From: Pseudanabaena cinerea FACHB-1277
GTDB taxonomy: Bacteria; Cyanobacteriota; Cyanobacteriia; Pseudanabaenales; Pseudanabaenaceae
NCBI RefSeq assembly: GCF_014696345.1
Contig: NZ_JACJPY010000007.1
Span: 48,423 to 112,422 of the forward strand
Length of the DNA stretch: 64,000 bases
Reading direction: 5' to 3'
Shown: positions 1-64,000 of the stretch, one piece after another
Layout of the letters: every line of letters starts with the position of its first letter
How positions within the stretch are numbered: position 1 is the first letter of the stretch
The notes under the pieces: generated by a model
Told to the model about the DNA's origin: nothing
Seen by the model: the letters and a program-made list of their open reading frames with translations, nothing else
Database searches by the model: none
Position numbers and translations under genes: made by a program

Positions 1-773
1 TTCAACAATTGTCGGACAATCTCGGTTTAAGTGTCGAAGAAGCCAGCGCCGCCTTTACTTTGCAATCCGATCCCATTTATCAACAAAATCTTAGGGATTT
101 TAGTGAATCATCGGCGACTTTGACGACTTTAAGCTCTAAATGGGGCGAAAATCATCCCAATGTGGTCAAGGAAGCGGCTAGACAAAAGAATGCTGGTAAA
201 GCGATTAGCGATCGCGCTAGTTTTTTATTAAAGCGCCCCTTGAGTTTACAAGATTTGGCAAGGATCAATTTAAATGCGATCGGGAGTGCGGGGAAAGAAG
301 GTCTATATCGAGATTTGGTGGCTGTGCAAGCAGAACAGAGTGGCATCGCTGGGCAAGCTGAGGAATTGGGTCGCCAAATTGAGAACTTTGACGATCGCCT
401 GCGGGACTTGACCCAAAAGCAATTGGAACTGGATCGTCTGCAACGGGATGCTCAGGTTGCCGAAGCGGTATTTGCCTCCTCCCTCGCCAAAATTGACCTG
501 AGCAAGTCGGATATTTTTACCGCCTATCCCTTAGCCCAATTAGTCTCGCCCCCCAGCTTGGCAGATGAACCCGCCTCGCCACAACCAAAACTGGTAATGG
601 CGGGAGCTTTTATCGGTTCGCTCTTGGTCAGTGCTGGCACATTTTTATTGTGGAAGCGTAAGTCAATGGCACAAAAACGTACACAGGAAGTGGAACTAGC
701 GGAGGTGACGGAATTACCCACTTTACGGGCTATTCCCAACAGCGATCGCAGTAAAACAGGACAATCGCGATGA
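1..773 (+). CDS. Exopolysaccharide biosynthesis / chain-length determinant (Wzz/GumC-like) protein, C-terminal part; 5' end outside window
   Basis: Coiled-coil rich ORF ending in a TM helix (LVMAGAFIGSLLVSAGTFLLW); followed by polymerase, glycosyltransferase and flippase genes with overlapping stops and starts. Confidence 0.7.
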   Translation, partial: QQLSDNLGLSVEEASAAFTLQSDPIYQQNLRDFSESSATLTTLSSKWGENHPNVVKEAARQKNAGKAISDRASFLLKRPLSLQDLARINLNAIGSAGKEGLYRDLVAVQAEQSGIAGQAEELGRQIENFDDRLRDLTQKQLELDRLQRDAQVAEAVFASSLAKIDLSKSDIFTAYPLAQLVSPPSLADEPASPQPKLVMAGAFIGSLLVSAGTFLLWKRKSMAQKRTQEVELAEVTELPTLRAIPNSDRSKTGQSR

Positions 774-2143
774 ATATATTCAAATTTTTGCAAACTCCTG
801 AACAGTTCAAGATCGAACCCGAAAATCTCGAAGAGAAATTGGTGTGGTATTCAATCGTCTGGACTTTTGGGATTTATTTTATCGGTGGGTTATATGTATT
901 AGGTGCAATTTTGCCTTGGCTCCTATTTGGCATATTGTGTTGGCGTTGGTGGCAGCAAGATTCAGATACTCCATTAAAAGATCGGATTAGGATTCCCATT
1001 GGCATTTGGATGTGGATTGGGGGCATGGTGTTTATGCAGGTGTCGCTGATCATGGGACATCTGGACTATTACCTAGAGATGGGACAGATTATTAAATCAT
1101 CCATTGGTTGGGCAAAGGGATGGGCAATCTTAGCGCTATTTCCGATGGCGGGATGCTTGCCAATTCGTCCCAAGCTGTTATATCGAGCAGCAGCTCTGGT
1201 TTGCACAATGGTGCTTTTGTTCTCTCCCATTTTCATTGCTGCTTACCATGCCAAATTACCCGCCAAACTATTTGTCTCTCCGTTGCAAGCGATCGGCGGG
1301 CCAGGTCCCGAATTTTTTGAATTCCGTCTCTATGAAATTGATCCAGGCGACAATACACCCCGTTGGCGACTATTTACACCTTGGGCTCCTGCACTCGGGT
1401 TTGTGGCAAATATTTATTTCTTTATGATTCTGCGTGAACCTTGCAAAAAATGGAAATACATGGGGATTGCAGGCTGCATCATGATGTGTCAAATTTCCAA
1501 ATCCCGATTAGCCCTACTCTGTTTGCCTGTGGTCTGGATTTTGGTAGAGGTATTGTCAAGGATTTCACGACCGATCGCGTTAATGATTGCGGGGTTTATC
1601 GCTAGCACGGGAGGGGTGACTTTACCAATATTAATGGATGGATTAGAAAGCTTTTCTGAACAATTTGCCGCCGCCCGTAAGGATTCCTCACGAGTACGCG
1701 CCGCCCTTGGCAGAATTGCGATCTACCGATGGCAAACCGAAGCGCCAATTTGGGGACATGGCATTGTCGAGAGTGGTCCGCACATGGTGGAGTATATGCC
1801 CATCGGTTCCCATCACACTTGGTATGGACTGCTATTTGTCAAAGGCATCGTGGGCTTCGCGGCTCTAGCAGTACCGATGCTCTATAGCTTGGGGGATTTG
1901 CTGATTAAATCTCAGCGCAATGATACCGCCAAACTCGGCTTAACCATGTTGTTGGTGATCTTTCTCTATACCTTTGGCGAAAATCTGGAAATTTTAGCCT
2001 ATCTATTTTGGCCGGGATTAATCGCGATCGGTATGGGATTTCTAGAACGTCCCAATGATGAGCAAATAGAAGCTAGCGAAGCTTTGCCATTAGAAACAAT
2101 TCCCAAAATTAGTAATAAAAATAGTGAGGAGATTCCCCAATGA
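770..2143 (+). CDS. O-antigen ligase/polymerase-like polytopic membrane protein (Wzy-like)
   Basis: Hydrophobic 457 aa ORF with many TM segments, 4-nt overlap with the preceding gene, in EPS cluster. Confidence 0.7.
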   Translation: MNIFKFLQTPEQFKIEPENLEEKLVWYSIVWTFGIYFIGGLYVLGAILPWLLFGILCWRWWQQDSDTPLKDRIRIPIGIWMWIGGMVFMQVSLIMGHLDYYLEMGQIIKSSIGWAKGWAILALFPMAGCLPIRPKLLYRAAALVCTMVLLFSPIFIAAYHAKLPAKLFVSPLQAIGGPGPEFFEFRLYEIDPGDNTPRWRLFTPWAPALGFVANIYFFMILREPCKKWKYMGIAGCIMMCQISKSRLALLCLPVVWILVEVLSRISRPIALMIAGFIASTGGVTLPILMDGLESFSEQFAAARKDSSRVRAALGRIAIYRWQTEAPIWGHGIVESGPHMVEYMPIGSHHTWYGLLFVKGIVGFAALAVPMLYSLGDLLIKSQRNDTAKLGLTMLLVIFLYTFGENLEILAYLFWPGLIAIGMGFLERPNDEQIEASEALPLETIPKISNKNSEEIPQ

Positions 2144-3153
2144 CATCATCAATAAATTCTCTAGAACGTAAACCCAAAATTGTGCATCTACTCAGCGATC
2201 GCAATGTGGGTGGCATCAAAAGCACCAGTGGCAGCCTGACTAATTCCCGACTCAAAGAAAAATTTGAGTTTCTCTTTCTCTCCGAAAGCGAAGCCCTCGG
2301 CAATCTATCGACAATTAAACCTGATGTGGTCATTTGGCATGATCCTTGTTCTTGGCGATCGCTATGGCGATTATTAAAACTTAGGTTCGCGACTAAGTTA
2401 CTCATCCATGAGCATCACTATGCTGAAAGCTTTGAACAGTGGAAAGTGCGATCGCCTTGGCGATTTCATTTGATGTTGCGGCTTGCCTATGGACTTGCCC
2501 ATAAGGTTGTCGCAATTTCCCAAGGACAGCGAAAATGGATGCGATCGCACCACCTTGTCAATTCACGGAAACTTAGCACCATTCAGCAATGTCGTACTTT
2601 AGATGAATTTCTAACCTTACCACTTAAATCTATCGATACACCTCTGATTTTCGGAGCCTATGGTCGATTTGATCAGCAAAAGGGATTTGACACCTTACTG
2701 AGAGCGATGCAAAAAGTCCAAAATTCTCAAATCCAATTGCTAGTCGGTGGCTATGGAGAGCAGGAAGACTTGTTAAAATCCTTAGCTGGTGATGATCCGC
2801 GTATTCATTTCCTAGGTTCAATCTCTGATGTTCCATCTTTTCTCGCAAAATGTGATGTGATCATCATTCCTTCTAATTGGGAACCTTGGGGAAATGTTTG
2901 TTTAGAATCTAAGGCCGCAGCCAAAGCCGTAATCGTCTCGAAAGTAGATGGATTAACGGAACAGGTAAATGATTGCGGCGTACTAGTTCCTGCGAATAAT
3001 CCTGAGGCTCTAGCCGCAGCGATCGATCAAGTCTGCATGAAGCCGCGATCGCAACTGGAAGCATGGGGCTTACAAGGTCGCATGGATGTGCAGAATGCTT
3101 GGGAAGAATATATGACGGCATGGGAGGCGCAGCTATCAGATTTATGCAACTAA
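2140..3153 (+). CDS. Glycosyltransferase family 4-like
   Basis: GT4-like C-terminal region (GAYGRFDQQKGFDTLLRAM...PSNWEPWGNVCLESKAAAKAVIVSKVDGLTEQV). Confidence 0.85.
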   Translation: MTSSINSLERKPKIVHLLSDRNVGGIKSTSGSLTNSRLKEKFEFLFLSESEALGNLSTIKPDVVIWHDPCSWRSLWRLLKLRFATKLLIHEHHYAESFEQWKVRSPWRFHLMLRLAYGLAHKVVAISQGQRKWMRSHHLVNSRKLSTIQQCRTLDEFLTLPLKSIDTPLIFGAYGRFDQQKGFDTLLRAMQKVQNSQIQLLVGGYGEQEDLLKSLAGDDPRIHFLGSISDVPSFLAKCDVIIIPSNWEPWGNVCLESKAAAKAVIVSKVDGLTEQVNDCGVLVPANNPEALAAAIDQVCMKPRSQLEAWGLQGRMDVQNAWEEYMTAWEAQLSDLCN

Positions 3154-4433
3154 TAATTCAATTAATCCAGTCAGTAATTGGCTTCATTCAGAAAAAACTG
3201 GCAAATCGCTTTGCCCGTAATATCGGCTGGTTAGGCTTATCAGAAATTCTCATTCGCATCTCGCGCTTGGCTGCCACGGTGGTTTTAGCGCGATGGCTAT
3301 CGGAATATGACTATGGTTTAGCGGCGCTAGTACTAACGACTAATGAATTTGTGAATGTATTCACGCGCAATGGCATTTTCGATAAGCTGATCCAAGCCAA
3401 AGAAGAGGATATTGAAGAACTATCCCAAACTGCCTATTACATTAATTGGTTTATTTGCGGTGGCTTATTTCTAATTCAATGTCTGGTTGCTTTGCCGATG
3501 TCATGGATTTATAAAGACAGCCAAGTAATCCTGCCGATCTGTGCGATGGGCTTGGTTTATTTAATGTTACCGATGGGACTGATCCAAGCAGCGCGATCGC
3601 AGCGTGAAAACCGCCTCCATGTATCGGCTTTAGCCAATGCGCTCCAGATTTCCACCGACAATATTTTGACGATGATTCTGGCTTGGCAAGGCTTCGGAAT
3701 GTGGGCGATCGTCTTGCCGAAAGTAATCGTTGCCCCGATTTGGGTAATTGTGCATCGCTCCAATAATCCTTGGCGATCGACCAAATCCTTTACGCTCCAT
3801 CGTTGGCAAGAGATTATCCATTTTGGGCGCAGTATTCTTGGTATCCAAATGCTGGCTACCCTCCGCAATAATCTCGATTATTTAATTGCAGGGCATTTCT
3901 TAGGAATTAAAGCCCTTGGTTTATATTATTTCGCCTTCAATGCAGGACTAGGGATTAGCCTTAGTTTCATTACCGCAGTTGATGCTGCGCTCTATCCGCA
4001 CCTATGCGAAGCCAGAAGTGACCCTGCTCAATTTCGCGATCGCTATCTCCAGAGCTTCCAATCCATCACCAAAGTAATTATTCCCATTGTCTTAGCACAG
4101 GTATTACTTGCCCCGATTTATGTTCCTTTAGTATTTGGACAGAAATGGATTCCAGCAATTCCCATATTGATTCTCATTTGTCTATCGGCAATCCCACGTC
4201 CCTATGCCAATGCCGCATCTAAAGCACTTTGGGCGATGGACAAACCAAGTTGGGATTTAATTTGGAATGTGTTATTTACAATCATTTTTGCGATCGCTAT
4301 TTGCATAGGTACAATCTGGCAAATTACAGGTGTCGCGGCGGCGGTGATGCTTATTCATTGGGGGGCAATTCCCATATTTGTATCATGGGTAAAGAAATAC
4401 ATCACTCAACCTAATTTAGAGGAACAATCCTGA
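3144..4433 (+). CDS. Polysaccharide flippase (MOP/Wzx family)
   Basis: Multi-TM ORF (ARNIGWLGLSEILIRISRLAATVVLARWLSEYDYGLAALV); the ATG at 3144 is preferred over 3063, which would overlap the upstream CDS by 91 nt. Confidence 0.8.
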   Translation: MQLIIQLIQSVIGFIQKKLANRFARNIGWLGLSEILIRISRLAATVVLARWLSEYDYGLAALVLTTNEFVNVFTRNGIFDKLIQAKEEDIEELSQTAYYINWFICGGLFLIQCLVALPMSWIYKDSQVILPICAMGLVYLMLPMGLIQAARSQRENRLHVSALANALQISTDNILTMILAWQGFGMWAIVLPKVIVAPIWVIVHRSNNPWRSTKSFTLHRWQEIIHFGRSILGIQMLATLRNNLDYLIAGHFLGIKALGLYYFAFNAGLGISLSFITAVDAALYPHLCEARSDPAQFRDRYLQSFQSITKVIIPIVLAQVLLAPIYVPLVFGQKWIPAIPILILICLSAIPRPYANAASKALWAMDKPSWDLIWNVLFTIIFAIAICIGTIWQITGVAAAVMLIHWGAIPIFVSWVKKYITQPNLEEQS

Positions 4434-4456
4434 GTTATATATCCGAATATTTATAG

Positions 4457-4491
4457 CGGTTTTCACCTTGGTACGGACAAGGTGAAAACCG
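4457..4491. terminator. Perfect 14-bp hairpin downstream of the flippase gene
   Basis: cggttttcaccttg-gtacgga-caaggtgaaaaccg. Confidence 0.6.
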
Positions 4492-4624
4492 AAGATAGAA
4501 AATATAGATTTACAGAATGTTCAAGCAACTTGCAAAAACATAGTTTTCAAAACCTAGCCTTATAGTCAAACATAGTCTTAAATATAGTCAAACAAGTCAA
4601 ACATCATCTTAGTTTATCGCAACC

Positions 4625-5950
4625 ATGACTAAAAGGTTTTTCTCGGCATTCTGTCTGGCTATGTTGACGGTCATAACCACAGTTTGGATTGTGGCTTGTC
4701 AACCTAGCACTACAGTCAATGAAGCTCCTAGTACAGGCGCGAATAGTCCCAGCACAAGCAACAATGCCGCAAGTGGTGGCGCAAAGGATACTCTGCGCCT
4801 AGGAGCATTGTTACCTGCAACGGGGGATCTTTCTTCCATTGGTGCGCCGATGGGCAAATCCATTGATTTTTTAGTGGAAACCGTCAACAAATGCGGTGGC
4901 GTATTGGGTAAGCCCATCACTTTTATCAAAGAAGACGATCGCACCGATCCGCCCGCAGGTGCTGAAGCAATGACTAAGTTAGTCAAGGTCGATAATGTGG
5001 GGGCTGTGATTGGCTCCTTTGCCAGTAGCGTATCCACCGCCGCCCTCGCGATCGCCGTCCCTAACAAGGTAGTGATGATTTCCCCAGGTAGTACTAGCCC
5101 CGTCTTTACCGAAAGGGCAAAAAAAGGCGAATTTAACGGCTACTGGTATCGCACTGCCCCCCCTGACACTTACCAAGCCACAGCCCTAGCCAACTTAGCT
5201 TACAAAAAAGGAGCGAGAAAGGTTGCCACCCTTGTGATCAACAATGATTATGGCGTGGGCTTCGAGAAAGCTTTTGTGGAATCCTTTGAAAAACTAGGCG
5301 GCACAATCACCAATAAAAACCGCCCCACCCGTTACGATCCTAAGGCAACCACCTTTGATGCAGAGGCAAAGAGTGCCTTTGGCGGCAAACCTGATGCAGT
5401 AGCGGCGATTCTCTATCCTGACTCTGGCGGTGCGGTGATCAAAACTGCCTTTGAACAGGGGCTAACCCAAGGCGTACAGATTTTATTGACCGATGGTGTC
5501 AAAACCGAAGAATTTCCTAAGCTCATTGGCAATACTCCCGATGGCAAATTGATCTTGGCAGGGGCGATCGGTACTGTCCCTGGTGCAAGTGGCAAGTCCC
5601 TCGATACTTTTACCAAGAGCTTTAAGGAAAAAACAGGACAGGAGCTAGGGGCTTTTGTACCGCACTCCTACGATGCTGCCGCCTTAGTGGCGATCGCTGC
5701 TGAAGCCGCCAAGGATGGCACTGGTGAAGCAATCAAAGGCAAAATTCGGGAAATCGCCAATGCCCCTGGGCAAGAAGTCAGTGATGTGTGCGAAGCCCTA
5801 AAACTGGTAAAAGATGGCAAAGACATCAACTATCAGGGAGCGAGTGGTGATGTTGATCTTGACGAACTCGGTGATGTCAAGGGCAACTATGACGTATGGC
5901 AAGTGCAGCCCGATGGCAAAATCACGGTTATCGATCAAGTCTCTTCGTAA
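4625..5950 (+). CDS. ABC transporter substrate-binding protein (branched-chain amino acid type, lipoprotein)
   Basis: Lipobox-like VACQ; LRLGALLPATGDLSSIGAPMGKSIDFLVETVN; periplasmic-binding fold motifs. Confidence 0.88.
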   Translation: MTKRFFSAFCLAMLTVITTVWIVACQPSTTVNEAPSTGANSPSTSNNAASGGAKDTLRLGALLPATGDLSSIGAPMGKSIDFLVETVNKCGGVLGKPITFIKEDDRTDPPAGAEAMTKLVKVDNVGAVIGSFASSVSTAALAIAVPNKVVMISPGSTSPVFTERAKKGEFNGYWYRTAPPDTYQATALANLAYKKGARKVATLVINNDYGVGFEKAFVESFEKLGGTITNKNRPTRYDPKATTFDAEAKSAFGGKPDAVAAILYPDSGGAVIKTAFEQGLTQGVQILLTDGVKTEEFPKLIGNTPDGKLILAGAIGTVPGASGKSLDTFTKSFKEKTGQELGAFVPHSYDAAALVAIAAEAAKDGTGEAIKGKIREIANAPGQEVSDVCEALKLVKDGKDINYQGASGDVDLDELGDVKGNYDVWQVQPDGKITVIDQVSS

Positions 5951-5952
5951 TG

Positions 5953-5987
5953 ATATTTTGAAGCGGGCAAAGCCCGCTTCAAAATAT
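5953..5987. terminator. Perfect 16-bp hairpin with 3-nt loop
   Basis: atattttgaagcgggc-aaa-gcccgcttcaaaatat, 3 nt after the substrate-binding protein stop. Confidence 0.75.
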
Positions 5988-6035
5988 ATGTGCCTCTGAA
6001 AAACAGCAAGAAAAATTCATTAAAGCAATAAATAT

Positions 6036-6428
6036 ATGACAGTCGAACTCAAAGCTGCGGCCCCCCAAGAAGTTTCCATCTATATGCCCTACTACCGCGA
6101 GCCAAATAGACGGCAGGCTCTCCCCTACGCAATTTCCCTATACAAGCAAGGCGAAATTGCAGGGGAGCGCAAGATTGAAGGCAGTCCTGCTGTTTCCTTT
6201 GTGTCCGTGTGGCGCGTGGCAAACTTGCCATCTGACCTAGTGCTATGCCGAGTCACCTTTGATGGCGATGCAGATATGAGCTACGAGATCACCCTCGAAA
6301 ACTCAGAATTTGTCGGCTACCTCATTGAGGTTGTCGGCAGTATTCGTGACAAGGGCTATGTTGACTTCCCGCAGTCTTTCTATAGCAAGCTATTTCGCCT
6401 GAAGTTAAGTAGTGCTGACGGCAATTAA
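6036..6428 (+). CDS. Hypothetical protein (130 aa)
   Basis: ORF with plausible composition; no family recognised. Confidence 0.6.
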   Translation: MTVELKAAAPQEVSIYMPYYREPNRRQALPYAISLYKQGEIAGERKIEGSPAVSFVSVWRVANLPSDLVLCRVTFDGDADMSYEITLENSEFVGYLIEVVGSIRDKGYVDFPQSFYSKLFRLKLSSADGN

Positions 6429-6698
6429 AAAACTTGACCGCAACCTTAAAAATTATGTAATGCCACTATGAGTTCAAAATAGACTCAAAATGAGTTCAAA
6501 AAGTTGACGATTCATGTATAATCCTATGCTCAAATCTTGCCAAAAGAATTAAAGTCAGTTAAAGTCCTTTTGCAACTTTTGGTCAGACAAACCTCACAAC
6601 AGAGAACTCAAAGCCAAAGCTATTTACAAAAATCAACACTGAAATTAATTTCTAAACCAGCCAACGTCAATAACAGTCAAATTTAAGGGGACTCCATT

Positions 6699-6965
6699 GT
6701 GACATATGCCGCCCAACGCCTTGAAAGTCTAGAACGTCCAACCGAAGCGATCGCCAAAAAACTGATCGATCCGACGATTCTGAGAGCCGCTAAACAAATT
6801 TACCGCTACTACGCAGATTCCTATGCTGCCCAATTACCAAGACCGATGGGCGTTGTGATCAATCGGCAGGACATGAGCGGTAAGTTGATTTACTCGCAAC
6901 TGCTACTGCTGCCCCAAGAAAGTTTCGTGCCAATAGACATAATTGAAGTATCTGATTATCATTAG
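6699..6965 (+). CDS. Hypothetical protein (88 aa)
   Basis: ORF after an AT-rich gap; sensible composition. Confidence 0.55.
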   Translation: MTYAAQRLESLERPTEAIAKKLIDPTILRAAKQIYRYYADSYAAQLPRPMGVVINRQDMSGKLIYSQLLLLPQESFVPIDIIEVSDYH

Positions 6966-7084
6966 GATCGTCATTGAAGTTTAATGTTAAAGTTTACTAT
7001 TGCAACTGTAGACCAATTAATTGATTTCAAATAACTAAATGTTAGTCTGTTTGATAATGGCAAGCTTAGTTTACTAAACTAAGT

Positions 7085-7127
7085 TTCATGCGAGGCTTCA
7101 TATGAGGCTTCATGTGGGGCTTCATGT
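7085..7127 (+). repeat. Short tandem repeat, 12-bp unit (ttcatnngaggc), about 3.5 copies
   Basis: ttcatgcgaggc ttcatatgaggc ttcatgtggggc ttcatgt. Confidence 0.8.
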
Positions 7128-7180
7128 AAAAAGCTTGTTTTTAGCGGTAAACACACATATTAATCACACAATAATCAGCC

Positions 7181-7663
7181 ATGACTTACGCAACCCCTTT
7201 AACCGAAACCTCCATAGCAGTCACAACCGCAACAACTTCGACAACTTCGATCCGTTTCCAGAAAGAATTGAAGGAAACCAAAAACTTTGGAGATGCTCTG
7301 GTAGCGGTTTTTGCGGAGCTTGTACAACTGAAGATTGTCACATGGGTCGCAGCTAACGGAGAGACTGAGGCTAAGCCAGGTAATCGTTTAAAAACCACAA
7401 TCAACTTGATCGATGGTGACATCGAAAACGAGATTGGTTCTAGATTCCTGACAGATGCTGAATATCTCAGCTTGCGCGAATTTCATGAATCACAGGTTGC
7501 CAAAGGCTCAGAAACGATCGCCAACAACCTCAAAACTCTAGTTGGTATCGGCGAAAAGGTTACAGCCATGCTCACTGGCGAATCTGCCCCTGAGAAGGAA
7601 GAAGATTTAGACTTTGGCAATGCCTCCATTCCTTTTTATAGCACTTCAGGGACTGGTCGTTAG
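7181..7663 (+). CDS. Hypothetical protein (160 aa)
   Basis: ORF with Thr/Ser-rich start; no family recognised. Confidence 0.6.
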   Translation: MTYATPLTETSIAVTTATTSTTSIRFQKELKETKNFGDALVAVFAELVQLKIVTWVAANGETEAKPGNRLKTTINLIDGDIENEIGSRFLTDAEYLSLREFHESQVAKGSETIANNLKTLVGIGEKVTAMLTGESAPEKEEDLDFGNASIPFYSTSGTGR

Positions 7664-7766
7664 GTTCAATTAAAGGCAAGAATCCCGCAATACAGGGGGG
7701 GCGATGTTTGCATAGTCTTGATACTTTGCAAACATATTTACCAAACTAAGAGGTCGATTGATCCAC

Positions 7767-7832
7767 CCTACCTCCCTTACGAAAGAGGGGAAATATTAAA
7801 AAATCCCCCTCTTTTAAGGGGGGGCAGGGGGG
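7767..7832. repeat. G/C-run dispersed intergenic repeat (cyanobacterial ccccct...aggggggcagggggg type)
   Basis: ccctacctcccttacgaaagaggggaaat...aaatccccctcttttaagggggggcagggggg. Confidence 0.6.
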
Positions 7833-7926
7833 CAAGACTTGTCAAACTGCCTCTTAGAGACAGATTTAGGCAACAACTTGACCGCATTGCATCAAGAAAC
7901 CATGGCAAGAAAGGAGTGTAAGTGAG

Positions 7927-8724
7927 ATGGCATTGAAAAAAGGAAAAACCCAAGAATTGCCCCAAACCACTAGTTCAGATGATCTTCAGGATAATCAGAG
8001 TGGCAGTCTTCGTGGGTTTCGGGAAACCCTTAAGGATGTTTTAGAAGATATTACGACTCTGGAAGTCAATACTATTGTCGTTAGTAATATTTCGACTGAT
8101 AAGTTTGATGCAAGGAAATTTTATGAAGATATTCTCAACAGCATTACTTACAAAATAGAAGATGTTTTGCAAGACAGGTACATTGAGCTATCTCAGAAGG
8201 CAGAGGCTCTTAGAAAAAAAGGTGCAGCTATTTCCTCCGAAGAACATAGCAGTTACAACAGCGAAGTTAGCGACTATGAAAAATTAAAGTCAAAGTTTGA
8301 CAAATATAAGCAGGACACTTTAGCTATTTCTCAAGCTCGGTTTGAGCAGGAACAAAAATACTATAAAGATGTGCAGCAGCAATTTAGCAAGTTAGACTTT
8401 AGTAAAAATATTAATCAAACTAGCAATCGCCTTGATCCTGATGCAGCCACCACTCGCTTTTTACGGAAGTTATGGGAGGCTGAACAAACTATTATTCACA
8501 ACGATCGCATTTATGCCCAGACTAGGTTTCAGCTTGATGGCGACCTAAGCAATCGCTTTATTGGAGATCTATTTGGGTTTGACAATTCCAAGCTTACCTC
8601 TGAAAAAGCACAATTAATTTTAAAGATCCATAATCAAGCTGTAGAAAATGCTGAATCACAATGGTCAAAGCTCATTAATACTGTTGTCGATCTAGTCACA
8701 AAATTGATTCCCTATCGTAAGTAA
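7927..8724 (+). CDS. Hypothetical coiled-coil protein
   Basis: 265 aa ORF with extended helical charged central region. Confidence 0.7.
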   Translation: MALKKGKTQELPQTTSSDDLQDNQSGSLRGFRETLKDVLEDITTLEVNTIVVSNISTDKFDARKFYEDILNSITYKIEDVLQDRYIELSQKAEALRKKGAAISSEEHSSYNSEVSDYEKLKSKFDKYKQDTLAISQARFEQEQKYYKDVQQQFSKLDFSKNINQTSNRLDPDAATTRFLRKLWEAEQTIIHNDRIYAQTRFQLDGDLSNRFIGDLFGFDNSKLTSEKAQLILKIHNQAVENAESQWSKLINTVVDLVTKLIPYRK

Positions 8725-8748
8725 TCGCAATTAATTGCAAAGAAATGT

Positions 8749-9819
8749 ATGGCGATCGCATCAAGTTGGTTGACTATTGATGATGATGAATTGAAGTTGC
8801 AATTAAGCTTAGATGTTTTAATGCAGGTTGAAGCGGATATGGCTGAATTTGCTAGTCGAGATCGCACAGCAATTATTTATAAATTAGACAGTGAGCTACT
8901 ATTACCAGTTCTCGCTTCTGGATTTGGCATATCGAAGGCATTCAATGCTAAGGGGGCGATCGCCGTTTGGACCTATTACGATCAAATCTCTACTACAGTA
9001 CCAATTGTTAGGACTCTGCTAACCCTTGATGGCGATCTTAGTCAAAAGGTGAATCAACAATTTTTACAGAGTCCGATCGCAGAGAGAATTATCTCGGTTC
9101 ATAGCTTTTTGATCGGTCAAATATCACAGCAGATCGTCACAGTAATTACTGAGTATATTTACTTGCGATTGCAGCCATATGTTATAGGCTTTAGTACTTA
9201 CGTGGCTACGCGCCTGTATTTCTGCGATCCTATTCGTGCCATTATCGCCAAACTAGCCGATAGTTTGAGTATGCCAAATGAATTACAGACGGCATTACAG
9301 ACGGCAACTAATCATTTTACGGACTGCAATATTTTGGCAGTTTCTTTGACAGCAATAGCCCTATTGATTTGGTGGTTAGTTAGCAAATCGCCCTTAGCAT
9401 TTTTGCGGCAGTCTTTCCAATCGCCGAACTCCAAAGAAGGACAGATTTCTTCTATGGGGCAGTCATTTATTAAGTCCTTAAATCAGCTATGCTTTCGGAT
9501 ATTTAACAAGTCCTTAAATCAGTTGGGTGCGGATTTTTTAAAATTATTAGATAGCCGTTGGGCAAAAATCTTGGCGATCGCTTTACTCCTAGTTTTGGGC
9601 ATGAGTTGGCTATTAGAGTCACAAGGGATGCTGCTAAGTACGCAACAACGGACATCAGTCCATAAACTCGCAAGCTCTTTGGAGCCATTTTTACCATTGG
9701 CGATCATCAGTGTCAGGCAGAAAATTATATCTTGGTTGGGTAATATTTTCTTTGGTAATCCCTTGTCTTCTAAATTATTTATCAAATTATTTTTTGGGCG
9801 GTTTCTAACCATGAGATGA
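8749..9819 (+). CDS. Hypothetical membrane protein
   Basis: 356 aa ORF with several TM-like segments (ILAVSLTAIALLIWWLV; ILAIALLLVLGMSWLL). Confidence 0.65.
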   Translation: MAIASSWLTIDDDELKLQLSLDVLMQVEADMAEFASRDRTAIIYKLDSELLLPVLASGFGISKAFNAKGAIAVWTYYDQISTTVPIVRTLLTLDGDLSQKVNQQFLQSPIAERIISVHSFLIGQISQQIVTVITEYIYLRLQPYVIGFSTYVATRLYFCDPIRAIIAKLADSLSMPNELQTALQTATNHFTDCNILAVSLTAIALLIWWLVSKSPLAFLRQSFQSPNSKEGQISSMGQSFIKSLNQLCFRIFNKSLNQLGADFLKLLDSRWAKILAIALLLVLGMSWLLESQGMLLSTQQRTSVHKLASSLEPFLPLAIISVRQKIISWLGNIFFGNPLSSKLFIKLFFGRFLTMR

Positions 9820-11108
9820 TCGTTTGTACGCAGGTATCAGGTAAAGTCATGAAACAAATTGAGATTTGGCGATCGCAAGCTGCTGCATCCTTGGGCTTTC
9901 TAGTGCCGAAAATTAGGGGTGAGCTTAATCAGCAAGATGGACTAGTAGATGATCTTATCCGTGCATTGAATAATTTGCCCCTCCGCCCTGTCAATCGGCA
10001 ACCCTATGCAGGCATTTTTCCTGCCGCCGACTTACCCACATGGCGAAATCGCGCCGCCACCACACTGCAAGCATCTGTACCAAAAATTCCTGATGTGGAG
10101 GGAAATGTATTTGATGGGGCGATCGATGATTTGATTCGCGTGATCCGTAATTTGCCCGCCCGTCCCATAGGGCGATCGCCCTATGCTGGTCTATTTGCGG
10201 CTGCCGATTTACCCACATGGCGCAATCAGGCAGCGCAGTTTTTAGCCAGTGCGATCGCGAATATTCCCGACCCTAAGCATAATGATATTGATAATCGAGT
10301 GGATGACCTGATTCGGGCAATGAGTGGTTTACCCTTGCGTCCAGCGATCCGTAAACCCTATGAAGGTCTTTACAATGCCCCGAACCTGTCAGGCTTGAGA
10401 AACTTGGCAGCACAACGAATGCAGCAGTTGGTGTCGGCAATAAAGGATGATCCTAATCCTAAAGATGCCCTAGTCGATACTACGATTCGTATTCTCAACA
10501 ACCTGCCGCCCCGTACCCCCAATCAGCCCCCCTATGCAGGGCTTTATCCTGAGGCTGTCGCTAATACTGCTAGTGGCACTAATCATATCAATCAGGCGCA
10601 ATTAATGGCGATCGCCCCCTATGCTCGGCGCGATCGCCTCGAAAAGTTACTGCCCCATCTCAACACCACATTGGAGCGCTACAACATCACCACACCCCTT
10701 CGCAAAGCCCATTTCCTCGCTCAGGTTGGACATGAAAGCGATGGCTTTAATACCAATGAAGAATATGCATCGGGCGCAGACTATGAATGGCGGCGCGATC
10801 TTGGCAATACCCAAGCAGGTGACGGCGTAAGATTTAAAGGGCGCGGACTAATTCAAGTGACTGGACGCGCTAACTACGAAGAATGTGGTAGAGCCTTAGG
10901 AGTTGATCTGATTAGAAACCCTCAGCGCCTAGGTGATTATGATTTAGCTTGTTTGAGTGCAGGCTGGTTTTGGAGTACCCGCAATCTTAACCCCCATGCC
11001 GATCGCGATGATGTGGTTCGCATTACCCGCATTATCAATGGCGGAGAAAATGGACTAGCCGATCGCCGCAATTACCTTGCTAGGGCTAAGCGCGTCTTCG
11101 GGATTTAG
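9816..11108 (+). CDS. Glycoside hydrolase family 19-type chitinase/endolysin with four N-terminal ~59-aa repeats; alternative start at 9849
   Basis: C-terminus KAHFLAQVGHESDGFNTNEEY...FKGRGLIQVTGRANYEECGRALG...LSAGWFWSTRNLN; N-terminal repeats LPTWRN.A...DDLIR...LP.RP...PYAGL. Confidence 0.85.
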   Translation: MIVCTQVSGKVMKQIEIWRSQAAASLGFLVPKIRGELNQQDGLVDDLIRALNNLPLRPVNRQPYAGIFPAADLPTWRNRAATTLQASVPKIPDVEGNVFDGAIDDLIRVIRNLPARPIGRSPYAGLFAAADLPTWRNQAAQFLASAIANIPDPKHNDIDNRVDDLIRAMSGLPLRPAIRKPYEGLYNAPNLSGLRNLAAQRMQQLVSAIKDDPNPKDALVDTTIRILNNLPPRTPNQPPYAGLYPEAVANTASGTNHINQAQLMAIAPYARRDRLEKLLPHLNTTLERYNITTPLRKAHFLAQVGHESDGFNTNEEYASGADYEWRRDLGNTQAGDGVRFKGRGLIQVTGRANYEECGRALGVDLIRNPQRLGDYDLACLSAGWFWSTRNLNPHADRDDVVRITRIINGGENGLADRRNYLARAKRVFGI

Positions 11109-11173
11109 CATAATTTAGAAGTGAATTTATAATTAAAATACGCAAATCATACGGTTTTAGCGAGGGCGAATCA

Positions 11174-12067
11174 ATGACTCTACAGCCTTTAGCACCACTA
11201 GCATCCCTAGAATCTCAGGCGATCGCCCTAGAGGATCTGCCTGAGATCGACTATCCCGACAGTGACGGCAACCCCATGGCAGACAATACTGAGCAATATC
11301 GCTGGATCGTAATTATTAAAGAAAATCTAGAGATCATGTATGCCGATGATCCCCATGTATTTATTGCGGGGGACTTGCTTTGGTATCCTGTCCGGCGCAG
11401 CCAAAAACGGGTTGCCCCTGATGTGATGGTGGCGCTAGGTCGCCCTAAAGGTCGCAGAGGCTCTTATAAACAATGGTTGGAAGATAATATTGCGCCGCAG
11501 GTGGTTTTTGAAATTCTTTCACCTAGCAACAAGGATCGGCGCGGCATTGACTCCCTCGAAGACAAATTTAATTTCTATCAAACCTATGGTGTCCAGGAAT
11601 ATTACATTTACGATCCCGATGAATTAATGCTAGAAGGTTGGCAAAAAATTGGCGATCGCTTAGTGCAGATTCCTTCGATGATGAATTGGGTTAGCCCCTT
11701 ACTTGGCATCAGGTTTGATTGGGCGATCGCTCAGGAATTAATTATTTCCCGTCCTGATGGTCAAAGATTTTTGTCACCCGTGGAGCTAAGTCAAAGGTTG
11801 CAACAGTCAGAAATCCAAGTTTGGCAAGAGCAACAGCGCACCGCCCAAGAACGCCGCCGTGCCGAATCTCTGCAACAAAGGGCTGAACAGGAAACCTTAA
11901 GGGCTGAACAAGAAGCTTTACGGGCTGAGCAGGAAGCTTTACGGGCTGAACAAGAAGCTTTACGGGCTGAGCAGGAAGCTTTACGGGCTGAACAGGAAAA
12001 ACAACGCGCCGATCGCCTTGCCGAACGTTTACGTGCTATGGGCATTGATCCTAATGACCCAATTTGA
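11174..12067 (+). CDS. Uma2-family (PD-(D/E)XK-like) endonuclease with C-terminal AEQEALR repeats
   Basis: PDVMVALGRPKGRRGSYKQWLEDNIAPQVVFEILSPSNKDRR...KFNFYQTYGVQEYYIYDPD. Confidence 0.88.
   Translation: MTLQPLAPLASLESQAIALEDLPEIDYPDSDGNPMADNTEQYRWIVIIKENLEIMYADDPHVFIAGDLLWYPVRRSQKRVAPDVMVALGRPKGRRGSYKQWLEDNIAPQVVFEILSPSNKDRRGIDSLEDKFNFYQTYGVQEYYIYDPDELMLEGWQKIGDRLVQIPSMMNWVSPLLGIRFDWAIAQELIISRPDGQRFLSPVELSQRLQQSEIQVWQEQQRTAQERRRAESLQQRAEQETLRAEQEALRAEQEALRAEQEALRAEQEALRAEQEKQRADRLAERLRAMGIDPNDPI
11878..12000 (+). repeat. In-frame 21-bp tandem repeat encoding AEQEALR
   Basis: Five to six near-identical gctgaacaagaagctttacgg units inside the Uma2 gene. Confidence 0.9.
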
Positions 12068-12635
12068 CGGCAATCTCGGACTCTGTGGCGCTCATCGCTC
12101 GGGCAAGACGACTTTGGCAAAAGCGATCGCCTCCCGCACGGAGATGACCTTTGTGCAGACAACCACTAGCCAAGTTTTCGCAGACTTAGGGCTAGACCCT
12201 GCCGCACCGATGGACTTTGCCACCAGATTATTTGTGCAGAACCATGTCCTTGATACTGCCGAAAAAATTTGGCAAACTGCGATCGCTCCTTTCGTTAGCG
12301 ATCGTACCCCCATCGACATGATCGCCTATACCCTTGGCGACATTCAAGGCAAAACTGAGGTGAATTTTGCCTTGCTCAACCAATATATAAATCGCTGCTT
12401 TGCCATCACTAATCGATATTTTCAAAATTTAGCGATCATACAACCAGGAATTTCGCTCATATACGAAGAAGGCAAAGCCGCTTTAAACGCTTCCTACATT
12501 GAGCATATTAATGTTTTGGTAATCGGTCTATGTGCTGACCCTCGACTCCATGCCAATGTATTTTGTAATCCACGCGATGCGATCGCCCTTGACATAAGAA
12601 TTGACAGGATTTTAAAAGGATTTGCCCAGCTATAG
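12054..12635 (+). CDS. P-loop AAA-type ATPase/kinase-like protein
   Basis: Walker A GAHRSGKTTLAKAI near the N-terminus; ATG at 12054 overlaps the Uma2 stop by 14 nt. Confidence 0.7.
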   Translation: MTQFDGNLGLCGAHRSGKTTLAKAIASRTEMTFVQTTTSQVFADLGLDPAAPMDFATRLFVQNHVLDTAEKIWQTAIAPFVSDRTPIDMIAYTLGDIQGKTEVNFALLNQYINRCFAITNRYFQNLAIIQPGISLIYEEGKAALNASYIEHINVLVIGLCADPRLHANVFCNPRDAIALDIRIDRILKGFAQL

Positions 12636-12659
12636 CAAAGCAAGTTTTGGTAAGTACAT

Positions 12660-12714
12660 AAAACCCAAAAAGCGATGGGCGGCGCGAAGCGCCGCCCATC
12701 GCTTTTTGGGTTTT
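12660..12714. terminator. Perfect 26-bp hairpin with GAA loop
   Basis: aaaacccaaaaagcgatgggcggcgc-gaa-gcgccgcccatcgctttttgggtttt. Confidence 0.8.
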
Positions 12715-12765
12715 GCTAGGAATAGCGCGATAAAATAAGAGCAGTGGACTGATTAACAAATAACT

Positions 12766-13416
12766 ATGGCAGAAGCAATTACCATCGCTGACATTTATAA
12801 ACTATTTGAACAGACTAATGCCGCCCTCGATCAATCACGCATAGAATTTAACCGTAGCATTGCTGCATCCCGTGCCGAATTTGAGCAAAGTCTGGCAAAA
12901 TCTCGCACCGAAGCCGATCGCCGTGCTGCTGATGCCGATCGCCGTCTAGCCAAATTAGAAAAAACTGTTGAACGTACAAGTAAAGCTGTTGACAGCCTGA
13001 CAACAAGATGGGGAAGCTTTGTGGAAGAATTAGTCCGCCCTGCGGTGGTGCGAATGTTTCGCGATCGCGGCATTTTGATCACGCATACCATGGAAAGGGT
13101 GCGATCGCCGCTTGCGTCTGGTATGCCTATGGAAATTGACATTTTGGGCGTAAACGGGATGAAGGTGGTGGCGGTGGAGTGCAAATCGCGCCTGTCTAAA
13201 GATGATGTTGATGAAATGATTGGGCGACTGATCAATTTTAAAACCGCTTTTCCAGAGTATGCTCAATACAGTCTCTATGGGGCAGTGGCGGTAATTGAAA
13301 TTAATGAGGGGGTTGATGTTTATGCCTATCGCAAGGGCTTATTTGTAATTCGCACCAATGGCGCATCGGTGGAAATTGCCAATGACGATCAGTTTCTGCC
13401 AATGACTTGGGGTTAG
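12766..13416 (+). CDS. DUF3782-type PD-(D/E)XK nuclease-like protein with coiled-coil N-terminus
   Basis: PMEIDILGVNGMKVVAVECKSRLSKDDVDEMIGRL. Confidence 0.8.
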   Translation: MAEAITIADIYKLFEQTNAALDQSRIEFNRSIAASRAEFEQSLAKSRTEADRRAADADRRLAKLEKTVERTSKAVDSLTTRWGSFVEELVRPAVVRMFRDRGILITHTMERVRSPLASGMPMEIDILGVNGMKVVAVECKSRLSKDDVDEMIGRLINFKTAFPEYAQYSLYGAVAVIEINEGVDVYAYRKGLFVIRTNGASVEIANDDQFLPMTWG

Positions 13417-13486
13417 GAAGCATAAATGTGACTTGTTACATCGCAAATCACGTTGCAAATCACATCTATAGTTTTATAATCGCTCT

Positions 13487-15664
13487 ATGTCGCACACTAA
13501 CCACCCTTCTCTTCAGTTAGGAATCGAGCTGCTATTACAAGGTAATGAGCAGGAAGCACAAATGGCATGGCTAGATGCCCTTAGTTCGTTAGGCGAGGTT
13601 GAAGCATCTGAATTTTTATTGAAATTAGCAGAAAGTTTAGTAATAGAGGGGAATAAACAAAAAGATTTGGGCAACTGGTGGCTGGCTTGGGTGTTGTATC
13701 GCTATGCTTGCGAAAACTTACCAAGTCTAGAAAATTGGTTGCAAGCATTAAAAGCTTCTCTGCAAGCGGCGGTTAACTCTAGTGAGTCCGATTTAGAACC
13801 CGATTGGGAAGCTCTTGGTCAATGCCTAGAAATGCTCACAGCTCAAAAATTTACGATCGCCCCAGAGATAGTTCCTCTGTTATTCACGAGTTTAGAAATA
13901 TTACGATCGCAATATCCACAAAGTTTAGAAAACCTTGATGTCGATACTTATTACTATTTGGGTTTACTTTATCGCCGTGAGCATAAAATTTATGAAGCGA
14001 TCGCCGCATACCAAGAAGCGGTAAACTTAGCCCCTGAGAGGCTAGAAATATATGAAAATTTAATCGAAGGATTAATAATTCTGGCTAATTCAGGCTTGCA
14101 AATACATAGCGACTGGCGCAATGTTACGGAAATATATTTACAGGTTTGCCATGAATTAAATGCGTTAAATGCGAGCGATCCTCAATTAATTCAAACAGCA
14201 ATTCCCCAATCAATTCCCCAATCAATTCCTCAATGCCATTGGTCAGCCGCCTCTCTGCGCGTGAAGAGTTACCTAATGTCGGGAATGTACGACCAAGCCT
14301 TGACCTATTTTCTGGAACTGGAGTCGCAAATCTATGCCAATCCCGATTGGTTAAGTGCCGAAGATTGGCGATCGCTGTACCTTAATTTGCTGTTTTTAGT
14401 GCCTTTCCTCCGCGATGACCCCGTACTCAATGGTCAATTATTTGACTTTATTGGCGATCACTCGCGGCAATCTTGGTTACAGAACTTTTTTGACGATCAT
14501 CCTCAATTTCAATTTACGCCCAAAATCCTTACCAATACAGCTAGTCAATCCCCACCCCACAAATCGCTCCGCATTGGCATCATGTCTGGACTATTGCGCC
14601 GCCATTCTGTGGCTTGGTGTTCTAAGGATTGGCTATTCGAGCTAGCCAAAATTGCACCTGATACGCATTTCTATCTCACCGCCCAATTTCCTGCTGATGA
14701 GATCACCCAACAGTTTGAGCAGCTTGGCGATCGCCTGTACAAAATGCAAGCGACCAGTGAAGAAAGGCAAATTGCAGAAATAACCCAACAGCTCATCAAT
14801 GACGATCTTGATGTGTTGATTGACCTAGATGCTATGATGAACAACCTCCATGCGCCAATTATGGCGGCGAAACCCGCTAAGCATTGCATTTCTTGGGCTG
14901 GTTTTGCTTCACCATATTTGACTCAAAACAACTATTTTTTAGGCGATCGCCATCTGCTACCCCCTGAGGTCGAACCGCACTTTGTCGAACGGTTGTTGCG
15001 AATGCCTGACTCCTATGTTGCTATGCAGGAATTAGCAAGCGTTCCCATCGATCGCCAAGCCGTTAGACAATCTTTAGGCATTGCGCCAGAACAATTGGTA
15101 TATCTCACAATTTCCGCAGGACATAAGTTTAACCCTGCTACAGCCTCGGCGATCGCCCAAATTTTACAGCGCGTTCCCAACAGCGTGCTACTGCATAAGG
15201 GCAAAGGCGAGCTAGAGGTGATCAAAGGCATCTATGAGCAAGCCTGCGATCGCTACCATGTTGATTGTGGTCGCATCAAGTTTTTGCCACCCCGCACTAA
15301 AACCGAAGAAGAACATCGTTCCACCTATCAACTAGCCGATATCCTCCTTGACTCCTACCCCTACAATAGCTGCACCCATAGCCTAGAAGCATTTTGGCAA
15401 GGTTTACCCGTTGTCACCATTGTCGGAGCGCAAATGTTTTCCCGCTTTGGCTATTCTTTTTTCCAAACTTTAGGCATCCAAGAGGGCATCGCGTGGAACT
15501 GGGAGGAATATGTGCAGTGGGGTGAGCGCCTCGGCAAGGATCGCGATTTGCGTGAGTCCCTATCGATCGCGCTTTACCAAGCTAAACAGCCTGAAACCCT
15601 ATCCCCTCTCTGGAATCCCTCCAAATTTGCTCAGGACTTATACGATTTGTTGCTTCGTCTATAG
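13487..15664 (+). CDS. TPR protein with O-GlcNAc transferase/SPINDLY-like (GT41-like) C-terminal domain
   Basis: TPR region then IGIMSGLLRRHSVAW...DVLIDLDAMMNNLHAPIMAAKPAKHCISWAGFASPY...LLDSYPYNSCTHSLEAFWQGLPVVTIVG. Confidence 0.8.
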   Translation: MSHTNHPSLQLGIELLLQGNEQEAQMAWLDALSSLGEVEASEFLLKLAESLVIEGNKQKDLGNWWLAWVLYRYACENLPSLENWLQALKASLQAAVNSSESDLEPDWEALGQCLEMLTAQKFTIAPEIVPLLFTSLEILRSQYPQSLENLDVDTYYYLGLLYRREHKIYEAIAAYQEAVNLAPERLEIYENLIEGLIILANSGLQIHSDWRNVTEIYLQVCHELNALNASDPQLIQTAIPQSIPQSIPQCHWSAASLRVKSYLMSGMYDQALTYFLELESQIYANPDWLSAEDWRSLYLNLLFLVPFLRDDPVLNGQLFDFIGDHSRQSWLQNFFDDHPQFQFTPKILTNTASQSPPHKSLRIGIMSGLLRRHSVAWCSKDWLFELAKIAPDTHFYLTAQFPADEITQQFEQLGDRLYKMQATSEERQIAEITQQLINDDLDVLIDLDAMMNNLHAPIMAAKPAKHCISWAGFASPYLTQNNYFLGDRHLLPPEVEPHFVERLLRMPDSYVAMQELASVPIDRQAVRQSLGIAPEQLVYLTISAGHKFNPATASAIAQILQRVPNSVLLHKGKGELEVIKGIYEQACDRYHVDCGRIKFLPPRTKTEEEHRSTYQLADILLDSYPYNSCTHSLEAFWQGLPVVTIVGAQMFSRFGYSFFQTLGIQEGIAWNWEEYVQWGERLGKDRDLRESLSIALYQAKQPETLSPLWNPSKFAQDLYDLLLRL

Positions 15665-15826
15665 CATTAAAACCCCAGAATCAGACTACTAGCGCCGCTA
15701 CTCTAATTTTAGGGTGAGTCTGGTGTCAGCCATATTTTCGGATTTTGATGAGTTAAAGTATCCCCAAAGTGGGTAAATTATCATAAGGGGTCTACGGGTC
15801 AAACATTTAAGACAAGGTAAGGGAAA

Positions 15827-16411
15827 GTGAAGAATCAAAGTTTACGTTTTGCCATTAGTTTGTTAGTCGGTTTGTTGCTACGCGATCGCCGCAATCAACA
15901 AGGACAGCCAGATAGCCAAGGCTTTACCCTAGTTGAACTGTTAGTTGTGATTATTATTATCGGCATTCTCGCGGCGATCGCCTTACCCTCCTTTCTCAAT
16001 CAAGCCCAAAAAGCCAAATTTGCCGAAGCTAAGTCCTATGTCAGCGTCATGAATCGACTCCAACACGCTTACTACATGGAAAAAAACAAATTTGCCAATA
16101 GCCTCGGTTTATTGAGTTTAGGTGAAAATACTACTTCTAGTGCTTATAGCTATAAAATCGTTACTGGCAGTCTCACAGGCACAGCAACCCCTGTACAGAT
16201 TGATCGTATTGTCACCAGCGCCGCAGAGCCACGAGGCGCAGGCTTAAAAAGCTTTTTGGGGGTGGTGGGCGTAACTAGATTAAACTCTATGGTGCAACTA
16301 GAAACCCTATATTGCACTTCCAATGATGCTAATGGCTCAACCCCCCCTGGCAGAATTACTGCTGACGATCAAGATGTGCTTTGTCCTGTAAATTTTAGTG
16401 TTTTACCCTGA
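15827..16411 (+). CDS. pilA: Type IV pilin-like protein (PilA-type prepilin)
   Basis: Prepilin site and helix QGFTLVELLVVIIIIGILAAIALPSFLNQAQKAKFAEAKSYV. Confidence 0.88.
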   Translation: MKNQSLRFAISLLVGLLLRDRRNQQGQPDSQGFTLVELLVVIIIIGILAAIALPSFLNQAQKAKFAEAKSYVSVMNRLQHAYYMEKNKFANSLGLLSLGENTTSSAYSYKIVTGSLTGTATPVQIDRIVTSAAEPRGAGLKSFLGVVGVTRLNSMVQLETLYCTSNDANGSTPPGRITADDQDVLCPVNFSVLP

Positions 16412-16470
16412 TACAGTCTATTGAGGCTTTATAGTTACTAGTTTTATGGACAAGTATCCAATCAACTAGT

Positions 16471-16494
16471 CCAGTAAGGTTTTACCCTTACTGG
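16471..16494. terminator. 9-bp hairpin downstream of pilA
   Basis: ccagtaagg-ttttac-ccttactgg. Confidence 0.5.
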
Positions 16495-16553
16495 GCTAAC
16501 TACAAGCCTCTCTATTAGCTTTCCATCCAAGGCGGAATCACCAACTACTTTTC

Positions 16554-16651
16554 TTACAGTCTGTTGAGGCATTAAGGGGTACAATGGATAGAAACAGAAA
16601 AACAGGAAAAAAAGAGCTATGCCAGCATATTCTCTAGATTTGGGAAGGGAT
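16554..16651 (+). mobile_element. Remnant of IS630-type element 5' end (terminal region plus first transposase codons)
   Basis: ~98 bp nearly identical to 63864..63961 at the right edge (ttacagYctgttgaggcattaaggggtacaatgga...gagctatgccagcatattc). Confidence 0.8.
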
Positions 16652-16709
16652 GGAGCGCTCAGTGGAAAGATGTCCAAAGGGACAAAAAGCTTTTCGATTA
16701 GGGTGAATT

Positions 16710-16928
16710 ATGATTACATTTGAAAGTGAGCTTGATGCGGTTAGTCAGTTGTCAATCGATCAGCAGGAAATGTTAATTGATATTCTCAGAAAACGGAACG
16801 CTGAGGTGAGAAGGCGGCAGATTCTAGAGGAATGTCGTGAGGGTTTGGCTGAGTATCGTGCTGGTGTTTTAAAGGCTCAGACTGCGGAGGAAGCGATCGC
16901 CGATCTGCGTAGTTATGTAGAATCTTGA
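16710..16928 (+). CDS. Small antitoxin-like hypothetical protein (copy 1)
   Basis: 72 aa; near-identical paralog at 17814..18032. Confidence 0.65.
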   Translation: MITFESELDAVSQLSIDQQEMLIDILRKRNAEVRRRQILEECREGLAEYRAGVLKAQTAEEAIADLRSYVES

Positions 16929-16952
16929 TAGTGATTTAGTGAGGTTTTAAGA

Positions 16953-17184
16953 ATGAAATATCTAGCGCGAATTACCTTGGATTCTGATGTGATGGGTGGT
17001 AAGCCTTGCATTCGGGGAATGCGGGTGAATGTGGGTACATTGGTTGGGCTATTGGCGGTTGGACATTCGGTTGAAGAGATTTTAAAGGTTTATCCTTAAT
17101 TTAGAGAAAGAGGATATTATGGCAGCTTTGCCCTATGCGGCTTGGCGGTCTGAGGAGGTAGAGGCTGCTTTGGTGTCAGCATGA
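16953..17184 (+). pseudogene. DUF433 antitoxin-like gene, frameshifted
   Basis: MKYLARITLDSDVMGGKPCIRGMRVNVGTLVGLLAVGHSVEEILKVYP then TAA; 1-bp insertion near 17098 relative to the intact copy 18057..18287. Confidence 0.85.
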
Positions 17185-17260
17185 AAATATAGCCGATCGC
17201 CTATCTAAAAGATCTTGTAAAATGTCACTAGTAAAGTGATGCAGATCTACAAAACTTGTT

Positions 17261-17524
17261 TTGAATGGAAAAATGATGAATCGACAAAAACTTTTAGCTC
17301 GAATTTCCATAAATCCAAATATTTGTTTTGGTAAACCTTGCATTCGAGGTCATCGGATTTGGGTGTCTTTGATTCTTGATTTTTTGGCAAGTGGAATGAC
17401 GATCGCTGAATTAATTGAAGAGTATCCCCAATTACAGGTAGAAGATATTTATGCTTGTATTGCCTATGGTGCTGAAATGTCGCGGGATCGATATATTGAT
17501 ATTCCTTTGGAGCAAACTGCGTGA
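17261..17524 (+). CDS. DUF433 domain protein (antitoxin-like)
   Basis: LLARISINPNICFGKPCIRGHRIWVSLILDFLASGMTIAELIEEYPQLQVEDIYACIAYGAE. Confidence 0.85.
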   Translation: MNGKMMNRQKLLARISINPNICFGKPCIRGHRIWVSLILDFLASGMTIAELIEEYPQLQVEDIYACIAYGAEMSRDRYIDIPLEQTA

Positions 17525-17719
17525 AGCTGAAGTTAGATGAAAATTTGGGCGATCGCGGTATCATGCAATTACGACAAGCAGGGCATGATGTTGCGACTGT
17601 GGTGGCGCAAGGTTTGACATCTGATCGGTGGTTTGGATCGCGAGGATATAACTGGTAAGCTTTGGATAGTGCAACGCGGACGTATTCGCATTCACCAGCC
17701 TCTTTCTGATGATAATTAG
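17521..17719 (+). pseudogene. DUF5615 (PIN-like) toxin partner, internally deleted/frameshifted
   Basis: GTG start gives KLKLDENLGDRGIMQLRQAGHDVATVVAQGLTS; a shifted frame then gives GLDREDITGKLWIVQRGRIRIHQPLSDDN. Confidence 0.75.
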
Positions 17720-17813
17720 ACTTTTTAGCAAGAAAAAATTTCCCCTTTGCAATGCGATCGCCTATCTAAAAAATCTTGTAGAATATTACTAATCTGCTCG
17801 ATTAGGGTGAATT

Positions 17814-18032
17814 ATGATTACGTTTGAAAGTGCGCTTGATGCGGTTAGTCAGTTGTCAATCGATCAGCAGGAGATATTGATTGATATTCTCAGGAAACGG
17901 AATGCTGAGGTGAGAAGGCAGCAAATTCTAGAGAAATGTCGTGAGGGTTTGATTGAGTATCGCTCTGGTGTTTTAACGGCTCAGACTGGGGAGGAAGCGA
18001 TCGCCGATCTGCGTAGTTATGTACAATCTTGA
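17814..18032 (+). CDS. Small antitoxin-like hypothetical protein (copy 2)
   Basis: Paralog of 16710..16928. Confidence 0.65.
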   Translation: MITFESALDAVSQLSIDQQEILIDILRKRNAEVRRQQILEKCREGLIEYRSGVLTAQTGEEAIADLRSYVQS

Positions 18033-18056
18033 TAGTAATTTAGTGAGGTTTTAAGA

Positions 18057-18287
18057 ATGAAATACCTAGAGCGAATTACCTTGGATTCTCAAGTGATGGG
18101 CGGTAAGCCTTGTATTCGTGGAATGCGGGTTACTGTGGGTACGTTGGTTGGACTATTAGCGGTTGGACATTCGTTTGAAGAAATTTTAAATGCTTATCCT
18201 TATTTAGAGAAAGAGGATATTACGGCGGCGTTGTCCTATGCGGCTTGGCGGTCTGAGGAGGTTGAGGTTGCTTTGATGTCGGCATGA
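18057..18287 (+). CDS. DUF433 domain protein (antitoxin-like), intact
   Basis: LERITLDSQVMGGKPCIRGMRVTVGTLVGLLAVGHSFEEILNAYPYLEKEDITAALSYAAW. Confidence 0.88.
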   Translation: MKYLERITLDSQVMGGKPCIRGMRVTVGTLVGLLAVGHSFEEILNAYPYLEKEDITAALSYAAWRSEEVEVALMSA

Positions 18288-18346
18288 AGATTTTGAAGGT
18301 TGTAGGATATTATTGGATAATGTCACCTTATTAAAAAAATAAATTT

Positions 18347-18568
18347 ATGGATGGCGCTATTTTGATTCAACAAGCTTTGCAGCTTGATTTTACAGAAAGG
18401 ATTCATTTGATTGATGTTTTGTGGCACAGCCTTGATTCGTCAGATCGTGAAGAAATCGATTTGGCTTGGTTGCGTGAGTCTCAGAGCCGCCTAACTGCTT
18501 ATCAATCTGGTCAGATAGAGGCAATTGATGGACAAAGAGTTTTTGCTGAGATTGAGGCATTACTTTAA
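18347..18568 (+). CDS. Addiction module antitoxin-like protein
   Basis: 73 aa, immediately upstream of a ParE/RelE-like toxin gene. Confidence 0.75.
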   Translation: MDGAILIQQALQLDFTERIHLIDVLWHSLDSSDREEIDLAWLRESQSRLTAYQSGQIEAIDGQRVFAEIEALL

Positions 18569-18571
18569 ATT

Positions 18572-18868
18572 ATGGATGTCAAGTTTTTATCTCCAGCTAG
18601 AGACGAATTGAAACTAGCGATCGAGTTTTATGAGAAAAGTTCTGCGGGATTGGGTTCTCGTTTCTTGAATGAGGTGAAATCGTCTATTTCTCGAATTGTC
18701 AAAAATCCGCAAGCATGGAGTCTTTTGGATGACAAAATCCGTAGATGTAGATTACAGAGGTTCCCTTATGGAATTGTTTATGTAATCGAACAAGATGAGA
18801 TCGTCATTGTCTCAGTGATGCATTTACATCGCCATCCGCAGTCTTGGCAAAAGAACTTGAATAAGTAG
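18572..18868 (+). CDS. RelE/ParE-family toxin
   Basis: ARDELKLAIEFYEKSSAGLGSRFLNEVKSSISRIVKNPQAW...RCRLQRFPYGIVYVIEQDEIVIVSVMHLHRHPQSW. Confidence 0.88.
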   Translation: MDVKFLSPARDELKLAIEFYEKSSAGLGSRFLNEVKSSISRIVKNPQAWSLLDDKIRRCRLQRFPYGIVYVIEQDEIVIVSVMHLHRHPQSWQKNLNK

Positions 18869-18924
18869 CTCAAGTTTAGGTTGATGTATCTCATTTTTTC
18901 CTTTTTCCTTTCTACTTTTTCCTT

Positions 18925-21657
18925 ATGACAGATGCCGAACTACGAGCAATCATCGCCCAAGCAGAACGGGAGGGCTGGACAGAGTTGGATCTGTCGGGGA
19001 ACGATCTGGAAACTTTACCGCCCGAAATTGGACGGTTGCAAAGTCTGGAAAAGTTGATTTTAGGGAAGTGGTTTAGTGGGGGAAGAGGCAAAGGAAATCG
19101 TTTTACGGCTATTCCCCAAGAGATTTTTCAGTTAACTAATCTCAAAGAACTACGTATTGCACACAACCAAATCACAGCGATACAAGATGAGATCGCCAAC
19201 CTAAGCAATCTCATTTGGCTTTACCTCAGTGACAACCAAATCACGCAGATCCCAGATGCGATCGCCAACCTAACCAATCTCACTCAGCTTGACCTCAGAG
19301 ACAACCAAATCACTCAGATCCCAGATGCGATCGCCAACCTAACCAATCTCACTCAGCTTTACCTCGGAGACAACCAAATCACTCAGATCCCAGATGCGAT
19401 CGCAAATTTAACAAATCTTGAAATACTTGACCTCAGTGACAACCAAATCACTCAGATCCCAGATGCGATCGCAAACTTAACAAATCTTGAAATACTTGAC
19501 CTCATAGATAATCCCTTACCAATCCCACCCGAAATTCTCAATGACTATGAAAACCCTGCGGCAATTCTCAGATATTGGCAAAAGTTGCAACAAGATCAGC
19601 AAAATATAGAATTTATCGGAAGAGAAAGATACTTACAAATACTAAAAGACTCATTAAATGATCCAAATAGACGGATAGTTTTCATGCAGGGGAAGACAGG
19701 AATTGGAAAATCAGTACGACTATTGAATGAAGCGAAAGTAATCTTGATTGGACATGGGGCAGTCGGCAAAACCTCACTGGTGCGGCAATTGATCGATCGC
19801 AACTTCAAACCCGATGAAAACAAAACCGAAGGTATTGATATCAGACATTGGCAAATCACAGCCCGTGAAGAGAAAGTCAAGCTAAGAGTTTGGGACTTTG
19901 GCGGACAGGAGATTATGCACGCCACCCATCAGTTCTTTTTGACCGAGCGCAGCCTCTATCTTTTAGTACTCAATGCTCGCAAAGACGAAGGCAACAACGA
20001 TGTCGAATATTGGCTAAAAATTATTGAGAGCTTCGGCAAAGATGCCCCCGTCCTGATTATTGCCAACAAAAGCGATGAGCATCCTCTCAAACTCAACCGC
20101 CGCCACCTGCAAGCCAAATATCCCAACATTCAAGGCTTCTTTGAAACCTCCTGCAAAACAGGGACAGGCATTGACGAACTGCGCCAAGAAATCTATCGAC
20201 AAATCGCGGCAATGGATCATGTGTTTAATCCACTGCCCCAGCAATGGTTTCAACTCAAGGAGCAAATCGAACAGGACACCCGCGACCATATCAGCTATGG
20301 CGAATATGAGCGTATTTGCGATAATCAAAATATTAGCGATTCCCAAGAACGCCGCGACCTGATTCGCCTCCTACACCTATTGGGCATCGTCCTGAATTTC
20401 TCTGAAGATACTAGACTGCAAGACACCAGCGTTCTCAATCCCGAATGGGTCACAGGCGGCGTATATCGCATTCTCAATGACAATCAACTCAGCACCAAAC
20501 AAAAGGGAATGCTCGATTGGCAAAACCTCACCCGCGTTCTCAAACCCAAAAATCAAAGCGATCGCGACTGTTATCATAATGACCGCGATCGGCAATTCAT
20601 CATCGACATGATGCAAAAATTCGAGCTATGTTTTCCCCTTGATGCTAATCCCAATAAACCCACTTACCTAATTCCCGAACTCCTTGACGAAGAAGAACCC
20701 GACACAGGCACATGGGAAAACACCCTAAACCTTGAATATCACTACAAAATTCTATTTAGCAGCGTCATTTCCCGCTTCATAGTCAAAATGCACCACAGCA
20801 TCTCTAAACGCACCTACTGGCGCACTGGCGTAATCCTCGCATTCCCCGAAGGCAATCGCGCCTACATCAAAGCCGATCTCGCCGATGCGAAAATCTTCAT
20901 CCGTATTGATGGCAATCCCAACACCCGCCGATCTTCCCTCGCCGCCATTCGCAATACCTTTGAATCGATCCATCACAGCATCTCGGCTCTAGAAGTCGAT
21001 GAGCGTGTTCCATTGCCTGACAATCCTAAAGTTACGGTGAGTTATAACCATTTGATTAGTCTTGAGCAAAGAGGAAAAACAGACTATTCTCCTGAAGGTA
21101 GCGATCGTGATTACAATATCCGCGAATTACTTGACGGCATCGAAGCCATAGAAGCACGTCAAAAAGTGAACAAGAGAGATCAGTCATACGAAGATATGCG
21201 CGACATTGCTAAACTAGCTGTCAGTAGACCAATTATCAATAAAGCAGAGGCAAATGCTATGTCACAAGAATCTAAATATACAACTAACCTTCAAGGCGCA
21301 AACATTGCTAACTTTGCCAATGAAGTCAAAGACAACGCCAGTCTACAAGCTTCTCATATCACCCAAACAAGCGGCGCAAGCGTAGCCGAACTACTGCAAC
21401 TAATCACCAACCTCCGTCAAACCGCCGATCAATTTCCGTCAGACATTCGCGAAGAACTCATCATTGATGTCGAAGATGTCGAACTTGAAATACAGAAACC
21501 CTCACCAGAACGCAACCTTCCCAAACTCAAAAAAAGACTACTAGCACTATTCACTGCTGCCACCGTCACCTTTGGCGCGATCGCAAGTACAACCGACTTC
21601 GCTAACAATGTTCTGGAAATAAGCAATAAACTAGGCATTGAGTTAATTAAGCATTAA
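18925..21657 (+). CDS. Roco-type protein: leucine-rich repeats, Roc GTPase, COR-like region, cyanobacterial C-terminal tail
   Basis: LRRs (NQITQIPDAIANLTNL...), Roc P-loop GHGAVGKTSLVRQLI, DFGGQEIMHATHQFFL, NKSD, COR-like sequence. Confidence 0.9.
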   Translation: MTDAELRAIIAQAEREGWTELDLSGNDLETLPPEIGRLQSLEKLILGKWFSGGRGKGNRFTAIPQEIFQLTNLKELRIAHNQITAIQDEIANLSNLIWLYLSDNQITQIPDAIANLTNLTQLDLRDNQITQIPDAIANLTNLTQLYLGDNQITQIPDAIANLTNLEILDLSDNQITQIPDAIANLTNLEILDLIDNPLPIPPEILNDYENPAAILRYWQKLQQDQQNIEFIGRERYLQILKDSLNDPNRRIVFMQGKTGIGKSVRLLNEAKVILIGHGAVGKTSLVRQLIDRNFKPDENKTEGIDIRHWQITAREEKVKLRVWDFGGQEIMHATHQFFLTERSLYLLVLNARKDEGNNDVEYWLKIIESFGKDAPVLIIANKSDEHPLKLNRRHLQAKYPNIQGFFETSCKTGTGIDELRQEIYRQIAAMDHVFNPLPQQWFQLKEQIEQDTRDHISYGEYERICDNQNISDSQERRDLIRLLHLLGIVLNFSEDTRLQDTSVLNPEWVTGGVYRILNDNQLSTKQKGMLDWQNLTRVLKPKNQSDRDCYHNDRDRQFIIDMMQKFELCFPLDANPNKPTYLIPELLDEEEPDTGTWENTLNLEYHYKILFSSVISRFIVKMHHSISKRTYWRTGVILAFPEGNRAYIKADLADAKIFIRIDGNPNTRRSSLAAIRNTFESIHHSISALEVDERVPLPDNPKVTVSYNHLISLEQRGKTDYSPEGSDRDYNIRELLDGIEAIEARQKVNKRDQSYEDMRDIAKLAVSRPIINKAEANAMSQESKYTTNLQGANIANFANEVKDNASLQASHITQTSGASVAELLQLITNLRQTADQFPSDIREELIIDVEDVELEIQKPSPERNLPKLKKRLLALFTAATVTFGAIASTTDFANNVLEISNKLGIELIKH
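19232..19507 (+). repeat. Near-identical 69-bp tandem repeats encoding 23-aa LRRs
   Basis: Repeated gacaaccaaatcactcagatcccagatgcgatcgc(c)aacctaaccaatctc units. Confidence 0.9.
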
Positions 21658-21824
21658 CGAAATTTACAAACGCATACTCCTATTGATTCAAGGCAAATCA
21701 CCCAATACAGACGTAGGGGCAAAGCATTCCCGCAAAAATCCATAACTTTGCAGATTCCCTTAATTCGGGAATGCTCTGCCCTGAACCTCACAACGCAGGG
21801 ACAATTTATCGGTGAAAGCAAAGA

Positions 21825-21891
21825 GGGTAGAGCATTTGCAAAATGAGATTTTGGTGGAGAGTTGGCAGATTGTGGTGCAAATGCTCTACCC
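21825..21891. repeat. Inverted repeat, 15-bp arms
   Basis: gggtagagcatttgc ... gcaaatgctctaccc; a second related pair lies at about 21717-21782. Confidence 0.75.
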
Positions 21892-21932
21892 CTACAGAAG
21901 GAAATATTATCTTAGATATTGAGGTAAAACTA

Positions 21933-22220
21933 ATGCTTCCCCCACCTAAACTCAACCTCTTAGACATTGTTGCTCTAAAAAACGACCTACCCCAACACCA
22001 ACTCCTAGCAGGACAAGTCGGAACCATCGTTGAAATCCTTGCCCCCGAAGTTTACGAAGTCGAATTTAGCGATGATGACGGTCAAACCTACGCCACCCAA
22101 GCCCTGCCAAATCATCAACTCCTAAAACTACACTATAAACCCATCGCCAATATGACCGACTTTGCCAATAACGTCATGGAAATTGGCAGCAAATTGGGTA
22201 TAGAACTCATCAAACAATAA
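21933..22220 (+). CDS. DUF4926-like small protein with C-terminal tail shared with the adjacent Roco protein
   Basis: LNLLDIVALKNDLPQHQLLAGQVGTIVEILAPEVYEVEFSDDDGQTYA...; tail TDFANNVMEIGSKLGIELIK. Confidence 0.8.
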   Translation: MLPPPKLNLLDIVALKNDLPQHQLLAGQVGTIVEILAPEVYEVEFSDDDGQTYATQALPNHQLLKLHYKPIANMTDFANNVMEIGSKLGIELIKQ

Positions 22221-22231
22221 TTCTACTGACC

Positions 22232-25129
22232 TTAAGATGTCATTGCCGCACGGGGATATTCCGCTAAAACCTGCTTGAGATACTGCCCTGTATAGGACTT
22301 CTTGACCTTGGCAACCTGCTCAGGTGTCCCTTCAGCAATAATTGCGCCACCGCGATCGCCGCCTTCAGGACCTAAATCCACCACCCAATCCGCACAACGG
22401 ATCACATCAAGATTATGCTCAATGGTAATGATGCTATTGCCCTTATCCACAAGGCGCTGCATCACATCCAATAATTTGTGAACATCATAGAAGCTTAATC
22501 CCGTCGTTGGTTCATCGATGAGATAGAGGGTTTTGCCTGTGGCGCGTCTGGCGAGCTCCGTTGCCAACTTGACGCGCTGGGCTTCGCCGCCTGAGAGGGT
22601 GGGTGCAGATTGTCCTAGTCGCACATAGCCCAAACCCACATCCACCAGCATTCCCAATTTGGTATGGGCAGAGGGAATATTCTCAAAGAAGTGCATCGCT
22701 TCTTCGATAGTCATATCTAAGACATCGGCGATCGTCTTCTCTTTATACTTCACTTGCAGGGTTTCGCGGTTATACCTTGCGCCTTTGCAGACATCACACT
22801 GCACATAGACATCGGGCAGAAAGTTCATGGAAATCACATTTACGCCTTGACCAGAGCAAGCTTCACAGCGTCCGCCCTTGACATTAAAAGAGAATTGTCC
22901 TGCTTTGTAGCCTCTGGTTTTGGCGGCAGTGGTGAGGGCAAAGGTTTCGCGAATGACATCAAACAGCCCTGTATAGGTGGCAGGGTTGGAACGGGGGGTG
23001 CGTCCGATTGGGGACTGATCGATGACGATAAATTTATCCAGATGTTTTAAGCCCTGCACTGCGTCAATGCCTTTAGGGGCGGGTACTTTGCGCGAGAAGT
23101 GATGATCGAGGGAATTGTGCAACAGATCATTAATTAATGTCGATTTGCCTGAGCCTGATACGCCTGTGATACAAACTAACATTCCTAATGGAAGTTGCAC
23201 ATTCACATTTTTGAGATTATTCAAATGGGCATTACAAATTTCTAAATGCTTGCCATTACCTTCGCGCCTTGTGGCGGGGGTAAGGATTTGTTTTTGTTTG
23301 GAGAGATATGCGCCAGTGAGGGATTCGGGATGCTGCTCAATATCCTTAACGCTGCCCTGTGCCACGATCCGCCCCCCATGTACCCCTGCCCCAGGACCAA
23401 TATCCACCAGATAATCGGCGGCGCGAATGGTTTCTTCATCATGCTCAACCACGATCAGGGTATTGCCGAGATCGCGAAGTTTGGTGAGGGTTGCCAATAA
23501 TCGCGAGTTATCGCGCTGATGGAGTCCAATACTCGGCTCATCAAGGACATAGAGAACCCCTGTTAAGCCTGAGCCGATCTGGGTGGCGAGGCGAATGCGT
23601 TGGGCTTCACCGCCAGAGAGGGACATGGTGGAGCGATCGAGGGTGAGGTAGTCAAGACCGACATCTAATAGGAATTGTAAACGGGCGGTGATTTCTTGCA
23701 AGACGCGATCGCCGATCTGTCTAGTTCTGGCATCAAGTTCTAAATTCTGCAAACGTTCTAAACAAGTGCCAATGGGAACGGAAACAAAATCAATGATGTT
23801 ATAGCCCCCAATGCGAACGGCGAGGGATTCGGGTTTGAGTCTTGTGCCATTACAGGTGGCGCAGGGTTGTTCGACCAGATAATTCTCTAACTTCTGTTTT
23901 TGCGATTCGCCTGCTTCTTGATACTGCTGTTCTAGCATGGCGATCGCCCCTTCATAGCGTTTGTAATAGCCCTCACCGCGATCGCGATAGAGAGAATCAG
24001 GCTTGATTAAAATCTTCTCAGTCGTGCCATGAAGGATGATATCGATCTGTGACTGTGATAGCTCGTGCCAAGGGGTATTAATTTCAAATCCTGCATATTC
24101 GCCCACACTGGAAAGCAGAGAGATGTAATAGGTGTGGGTTTTGTCTGCCCAAGGCGCGATCGCTGCATAAACAGGTAAAGAGGGATCGGGAACTAATAAC
24201 TCAGGGTTGAAAGTCTTGATATGTCCTAAACCATGACAGGCAGGACAAGCGCCATAGGGTGAATTAAAGGAAAACATTCGTGGCGATAATTCTTCCATTA
24301 CCGCGCCATGTTCTGGACAGGCAAAGTTTTCAGAAAAGGTTAGCATATGACTCTTACCCCCCTCTCCCAGAGGGAGAGGGGCTGGGGGTGAGGGCTGAGG
24401 GGGTGAGGGCAAAATCTCCACCATTGCAATGCCTTCCGCCCGTTTTAAACAGGTAGCAAGGGAATCCGTTAAGCGTTCCTGAATATCATTTTTGCGAACT
24501 AATCTGTCAACCACAATTTCAATATCGTGAACCTTATTCTTATCCAGTTCGATATTGTCACTGAGTTCCCGCACTTCGCCATCAATACGCACCCGCGCAA
24601 ATCCTTCCCCTGCTAATCCTGATAGTAATTTTTTATGGGTTCCCTTTTTGCCACGAATGACAGGCGCTAATAATTGAAACTTAGTGCGATCGCTGAGTTC
24701 CATAATTGCATCCACCATGCGATCGATGGTTTGGGGCGCAATATTGCGATCGCAGATGGGGCAGTGGGGCGATCCTGCCCGACCAAAGAGCAGCCGCAAA
24801 TAATCATAAATCTCTGTCACCGTGCCGACGGTGGAGCGGGGGTTATGGGAAGTGGATTTTTGATCGATGGAAATGGCGGGACTCAAACCCTCAATATAAT
24901 CAACATCGGGCTTATCCACCTGACCCAAAAATTGCCGCGCATAGGCACTCAGGGATTCCACATAGCGCCTCTGACCCTCAGCAAAGATCGTATCAAAGGC
25001 GAGGGATGATTTGCCAGAACCAGACACCCCTGTAAACACCACTAAGCGATCGCGGGGAATTGTCAGGTCAACATTCTTGAGATTGTGCTGCTTTGCGCCT
25101 CTGACATGGATGTGGGTATGATCTGGCAT
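22232..25129 (-). CDS. uvrA: Excinuclease ABC subunit A
   Basis: [64 protein letters not shown]; duplicated ABC cassette; zinc-finger Cys motifs. Confidence 0.98.
24354..24410. repeat. G/C-run repeat inserted in-frame in uvrA
   Basis: cccccctctcccagagggagaggggctgggggtgagggctgagggggtgaggg encodes [19 protein letters not shown]. Confidence 0.85.
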
Positions 25130-25222
25130 GGGTAAATGCTTATCGTAAAGATTTATTAATAATCCCTATTATAGCTGTCGCCCCCTGTATCGCCCCTTGT
25201 ATCGCCCCTTATATTGAAAAAG

Positions 25223-26896
25223 TTACAAAAGTGGCAGTCGAGTTTGGGTTTCGCTAATTACCTCTTTGATGTCCACATCTTGCCAAAGCACCCGATATAA
25301 CTGAAGTGGTTCATCTTTACCCTTGACCTTGATTAGCGCTAGTTTCTCTAAGGGCAGATTAAACTGAGCAATCTTTGCCATCGTACTTGCTGAAATATAT
25401 ACTTCCCCTGCTTGGGCGGCGGTACAGATGCGACTAGCAACATTCATCGTGTCGCCAATATTTGTATATTGAATCAGGTTCTCAGAGCCAATATTGCCTG
25501 CCGCCACCATGCCCGTATTTAGTCCGATGTGAATCTGAATCTGCAAATCCCGTCCTTGTGTAGTCCATTCTTGATTTAACTTTTGCATTGCCCATTGCAT
25601 GGCGATCGCCGCATTGACCGCCATAATTGCATCATCCTGTCCTTGATAGGGAGAACCCCACACCGCCAATAGGGCATCGGCAATATACTTCTCTAACGTG
25701 CCGCCAAAGGGAAACACAATATGCTCAACCATGACCTTAAAGTATTCATTGAGAAACTCCAAAACCTTGCGAGGCTGCATTTGTGCAGTCATTTCGGTGA
25801 AGCCGCTAATATCAGAAAATAGCGCCGTGACTTCGGTTTCCACAATCCGATTTAAGTCCCAACCTTCCTCAATTTTTTTGCTGACGGCGGCGGGGAAAAA
25901 CCTTTCTAATTTGGTACGGCGAATCACTTCCGCTTGCATATTTTGATAGAGGTTGGCATTTTCGATTGCGATCGCTGCTTGATTAGCAAGGCTACTCAAA
26001 AACTCTAAATCCTCTTGGTTATAGGCAGAACCCCTTGAGAGGTTATCCACATACAGCACGCCGATCACGCGATCCCTTGGCTTTAGCGGCGCACACATTG
26101 CCGCTTGGATAGATTGCTGAATAATCGACAAAGAGCTATCAAAACGGCGATCGCCTAAGACATCATCACTAATAATTGCATCCCCCTGTTTCAACACAAA
26201 ATTAGTAATTCTGCTGCTGTAAAAGTCCAAATTAGGATTTGTCTCAGGGTTACTAAATTGATATGCCTTGGGTTCTAATTTGCCTGTCACCTCATCGACT
26301 AGTAACAACACAGCGCGATCGACCGACATAATTTTGAGCAGCAACTCTAGGATTTTGGCGGGTAGTGTGGCATAGCCCTCTGGCGAAGCCAGCTCTTGAC
26401 TCACCTCTAGCAATACTTGCAACTTAGCCGCCGTGCGTTGCGACTCATCACCACCCTGAATCATAAGTACAGAGCCAGCTTTGCTAAAATCCTGCTGTTT
26501 GAGCAAGTCCTGCATATTTACCCGCGACTTTTCAGGTGAGACACGCATCAAAATCGACAGTCCCGAATTTGTGCCTTGCAAGTTGCTAGGCAATGATTCA
26601 TTTTCATGATCGACAAGCTTAAAAACGACACTGCCAAACTGCACCAAATCGCCATCACGGAGCTTTTGTTGGATAATCTTGGTCTGATTGACAAAAGTAC
26701 CATTGCTGCTGTTGAGATCGGTTAAAAAAATGCCGTTATCAGTTAGCTGGATTTCGGCATGGTGGCGAGACAGGCTGCGAGCATCATCTTCCACGACAAT
26801 ACTGTTGTCTAAGCCCCGCCCAATGGTGTTGATGCCATATCGTAATTCACAGATACGTTCTTGGGGAGTTCCTTGATTTTGAATTATGTATGGCAT
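25223..26896 (-). CDS. Adenylate/guanylate cyclase with N-terminal FHA and GAF domains
   Basis: FHA (NTIGRGLDNSIVVEDDARSLSRHHAEIQL), GAF, class III cyclase (TALFSDISGFTEMTAQM...HIGLNTGMVAAGNIGSENLIQYTNIGDTMNVASRI). Confidence 0.92.
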   Translation of the reverse strand: MPYIIQNQGTPQERICELRYGINTIGRGLDNSIVVEDDARSLSRHHAEIQLTDNGIFLTDLNSSNGTFVNQTKIIQQKLRDGDLVQFGSVVFKLVDHENESLPSNLQGTNSGLSILMRVSPEKSRVNMQDLLKQQDFSKAGSVLMIQGGDESQRTAAKLQVLLEVSQELASPEGYATLPAKILELLLKIMSVDRAVLLLVDEVTGKLEPKAYQFSNPETNPNLDFYSSRITNFVLKQGDAIISDDVLGDRRFDSSLSIIQQSIQAAMCAPLKPRDRVIGVLYVDNLSRGSAYNQEDLEFLSSLANQAAIAIENANLYQNMQAEVIRRTKLERFFPAAVSKKIEEGWDLNRIVETEVTALFSDISGFTEMTAQMQPRKVLEFLNEYFKVMVEHIVFPFGGTLEKYIADALLAVWGSPYQGQDDAIMAVNAAIAMQWAMQKLNQEWTTQGRDLQIQIHIGLNTGMVAAGNIGSENLIQYTNIGDTMNVASRICTAAQAGEVYISASTMAKIAQFNLPLEKLALIKVKGKDEPLQLYRVLWQDVDIKEVISETQTRLPLL

Positions 26897-27021
26897 ATTT
26901 TTATGGCTTCTTAGACCTATAGCAGTTTCGCTAATTCAACTACAGAAGTACAGTCAAACACTTCTATATCATTAGATAATAAAATTACCAGCATTCTCCT
27001 AACTTTATCTAGTTTTTACCC

Positions 27022-28269
27022 ATGTCGCCAACCACCCTCATAGCAGAGCCAGTAGTTAATGTCGCCCCCGATGCGATCGCCGAATTTAATCAATATGTGA
27101 TGAATACCTATGCGCGATTTCCGATCGCCCTAGAACGGGGAGAAGGCTGTCGCGTGTGGGACAGCAATGGCAAAGAATATTTAGACTTTGTGGCAGGCAT
27201 TGCCACCTGCACTTTGGGTCATGCTCACCCTGCGATGGTGAAGGCTGTAACCGACCAGATCAACACCCTGCACCACGCCTCCAATTTATTTTATTTTGCG
27301 CCCCAAGGTCAATTGGCTAAGTGGCTAGTCCAAAATTCCTGTGCGGACAAGGCTTTTTTCTGTAATTCTGGGGCGGAGGCAAATGAAGGTGCAATTAAAT
27401 TAGCACGTAAATATGCCCATACCAAACTGGGCATTAGCGGTCCTGTGATTTTAACCGCCAATGCCAGTTTTCATGGACGCACCCTAGCCACTGTCACCGC
27501 CACGGGGCAGCCCAAATATCATAAGAATTTTGCGCCCCTTGTCTCAGGTTTTGACTATATCCCTTACAACGATACGGCAGCGCTAGAGGCGGCAGTTGCT
27601 AAGTATGCAGGGCGGCTCTGTGCAATCATGCTGGAGCCATTACAAGGTGAAGGCGGCGTTAATCCAGGCGATCGCGCCTACTTTGCCCGTATCCGTGAAA
27701 TTTGTGACGAGCATAAGATCCTGCTGATCATCGATGAAGTGCAGGTGGGCATGGGACGGAGTGGGAAGCTCTGGGGCTATGAGAATCTGGGTATTCAGCC
27801 TGATATTTTCACTTCGGCAAAGGGCTTGGGCGGCGGCATTCCCATTGGTGCGATGATGTGCAAGGCGCATTGTGATGTTTTTGAGCCAGGGGATCATGCC
27901 AGCACCTTCGGCGGCAATCCCTTTGCCTGTGCGGTGGCGATCGCCGTTTGCAACACGATGGTACAGGATAACCTGATTGCCAATGCGAGAGAGCGCGGTC
28001 AACAATTGCGGACAGGGCTGCAAGCAATGTGCGATCGCTACCCTCAACATCTCGCCTCGGTGCGCGGCTGGGGCTTGATCGATGGTCTGGTATTGCAAGA
28101 ATCTAGCACGATCCAAGCCCGTGATGTGGTGGGGGCGGCGATCACATCGGGGCTGCTGCTCGTCCCTGCGGGGGTAAAGGTGGTGCGCTTTGTGCCACCC
28201 CTCACCGTTTCGGCGGCGGAGGTCGATCGCGCCCTCGAAATTGTCGATCAGGCGATCGCGGGGCTATAA
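27022..28269 (+). CDS. argD: Acetylornithine aminotransferase
   Basis: Class III aminotransferase (FCNSGAEANEGAIKLARKYAH...LLIIDEVQVGMGRSGKLWGYE...FTSAKGLGGGIPIGAMM). Confidence 0.9.
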   Translation: MSPTTLIAEPVVNVAPDAIAEFNQYVMNTYARFPIALERGEGCRVWDSNGKEYLDFVAGIATCTLGHAHPAMVKAVTDQINTLHHASNLFYFAPQGQLAKWLVQNSCADKAFFCNSGAEANEGAIKLARKYAHTKLGISGPVILTANASFHGRTLATVTATGQPKYHKNFAPLVSGFDYIPYNDTAALEAAVAKYAGRLCAIMLEPLQGEGGVNPGDRAYFARIREICDEHKILLIIDEVQVGMGRSGKLWGYENLGIQPDIFTSAKGLGGGIPIGAMMCKAHCDVFEPGDHASTFGGNPFACAVAIAVCNTMVQDNLIANARERGQQLRTGLQAMCDRYPQHLASVRGWGLIDGLVLQESSTIQARDVVGAAITSGLLLVPAGVKVVRFVPPLTVSAAEVDRALEIVDQAIAGL

Positions 28270-28280
28270 AAACCAATAAA

Positions 28281-28309
28281 AAAGAAGCGGCGCGAAGCGC
28301 CGCTTCTTT
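28281..28309. terminator. 13-bp hairpin with GAA loop after argD
   Basis: aaagaagcggcgc-gaa-gcgccgcttcttt. Confidence 0.75.
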
Positions 28310-28381
28310 GCTAAGTAATATGATCGCTGTCAAAAGGGGTAATATCTGCTATTAGTTTTACATCTGTCACCAAATGCCTGT

Positions 28382-30886
28382 ATGTCTGAACTAATAGCCG
28401 CCAATTCATCAGAGTTACCAGCGCCAGAAATTAATGAACTAGTTAATGAGCCAGTTAATGGACTAAGTGCTTCAGAGGTGCGCGATCGCCAACAAAGGGG
28501 CGATGTCAATGTGGTTGTGTTGCGTTCTAGCCGCACCTATAAAGAAATTTTTCAAGAAAACGTCTTTACCCTGTTCAATGTCACCTTTGGCATAATTTTG
28601 GTACTGCTCATTGCCCTTGGACAGGTTACGGATGCTATATTTTCAGGCTTCTCAGTATTCATGAATATTTTGGTGGGGGTGGCGCAGGAAATGCAGGCAA
28701 AGCTGACCCTCGATAAATTGGCGCTGTTATCGGTGCAGCAGGTGCGGGTACGGCGTGATGGTGAGACGTTGGCGATCGCGGTGGGTGAAGTGGTGCGCGA
28801 TGACCTCATTGAACTTAATCCTGGCGATCGCGCCCCCGTAGATGGGGCAGTGGTAATGTCCCAAAATGTGGAAATGGACGAATCCTTGCTCACGGGTGAA
28901 TCTGACCCTGTGGCAAAGCAGATTGGCGATATTGTCCTGTCAGGCTCATTCTGTTTATCGGGGAGTTGCGTATTTCGGGCGGACAAAATTGGCAACGAGA
29001 GCTACGCGGTCAAACTCTCGCAGTCATCACGGGTCTATAAGCGCGTATTTACCCCTTTGCAGAAAAAAATCGATGTCTTAGTCGAAATTTTTATTTTAGT
29101 GTTGATCGTAGCGGCATTCCTGCATATTGCCTCTAGCCTCAATTCAGGACGGACAATGGTGGATACGATCCGCTATGCCTCTGTGATTATTAACAGTTTC
29201 GTCCCCGCAGGGCTAGTGCTATCCATTAGTGTTGCCTTTGCGATCGGTGCGGTGGAAATCAGTAAGCGGCGGACATTAATCCAAAAAATTAATGCCGTAG
29301 ACTCCATGAATAGCGTGCGGATTCTCTGCACTGACAAAACGGGAACCCTCACCCAAAACAAATTAACGGTCAAAGAGATTATTCCCTTTGGCGATACCGA
29401 TGGGGATTCTCTCCGAGAATTGATTGCTCTCTATGCCAATCTCATGGCAACCCAAAACAGCAGCGCCAAAGCGATGGCTGCCTATACCGACAAGCCCCGA
29501 TCGCCTGCTTTAGCCATTGGTGAAGTTCCCTTTAGCTCTAGTCGCAAATGGGGCGCGATCGCCATTGATCTAGATGTGACGATTATGGTGGGCGCACCTG
29601 AGATTTTGCTAACAGATGATGACTTATTAGAGCAGTCTAAGCAATATGCGCGGCAAGGCTTGCGGGCGATCGCCATTGTCACCAGTGATGGCAGTATCGA
29701 ACTCGGTAAAAATCCTGCATTACCCACTCAACGCCGCGCTCGCGGCTTAGTCCTGCTCGAAGATAGTTTGCGCCCCGATGCGATCGCCACGATTGCCTCT
29801 TTACAAAATCAAAACATTCGCATCAAAGTCATTTCGGGCGATAGTGTGGAAACCGTGACCTCCATTGCCCGCCAAGCAGGTATTGCTGTGCCAGATGATG
29901 CCGTATTTACGCAAGCAACATTAGAAGCAATGGATCAAAAAACCTTTAGTCAGGCGGCGGCTTCTGGCTCCGTATTCGGCAGAATCGTGCCTGAAATGAA
30001 ACGGCGCTTGATTTCGGCAATGGTGAAAAGGGGCGGCTATGTGGGGATGGTGGGCGATGGCGTGAATGATGTGCCAGCCTTTAAAGAGGCGCAACTGGCG
30101 ATCGCCATGAATGACGGCGCACAAATCAGTAAAGACGTTGCTGATATCGTGTTACTGGACAATAATCTCGCCGCCTTGCCCCAAGCCTTCGCCGCAGGGG
30201 ATGCCATCAAGCAAAAGATTCTCTCTTCAGCATTGATTTACCTCACCAAAAATATTATGGTCATCCTCACCATATCTTTTGCAGGATTTGTGCAGCTTCC
30301 CTTTCCCATTGAGCCGCGTCAAATGACGATTTTAACCATGGCAGTTGTGGCGCTGCCAACAGTGTGGATTGCCTTCGGTTGGCTCAAAACTAAACGCATT
30401 GAGAACTTTTTGCGGGATGTCTTGGGCTATAGTTGCCTCGCAGGTCTATTTGGGGCGATCGCCATGACCATTGGTTATATCTTCTCTTATTACCTGAGCG
30501 GTTGGGCATTGCTCAAGATTCCCTATAGTTCCACCATGCTCAATTCTGAAACCTTCCAGGATATTGCCAGAGGTCAAGCCCAATGCGTTAGCACCTTGAT
30601 CGGCACATTATTTTGCCTATTTGTATTTTGGAGTATCACCGATATTTCTATTTGGAAAATGCGGTCTTTTGGCAAAAATACCAATGCTGCAATATTAGGA
30701 TTTGTAGCGATCGCCTTAGGAATAGCCATGATGTTGTTATTTCCCAATTTCTTTCAAATTGAAGTTCCCGATCAATTTGGCTGGTCAATGATTATCTTTC
30801 TCCCCACTTCTAGCTTTTATATTTTGCGGATGCTGCAATCTAGCAAGTTGATGCGCCATTTACCCCGCTATCTCACCCAACCTTAA
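28382..30886 (+). CDS. Cation-transporting P-type ATPase
   Basis: DESLLTGESDPV, ILCTDKTGTLTQNKL, GMVGDGVNDVPAFKEAQLAIAM. Confidence 0.92.
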   Translation: MSELIAANSSELPAPEINELVNEPVNGLSASEVRDRQQRGDVNVVVLRSSRTYKEIFQENVFTLFNVTFGIILVLLIALGQVTDAIFSGFSVFMNILVGVAQEMQAKLTLDKLALLSVQQVRVRRDGETLAIAVGEVVRDDLIELNPGDRAPVDGAVVMSQNVEMDESLLTGESDPVAKQIGDIVLSGSFCLSGSCVFRADKIGNESYAVKLSQSSRVYKRVFTPLQKKIDVLVEIFILVLIVAAFLHIASSLNSGRTMVDTIRYASVIINSFVPAGLVLSISVAFAIGAVEISKRRTLIQKINAVDSMNSVRILCTDKTGTLTQNKLTVKEIIPFGDTDGDSLRELIALYANLMATQNSSAKAMAAYTDKPRSPALAIGEVPFSSSRKWGAIAIDLDVTIMVGAPEILLTDDDLLEQSKQYARQGLRAIAIVTSDGSIELGKNPALPTQRRARGLVLLEDSLRPDAIATIASLQNQNIRIKVISGDSVETVTSIARQAGIAVPDDAVFTQATLEAMDQKTFSQAAASGSVFGRIVPEMKRRLISAMVKRGGYVGMVGDGVNDVPAFKEAQLAIAMNDGAQISKDVADIVLLDNNLAALPQAFAAGDAIKQKILSSALIYLTKNIMVILTISFAGFVQLPFPIEPRQMTILTMAVVALPTVWIAFGWLKTKRIENFLRDVLGYSCLAGLFGAIAMTIGYIFSYYLSGWALLKIPYSSTMLNSETFQDIARGQAQCVSTLIGTLFCLFVFWSITDISIWKMRSFGKNTNAAILGFVAIALGIAMMLLFPNFFQIEVPDQFGWSMIIFLPTSSFYILRMLQSSKLMRHLPRYLTQP

Positions 30887-30917
30887 AAGGCGTTGCACAT
30901 ATTCATAAGGAAACCCT

Positions 30918-31433
30918 ATGCCTAAAACCAAATTCCCCATTCCACCCCTACCGATTGTTTTGCTAGTAGTAGTTATGATTAGTGCCAGTGGCTTCCTAAT
31001 CTATGATCGGGCAGTAAATTTTTATGACTATCGGCTGGTCGAAAAAAATATGCCCCTAGTTGATCCCGATGCGATCAATTTGCAGTTAGTATCAGCAATT
31101 GCCTTCATGGGTATTAGTGTTGTCCCCATCTTGTTAGCGATCGGGCTATGGCATCGCAAGTCATGGGCTAGGTTTTTAAGTATTTGTTTTTTCAGCGCAA
31201 TTATGTTCCCTGCGATCGCCGCGAGTTTGCATTGGATCTCCCCACCCTCTCCCGACAATCTCCTCCAGATTCCCACAATTTTAGACGATGTTCTGGTCGT
31301 AAATACTTCGCATCCCACTTCTAAATTGATGAAAATCAATCCTTACTTGGCGATCGTGAGTGCGATCGCCCTAATCATCTTATTAAATCCTGCGATCGCT
31401 AAAGCCTTCCGCCATCCGCCGCGACTGTTGTAA
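30918..31433 (+). CDS. Hypothetical membrane protein
   Basis: 171 aa with about four TM segments. Confidence 0.65.
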   Translation: MPKTKFPIPPLPIVLLVVVMISASGFLIYDRAVNFYDYRLVEKNMPLVDPDAINLQLVSAIAFMGISVVPILLAIGLWHRKSWARFLSICFFSAIMFPAIAASLHWISPPSPDNLLQIPTILDDVLVVNTSHPTSKLMKINPYLAIVSAIALIILLNPAIAKAFRHPPRLL

Positions 31434-31458
31434 CAACTTGCATCGCCAAGGGCTGTAT

Positions 31459-32697
31459 CTAAATAACCGCTATGCGATCATCAAAAACAAAGCATTCTCC
31501 ATGCCATAGACTTTCTGCGGGGGGGACTTCGGCTAAATATTTGAGAATGCCGCCCTTGAGATGATAAACCTCCTTAAAGCCTTGTGACAGCATATAGGCA
31601 CTTGCCTTTTCGCAGCGAATGCCGCCCGTGCAGAACATGGCAACCTTAGTATGCTGGCGATCGCCTAATTGATTCTGCACATAATCAGGGAACTCGTGGA
31701 AAAAGTCTAAATTAGGATTGACTGCCCCTTTAAAAGTGCCGAACTCCACCTCATAGACATTGCGCGTATCAATGACTAGCACTTCGGGATCACTAATCAA
31801 ATCATTCCAATCCTTTGGCTCCACATAAATTCCCACCTCCTTACTCGGATCGATGCCCGATACACCCAACTTAATTAGTTCCTGCCGCAGTTTCACCTTC
31901 AAGGTGGCATAGGGCATCACCTCACAATAGCTCTCCTTATGTTCTAAATTCTGTAATCTGGGATCATTCCGTAAATAGTGCAATAACGCATCAATGCCAT
32001 TACGAGTACCCGCAATGGTGGAATTAATTCCTTCCTGTGCTAATAAAATTACTCCCTTTAACTGGTGGCGATCGCAAAATTCAATGATCGCAGGACGCAT
32101 TTCTTGATAATTTTCTAAGCTAGCAAAGTGATAAAAAGTGGCAACTACTACTGATTGAGATGTTGATTGAGATACTAATTTAGAATCTGATTTATATCCT
32201 GATTGATAATTCTGCAAGTCAGCGCTTAAATAGCCTTTAAGCGACTTTTCCATCACAAAATTGGTCAACTTTTCGCCTCGACAGGATACTTGCTGTTCCT
32301 TTACCAAACTAAAGCCGCGACTTTTAAAAAATGCCCTTGCGGTAATGCTAACCTCCACAAATAGAATCTCTAACCCTAATTCTAAAGCCTTAGCCTCGAT
32401 CGCTCGATATAGCCTTGTGCCAACCCCACAGCGCTGATAACTTTTATGGCAAAAGAAACAATCAATATGTCCATTTGCCTCTAACTGAGCAAAGCCAACT
32501 ATTTCACCCTTTTCTTCAGCAACATAGGTAAATGTGTCTAAACATTCAGCTTCCCAATCGCAAAAATTCAGATCATCGGGAGCCCAAGCCCTGACTTGAG
32601 CAAGGGAATAATCACGAATATTTACTTCGCGAACGGTATCATGAAATAATTTGGCGATGCGATCGCTATCCTGTTTTTGAAATAGGCGAATAATCAT
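31459..32697 (-). CDS. Fusion: GNAT N-acetyltransferase + TrhO/YceA-type rhodanese (tRNA uridine hydroxylase family)
   Basis: N-terminal GNAT (FFCHKSYQRCGVGTRLYRAIEAKALELG) and C-terminal VVATFYHFASLENYQEMRPAIIEFC...VLVIDTRNVYEVEFGTFKGA...VAMFCTGGIRCEKASAYM. Confidence 0.9.
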   Translation of the reverse strand: MIIRLFQKQDSDRIAKLFHDTVREVNIRDYSLAQVRAWAPDDLNFCDWEAECLDTFTYVAEEKGEIVGFAQLEANGHIDCFFCHKSYQRCGVGTRLYRAIEAKALELGLEILFVEVSITARAFFKSRGFSLVKEQQVSCRGEKLTNFVMEKSLKGYLSADLQNYQSGYKSDSKLVSQSTSQSVVVATFYHFASLENYQEMRPAIIEFCDRHQLKGVILLAQEGINSTIAGTRNGIDALLHYLRNDPRLQNLEHKESYCEVMPYATLKVKLRQELIKLGVSGIDPSKEVGIYVEPKDWNDLISDPEVLVIDTRNVYEVEFGTFKGAVNPNLDFFHEFPDYVQNQLGDRQHTKVAMFCTGGIRCEKASAYMLSQGFKEVYHLKGGILKYLAEVPPAESLWHGECFVFDDRIAVI

Positions 32698-32874
32698 TTT
32701 TATACTTTCTTATGTATTGATACAATCTATAGCTGTAGTCACTTGCGTTAAGACAAATCAAAACCAAGAAGCGAGGGTTAGCACAAAGCGCCAACCCTCG
32801 TATTCTGGTTTTACATCCTAACAAGATTGGCGACAACTATACAAATGATGACAGGCTTACTGCATAAGAGATCA

Positions 32875-34536
32875 ATGAGATATTTGCTGCGTCGTTTTTT
32901 GGCTTGGTTTGCGATCGCCTTACTAGTGATAACCGCACTGTGGGGTTGTGGCAATAGTAGAAGCATCACCAATAATCCTAACAAGTTAGGAATTAGCGAT
33001 CGCACCAGTGAGCGCATCGTTTTAGGTACAACCAGCAAAATCCGTACCCTCGATCCTGCCGATGCTAACGAATTTTTTGCCAGCAATGTGTTTTACAACA
33101 GTCTTGAGCGCCTCTACACTTACAAAGAAGGCACAAACGAACTAATTCCCCAATTAGCCGCCGATATGCCCAAATTGAGCGCCGATGGCTTAACCTATAC
33201 CATCCCTATCAAGACTGGCATTAAATATCATGATCGTACTAATTTTAATGCCTATACAATGAAATTTTCCTTGGATCGCTTCATCAAAGCCAAGGGATCT
33301 CCTGCATTTATATTGGGCGATATCATCGATAAAATTGAGACTCCCAGCGATGCGGAGATCGTTTTTAAACTCAAACAGCCCCTGCAATTTTTCCCGAAAT
33401 TTCTTGCCTTCACAGGGGCATCAGCAATTTCCCCCAATGTCTACAAACATTTAATTGATAAAAAGACAGGCAAAGTTCAGTTTCTAGCGGACAAATTGGT
33501 GGGTACGGGCCCCTATCAAGTCACCCAATATGTTGAGGGCAGTTACTTACGGCTAGATGCTTTTCCCGACTATTGGGGCAGAAATCCTGTCAACAAAGGT
33601 ATTGATATTCAATTCTTTTCATCTAACTCGAACTTGCTTAATGCTTTTAAAACAGGAGCCGTGGATGTCGCTTTCCAGACCCTCACACCCACACAGGTGA
33701 GAAATATAGAAGCCAACGCCCAAGAAAATGGCTGGACGATCGCCTCAGCAAAGGGGGCAACAATTTTATATATGGTGGTAAATACACAACAAGCCCCCCT
33801 CAATGATGTGCGTGTCCGTCAGGCACTCGCCGCCGCCATCGATCGCCCCTTACTAGGGGAACGCATATTTTTTAATCAACGCACCCCTCTCTATAGTTTA
33901 ATTCCTAGCTCCTTTGATGAGTCTAAGCCCGTGTTTGAGCAAAGATATGGTCAAAGTAATCCGCAATTAGCCCGAAAGCTACTAGAAGAGGCGGGCTATT
34001 CCGATGACAAGCCTGCTCAAATTACTATTTGGTATCCCCCCAGATATGGCGGTAATGGTGACATAATTGCCAGCACCTTGAGGGCTTCGATTCAGAAAAA
34101 TATGGGTAAGATTTTGCAGATCAAAACTGAGCGTGTCGAAAATACTGTGGGCTATGCCTTTATTGATCGCGGTGTTTACCCCACCTACTTATTAGATTGG
34201 ATTCCCGACATTCTCGATCCTGATAACTATATCAAGACGTTTTTAGAATGCGAGAAGGCGGAGGGAGATCGCTGCGTTGAGGGCAGCAGCCAATATCAAG
34301 GCTCCTTCTATAACAACCCCAAAATGAATGAACTAATTACCGCCCAGCGTCAAGAAAGGGATGCCACCAAGCGATCGCAAATACTCCAACAGATCCAAGA
34401 AATTCTTGCCCAAGATGTGCCGTTTATTCCTCTCTGGCAAAATAAACAATATGCTTTTGCCCAAACTGGTGTAAAAGGCGTTGCCATTGAGCCAAATCAA
34501 CAACTTACTTACTGGAATATTACTAAGCAATCCTAA
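32875..34536 (+). CDS. ABC transporter substrate-binding protein, family 5 (peptide/nickel type) lipoprotein
   Basis: Lipoprotein signal LLVITALWGCGN; IRTLDPADANEF...VGTGPYQVTQYVEGSYLRLDAFPDYWG. Confidence 0.88.
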   Translation: MRYLLRRFLAWFAIALLVITALWGCGNSRSITNNPNKLGISDRTSERIVLGTTSKIRTLDPADANEFFASNVFYNSLERLYTYKEGTNELIPQLAADMPKLSADGLTYTIPIKTGIKYHDRTNFNAYTMKFSLDRFIKAKGSPAFILGDIIDKIETPSDAEIVFKLKQPLQFFPKFLAFTGASAISPNVYKHLIDKKTGKVQFLADKLVGTGPYQVTQYVEGSYLRLDAFPDYWGRNPVNKGIDIQFFSSNSNLLNAFKTGAVDVAFQTLTPTQVRNIEANAQENGWTIASAKGATILYMVVNTQQAPLNDVRVRQALAAAIDRPLLGERIFFNQRTPLYSLIPSSFDESKPVFEQRYGQSNPQLARKLLEEAGYSDDKPAQITIWYPPRYGGNGDIIASTLRASIQKNMGKILQIKTERVENTVGYAFIDRGVYPTYLLDWIPDILDPDNYIKTFLECEKAEGDRCVEGSSQYQGSFYNNPKMNELITAQRQERDATKRSQILQQIQEILAQDVPFIPLWQNKQYAFAQTGVKGVAIEPNQQLTYWNITKQS

Positions 34537-34542
34537 GTTCAA

Positions 34543-34573
34543 CAAAAAAATCGTGCGAAGCACGATTTTTTTG
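34543..34573. terminator. 14-bp hairpin with GAA loop
   Basis: caaaaaaatcgtgc-gaa-gcacgatttttttg between convergent genes. Confidence 0.8.
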
Positions 34574-34578
34574 AACCA

Positions 34579-35040
34579 TTATTGGCTAGTCTCACTAATC
34601 GAGAGCCGATAATTGACAGACTCTCCATCATCAGTACCCACCCAAATCTCATACTTGCCAGATACCCATGCCCCAGACAGTTCTGGACTTTTGCCATTGC
34701 GACAATAAGTACCATCGGGACCTTTAACTAACAATGACAAATTGCGATCGCTAGATACTTGTAGGCTCAAAAAGCCAAAATTGCGCTGCACGGTCAAAGC
34801 GTGACTAGGGGAAAATCTAGTAAAGCCTTGGCACTTGCCATTAGCCTGACCACCCGCGAGATCCTGTACAGGCGTATCCCCACCCGCCACACCAGAATAT
34901 AACTGCGGATCGGGCGCAAATCTGGGGGCGATCGGCTTTAGCTTTTCCTGAGCGCTAGTTGCACCAATGATCGCTGATGTCGCTAATAAACTAAGGCTGC
35001 CCAAAATGACAGCCGCCATAGATTGTTTCAAGAATTTCAT
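34579..35040 (-). CDS. Secreted hypothetical protein, paralog of the next gene
   Basis: Signal peptide; C.GF...H..TVQRNF..L...V.SDRNLSLLVKGPDG.YC...GKYEIWVGT. Confidence 0.75.
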   Translation of the reverse strand: MKFLKQSMAAVILGSLSLLATSAIIGATSAQEKLKPIAPRFAPDPQLYSGVAGGDTPVQDLAGGQANGKCQGFTRFSPSHALTVQRNFGFLSLQVSSDRNLSLLVKGPDGTYCRNGKSPELSGAWVSGKYEIWVGTDDGESVNYRLSISETSQ

Positions 35041-35543
35041 TTTTGCCGCGCTTCACTTAATGACAAGGTGTAATTAAAGGATTGATTAGGAGTCTTGGAG
35101 CCAACCCAAATTTGGTAACTGCCCTTGACCAAACGGCTGTTAATCTGTGGTCTGCGACCGCCGCCTTCTTCATCGGCACACAAAATATCTCCATTTGAAC
35201 CCTTAATCAATAAGGTTGGGTCATCATTGATATTGTCGGGACGAACCAAAATATCGAGCGCAGGAAAATTATCCGTTAAAGTCACCGTATGGTTTGGTGC
35301 AGTATTGGCAAAACCACGACAATTATCCGTAATTCCAGCAATACTGGCAAGACTTACCCTGCCGCCAGCCGTTCCTTTCATGGTTGCAGGATCATCACGG
35401 AATCCACGACCAAGGCTCATATTTTGCACATTTTGAGCAATGCTAGGGGCAGTAATCGCCAAAGCCATAGTTAGTCCTGCGATCGCCCCCCATCCCCAGC
35501 GCTTTTTTCCAGTTCCGTCTAACTTGTGCATATCCATGTCCAT
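35037..35543 (-). CDS. Secreted hypothetical protein, paralog of the previous gene
   Basis: NCRGFANTAPNHTVTLTDNFPALDILVRPDNINDDPTLLIKGSNGDILC...KGSYQIWVGS. Confidence 0.75.
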   Translation of the reverse strand: MDMDMHKLDGTGKKRWGWGAIAGLTMALAITAPSIAQNVQNMSLGRGFRDDPATMKGTAGGRVSLASIAGITDNCRGFANTAPNHTVTLTDNFPALDILVRPDNINDDPTLLIKGSNGDILCADEEGGGRRPQINSRLVKGSYQIWVGSKTPNQSFNYTLSLSEARQK

Positions 35544-35951
35544 ACCCTCAATTTACTAAATTCTTATGTTTTACAAGACCGCAGATTGGGACGAAAAGTT
35601 GCCAGATTAGCCACAATTACTTACTAGCTGATATTTGACGGTAAGCCACAGAGCATATGGATTAATGGATTTCACTGATTTTGATCTATTCTCATCCAAA
35701 AAACCCGCGCAGTCAGCGTAATCCCCTTAATCCGCGTTCAAGTTTGATTGGTATAGAATATTAATTATTAATCAGTCATTAGCCTAAACCAATGACGCAA
35801 GCAATAGTAAAACCCTCAGCAGCCAAATTCACTTTATTCCAAACTCAAAAAATCCGTGTAATCTGAGTAATCCGCATATCCGTGTTCAAGCATTTACCAA
35901 CAGCCAAGCCACCAATTCAAAGCGGAATGTAGGATTTACCCATATGAGCAA

Positions 35952-36899
35952 ATGATTAAAATGACATATTTTTGGCGGCTTTATCGCAGATCGAAAGCAT
36001 TTACGATCGCTGTTTGCCTGATACCGATCGCGATCGCTTGTTCTAGCGCCCCTAGATCCACTCCGCAAATTCGGATCGGCACTTTTAATCTGCAAAATTT
36101 TGATGGTTTAAATACACAGAAATTAACTAATATTGCCAAGATTATTGAAAATAATTTTGATGTGATTGGCTTACAGGAAATTAGTCCCATTGGCGCAGAG
36201 AAACTTAAGGGCAGTTTGCCAAAATGGGAATTTATTTTGGGTGAAACTGGGCAGAAGCAGAGGGTAGCACTTTTTTATCGGCGGGATCTATTGATTGCTC
36301 AAAGGGTTACAGAATGGCGCAAGGTGAATATCACTGGCACTTTACGCTCGCCCCTCGTCACCTATCTCAAAACTAATTCCCAAAATAATGAGAGTCGCGT
36401 CTTTGACTTTACGCTTGTGATACTGCACCAAAAGGGAGGCGGTGGCAAGGATAGCGATCGCCTCCGTCAAAACCAGAGCGATCGCCTAGGGCAAGAGGTT
36501 ATTCAATATCAAGCAAATCCTCAATCCGATCCCGATTTGATTTTATTAGGAGACTTTAATAGTCCCTCTTGGGCTGAACAAAATCGCGGACTGCGGGATT
36601 TACCGCTTACCTTCTTAACCAAAGCGATCGAAACCGATGCTAAGGAAAATTGTCTAAAAAAGCGTGGACAACCTAAGTTTGCCGATGGTAGATTGCGGTT
36701 TTCCAATCGCGGCACTGGTTGTGTGATCGACCATATTGCTGTTTCTCAATCACCGAAGGGAGCTGAAGAAGAATATATTCCTAGTTCTGTGCAGATTTTA
36801 GCGCCTCAAAAAGATTTAGGCTTTAGCAGCGATCGCCAATATTTTTCGGAAGTCTCCGATCATTTGCCTGTTCGAGCCATTTTTAAACCTAAAGATTAG
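35952..36899 (+). CDS. Endonuclease/exonuclease/phosphatase (EEP) family lipoprotein
   Basis: IRIGTFNLQNFDG...FDVIGLQEISP...DLILLGDFNSP...DHLPVRAIF. Confidence 0.85.
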   Translation: MIKMTYFWRLYRRSKAFTIAVCLIPIAIACSSAPRSTPQIRIGTFNLQNFDGLNTQKLTNIAKIIENNFDVIGLQEISPIGAEKLKGSLPKWEFILGETGQKQRVALFYRRDLLIAQRVTEWRKVNITGTLRSPLVTYLKTNSQNNESRVFDFTLVILHQKGGGGKDSDRLRQNQSDRLGQEVIQYQANPQSDPDLILLGDFNSPSWAEQNRGLRDLPLTFLTKAIETDAKENCLKKRGQPKFADGRLRFSNRGTGCVIDHIAVSQSPKGAEEEYIPSSVQILAPQKDLGFSSDRQYFSEVSDHLPVRAIFKPKD

Positions 36900-36978
36900 A
36901 TATGAATTATTCAGGCAGGGGCAATCCCCCCTTGGTTGCCCTGCTTGGCTGTCACAATTAATTGCTGTCATTGCCAAA

Positions 36979-37566
36979 CTACGGATTTACCGCTTGCTCA
37001 GTCCAACCCTCTGGGGTTTTGTGGTATAGCCATCGGTTTTGGGGTGTGCCACGCAATTCTAGGCGATCAACTTCCATGGGCGCTAATAGTATTAGGCAGA
37101 ACCAGTCAAGGGGCTGCAAGACATCTACGATCGCCACCTCAGCAATTTTGTGAGGATCTAATCGCAGCGATCGCGGTGTATCCCAAGCAAATTGAGATCG
37201 CGCCGCATCGGATAGAGATTGCCATGCACCTTGACGAAAACTTTGCAGTTCAGGATCATCACGCTCTTGATCGATTAAGATTAACTGTCCCAAAATCCGA
37301 AATTGTGATCGTGTCTTCGGAAAATACCAACTGACCTCAGCATAGGGGTTGGCAGTGATCTGGTCATATTTTTGACTGCGACGATCGGTCACAATTTTAA
37401 GACAATCTAGATAGCGATCGCTATGTTCTAGAAATCCGCGAAAAACCACAGTCCGATTGCGAGGGCGCTGGGCTGCATCCACCGTTGCCAAATGAAAAAA
37501 GCGTGCCTCAGGTTGATTGCGGTGTTGGTGCAGACTACGGGCAAGATGCGATCGCCAAGGGGTCAT
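36979..37566 (-). CDS. Pyridoxamine 5'-phosphate oxidase-family FMN-binding protein
   Basis: FFHLATVDAAQRPRNRTVVFRGF...YAEVSWYFPKTRSQFRILGQ. Confidence 0.88.
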   Translation of the reverse strand: MTPWRSHLARSLHQHRNQPEARFFHLATVDAAQRPRNRTVVFRGFLEHSDRYLDCLKIVTDRRSQKYDQITANPYAEVSWYFPKTRSQFRILGQLILIDQERDDPELQSFRQGAWQSLSDAARSQFAWDTPRSLRLDPHKIAEVAIVDVLQPLDWFCLILLAPMEVDRLELRGTPQNRWLYHKTPEGWTEQAVNP

Positions 37567-37625
37567 AGAAAATATTTAAGATTAAAATGGTATGTATAAG
37601 AATAAACCAGCAAGAGTAAATCGTT

Positions 37626-39629
37626 GTGAATCTATGGATTGAAGGTGGGAGTGGCAATGGCAAAAGAGAACGCATGATCCAACAGTTCGGCATATGGGCA
37701 GAACAGGACTTTTGTCATCGCGCTAATCCCCAAGCTGCTTCTCAAAAAGTATTATTATTGGCGATCGACTCCGAGCAACGGCGCAATTTTAGCGATCACC
37801 TACTGCTCTTTACCCATGGACGTTATCCTATTACTGCCTCGACCCCTCTCAGCTTTTTGCAGAATGAAGTGCGTCTCTATTGGACATTTTTAGTCAGGGA
37901 ATTGGGCATTAAGGCGCAGTTTCCTCTAGTGTTGCGGGTAGAAAATGAACAGGAACTAGCCGCCCAATGTTGGCAACAGCGCCTTGATGGGCATCTGGAA
38001 ATGGAAGGGGTTGGTCGCGATCGCTTAGTACGACGGATGTTAGATCTATTGCTATTGGCAGCCTATGGCGGTTATGCCATTGAGTCAATTCCTGAAATGC
38101 TTGCTAAGGGCATCGACAGCACCCAAGCACCGCTCTGGCTAGAGATGGGGGCGGCATTGCAAGAATGGCGTAAATATTGTTGGGAGGCAGGTCTGCTGAC
38201 CTATGGCATTGTCGCTGATTTGTTTGTGCAGTATCTCCTACCTAATCCTCGCTATCAAGAACAACTAAGGCGGCGCTTTGCCTATGTGATGATCGATCGC
38301 GCCGATGAAATGCCTGCGATCATCGCCGATTTATGTAGATTTCTGCTCGATCAGGGGGCTGAAGGAGTTTTCTCATTTAATCGCAATGGTTCAGCCAGAT
38401 TAGGATTAGGAGCCGATCCTGACTATTGGCAACAGGACATAAAACCCAAGTGTGAGGTTCTCCATCAACCGTCAGCAACGGTAGTCCTTGGCTCTCAGAT
38501 TACAGATCCATGCCTTGACCTGCTCAACAATCCTACAAGCTATAACTTTGCCGAACCCTACGACCAACTCCATAGCATCGATTCCATTTCTCGCGCTAAG
38601 TTATTTCGCAATGTAGCTGAAGTGATCGCCGCCGCCATTGAGTCAGGAACAGTCAAGGCAAATGAAATCGCCATCATTGCTCCTGGATTGGACAATATTG
38701 CCAAATATGCGATCGTCGAAATCCTCCACAAGAAAAATATTAATGTCTTCCCTCTCAACGATCAGCGTCCCCTTTCGCAATCGGCACAGGTGCGATCGCT
38801 GCTGACCCTGATGCTCTTGGGCTATCCCAAACTAGGACATCTGCTCAGTCGCGACCATGTTGCCGAAATGCTCGTGGTTCTTACGGAGGCGATCGATCCT
38901 GTCCGTGCAGGGATGTTAGCCGATTCCTGCTTTGCCCCACACCCTGAAATGCCCCAATTGCTTGCCGCCGATACCTTTGCCCAATGGAATCGCCTTGGTT
39001 ATAGAGCCACCAAAGCCTATGAACAATTGCGTCAATGGCGATCAGAACAATCACCGCAACAGACTACACCACTTCTATTTTTAGATCGTGCAATCCAAAA
39101 ATTTTTCAAGCCCCGCAAACTTAATTATGAACAGACTGCCACATTGCAAAAGTTAATTGAAACCGCGCAACACCATTGGCAACTAGGGCAGCGTCTTGGG
39201 GATCAAGAGCCAGTAATTCTCGAAAAATTTATTCAACTCATCCGCCAAGGCATTGCCACCGCCGATCCCTATGCGCCTAATCTGCCCGATGATGGCATTA
39301 TCTTGGCTACGATCTTTCAATATCGCTCAGCAAGGCGATCGCACCGTTGGCAATTTTGGCTAGATGCGAGTTCAGAACTATGGTTACAGGGTGGTGCGGC
39401 AGCGCTGTTTGCTGCACCAATCTTTCTTAAAGGTTGGCATGGTGAGCAATGGACAATGACAGATCAACAAAATACAGATATGCAGCGTCTGCAAAGATTG
39501 ATTGCCGATTTGCTAGACCGTGCAGGCGATCGGCTCTATCTGTGCCACAGCGAGTTTAGCACCAATGGACAAACCCAAAATGGCATATTACTGCCCTTAA
39601 TCGAGGTCTGTAGATCCATCGGAATTTAG
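37626..39629 (+). CDS. Divergent superfamily-1 helicase/AddB-like protein (cyanobacterial recombinase-type)
   Basis: N-terminal P-loop-like GGSGNGKRERM; length and architecture resemble helicase-derived proteins. Confidence 0.5.
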   Translation: MNLWIEGGSGNGKRERMIQQFGIWAEQDFCHRANPQAASQKVLLLAIDSEQRRNFSDHLLLFTHGRYPITASTPLSFLQNEVRLYWTFLVRELGIKAQFPLVLRVENEQELAAQCWQQRLDGHLEMEGVGRDRLVRRMLDLLLLAAYGGYAIESIPEMLAKGIDSTQAPLWLEMGAALQEWRKYCWEAGLLTYGIVADLFVQYLLPNPRYQEQLRRRFAYVMIDRADEMPAIIADLCRFLLDQGAEGVFSFNRNGSARLGLGADPDYWQQDIKPKCEVLHQPSATVVLGSQITDPCLDLLNNPTSYNFAEPYDQLHSIDSISRAKLFRNVAEVIAAAIESGTVKANEIAIIAPGLDNIAKYAIVEILHKKNINVFPLNDQRPLSQSAQVRSLLTLMLLGYPKLGHLLSRDHVAEMLVVLTEAIDPVRAGMLADSCFAPHPEMPQLLAADTFAQWNRLGYRATKAYEQLRQWRSEQSPQQTTPLLFLDRAIQKFFKPRKLNYEQTATLQKLIETAQHHWQLGQRLGDQEPVILEKFIQLIRQGIATADPYAPNLPDDGIILATIFQYRSARRSHRWQFWLDASSELWLQGGAAALFAAPIFLKGWHGEQWTMTDQQNTDMQRLQRLIADLLDRAGDRLYLCHSEFSTNGQTQNGILLPLIEVCRSIGI

Positions 39630-39723
39630 GCAGAACAGAAATATGTTCGCCCATAGAGACACTCTCTTCTCAGGGAAGAATTAGACGCTGCGGCGACTCG
39701 CACCGCATTGAGGCTTACCGCAA

Positions 39724-41379
39724 TTACAGAGTTGCTTCTTGCTTGAGCTTTTCACGATCGCCAATCCTTTCATGGTTGGAAACATTGGGCGATTGGAGGG
39801 CAAAATGGAGCTTATTGAGAGCATTGAGATAGGCTCTTGCGGAAGCAACAATCACATCAGTATTAGCGGAATGTCCTGAAAAAGTACCGACATCGGGATG
39901 CTTGAGGCGGATCGTCACTTCACCGAGGGCATCAATGCCTGCGGTGACAGACTGCACTGAATACTCGATCAGGTTATTGGGGACATTGACGATGCGGTTA
40001 ATCGCTTTGTAAATGGCATCAACAGGCCCCGTACCAACGGAAGCATCGGTAATTTCTTGACCATTGGGCATAACCACGGTGACAGTGGCAGTAGGAATGG
40101 CGCGATCGCCACAGCTAACTTGCACATGATCGAGTTTGAAAGCTTCGGGGGCATGGCGAATTTCGTCATTGACGATCGCCTCTAAATCGCGATCGCTAAT
40201 TTCCCGTTTTTTATCGGCAACTTCCTTAAAGCGGATAAAGGCAGCATTGAGTTCCTGTTCGGATAGCTCAAAACCGAGTTCCTTTAACCTTGAACTGAGG
40301 GCATTGCGTCCAGAGAGCTTGCCAAGCACGATCAAATTATCGGTTAAGCCGATGGATTGTGCGTCCATGATCTCGTAGGTGAGGCGATTTTTGAGAACGC
40401 CATCTTGATGAATACCCGACTCATGGGCGAAGGCATTCGCACCAACGATCGCCTTATTGGGTTGTACCAACATTCCTGTGAGATTAGAGACAAGGCGCGA
40501 GGTCTTATAAATCTGCTTGGTGTCAATATTGCAGAGGGGCGCAGGAGAATCTTCGGGACGACCGAGGAAGGTGTTGAAATAGGCACGGCGCACATGGAGT
40601 GCCATCACCAATTCTTCGAGAGCGGCGTTACCTGCGCGTTCGCCAATGCCATTAATTGTGCATTCCATTTGGCGTGCGCCATTTTTGGCAGCTTCAAGGA
40701 AATTTGCCACCGCTAGACCAAGATCATTATGACCATGCACCGAAATAATGGCGCGATCAATATTCGGCACATTATCCTTAATGCCCTTGATCAAAGCGCC
40801 AAATTCCGAAGGAGTTAAGTAGCCGACGGTATCAGGAATATTAACTGTGGTTGCTCCTGCGGCGATCGCTGCCTCTAATACTTGATAGAGAAACTCTGGA
40901 TCGGAGCGTCCTGCATCTTCAGGCGAAAATTCGATGTCGTCAATTTTAGATTTAGCGTAGGCAACCATTTCAGGGACGATCGCCAAGACTTCGGCGCGGC
41001 TCTTGCGGAGCTTGTACTTCAAATGAATATCCGAAGTTGCCAAGAAAGTATGGATGCGACCCTTTGCCGCAGGTTTTACAGCTTCCGCCGCCGCATCGAT
41101 ATCGGCTTTGGTTGCCCTCGCTAAGCCGCAAATCGTCGGGCCAGACTCACTGCCAACGAGCTTGGCAATTTCTTGGACAGCATGAAAATCGCCCTTACTC
41201 GCAAAGGGAAAACCTGCCTCAATGATGTCTACACCAAGTCGAGCCAGTTGCTGCGCGATTAGCAGTTTTTGTTCCACGTTCAGTGTTGCGCCTGGGGACT
41301 GTTCACCATCGCGGAGAGTGGTATCAAAAAAGATAATGCGGTCTTGAGCAACGTGGGACTCTGGTTGTGTTGTAGACAT
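39724..41379 (-). CDS. leuA: 2-isopropylmalate synthase
   Basis: [45 protein letters not shown]...[12 protein letters not shown]...[12 protein letters not shown]. Confidence 0.97.
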
Positions 41380-41426
41380 AATGCGTTATTTCATGAATGG
41401 TTAATGTAGCAGATAGTTACTTAAAT

Positions 41427-41459
41427 AATTATGAGCGGCGCAATGCACCGCTCATAATT
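41427..41459. terminator. Hairpin upstream of leuA, between divergent genes
   Basis: aattatgagcggcgcaatgcaccgctcataatt, one mismatch. Confidence 0.45.
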
Positions 41460-41535
41460 GATATCTTAGCCTTTATTTTGAGAAATTGCTGAGTCCTAGG
41501 GCTTAAATTTTGAGGTCATTCTGATTTAATGACAA

Positions 41536-43818
41536 ATGATTACAAATCCCAAATTTATGGCATCAACGGAAATTATCGATCGCTTACGTCAAACCCTGCG
41601 CCAAGGACAACAGGCAATGGCGGATTGGGAGGGGGGCGAGTTGGCAGTGGCAGCCGTACCAGGAGCTGGTAAATCTACGGGCATGGCAGTGGCAGCCGCG
41701 ATCGCGATCGCCAAATTTCAATTGCATCGCCAACAGCAACTGGTAATCGTCACCTTGACCCGTTCGGCGGTGAGTAATATTCGCAAAAAGGTATTAGCGC
41801 ATTTAAAAGAATTGCGACTGCCCTCTAGTGCCTTCACCGTCAGCACGCTGCATAGTTTAGCCTATACGATCGCCAATAACCATCGGGAATTGTCGGGCAT
41901 CGGTGAGACTACGATTGTCTCTGAGGCACAAAAGTTACGTCTAATCCGCAGTGCTGCGAGTCTGTGGGTCAAAGAGAACCCCAAAATTTACGCCTTGCTA
42001 TTGGAGGGGCGGGGCTTTGATGGCGAAGATACGGAACGGTTGCGCCGCCAAACTGTATTGAGGACAGATATTTTGCCATCGGTGGGCAGAGAGGCGATCG
42101 CCAATGCCAAGAGTTCGGGGCTAAGTCCTGATGATTTGCGACAGGTCACAGCGTCCGATGATAGCAACATTCTCGAAATTGCCGCAGGCATCTATGAAAT
42201 CTACGGCAGATTATTAAAACAGGAGAAAGCGATCGATTATGACGACATGATTTTAGGAGCTTTAAAGGTCTTAGACAATCCAGAGGTGCGCCGCCATTGG
42301 CAAGAGAAAATTTTTGCAGTTTTTGAAGATGAGGCTCAAGATTCTTCACCATTGCAAACTAAGTTATTAGAGATTCTATCGGTTAGTCATCGACAAGGCA
42401 CTCAACAGGAAGTAAAAAATTTAATGCGAGTGGGTGATCCCAATCAAGCCATCAATTCCACATTTACCACCGCCGATCCACGCTTCTTTAACGATTTTTG
42501 CGATCGCTGTCACAAGCTAGGGCGATTACTGCCCCTCAAGGAGGCGGGACGTAGCACTCAAAATATTATGCAGGCAGCAAACTATGTCCTAAGTTGGGTA
42601 AACCATCATTACAGTAAGACTAATGAGAATAACGAGGTTAACAAGCCCTTTTACCCCCAAAAAATTCACCCTGTTCCTGAAGGTGATCCGCAAAAAAATC
42701 CCGATCCCATTGATCGAGGTATAGAAATCCATTTGGGAAATGAGATCGCCACGATTGAAGAAGAAGTGGAACTAATTGGCAAACGGATTGTGCAGTTACT
42801 ACAACAAAATCCACTATTAAGTATCGCCATTTTAGTTAGACAACATAACCAAGGTCAATTTATCAGCAAGTCCCTAGCATGGTTAACGGAAAGGCATAAT
42901 ATTAAAATCTATGATGTGGAACAAAGCGATCGCCAATCGCGAGTGCCAATGGATATGTTGGCAATTCTGCAATTTATGGAACGCCCCCACTCCCCCGACA
43001 ACCTCAAAGCGGCGCTAGAAGTGCTAAAAGGTCGCCAAAAAATCTCCTCACAACAGGATCTCAATGAGCTTGCCAGCACCCCTGAGAAGTTCCTTTATCC
43101 CACCTTGATCGATGCACCCCTTTCAGAAATTGCCCAAGAAGCCCAAGCTAAATGCGTGGGACTGCTCCGCGCCAAAATAGAACTGCCCCTCTATAACCTG
43201 ATTCCCTTTATTGCCTTCACTCTCTATGACGATGAGGCGGGGCTATTGGCAACTGCCGATAAATTGGGCGATCATCTCAATCAGCAGTTAATTGGCAATT
43301 ATTCTATGCACACAGTCATAGAATCTCTCAAAGAAATTGTGGAGTCGGAGAAGTTTGAGGCGATCGAAGGTGAGAACCATGAGGATCGCTATATTGTCAG
43401 TGGACAGGTGACTTTAATTGGGCTGCATAAAGCTAAAGGGTTAGATTGGGATGTGGTATTTATGCCCTTTCTCCATAAACGAATTTGTCCAGGGGAGCCA
43501 TATATTCCAGAGTCAAATAAATTTTTGGGAGATTTTGGCATTGCCGAAGTGACGCGGATTCAGATTGGCGCAATTATTCATCACGAACCGATCCTCGATG
43601 CTCAAAGGGCATGGCAAAAATGCACCTATGTCAAACAAGCAGAAGAGTTTCGACTGCTTTATGTGGGGATGACCCGCGCTAAACGACTGCTCTGGCTATC
43701 GGCGGCAAATTCGGCTCCCTTTGGCTGGAATACCCTTGAAAATCGCAGCGATCGCGTTGAGCCTTGTCCAGTTTTACCCGCGTTACAAAAATTAGTTGCC
43801 ACCCATCCGCGCTTCTAA
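41536..43818 (+). CDS. UvrD/Rep-family ATP-dependent helicase
   Basis: AAVPGAGKSTGM, VFEDEAQDSSPLQ, RVGDPNQAINSTFT, LIGLHKAKGLDWDVVF, RLLYVGMTRAKR. Confidence 0.93.
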   Translation: MITNPKFMASTEIIDRLRQTLRQGQQAMADWEGGELAVAAVPGAGKSTGMAVAAAIAIAKFQLHRQQQLVIVTLTRSAVSNIRKKVLAHLKELRLPSSAFTVSTLHSLAYTIANNHRELSGIGETTIVSEAQKLRLIRSAASLWVKENPKIYALLLEGRGFDGEDTERLRRQTVLRTDILPSVGREAIANAKSSGLSPDDLRQVTASDDSNILEIAAGIYEIYGRLLKQEKAIDYDDMILGALKVLDNPEVRRHWQEKIFAVFEDEAQDSSPLQTKLLEILSVSHRQGTQQEVKNLMRVGDPNQAINSTFTTADPRFFNDFCDRCHKLGRLLPLKEAGRSTQNIMQAANYVLSWVNHHYSKTNENNEVNKPFYPQKIHPVPEGDPQKNPDPIDRGIEIHLGNEIATIEEEVELIGKRIVQLLQQNPLLSIAILVRQHNQGQFISKSLAWLTERHNIKIYDVEQSDRQSRVPMDMLAILQFMERPHSPDNLKAALEVLKGRQKISSQQDLNELASTPEKFLYPTLIDAPLSEIAQEAQAKCVGLLRAKIELPLYNLIPFIAFTLYDDEAGLLATADKLGDHLNQQLIGNYSMHTVIESLKEIVESEKFEAIEGENHEDRYIVSGQVTLIGLHKAKGLDWDVVFMPFLHKRICPGEPYIPESNKFLGDFGIAEVTRIQIGAIIHHEPILDAQRAWQKCTYVKQAEEFRLLYVGMTRAKRLLWLSAANSAPFGWNTLENRSDRVEPCPVLPALQKLVATHPRF

Positions 43819-43828
43819 AGCTTTATTA

Positions 43829-43998
43829 CAATAGACTGTATGATGGTAAAACACTAAAATTTACAGGACAAAGCACATCTTGATCGTCAGCAGTAATTCT
43901 GCCAGGGGGGGGTTTAGCCATTAGCATCATTGGAAGTGCAATATAGGGTTTCTAGTTGCACCATAGGGTTTAATCTAGTTACGCCCACCACCCCCAAA
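43829..43998 (-). pseudogene. Inverted partial duplicate of the pilA 3' end
   Basis: 170 bp matching the reverse complement of 16255..16423 with about four substitutions and a 1-bp C-run expansion; contains a premature TAA. Confidence 0.93.
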
Positions 43999-44093
43999 TC
44001 GAATCACAGGGATTTTCTGATTTGGGTTTCAGCACGTAGCTTTATGCTTTGTATTAAAATCAACAGAGTATTATTGATTTAGGTAGGTGCAAA

Positions 44094-44984
44094 TTGTCAG
44101 GAACAGCTATGCGAAAAAGATCTGAGCCTTGGTTGCATCGGTGGTCGCGCCCTGCGATCACTGTTTTAACCCTATTTGGCTTTTCCCTTACCACCTATTT
44201 GACGGTCACGCATTTTTTAGGACAGAAAACGGCTCTTTGTAGCGTTGAGGGTAGCGGTTGTGACCTGGTACTGACCAGTGAATATGCCAAGATATTTGGT
44301 ATTCCCCTAACGATTTTTGGGGCTTTGGGATATCTCACCTTGGGGCTGCTGGCTGGTGTGCCTCTCTTACTAAAACGTGATGAGCCAAAGGCGCAGGCGC
44401 AACTCAAGGAACTAACCGCCTATCTGATGTTTATGTTATCTTCAGCAACCTTTGTATTTAGTGGCTATTTGATGTACTTGCTGGCATCGGGTAGCATTGG
44501 TGGACAGCCACAGGTATGCCTCTATTGCATCTCATCTGCGGTGACAATGACCACCATCTGGTTACTGACAGTATTTGGCAATCCTTGGAAGGATATTGGC
44601 AATCTGTTTTTTACAGGGGCGATCGTGGCGGTAGTGACTTTGACTGGCACTGTGGGGGTCTATGCTAGTCAAGGCAAGATCGCAGCTCAGTCTAACTCCT
44701 TTGCAGGGCGCTTAGCACAGCATTTAACAGCGACCAATGCCAAGATGTATGGTGCATATTGGTGTTCACACTGTGCGGAACAGAAGGCAATTTTTGGGGA
44801 AGCCAAAAAGTCAATTCCTTATGTAGAGTGTGATCCGAAAGGAGAAAATCCTCAAACTGCTTTATGCCAACAAAAGGGGATTACAGGATACCCCACTTGG
44901 GAAATCAAAGGGCAAATGTTATCGGGACGGCGCAGCTTAGAAGAGTTAGCCAATGCTTCGGGCTATACAGGCGATCGCAGTTAG
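44094..44984 (+). CDS. Vitamin K epoxide reductase family protein fused to a thioredoxin-like domain
   Basis: CSVEGSGCDLVLTSEYAKIFGIPLTIFGALGY; CLYCISSA; C-terminal MYGAYWCSHCAEQKAIFG. Confidence 0.93.
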   Translation: MSGTAMRKRSEPWLHRWSRPAITVLTLFGFSLTTYLTVTHFLGQKTALCSVEGSGCDLVLTSEYAKIFGIPLTIFGALGYLTLGLLAGVPLLLKRDEPKAQAQLKELTAYLMFMLSSATFVFSGYLMYLLASGSIGGQPQVCLYCISSAVTMTTIWLLTVFGNPWKDIGNLFFTGAIVAVVTLTGTVGVYASQGKIAAQSNSFAGRLAQHLTATNAKMYGAYWCSHCAEQKAIFGEAKKSIPYVECDPKGENPQTALCQQKGITGYPTWEIKGQMLSGRRSLEELANASGYTGDRS

Positions 44985-44988
44985 CCAC

Positions 44989-45021
44989 AAACCAAAAAAT
45001 GGCTATGCCATTTTTTGGTTT
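44989..45021. terminator. 15-bp hairpin with TAT loop
   Basis: aaaccaaaaaatggc-tat-gccattttttggttt just after the VKOR stop. Confidence 0.8.
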
Positions 45022-45125
45022 TACCAAACCCTAGGGCAGAAATTATGAGGAGTAGCCATTTCAAAGGTATCATAGGAATTCAAGATGTTTTTATTCAATT
45101 TTACGGGATTTAATTTTATTGGATT

Positions 45126-45977
45126 TTATAGCCCCCAATACTTGATCCTATTTTGAAGCCAGCCATTTTTGCGCCACTTTTCGACAATGGCAAATACTGC
45201 CTCCCGCAATTCTAAATGCTGCAAACCTCTCGGCAAAGCGATCGCTAGGCTATGCAACGCTAGGGGTTGACCAGTAATCTGGTAATCAGGATTATCCAGC
45301 AACCATTGCGTCAAGCTACTGCGATCGCCCACAAAAGCTTGAACTGTTCCCTTCTTTAGAGCCGCTAAACCCGCTTGGTATGAATCAGCACCGACAATGA
45401 TCGCCCGTGGCAGTTTCCATTGGATCGCGGCGATCGCAGTAGAGTTTTTGAGAACAGCAATATTAGCCTGTTGAAGTTCACTGATGGAAATATGGCGCGG
45501 CGCAATCAGAACGGTGCTATCGGTGTAGTAGGGTAGTGAAAAATCCACTAGGCGAGATCGGTTAGTGGTTACTGTAATTTGGGCGATCGCTAGGTCAATT
45601 TGATTGCTTTGTAATACGGATAGGCGATCGCGATTGGTGACAGGCAGAAGCTCTAAGCCTAAATTTAATTCCTTGGCTAACTCGCGGGCGATGTCTATTT
45701 CTAAGCCCATTAATTTACTAGCCATATTTTGTTGGCGATCGCGAAATCCTAGGGGAGGCAGGTTATCCTTGACCCCGATGATCAATTTGCCATGTTTACG
45801 AATCCTTTGCATAGAGCTAGTTTGCCCTTTCGCCGATTGGATTTGCGAGTTGAGATCCACCAAGTCGGCGGCGATCGCAAGATTAACAGCCCCGTCTAAG
45901 CTGGGAATACATATTCCCATAGCACTAGCCATGATGAGCATATTTACACTGAGTCTTTGCATAACCGAATTGATCAT
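45126..45977 (-). CDS. Transporter substrate-binding domain protein (amino-acid type, SBP family 3)
   Basis: KLIIGVKDNLPPLGFRDRQ...MGLEIDIARELAKELNLGLELLPVTNRDRL; start chosen at 45977. Confidence 0.82.
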   Translation of the reverse strand: MINSVMQRLSVNMLIMASAMGICIPSLDGAVNLAIAADLVDLNSQIQSAKGQTSSMQRIRKHGKLIIGVKDNLPPLGFRDRQQNMASKLMGLEIDIARELAKELNLGLELLPVTNRDRLSVLQSNQIDLAIAQITVTTNRSRLVDFSLPYYTDSTVLIAPRHISISELQQANIAVLKNSTAIAAIQWKLPRAIIVGADSYQAGLAALKKGTVQAFVGDRSSLTQWLLDNPDYQITGQPLALHSLAIALPRGLQHLELREAVFAIVEKWRKNGWLQNRIKYWGL

Positions 45978-46693
45978 GGAACCAAGCTTATCTCTAATTC
46001 TTGCTTTGCAGCCTGAGCATCCCCAATATATCGCGTCATTGTCTTGCAATACTTCGGACATAAAAAAAGGGGAACAAAAAAGCTATTCATCGGATAACTA
46101 TAGTAAGGATCATTCCAAGCAAATTCACCTGTTGTTGGATCAACGCCTGTTTTAGAAAAAACAGTGCTGCGATGCGATCCAGGATTCCAGTAACCAGCGT
46201 TTGTCGTTACTACGCTTTTAGCTTTGACATTAGAATAAACACCTAAAGCTGCTGCCGCCGAGTCATTGTTATCAGCAAAGCGAATAGCAAACAAATTCGA
46301 TGAGTTGCTAGCGCTTATAAAGTTGCTATTGCCAAAGTCAAAGAAATAATCACCGTAGCCAATATTTTGACTGGGGACACGAAATCCCCCGTAAGTGAGT
46401 CCTGTATTCAATCCTGAAATTGGTAGATTACCCGTAATGCCTACCCATACATAATCGTTGTCTACTTTAACGGCAGTTCCACCAATGTCATAGATACCAG
46501 TGTTGTTAACATCAAGACTGTCTCCAATGCGGTCAGCAGCATAATTCCAGTTGTTGTAGAGGTTGCCAGCTATTGCAGTTTCAGTTTTTAGAAGGGGAGA
46601 TATAATTGAGAACAGTGATGCAGGAAGCAATAGAACAAATAAATTAACTACTTTAAACTGCGAAATTTTGTCTTGTTGCATGGGATACCTCAT
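45974..46693 (-). CDS. XDD3-family exosortase-dependent surface protein-like, apparently C-terminally truncated
   Basis: Signal peptide then GNLYNNWNYAADRIGDSLDVNNTGIYDIGGTAVKV...VWVGITGNLPI...SNSSNLFAIRFADNNDS; no C-terminal sorting motif. Confidence 0.65.
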   Translation of the reverse strand: MRYPMQQDKISQFKVVNLFVLLLPASLFSIISPLLKTETAIAGNLYNNWNYAADRIGDSLDVNNTGIYDIGGTAVKVDNDYVWVGITGNLPISGLNTGLTYGGFRVPSQNIGYGDYFFDFGNSNFISASNSSNLFAIRFADNNDSAAAALGVYSNVKAKSVVTTNAGYWNPGSHRSTVFSKTGVDPTTGEFAWNDPYYSYPMNSFFVPLFLCPKYCKTMTRYIGDAQAAKQELEISLVP

Positions 46694-46881
46694 TGATTTA
46701 GTTGTGGTAAGTCTCGGAAATTAGTAAGACCTTAATAAAAACATCTAGCCAGATTAATTTAAACCCATAGATTCCCTTGATTTGCCCTGTGTTTGCCCTG
46801 AGCTAAACCGTAGAATAGCGATCGCAGCCCGAAAAAATACCCTATAATGCCAATAAGCAAATTAACAAACACTTTAAAGCT

Positions 46882-47214
46882 GTGAGACTTTCGGGCGAAG
46901 CCAACACTATTACGGCATCGGTTTTACGCTGTGATGAGGTCATTCATACCTTGCGCCAACAGCGTGAGGCGATTTGTGTTTTTCATGTTGCATCGCTGTT
47001 TTTGTTTGGATCGGTGGCACGAGATCAGGCTAAGGCTAGTAGTGATGTTGATTTATTAGTTGAGTTTTCGCAGCCTGTGGGTTTGTTTACGTTGGCTCGA
47101 TTGCAAATTTATCTTGAAAAATTATTGGGTTGTGCGATCGATTTGGGTACGCCTGACTCACTCAAGCCCTATATACAGGATTTAGTAATAGAGAGGGCAA
47201 AGCGCGTTTTATAG
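46882..47214 (+). CDS. MNT-type minimal nucleotidyltransferase (antitoxin of HEPN/MNT module)
   Basis: VASLFLFGSVARDQAKASSDVDLLVEF. Confidence 0.87.
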   Translation: MRLSGEANTITASVLRCDEVIHTLRQQREAICVFHVASLFLFGSVARDQAKASSDVDLLVEFSQPVGLFTLARLQIYLEKLLGCAIDLGTPDSLKPYIQDLVIERAKRVL

Positions 47215-47218
47215 ATCT

Positions 47219-47305
47219 TTACGGCAACGATTACAGGAAATAATTATCACTGAAGATTTGCCACCATTGATCGTGTGGGTTCAAGAATTGATTGAAAATG
47301 TTTAA
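47219..47305 (+). pseudogene. C-terminal remnant of HEPN-type toxin (DUF86-like)
   Basis: Reads LRQRLQEIIITEDLPPLIVWVQELIENV* directly after the MNT gene, with no start. Confidence 0.6.
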
Positions 47306-47320
47306 ACAGGGATTGCTATT

Positions 47321-49906
47321 ATGAATTTAAATGAATTTATTCTAAAAATCGCGAAATCAAAATTACTGAACCCAAAATATATTCCAACACTTATTGCTGT
47401 GTTTGGAGAAGAAGGTCGTGGTAAATCGATTGAAAAATGCTGTGAAGAATTTCTCAAAGATAGCAATGGTAACGTTCAGCCAAGACAGACAACCGATAGC
47501 TACCTAAAACAAATATATGAATTCTTTTGGCAAAAGCATCCAGAGTTAAGCCCTGTAGATGGTAATAGAAAGAGAAAGGTATTAACCGACTATTTGGTGG
47601 AGTTATATGAAAAGCAGGAAAATAAGGACGGAAACAGTGATCGCCCCTCAACCCCAACTAATCCCCAAAATATCCCTAATCCCGAATCAATCCCAGAATT
47701 AACAACCCTTGAGTTTATTGGACGCGATCGCGATCTGACTAATCTCGCAAATCTCAGCAGACAAGCCAAAATCGTCTTAATCAAGGCTGGGGCGGGTGTA
47801 GGCAAATCAACCCTAGCGCGTGAGTTTTTGCAGACGTATTTTAAGAAAGTGATTCGGCTCGAGATGGGTTTGGAGTCGGGGAACGTTACGCCTGCGGAAG
47901 AGAAGGTGTCGCAAATCTTACGGAAAGATTTTGATGAGGAGCCTAGTCGGGATTTTGGGATTAATTTGGATATTTTGAGAGAGAAGTTAGCGGATCGGGC
48001 AAATCCTATTGGAGTGCTAATCGATAATCTCGAACCTGCGTTAGATGAAAATTATCGCTTTCGGGAGAAGTTGCGCGGCTATGATGCTTTGTTGGCGGTG
48101 TTGGGCGATCGCGATGTCTCTTCGTTTACGCTGATCACCAGTCGGCGATCGCTGATTACTCCACGAGCGAGGGTACATGAGTATTCACTGGAGGGTCTAG
48201 ACATTACAGCATGGCAGCAATATTTCCATGATTGCGAGAATGGGGCAGATTCTGAGGCGTTATTGCAGATGTGTGTTGCCTATAACGGGAATGCAAAGGT
48301 AATGGATATTCTACATGGTGCGATTAAAAACCGTTTTGATGGCAATATTGGAGCCTATTGGAGTCGATACAAGGATGCTTTGTTGGCAGATTCGGAACTA
48401 GAGACTTTGATTTCGGTGGAAATGGATTGGTTGCGAGATAATCAACCTAATGCTTATAAGCTGCTTTGTCGGATGGGTTGCTATCGCTATCAGGATGTAA
48501 AAACTGTTCCTTTTGATGGGTTGATTTGTTTGTTATGGGATGTAGCTGAATCTCAAAGAATTGGGGTTGTAAATTATCTGAGTAAAACTTCTTTGATTGA
48601 AGCTAAAGGCGAATACTATTTACACCCTGCTGTTCGTGAATTCACCAAATTGCGCTTATTAGAAGATAAAATCAATTGGGAAATAGTAAATCTCAAAGCA
48701 GCAGAATATTGGGAATCTACAATTGTAGATAAAACTTTTTTACAAAACCATTTAAATGTTTTTGAAGCCTTTTATCACTATTACACAATTGAAAATTATA
48801 AAAATGCTTTTTTGATTTTTATTGAGAAGACAAATATAACTGGTTATGAAAGAAACCGATACGCTTACTTAAGGTTTTGGGGGTATTCATCACAAATAGC
48901 TAATTGCCTAAAGAAACTGATAGACAAATTGGAGGGCATAGATAAAACTCAATTATTGGGGACAATTGGAGCGTGTTATTATTACAATACTGACTATAAA
49001 CTAGCTATTGAGTTCTTTGAAAAAGCTAAATGTTATGTTGAATCGGAATCAGATTATTGTCATCAAAGACTACACTCAGACTGCCATAACTATTTGGCTC
49101 GTTGTTATCGTCATCTTGGAGAGTTTAATAAAGCTATCCAGCATTGCAATATTGCTTTGAATAATATTGATAAAATAAATCTACTAGAAGAAGAAAAAAT
49201 CAAAAAAGAAAAACACTATCTAGAAAGAATGAAAAGTAGTATTTTTCGATCTTTTTCTTCTATCTATCATGATTTATGTGAATATGATAAAGGTATTTCG
49301 TACGCTGAGCAGTCGTTAAAATGTTCAAATCATTCAAGTAAATTAGAAGTTCTGTATAGAGAATCTGGAGATTCTCTAGCTTACAAGTCTTTGTCGCTTT
49401 ATGCTCAAAACAATTCTAGTGAAGCTATTGATACTATGCTTCATGCTATAGAGAACTTTGAAGTAGTTAAAGACTATCTCTCAGAAGGTTACGCAAGATG
49501 TTATTTAATTAGATTTTACTTGAAAACTGATTTGAGAGAAGCGCAAACTCAGATACTGAGGGTTCAAGAAATCTGCAATAGAGGCTGCAAACCGATAATG
49601 TTCCAAGCTAGGTTTTGTGGAAGTAAAGCTCTTTTTTACAGACAAAATTTTTATCTTACCCAGGAAAGAAAATATTTAAATGATACAATTAGCCAACATT
49701 TAGAATGTATTAAGCTGTTGGATAGAATTCAAGTTAAATCTCAACTTGCAGAAGAGTATTTCCAGCTTGCTCTAACATATCAGGCAATAGGCGAACATAA
49801 CCAAGCAGAAGAATATAAAGCAAAAGCACTAGAACTTTTCGCACAAATGGAAGCGCCGAAACAAATCGAGAGAGTTAACAAAGCCTTTAGAGGAAACATA
49901 CAATGA
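47321..49906 (+). CDS. STAND NTPase (NB-ARC-like) with TPR-like C-terminus and uncharacterised N-terminal domain
   Basis: LEFIGRDRDLTNLANLSRQAKIVLIKAGAGVGKSTLAREFL; IGVLIDNLEPAL; SFTLITSRRSL; C-terminal helical repeats. Confidence 0.88.
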   Translation: MNLNEFILKIAKSKLLNPKYIPTLIAVFGEEGRGKSIEKCCEEFLKDSNGNVQPRQTTDSYLKQIYEFFWQKHPELSPVDGNRKRKVLTDYLVELYEKQENKDGNSDRPSTPTNPQNIPNPESIPELTTLEFIGRDRDLTNLANLSRQAKIVLIKAGAGVGKSTLAREFLQTYFKKVIRLEMGLESGNVTPAEEKVSQILRKDFDEEPSRDFGINLDILREKLADRANPIGVLIDNLEPALDENYRFREKLRGYDALLAVLGDRDVSSFTLITSRRSLITPRARVHEYSLEGLDITAWQQYFHDCENGADSEALLQMCVAYNGNAKVMDILHGAIKNRFDGNIGAYWSRYKDALLADSELETLISVEMDWLRDNQPNAYKLLCRMGCYRYQDVKTVPFDGLICLLWDVAESQRIGVVNYLSKTSLIEAKGEYYLHPAVREFTKLRLLEDKINWEIVNLKAAEYWESTIVDKTFLQNHLNVFEAFYHYYTIENYKNAFLIFIEKTNITGYERNRYAYLRFWGYSSQIANCLKKLIDKLEGIDKTQLLGTIGACYYYNTDYKLAIEFFEKAKCYVESESDYCHQRLHSDCHNYLARCYRHLGEFNKAIQHCNIALNNIDKINLLEEEKIKKEKHYLERMKSSIFRSFSSIYHDLCEYDKGISYAEQSLKCSNHSSKLEVLYRESGDSLAYKSLSLYAQNNSSEAIDTMLHAIENFEVVKDYLSEGYARCYLIRFYLKTDLREAQTQILRVQEICNRGCKPIMFQARFCGSKALFYRQNFYLTQERKYLNDTISQHLECIKLLDRIQVKSQLAEEYFQLALTYQAIGEHNQAEEYKAKALELFAQMEAPKQIERVNKAFRGNIQ

Positions 49907-50322
49907 ATACTCAATTAGTGGATTCGATCGCCCAGTTAATCAAATCCCTCCCCGAAGAAGATCGCTCATTACTGAGGGACAAGTTACTAACTGACCTCTT
50001 CATCCCAATTTCCAACACCCAAACATCCCCATCTCAAAACATACAACTCGAACCACCCAAACAAGAACCTAACTTAAACCTAGCCAATGTATCAACCCTA
50101 AGCGATCAGCAAGTAATTGCCCTCACCGAACTTCAGATGGAACCATCTCAAGATCAAAAATTAAGTCAACTTTTGCAGACCCAACAAGAAAGAACCCTGA
50201 CCACCGCCGAGCAGTCCGAGCTAGAAATGTTAATGGAAATTTATCAAGCAGGACTGCTCCGCAAAGCCCAAGCCCTAAATGAAAGCGTCAAACGTGGACT
50301 AAGGCAACCCTTAAGCGTATGA
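49903..50322 (+). CDS. Hypothetical protein (139 aa), coupled to STAND and HNH genes
   Basis: ATGA overlaps with both neighbours; helical Gln/Leu-rich. Confidence 0.75.
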   Translation: MNTQLVDSIAQLIKSLPEEDRSLLRDKLLTDLFIPISNTQTSPSQNIQLEPPKQEPNLNLANVSTLSDQQVIALTELQMEPSQDQKLSQLLQTQQERTLTTAEQSELEMLMEIYQAGLLRKAQALNESVKRGLRQPLSV

Positions 50323-50747
50323 GTAGCAAAATTTCCGAAGAAACTAGAGCAAGGGTTCGGAAGGCAGCAAAAGATTGTTGTGGCTATTGCCGTAGTCAAC
50401 AAAAATATGTTTTGGGAATGCTAGAAATCGATCACATTATTCCCAAATCCCAAAGTGGCACTGATGACGAAAAGAACCTATGGCTTGCTTGCCGATTATG
50501 CAACAACTTTAAAGGAACTCAAACCCATAAACAAGATCCAGAAACAGGTCGTCTAGTGCAATTATTCAACCCACGCACTCAAAAATGGCATCGACATTTT
50601 GCTTGGTCAGAAGATGGCACACATATTGTCGGGCGTACAGCTTGCGGTCGCGCCACAGTTCTCGCTTTGCAGCTTAACAATACCTGTGCATTGATGGTCA
50701 GACGCGAATGGATTAGCGCAGGTTGGCATCCTCCAAAAGAAACTTAG
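50319..50747 (+). CDS. HNH endonuclease
   Basis: CGYCRSQQKYVLGMLEIDHIIPKSQSGTDDEKNLWLACRLCNNFKG. Confidence 0.93.
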   Translation: MSSKISEETRARVRKAAKDCCGYCRSQQKYVLGMLEIDHIIPKSQSGTDDEKNLWLACRLCNNFKGTQTHKQDPETGRLVQLFNPRTQKWHRHFAWSEDGTHIVGRTACGRATVLALQLNNTCALMVRREWISAGWHPPKET

Positions 50748-50789
50748 ACTAAAATCAATTAACAAAGCCTTTGAGCAAGGAGCGATAAA

Positions 50790-51131
50790 ATGAATCCAAG
50801 TTTAGTCACAAACATTAATCTTCCTTTGTCACAGATTCGAGAATTTTGTCAACGTTGGCAGATAGTCGAATTTGCCCTCTTTGGTTCCGTCCTACGCGAT
50901 GACTTTCGCCCTGATAGTGATATTGATTGTCTGGTAGTATTTGCACCTAACTCACAAAATAGCCTTCTAGACTTAGTGACAATGGAATGGCAACTAGAAG
51001 ATATATTTCATCGTAAAGTTGACCTAGTTACCAAACAAGCAGTTATAGACAGCCCAAACTGGATTCGACGCAAAGCAATTTTAAATACTGCACAGGTGAT
51101 TTATGAAACGCGATCCAGCCTATCTGCTTGA
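50790..51131 (+). CDS. MNT-type nucleotidyltransferase
   Basis: VEFALFGSVLRDDFRPDSDIDCLVVF. Confidence 0.88.
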   Translation: MNPSLVTNINLPLSQIREFCQRWQIVEFALFGSVLRDDFRPDSDIDCLVVFAPNSQNSLLDLVTMEWQLEDIFHRKVDLVTKQAVIDSPNWIRRKAILNTAQVIYETRSSLSA

Positions 51132-51201
51132 TATTGCCACAGTCTGTTCTAATATTGCTGAACTGATGGAAGGAGCTACCAAGCAACAATTTTTAGCATA
51201 A
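51103..51201 (+). pseudogene. N-terminal remnant of HEPN toxin (DUF86-like)
   Basis: MKRDPAYLLDIATVCSNIAELMEGATKQQFLA*: typical HEPN start, only 32 aa. Confidence 0.7.
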
Positions 51202-51329
51202 AAGCGCATTCACTTTTCGGTTGTATACGAAATTGCGATTTAAGAGAATAGTTAAGCGCATGAGTAACACAAAGATGTTTGATACAATCAAAGCAGCTTT
51301 CATGAAAAATATTCACTAAGGTAAATGTA

Positions 51330-51551
51330 ATGCCCCTATTAAACCTTGAGTATATAACCAACCAAGAAGGACAACCCACCGCCGTTGTCATCCCCATCGA
51401 GATTTGGCGGCAACTTTTACCCATCGACAACTTCTCTCTAGAAAATCTTAGCGAAGCCATAGAAGATTATTGTCTCCATAAAGCAATGGATGAAGGTAAA
51501 AACACTCCTCTTTACTCCCGTGCTGAAGCTCTAGCTTTTTTAGAGGATTAG
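51330..51551 (+). CDS. Antitoxin-like small protein
   Basis: 73 aa, directly upstream of a RelE-type toxin. Confidence 0.75.
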   Translation: MPLLNLEYITNQEGQPTAVVIPIEIWRQLLPIDNFSLENLSEAIEDYCLHKAMDEGKNTPLYSRAEALAFLED

Positions 51552-51565
51552 ATTGGAAGACTAAA

Positions 51566-51835
51566 ATGGAAGTAAAGTACCGCCAGTCATTTTTAAAAGA
51601 CCTCAAAAACCTGAAAGGCTCATCAGTATATCAACGCATCTATGAAATTGCCTTTACAACTTTGCCTGAAACTCAGAGCTTGCAAGAACTATCGAACATA
51701 AAAGCCATGCAAGGATATTCAACCCGTTACCGTATTCGAGTCGGTGACTATCGCATTGGCATAGAAATTTCTGGCAATACAGTAGAAGTCATCCGCACAT
51801 TACACCGCAAAGAATTTTATCGTTACTTCCCTTAG
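51566..51835 (+). CDS. RelE/ParE-family toxin
   Basis: SFLKDLKNLKG...YSTRYRIRVGDYRIGIEISGNTVEVIRTLHRKEFYRYFP. Confidence 0.9.
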   Translation: MEVKYRQSFLKDLKNLKGSSVYQRIYEIAFTTLPETQSLQELSNIKAMQGYSTRYRIRVGDYRIGIEISGNTVEVIRTLHRKEFYRYFP

Positions 51836-51888
51836 AAAATGACCGTTTTTATCACAGCTAACAAAGCCTTTGAGCAAGGATGTAAGAA

Positions 51889-52038
51889 ATGAATACAACT
51901 TTAAATCATATCCAGCCAACATTGCACGAATTAAAGCTAGGCTTAAAGGAACTATATGGCGATCTTTTCGCGCCAATAGAAGCGCCGAAACAAATCGATC
52001 GCGTTAACAAAGCCTTGGAGCAAAGAGCGATAAAATGA
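51889..52038 (+). pseudogene. Chimeric micro-ORF: MNT N-terminal fragment fused to STAND-TPR C-terminal tail
   Basis: MNTTLNHIQPTLHELKLGLKELYGD + LFAPIEAPKQIDRVNKALEQRAIK*; compare the STAND C-terminus LFAQMEAPKQIERVNKAF. Confidence 0.75.
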
Positions 52039-52203
52039 ATGCCCATATAGGGATTTGGGTGAAAGCCCTACTTCATCAAAAAGTCGCATCTTGTCGCTGC
52101 ATAAGTCAGATCGTTTAATTGGCTTCACCTACTTACCCATAGGAGCGTCACCTATTTATCCACAATTTCTTTACAGATCTTCAAGAAATAACAACCTTAC
52201 AAA

Positions 52204-53847
52204 ATGCTAGAGACTGCCTGCCTATTTCTATCAGCAATTGCCAACCATCCAATTTCTGCACCACTAAACTTGAAATTAAATAGCGGCGATCGCGCTCTAT
52301 TGATACTCTATGATCAGCTTAATTTAGAGGCTTTTCCAAAGGAATTGCTCGCGCAAAAGCCACTGATTATATTTGTAGAATCCCGAAAATATGCAATGGT
52401 CATACCGCACCACAAGCAAAAATTAGTCTATATTCTTAGCACTCAAAGGCATTTTGCGATCGCCTGTCACCAGCAGGGCTTTCCTGTATTAAACCTATTT
52501 ACAGAAGGCTTTCATGCCGATGCTATCGATAGCCTGTTAGCTGAGTATCCTCACTTGGCGCTTACCTATATGCAGCCGTCGGAATGGGATACGCGATCGC
52601 AATTTGAGTCCTTAGCACATAAGTTTAATGGTCGTGTCCAGAAAATTGCCAATAGCTTTTTTATTGCTAATGCTGAGAAATATAAACCTAAGATTAAAAA
52701 GGGCTATCGCTTAGAGACTTTTTATCGGGAGCTTCGTAAGCAAACTGGCTACTTGATGGAAGGGGACAAACCGATGGGTGGCAGTTGGAACTATGACAAA
52801 GAAAATCGTAAGAGTCTGCCCAAGAAAATTGTAATCCCTGAAATTCCTGAAATTGCCCCAGATGCTATTACCCAAGAAGTAATTGACTTGGTGAAAAGCT
52901 ATTTGCCAGATGCCTTTGGCAACTTAGACAGGTTTAGTTATGCTGTCACCCGTGAGCAAGCTCTGGACTTAGCGAAATTATTTATGCAGTCCCGTTTGGC
53001 TAACTTTGGCGCTTATGAAGATGCGATCAAAACAGGAGAGCCATTCCTTTTCCATTCGGTGCTGTCGGTCTATCTAAATAACGGCTTGCTGATGCCTCAA
53101 GAAATATGCGAAATGGCGATCGCCGCCTATGAAGATCAAAATAATTTAGATCAAAATAATTTAGTACCTCTAAATTCTGTAGAAGGATTTATCAGGCAAA
53201 TCCTTGGTTGGCGTGAGTATATTCGTGTTTATTATGAAGCGCAGATGCCCACTGCCCGCACGCAAAACTATTTTGGATTTACTAATAATTTGCCACAGCT
53301 TTATTGGAATGCCGATACAGACTTAGCCTGTATGCGTGATGCGGTGACTAATGTTTTAAATTATGGCTATTCCCATCATATTCAGCGCTTGATGGTACTG
53401 AGTAATTTTAGTAATTTAACGAATACCGATCCACGACAACTAAATCGATGGTTTTGGCTCGCCTATATCGATGCCTATGAATGGGTCGAGTTGCCCAATG
53501 TTTTGGGAATGTCTACTTTTGCCGATGGCGGAATTCTAGCTTCTAAGCCCTATGTTTCGGGCGGCAATTACATCAATAAAATGAGTGATTGTTGCGCCAA
53601 ATGCAAATATGACGTTAAAGAAAAAGTTGGCGATCAAGCCTGTCCGTTTAATTATTTGTATTGGCATTTTGTGGATCAACATCGCGACAGCTTTGCCGAA
53701 AATGGGCGTGTGTCGCTGATGGTCAATACCTATGACAAAAAAACTGATCCAGACAAGCAAGCCATTCGCGATTCAGCAGTTAAGTTTATCGCTTCGCTAG
53801 ATTCTGATAAAATGGTGCAGCCACTTTATCGGGATTTGGCTAGATAA
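52204..53847 (+). CDS. FeS-type cryptochrome/photolyase family protein (DPRP/PhrB-like)
   Basis: IRQILGWREYIRVYYEAQMP...MVLSNFSNLTNTDPRQLNRWFWLAYIDAYEWVELPNVLGMSTFADGG...CCAKCKYDVKEKVGDQACPFNYLYW. Confidence 0.93.
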   Translation: MLETACLFLSAIANHPISAPLNLKLNSGDRALLILYDQLNLEAFPKELLAQKPLIIFVESRKYAMVIPHHKQKLVYILSTQRHFAIACHQQGFPVLNLFTEGFHADAIDSLLAEYPHLALTYMQPSEWDTRSQFESLAHKFNGRVQKIANSFFIANAEKYKPKIKKGYRLETFYRELRKQTGYLMEGDKPMGGSWNYDKENRKSLPKKIVIPEIPEIAPDAITQEVIDLVKSYLPDAFGNLDRFSYAVTREQALDLAKLFMQSRLANFGAYEDAIKTGEPFLFHSVLSVYLNNGLLMPQEICEMAIAAYEDQNNLDQNNLVPLNSVEGFIRQILGWREYIRVYYEAQMPTARTQNYFGFTNNLPQLYWNADTDLACMRDAVTNVLNYGYSHHIQRLMVLSNFSNLTNTDPRQLNRWFWLAYIDAYEWVELPNVLGMSTFADGGILASKPYVSGGNYINKMSDCCAKCKYDVKEKVGDQACPFNYLYWHFVDQHRDSFAENGRVSLMVNTYDKKTDPDKQAIRDSAVKFIASLDSDKMVQPLYRDLAR

Positions 53848-56800
53848 GCCTGCTCAAGCGCTGACATCAGTTCTTGGATTTGAATAGGCTTACTGATATA
53901 GTCCTGCATTCCAGCTTCTAGACAGGCATCTCGATCGCCTTGCAGGGCGTTAGCAGTGAGGGCAATAATCCAAGGCGGGCGATCAAATTCTTGATGTATT
54001 TTTTTTGTGGCAGTGAGTCCATCCATTTCAGGCATAAATACATCCATCAAAATTACATCATAGCTCTGAGAATGCAGGGCGGCGATCGCCTCTTTGCCAT
54101 TAGCCACCACATCAGCCTCATAGCCTAAACGCTTGAGAAATAGAATTGCTACCCTTTGATTAACTTCATTATCTTCAGCCAATAGAATATTTAATGGAAT
54201 TCTCGTTGCTAATTGTTGATCGAAAATTGTGGGGGAGGTAGATTTGAGTGATAACCTTGGGGAGTTATAGTTATAAACCCTGAGTAGGGCGCTACAGAGA
54301 TGCGATCGCTTAATCGGTTTGGCGACAAAAGCCATCATTGGATCATCTTTGATCGGCGCACATTTACAATTTGGGGTTAACAGGATCAAGGGAATTTGTG
54401 TCAGGTGCGATCGCAATAACACTGGCATTTGGCATTGATTGAAATTGGGAAGAGCGACTTCTGATATGGCTCCTGAACCCTGATAATAAACGGGGATACA
54501 AGCATCAACGATCGCAAAATCAAAGTTCTGCCCTTGCTTCAACCAAGCGATTGCCTCTTGGCTAGAGTTAGTAACGCTCGGTTGCATTTTTAAACTCTTG
54601 GCAAAAAATACTAACTCTTGACAGGTCGTTATATTGTCTTCAACAATTAGCAACCGCTTACCCGCTAAGTTGAGGAGCGAGTCTCCATTGATATTATTGA
54701 TGTTAATGGCATTGTCACTCCAAGACTGGGGAGCGCCATGGGCGACTTCGGCAATGATTGTAAAGGTAAAGGTTGAACCAACATTGATTGTACTTTCGAG
54801 GCTGATCGTGCCACCCATGAGTTGAGTGAGGCGATTGGCGATCGCTAATCCTAGCCCTGTGCCACCATATTGGCGTGTTGTCGAAGAGTCAACCTGACTA
54901 AAGGGTTTAAATAAGCGATCGTATCGCTCTTGGGGAATGCCGATACCTGTATCTTGGACAGTAAATACTAGTTGGCAAGAAGGTGGGCAAGAGGTTGGCA
55001 TCAGCTCGGCGCGATTGCTCGGCGCGATCTCTGTCTGTAGCAATCGCCGCGACACTTTAACACTAACTTCCCCCCTATGGGTAAATTTGATCGCATTACT
55101 CAATAAATTAATCAAAACTTGCCGCAGCCTAGTAATATCGCCAATAATTTGCTCAGGTACATCCTCCTCAATACAGTAAGCCAGTTCTATCTCCTTCGCA
55201 TTTGCCGAAACAGCCAAAATCTCCAAGGTGTTTTCAATACATTCACGAATGTTTAATGGGCGTGCCTCAAGACTAAGATGACCAGACTCAATTTTAGAGA
55301 AGTCTAAAATGTCATTGATAATCGCTAAAAGGTTCTCACTGCTGAGCTTGACAGTCGCGGCAAATTCTTCCTGTTCAGCATCTAGATTAGTCTCTAGCAA
55401 CAGGCTGGTCATGCCGATTACGGCATTCATCGGGGTGCGAATTTCATGGCTCATCGTGGCTAAGAACTCGCTCTTGGCACGGTTGGCAGTTTGGGCAGCT
55501 TCCATTGCTTGCAACATTTCCATCTGTGCCTCTTGGCGCTCGATGTGCATAGCGATCGCTGAAGCGGAAATTGTCAGCAAACTAACCTCAGTATGTTCGC
55601 GGAGACGGTCATTGTGATAATCGAGGCAGCTTAGAAATCCCCAGAAGCGCCCGTTTGCCATAATTGGCATGATCAAAATCGAGGCGAGGGATTTGTCTGT
55701 GAGAATATCTAAATCTTCGTTAGCGATATTACAAAGGGCATAGTTAATGGTTTCGCCATTGATTAATCTTGATAGCCACTGCGATCGCGCAAGTTTTTGA
55801 ATGAACCGCCAAGTCTGGGGCGGGGTGGGCTTGGCTATGCCTGTTGATCGCCAATCGGCATAGAGATCGATTTGATAGCGACCATGACCAAATACATCAA
55901 TCCAATTGCCTTGATGAGTTTCTGGGCGATCGAGATCGATGTCATGATCATTGACCACTTGGCAGGCAAACATTTTCATGGAGTCAAAATCTGATACTTT
56001 ACCAATTAGCGACAAGATATGCCCATAGTCTTTAAAACTAGAATGGTCAGCTAGTAGATAACGCTGCACATTCACCAACATTTCTAGATAGCTCTCCCGT
56101 TTTTCTAGAGCCGCGATCGCTAACTTCCGTTCCGTAATGTCCGTATTTACACCCACTAAGCGCAAAATATTCCCTTGGGCATCCCACCGTCCTATCGCAT
56201 GGCTGAGAATCCACTTATAACCACCATCAGCACAAAGCATCCGATATTCAATTGAACAGCGTGGTATTTTACGCGAAAAATAATCTGTCTGCAATTGCAG
56301 CATCTGATCGTGATCATCGGGGTGAATGAAGCCCAAGTAGTCAAGAGGCTGCTCAAGATCAACATCTTGGGATAAACCCAGCATTGTGTACCAACGTTCA
56401 GAACGGAAAGTGACATTTGTCTGCATATCCCAGTCCCAGATCCCATCATTGGTAGCTTCGATCGCCAATTGCCAACGCTCTTCACTCTTTTGCAGAGCTT
56501 GCTCTGTATTTTTAATATTTGTAATGTCGGTAATAATTCCATTCCAAATAATGCAGCCATCCCCTTGCAATATGGGCTGCGATCGCCCAGATAGCCATTT
56601 CACCTTGCCGCTAGGGGGCTGAATGCGATATTCATAAATCCATGGCGACAGGTCACTAGCTGAATTTTCTATAGATTGCAACAAGTCGGTGCTATCTTCT
56701 GGCAAAGTGAGGTTAATAATTTGATAGACATCGGCACAAATCTCTTCCACTGTAATTTCATAGATATCGTAAGCACCCTGACTCATAAATAGGACCGAAT

Positions 56801-58658
56801 AATTGCCATCGCGATCGCGGCAAAACTGATAGACAGCCCCTGGAATTGCGTCAGTCATTTTTTGCAGTTGCTGTTTGCTTTGCAATAATTCCCTGGTGCG
56901 TTCTGCGACCCTTTCCTCTAGCCATAAATTGGTTTGCTTGATTTCCTGAAATTTCCCCCGCAGAGCTTCCGCCATCAATTGAAAATTTAGCCCCAAACTA
57001 TCAATTTCCCTTAGTTTGGTTTCTTGCCATGCTAAGTTGGTTTGCTGGACGAGATTATTGGACAGATCGGAGGTGAGATAGATCAGCTTATTGATGGGCT
57101 TAATCAGACGGCGACTAATGGCAGTGGCGATCGCGGTAGCGATAAAAATAATTACCACCACAATTGCCAGAATGTACACATATAGATTTTCTAAAAGATC
57201 AATAAACTCCACAGGCGATAGCTGCACGGCGATCGTCCAAGGGGCTTGATTGCTCAGGTTAGCCCTTTGAATGTAATAGGATTTGCGCCATCGGATCATA
57301 ATCGCTGCCCCTTTAATGCGAGGCAGCCAATGCACTTGATTTGCTCGAAATGGTCTAATTTCACCCAATAATTCGGGATGCCAAATACTACCGCGTTGGT
57401 AATTCTTAAAGCCTTGGGAATCGGTATTCGCGATAATTTCCTGCGATCGCCCCAATAGTGCTGCTTCAGCTTGCCAAGGCGAGGTACTTTTAATTAGGTG
57501 ATTTTGGGGCTTATCCAAACTGATTTGCCCAATCACAGCACCTTTAAACTGATTATCTGAAACAATCGGCACAATAATATCGATATGTGACTGATTAAAG
57601 ATAGTTTCAGTATGAATATCACTGACGATCACTCCCATGGTCGACTTTGCCTGTTGCCAAAACTTGTAAAAGGAAACTAACTGGTTGGCACTTTTTAACG
57701 ATGATTCAGGAATGACAGGATAAGCCGTAATTACATTGCCTTCTGCATCGGTGATGTAGATCCGATGAAATGCGACATTGGTTCTGGCGATCGTTTCTAC
57801 GGCAAATTGGGTTTCGAGGAGATCTCGATCTGTGGCGATCGTTGCCAATTTATTCAGGGTCAGCATATTGCGATTGTGCCAATCCTGTATCTGGTTCACG
57901 ACATCGGTGGTGCTGGAATTTAATTGGGTGTGAATTTGATTGTGGATGTAGTCTAGAGCCTGATAGCCCGTTAAAACAGCAATGCTTAAAACTGGAAAAA
58001 ATACAAAGGCAATCAGTAAATTGAATAGCATTTGCTGAATTGGACGGCGATCGCTATTGCCGTCCTTAGAAATCCCATCTTTATACCTGACATATAACCA
58101 TTGGCGCAAAGGCAGGTAATCTAGCAACAGGTGCGCGATTAGGGTATTAAATGCTCCGTTTACTGCCTGCTTTAGCACCACTAAGATCGCCGAAAGGGTA
58201 CTAAATTTGAGAATAAAGAAGTACGAGGCAAAACATAGGGGTACACCCAAGCAAATCCAATAAAACAGCACCAGCAGTACCATATTCGACGATTGCCCCC
58301 TTTGGCGATCGCGCCTGATTCCTAGCCCCACCCACAAGGTTTCTAAGACTAGTAAAATTCCTGCATAGGGCTGTCCCCAAATCACATAGGTATGAACACT
58401 AGCGATCGCTGATACCGCTAAGCCCATGGGTAAGCCATATAAATAAGTGGCAATAAAGCTAAAAATACTGCCAAATAAGAAATCCACGCCAAAAAATAGC
58501 GGTAATCGCCCGTAATTTCCTCCATAGGCCATCATTGACAATAAAATCAAGATCCCCCAATAATAAAAACTTGACTTTTTGCTTGGTGAATAATGGTTAA
58601 ATTGCGACAATTTTGGTGATTTATCTAATATCCAACTAAATAAATTAGGCATCGGCAC
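53826..58658 (-). CDS. Hybrid sensor histidine kinase (membrane N-terminus, dCache-like, PAS, GAF, HisKA/HATPase, two receiver domains)
   Basis: [79 protein letters not shown]. Confidence 0.93.
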   Translation of the reverse strand: [1610 protein letters not shown]

Positions 58659-58740
58659 TTTTAGAACTAAATAACGATATAGCGAAATAGAGATTCCCTA
58701 GACAAATCCATAACCCCAAATATTTCCTAAGCAATATTTC

Positions 58741-59109
58741 CTAAGCAATAGGGCTTGCAGAAGGGGTTTTCAGCGCTGTGGTTTTCGTGTCCCCGAATAC
58801 TGGTGTCGGATCTAGCCCCGTAACTAGATGAAAATGCAACGGTGAAACCTTAGTATTAATAATACTATTTTCCCATGTTTTTAAAAGTTGATGCGATCGC
58901 TCTAAAAAATTAACACCGCGCACAATGGGAACAGTTTGCCAACTCTCAGACAAAACTTGTACTAATGCTAACTCGATCTGTGGTGGTGCATAGGCTTGCA
59001 ACAGATCTTCTAAGTAGTCATCAAAATCTGCATTGTCTTCACCCTCTAGCTGGTAGCTATCGACAATGTATCTGACCCTTTGGCGGCTGATTTTTTCCCA
59101 TATTTCCAT
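58741..59109 (-). CDS. Hypothetical protein (122 aa)
   Basis: ORF with acidic plausible composition; no family recognised. Confidence 0.6.
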   Translation of the reverse strand: MEIWEKISRQRVRYIVDSYQLEGEDNADFDDYLEDLLQAYAPPQIELALVQVLSESWQTVPIVRGVNFLERSHQLLKTWENSIINTKVSPLHFHLVTGLDPTPVFGDTKTTALKTPSASPIA

Positions 59110-59184
59110 AGCAGTTTACGGGTTGAGATTTTGATATTAACTTGATATTGACTAATAATTATAAGTAGGAAGGCTTAATTATTT

Positions 59185-59259
59185 GTAGGATGCGTTAGTG
59201 CAACGTAACGTATCAATTGCTTAAAGGAGATGCGTTACGCTATCGCTAACACATCCTAC
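59185..59259. repeat. Imperfect palindromic MITE-like repeat
   Basis: gtaggatgcgttagtgcaacgtaacg ... gcgttacgctatcgctaacacatcctac. Confidence 0.75.
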
Positions 59260-59341
59260 TTAAGTGGAATAGGATTGTCGTATACATTATCATGATAATT
59301 GCGTAAGAATAACTACAAGTGATTATTAAGGACTGCCATAA

Positions 59342-62300
59342 ATGATCCCTCAGAAATTACGCTTAAAGAATTTCTTGAGCTATCAACAACTTGCCTTAGA
59401 TTTTAGTGGGCTGCACGTAGCCTGCATTTGTGGCGCGAATGGGGCGGGTAAGTCTTCACTTTTAGAGGCGATCGCTTGGGCAGTTTGGGGAATGAGTCGG
59501 GTGGCGAGTCAGGATGATGTGATTCATGGGGGCGCGAAGGAATGTCAAGTTGATTTTACATTTATTGCAGGTGGTGAAATTTATCGGATTATTCGCACGC
59601 GATCGCGCAACAGCTCCACATCTTTAGAATTTCAGGTGCAGAGTGCAGGCAAGTTTAAATCTCTGACCGAGCGCAAGGTGCAGTCAACGCAACAGGCGAT
59701 TATTTCCCATCTAAAAATGGACTATGAAACCTTCATCAATTCTGCCTATTTGCGCCAAGGTCGTGCCGATGAATTTATGCTCAAACGCCCAAGCGATCGC
59801 AAACAGATCTTGGCGGATATGCTCTCCCTATCGCAATATGATGAATTGTCAGAAAGGGCGAAGGAAATTGCCCGCAATAGCAAAGCAGAAATTACGGTTC
59901 TAGAGAATTTATTGGCGCATTTGCAGGGGCAGATTGTGGCGGGGGAGGCGATCGCACCACAGTTGGAGATCTTGCGATCGCAATTAACGGATTTGCAATC
60001 ATGGGAAAGTCGCGATCGGCAAAGGTTGCAAATTGTGGAAGAGCAACAAAAACGCTATCAAAGCCTATTACAGCAGTTAACTTGGCTACAGCAACAGCAT
60101 AGTTCTCTCAGTCAAAATCTCGCACAGATGGAGCGTCAGTTAGCCAGTTACACCAAGCGATCGCAGCATTTAGAAGCTTATATTGCCCAGCGATCGGCAA
60201 TTTTGCAGGACTATGAACGCTATCAAGGCATTTCTAGTCAAGAGGCGGAGTTAGAGGGCAAATTTCAAAAATATCAACAACTCAGCGATCGGCGTGGTGA
60301 ATTTAGCCATAAACTCGCCAGTCTTCAAAGCGAACTCAAAGGACAGTTGCGCCACTATCAAGCCCAGTTAGAGAGTTTGACACAGCAAGAAAAGGAACTG
60401 CAAACCATTCTCGCGCGATCGCCAGAAATCGATGCCGCAGTTTTAGAACTGCACAAAGCGCGGGCAATCCTGCAAGAATTTGATCGCCTCCATGCTCAAT
60501 CAACGCCCCTAGTGCATCGCCATCAAGTCCTGCGCCATCAGTTAGACCGTGAGCAAACCCGCCTCTCTGCCAAGTTGGAAGAACTATTGGCAAAACAAGA
60601 ACTATTGCGATCGCAGGTCAAAAACCATGAGCAGTTACTGAGCCATGCCCAAGAGCTAGATCGCCAAATTACGCTATTGCAAAAAAAGCAGGTCTATCAA
60701 CAGCGTGTCCATGAGAAGGGTTTGGAACGGCGCGATTTTTTGGAAAGATTAAAAACCCGTCTTGCTGATAGCGAAGCCGCTTTTAATAAATTAGAAGCAA
60801 AAATGCGTCAGTTGACCGTCCCCAATGCGCCATGTCCATTATGCGATCGCCCCCTCGATGCTAACCATTGGCAACTAGTCCAACAAAAACACCAACAGGA
60901 ATCACGCAATCTGCAAGCGGAAATTTGGCTGGTTAAAGAACAACAAGCCGCTTCTAATTGCGAAATTGAAGTATTGCGCGAAGAATATCGCCATCTCAAA
61001 AAAGAAATTGCGCCCTTAAATGACCTGATTCAGCGTAAGGGAACTTTGCAAGAAAGACTCAAGGCGATCGCGGAGGCAAAACAAAGACTGGCAAATATTG
61101 ATCGTGAAATTGAGGAGTTAAATCATTCCCTGCAACATCAAACCTATATGCCCGAAGCTTGGGAAGAGATGACACTAATTGAGCAAAATATCCATAAATT
61201 TGCCTATGATGAAAAAAACCATGCCCTAGCGCGGGGTGATGTGGAACGGTGGCGCTGGGCAGAGGTCAAGCTTGCAGAACTAAAAAATGCTCAACGGCAA
61301 GCCGAGAATCTTACTCAAAAAATCCCCGATCTGCAAACCAAAAGCCAACAGTTGCAAGAGCGGTTAGTTAAAAATTTGATTGATTTGGAAGTGCAGCATG
61401 AACTGGAACAATGCGATCGCGCCCTGACCCAATTGGCATATGCCCCTGATCGCCATCAACAACTTCGCAATCAAAAACAAGAACTAACCGCCGCCTTATT
61501 GAAATATCAAGAACTTAACCGTGCCGAACAGGAATATCCCGAACTTCAGCAACAGTTACATCAATTACAACAAAATATCAATACTGCCCAACAGGAACTA
61601 CAAAAAATCACCCATCAAATTACCGAACTGCAAACCCAAGTTCAAGCGTTGCATGGCAACCATGCCAGCGAAATTAATACCATCCATCAAAATCTCCAAA
61701 ACTGGCGATCGCAAATGGATAGTTTGCTTGCCCAAATCGGCAGTCTCCAACGGTCGCAACAACAACTAGAACAAAGCCGCCAACAACATCAAGCCACCCT
61801 CGCCCAAATTGAAACCACGCGCCATCGGCAACGCATTCACACAGAGCTCCATCAAGCCTTTGGCAAAAATGGCATCCAAGCCCTAATGCTGGAAAATGTC
61901 TTACCGCAAATTGAAGTGGAAGCAAATCAAATTCTCGCGCAACTCAGCGATCGTCAATTAAATGTGCGCTTCATCACCCAAAAATCTGGTAAAAAAAGCG
62001 ATCGCCTCATCGAAACCCTCGACATCGAAATTGCCGACACCAAAGGCACAAGACCCTACGAAACCTATTCAGGCGGCGAAGCCTTTAGAATTAATTTCGC
62101 GGTGCGCCTTGCCCTCTCCCGCGTGCTTGCCCAACGCAAAGGCAGCAGCCTCCAAACCCTAATCATCGATGAAGGCTTTGGCAGTCAGGATCAATTAGGA
62201 TGCGATCGCCTCGTCAGTGCCATCAATGCGATCGCGCCCAATTTCGAGTGCATTCTCGTAATTACGCATATGCCCCAAATGAAAGAGGCATTCAACACTC

Positions 62301-62353
62301 TGATCGAAGTATCCAAAACCGATGCAGGTTCAATGGTGCAGTTAATCGGCTAG
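59342..62353 (+). CDS. sbcC: SbcC/Rad50-like ATPase, exonuclease subunit
   Basis: PQKLRLKNFLSYQQLALDFSGLHVACICGANGAGKSSLLEAI; zinc-hook CPLCDRPL; TYSGGEAFRINFAVRLALSRVLAQRKG...LIIDEGFGSQD. Confidence 0.93.
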   Translation: MIPQKLRLKNFLSYQQLALDFSGLHVACICGANGAGKSSLLEAIAWAVWGMSRVASQDDVIHGGAKECQVDFTFIAGGEIYRIIRTRSRNSSTSLEFQVQSAGKFKSLTERKVQSTQQAIISHLKMDYETFINSAYLRQGRADEFMLKRPSDRKQILADMLSLSQYDELSERAKEIARNSKAEITVLENLLAHLQGQIVAGEAIAPQLEILRSQLTDLQSWESRDRQRLQIVEEQQKRYQSLLQQLTWLQQQHSSLSQNLAQMERQLASYTKRSQHLEAYIAQRSAILQDYERYQGISSQEAELEGKFQKYQQLSDRRGEFSHKLASLQSELKGQLRHYQAQLESLTQQEKELQTILARSPEIDAAVLELHKARAILQEFDRLHAQSTPLVHRHQVLRHQLDREQTRLSAKLEELLAKQELLRSQVKNHEQLLSHAQELDRQITLLQKKQVYQQRVHEKGLERRDFLERLKTRLADSEAAFNKLEAKMRQLTVPNAPCPLCDRPLDANHWQLVQQKHQQESRNLQAEIWLVKEQQAASNCEIEVLREEYRHLKKEIAPLNDLIQRKGTLQERLKAIAEAKQRLANIDREIEELNHSLQHQTYMPEAWEEMTLIEQNIHKFAYDEKNHALARGDVERWRWAEVKLAELKNAQRQAENLTQKIPDLQTKSQQLQERLVKNLIDLEVQHELEQCDRALTQLAYAPDRHQQLRNQKQELTAALLKYQELNRAEQEYPELQQQLHQLQQNINTAQQELQKITHQITELQTQVQALHGNHASEINTIHQNLQNWRSQMDSLLAQIGSLQRSQQQLEQSRQQHQATLAQIETTRHRQRIHTELHQAFGKNGIQALMLENVLPQIEVEANQILAQLSDRQLNVRFITQKSGKKSDRLIETLDIEIADTKGTRPYETYSGGEAFRINFAVRLALSRVLAQRKGSSLQTLIIDEGFGSQDQLGCDRLVSAINAIAPNFECILVITHMPQMKEAFNTLIEVSKTDAGSMVQLIG

Positions 62354-62475
62354 TCCATTTGTGCTGATTTGCAGTCCATCTACGCCTGTGAATAAATCCA
62401 CCTTGTATGCGGCGCTGAGTCAGAAAGGTTAGGGGAGCAACCAATTCCTTGGGCTTCGGTGATGGGAGAGTTAGT

Positions 62476-62745
62476 TTACGGAAAATAGCGATAAATTTCC
62501 TTGCGATGCAAGACCCTACAAAATGTAACAGTTTCTCCATTCAGGATTACGCCAATTCGATAATCTCCTACTTTGATTCGATAGGCATTTTCATATCCCT
62601 GTAATTTTTTGACATTTTTGATGTCTGCTAACCCAGCAAGTTTGGGAATCTCCTCAAATACAAGGGTGTTTATGGGTTTGAAGTAAGGGGTACTTCTCAG
62701 AGCTTTAAGTTCTTTGAGAAAGCTGGGAAGGTAATTTACGTTCAT
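62476..62745 (-). CDS. RelE/ParE-family toxin
   Basis: SFLKELKALRS...YENAYRIKVGDYRIGVILNGETVTFCRVLHRKEIYRYFP. Confidence 0.9.
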   Translation of the reverse strand: MNVNYLPSFLKELKALRSTPYFKPINTLVFEEIPKLAGLADIKNVKKLQGYENAYRIKVGDYRIGVILNGETVTFCRVLHRKEIYRYFP

Positions 62746-63041
62746 TCTCTTTCCATTTCGGCAAGGGCTTCTTGGAGACTAAGCGGCTTTTCATCTTTAA
62801 CTTCTAGCATGGCATGGACTAGCCCTAAGTCTTCAATGGCTTCGACAATTGTAGGATCTTGGGAATGATTTTCTGATTCTGACGTGACGCTTTCACGAAA
62901 TAAACGAATAATCTGCAAAAGGTTTGACCAATATTGCTCAGGAATTTTGTCTAGCTCATTGGCTAGTTCTTCGGCAAATACAGTTGGGCTATTGGTTAAC
63001 ATCTTTTCATCACTCTTAAATGCAAAGTATTTTTTAGACAT
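62742..63041 (-). CDS. Antitoxin-like protein paired with the RelE toxin
   Basis: 99 aa, overlaps toxin start by 4 nt. Confidence 0.75.
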   Translation of the reverse strand: MSKKYFAFKSDEKMLTNSPTVFAEELANELDKIPEQYWSNLLQIIRLFRESVTSESENHSQDPTIVEAIEDLGLVHAMLEVKDEKPLSLQEALAEMERE

Positions 63042-63065
63042 AAATAGCTAAGGTCAGTAAAGCGT

Positions 63066-63767
63066 TTAGCATCCCCTTACTTTTCTAACAATACTCAGGA
63101 TTTCACCTCTGCCTATAAATGCGCCATAGTACGCTAGAAGAACTGAATCATAACTAGCCTCAAAGTTTTGAGATTTAGGAATAGTAGTCACATATAGATG
63201 CTGACCACCTAAAGGATGGCTGTAGTGATAGACATAATGACCATCGTTTAGTTTGCCAACAAGAGTAGAACCTTTAAAGTCGCCTCTAGATAAGCCAACT
63301 ACTCCACAATGACTAGACCTCAAAAGCTCGTCTTTTAGGTCACGGATATTTTGAATCATAGGATTGCTTGTAAATGGATCGTGATCAGTAAACATATGGG
63401 AAACACTTTGCTTGGAATAACCTGTGTACCCAGTAACATAATAAGCAAAATGTTCACAATTGCGATGCCCTAAATGATAGTCAATCCCTGTGGTCATCTC
63501 TCTAATTCTCTGATTAATCAAAGACTCACTAGCTCCTGTGCGTTGCTCTAGAGTAATTTCTTTTAATTCTCCATCACTACCTAGCGATTTATATTCTGAG
63601 CCAGATTTAAATAATTCTTTTGTAAAAACATGACCTTTGCCGCCCATCCAAGACATTCCATCCCAAGGTCCCCACTCTACTATTTTTCCATCGCCAATAT
63701 AAACAAAGAAATGTCGAGTATGAGCAAATAACTCAACCGACAAAATATCTCCTACCTGAAATATCAT
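63066..63767 (-). CDS. LRAT-like (NlpC/P60-superfamily) domain protein
   Basis: FQVGDILSVELFAHTRHFFVYIGDGKIVEWGP ... YHLGHRNCEHFAYYVTG (His box and NCEHF motif); start chosen at 63767. Confidence 0.8.
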   Translation of the reverse strand: MIFQVGDILSVELFAHTRHFFVYIGDGKIVEWGPWDGMSWMGGKGHVFTKELFKSGSEYKSLGSDGELKEITLEQRTGASESLINQRIREMTTGIDYHLGHRNCEHFAYYVTGYTGYSKQSVSHMFTDHDPFTSNPMIQNIRDLKDELLRSSHCGVVGLSRGDFKGSTLVGKLNDGHYVYHYSHPLGGQHLYVTTIPKSQNFEASYDSVLLAYYGAFIGRGEILSIVRKVRGC

Positions 63768-63863
63768 TTTAAGGATTACTTGTAATATAAAACGTAATTT
63801 AGTATATATTAAATCTAATAAACAATAACAATTGATCAAGAGGAAAGCAATAAAATGTGGGAC

Positions 63864-64000
63864 TTACAGCCTGTTGAGGCATTAAGGGGTACAATGGAAA
63901 GAAACAGAAAAGCAGGAAAAAAAGAGCTATGCCAGCATATTCCCTAGATTTCAGAAAGAAGATCGTAACAGCCTACGAAGCAGGAAATACATCAATCCGC
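63864..64000 (+). mobile_element. IS630-type element, 5' end with truncated transposase ORF starting at 63929
   Basis: MPAYSLDFRKKIVTAYEAGNTSIR... typical IS630-family N-terminus; upstream segment duplicated at 16554. Confidence 0.85.

Follow-up and report, generated by a model that had tools for sequence, protein, structure and literature searches.

The window analysed here is a stretch of 64,000 nucleotides from Pseudanabaena cinerea FACHB-1277. On its forward strand, at 18925-21657, lies the gene of a Roco protein of 910 amino acids, in which LRRs are followed by Roc, COR-A, COR-B and a C-terminal module. The Pfam matches are strong (Roc E=3.7e-31, COR-A 1.2e-40, COR-B 3.4e-33), and several LRR models also score above their cut-offs. 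A Roc GTPase followed by COR (PF08477, PF16095 and PF25497, all above cut-off), together with the N-terminal LRRs and a C-terminal accessory domain, identifies the protein as an AP-GTPase. The accessory domain is the module, which covers residues 788-910 (21286-21654, forward strand), is complete as judged by end-to-end alignment with the modules of other Roco and DUF4926 proteins, and ends in the tail TTDFANNVLEISNKLGIELIKH (21589-21654). At the DNA level, the segment 21185-21895 is 84% identical to a Roco of Pseudanabaena ULC187bin1 that has the same single-gene layout (type A, see below). As a separate observation, residues 229-264 (19609-19716), between the LRRs and Roc, form an extra stretch, FIGRERYLQILKDSLNDPNRRIVFMQGKTGIGKS, that has its own P-loop and a weak AAA_16 match (E=1.7e-5), and that is missing from the six sibling Roco proteins compared.

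Downstream on the same strand lies a gene for a 95-residue protein that starts at the ATG at 21933 and extends to 22220; an alternative ATG at 21843 would give 125 residues. The earlier note described this protein as DUF4926-like, and it is indeed a true DUF4926 protein, since it matches Pfam PF16277 with E=1.6e-23 and 82.3 bits against a curated cut-off of 29.1. Between the two genes lies a dispersed repeat (21713-21897), with about 20-30 partial matches in the genome at up to 80% identity over ~185 bp, and this repeat sits where relatives have a DUF6883 gene. The repeat also carries an inverted GGGAATGCTYTGCCC motif, at 21717 and 21767.

The small protein ends in MTDFANNVMEIGSKLGIELIKQ (22152-22217, forward strand), and 17 of its last 22 residues are identical to those of the Roco tail. 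The shared ending reported in the earlier note is thus present in the open reading frames. Among the 22 codons compared, 4 are identical, 13 synonymous and 5 non-synonymous, so that synonymous changes account for 13 of the 18 differences, which bears out the view that the shared sequence is old and under selection at the protein level. A search of the whole genome matches the two tails over 28 residues with E=2.8e-6, on which grounds chance likeness was rejected, and it finds copies of the tail in these two proteins only.

The likeness does not begin at the tail, however. In intact homologues it extends upstream over ~120 residues. Three congeneric Pseudanabaena species (genomes G024, G018 and G017, loci L118, L119 and L113, respectively) have a DUF4926 protein of 223 residues, counted from the ATG, which consists of DUF4926, a Gly-Asp-Lys-rich linker such as INQYGSGDNIAGDKVMGSKI, and a module of about 120 residues with the same tail at its end. 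Residues 788-910 of the Roco protein align along their full length with this module, which means that the Roco and the longer DUF4926 proteins share the whole of it. The idea of a short tag appended to many unrelated proteins was rejected, since the homologues have the whole module.

Aligned to the 223-residue form, the small protein of the window matches at both ends, and 128 codons that separate the DUF4926 domain from the last helix are missing from it, in frame. The junction KLHYKP|IANMTDF lies at 22137-22146 on the forward strand. The intact L113 gene reads AAACCTATG at the left end of the deletion and ACACCAATCGC at the right end, and the window reads AAACCCATCGCC, as expected for a join at the short match ACC.AT; the junction thus fits a deletion between short matching sequences. 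The deletion may be an event of this single isolate, and among the DUF4926 proteins fetched no other was reduced to DUF4926 and the last helix. The DUF4926 domain itself shows no relaxation of selection, with dN/dS of about 0.06-0.18 against the intact orthologues. Since the reading frame was also kept, the cell may still produce the short protein and benefit from it.

The intact L118 protein was modelled with AlphaFold2 from 39 aligned sequences. The model has low confidence before residue 131, and residues 131-221 form a four-helix bundle with pLDDT of about 80-92, in which the tail is helix 4 alone (residues 202-215). For the 95-residue protein the corresponding model has low confidence throughout (mean pLDDT 43.8), and says nothing for or against a folded tail. 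The module falls under no Pfam family; DUF5955 is matched by 4 of 39 members, at E=0.014 at best, and sequence comparison with solved structures gave nothing convincing for either the module or DUF6883. The source genome contains only one full module, that of the Roco.

We now consider how the module is distributed. A profile search detected it in 26 of 386 cyanobacterial genomes and, among GTDB contigs, at 48 loci. The unique carriers comprise 38 Roco proteins, 16 DUF4926 proteins and 24 others or fragments, including pentapeptide-repeat proteins. Two layouts dominate, in proportions that are biased toward module carriers because the loci were collected by a module search. In type A, LRR, Roc, COR and module are encoded in a single gene. 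In type B, an LRR-Roc-COR gene ends in a GDN/GDK linker and is followed by DUF6883 and then by a gene for DUF4926, linker and module. Ten type B loci have full-length DUF6883 matches, and at seven of them the end of the COR-bearing gene overlaps DUF6883 in an ATGA. At L119 (4558-5368) and L146 (4424-5311), ~900 bp separate the two genes, and the gap at L119 holds a gene for 270 residues that has no Pfam match and ends in the same GDN/GDK linker. At other module loci DUF6883 or DUF4926 is truncated. L144 has neither DUF6883 nor DUF4926, and COR there continues into linker and module, which looks like loss of the cassette. The G017 locus (L074/L113) is nearly a mirror image of the window, with a truncated Roco module, a DUF6883 fragment and a DUF4926 gene with the full module.

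Two further loci may be mentioned here for their own sake. In Pseudanabaena biceps O153 (L072), a DUF4926 fragment (8103-8402) is followed after 30 bp by an isolated Roco LRR start, 2 kb ahead of the intact operon. A carrier of 155 residues (L110) has an N-terminus like those of L094 and L096 that runs straight into the final ~60 module residues, apparently another internal deletion.

The linkage between the two kinds of gene is regular. In all 16 fetched loci that have a DUF4926-module gene or fragment and adequate upstream sequence, Roc/COR lies upstream on the same strand, and no Roc/COR was found in the fetched flanks of the module-free DUF4926 genes of the genus. Therefore, the Roco-DUF4926 link is real and belongs to the module. 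The earlier note had taken the tail for a tag that links a small partner to the GTPase, and had suggested searching cyanobacteria for the motif and asking which domains and neighbours its carriers have. The association with Roco stands and recurs. A 22-residue tag is not supported, however; the homologues have the whole module, of which the tail is the fourth helix, and the link rests on the whole module (and linker).

We turn next to what surrounds the small gene in the window. No DUF6883 lies directly upstream of it, as neither the matches listed for the contig nor tblastn near the gene (L034/L041) contains one. Homology to the type B relative L071 starts at 21912, opposite position 9421 of L071, which is inside its DUF6883 (the reading frame ends at 9436). 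The forward-strand stretch 21912-21932, which in alignments with relatives falls on the final bases of their DUF6883 and on their DUF4926 leader, is therefore likely, judging from this alignment, to be all that remains of DUF6883 here, although it could also be simply the conserved ribosome-binding region of DUF4926. In the source genome as a whole, 9 DUF4926 and 7 DUF6883 matches form 6 adjacent pairs, and the DUF4926 of the window is unpaired. The cluster lies beside uvrA in the source genome only, and in none of the 24 congeners with at least 1.4 kb of sequence beyond uvrA are Roco/DUF4926 genes found there, so the cluster is not at a conserved site and these congeners offer no intact orthologous one.

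The same island contains a second deletion. The gene at 17521-17748 on the forward strand, which we take to belong to the DUF5615-like family, has an internal deletion of 176 bp at 17621/17622, its flanks being 97% and 94% identical to positions 5113-5585 and 5762-5888 of L071. The DUF433 gene beside it is intact. More generally, the upstream island (16710-18868) is made up of small genes, including members of the DUF433, Unstab_antitox and ParE_toxin families, and has a duplicated unit of a 72-residue gene and DUF433 (16710-17099 and 17814-18287).

The explanation that we prefer, at a probability of roughly 85%, is that the tail of the small protein is the remnant of a larger module left by an in-frame deletion, in a presumed Roco-type conflict cluster whose link is probably broken in the window. 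It draws its support from the 223-residue homologues, which in three congeners carry the whole module before the same tail, and from the junction, where a clean gap keeps the frame and short microhomology is present. Further support comes from the four-helix model, the Roc/COR genes upstream of the DUF4926-module genes and their absence near the module-free ones, the unpaired state of the DUF4926 of the window, the second deletion in the island, the published variety of C-terminal domains in AP-GTPases and the similarity of the module to PDC-M14B. The lack of relaxed selection on DUF4926, the kept frame and the conserved residues of the tail count against it. The ancestral gene would have encoded DUF4926, a GDN/GDK-rich linker and the module of ~120 residues, a predicted four-helix bundle, and would have followed a Roco GTPase gene and DUF6883. 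In the source genome, DUF6883 has been lost and the DUF4926 gene has a deletion of 384 bp that leaves helix 4 alone; the adjacent Roco retains its own complete copy. The Roco would serve as a sensor or switch, an LRR-GTPase of the conflict type known from bacterial AP-GTPases, DUF6883-DUF4926 would be a toxin-antitoxin-type pair, and the module would be a terminal adaptor resembling effector-associated domains, with DUF4926 tied to the Roco pathway through contacts of the module or linker. The locus in the window is an eroded hybrid: the module is still present on the Roco, no DUF6883 is left, and DUF4926, probably a former antitoxin, is an orphan whose link to the Roco is probably broken.

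It is possible to read the same tail in other ways. One option, in line with the earlier note, has the tail work as a docking tag through which the 95-residue protein binds the Roco, with helix 4, for instance, entering the Roco module or swapping with part of it. The in-frame deletion, the conserved residues, most of which are retained in the tail, the purifying selection on DUF4926 and the recurrence of the Roco-DUF4926 linkage would all agree with this. Only one of the four helices is left, however, and none of the other fetched DUF4926 proteins has been cut down in this way; we consider this option improbable.

Another option is that the tail was copied from the 3′ end of the adjacent Roco, which duplication or gene conversion would have added to a DUF4926 gene that had always been without a module. 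Apart from the fact that the two copies adjoin, the comparisons speak against it. The homologous DUF4926 genes of the three congeners have the module at that very position, and the tail of the small protein shares 22 of 25 residues with the L113 DUF4926-module protein, a match that takes in the preceding PIANM, compared to 19 of 25 with the Roco next to it. The nucleotide identities lean the same way, albeit weakly, as the differences are small (51/75 to the adjacent Roco, 55-59/75 to the DUF4926 homologues). The tail was thus not evidently copied from its neighbour, and this scenario is disfavoured to the point of being very improbable. Finally, the module could have been collapsed during assembly, the genome being a draft of 179 contigs. 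A collapse would need a near-identical second copy, and the genome has a single full module, whose tail differs from that of the small protein at 22 of 66 bases. An artefact of this kind is accordingly given hardly any weight.

Returning to the remnant reading, the type B layout would have arisen when the DUF6883-DUF4926 pair entered the Roco linker, as a result of which DUF4926 gained the module. In an extended version of this scenario, which we put forward tentatively and regard as rather doubtful, the pair was inserted in this way in several cyanobacteria, the presumed antitoxin captured the C-terminal adaptor of the GTPase, the GTPase switch would control release of the toxin via that adaptor, and the linker repeats on both halves would hold the split pieces together.

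The tail itself is then a case of ordinary decay, and it is the intact Roco-DUF6883-DUF4926 arrangement that is worth following. It ties LRR-GTPases, members of the same family as human LRRK2 and DAPK1, to a pair of genes that resembles a toxin-antitoxin system, and small cultivable systems, such as Pseudanabaena mucicola and Nostoc, are suited to a direct test of the output of a bacterial Roco.

As to known systems, the ordinary DUF6883-DUF4926 pairs have DUF4926 directly downstream of DUF6883, both in the six pairs of the source genome and in the Roco operons. The window differs from the ordinary pairs in having no DUF6883 and in a C-terminal extension of DUF4926 that those pairs lack. A search of viral contigs for DUF6883 gave one relative only, and our literature search found no paper that mentions DUF6883 and none that combines Roco with anti-phage defence.

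For the module, all fold matches in the PDB are non-significant; the best is bAvd of the diversity-generating retroelements, also a four-helix bundle (Foldseek E=0.56, probability 0.97, TM about 0.6 on the target). By sequence, the module matches the last ~110 of the 261 positions of PDC-M14B, a phage-defence candidate of PADLOC. The best-model E values for four members range from 2e-5 to 9e-10 (3e-7 for the Roco module of the window, 6e-6 and 2e-5 for those of L114 and L139, and 9e-10 for the pentapeptide-repeat carrier L153), and five controls made from the window module, four by shuffling and one by reversal, gave no match. The N-terminal ~150 residues of PDC-M14B are unmatched, so the similarity is not full-length, and the 146 cyanobacterial genomes searched contain no PDC-M14B match at E<=1e-6.

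The closest parallel is found among the Roco-type AP-GTPases of bacteria, which have LRRs and a C-terminal domain that varies, and which have been proposed to be counter-invader systems (PMC8195603); at least 24 variable C-terminal effector or effector-associated domains are shown for them in Fig. 6D of that paper (Kaur et al. 2021). As for effector-associated domains, a core protein and its effectors, often encoded in neighbouring genes, have such small terminal adaptors in common (PMC8195603; PMC7159879). The module has the same traits, being a small terminal helical domain, according to the four-helix model, that occurs on different partners and often in neighbouring genes, according to the list of carriers. 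Like those conflict systems, the proteins described here combine an LRR-Roc-COR core with a C-terminal domain that can be exchanged; the parts of PMC8195603 consulted make no mention of DUF6883, DUF4926 or the module, nor do they contain the split form with the module on a neighbouring DUF4926 protein. Roco proteins with variable C-terminal domains are thus already described as conflict systems, and the Roco-DUF6883-DUF4926 arrangement is a variant new among them.
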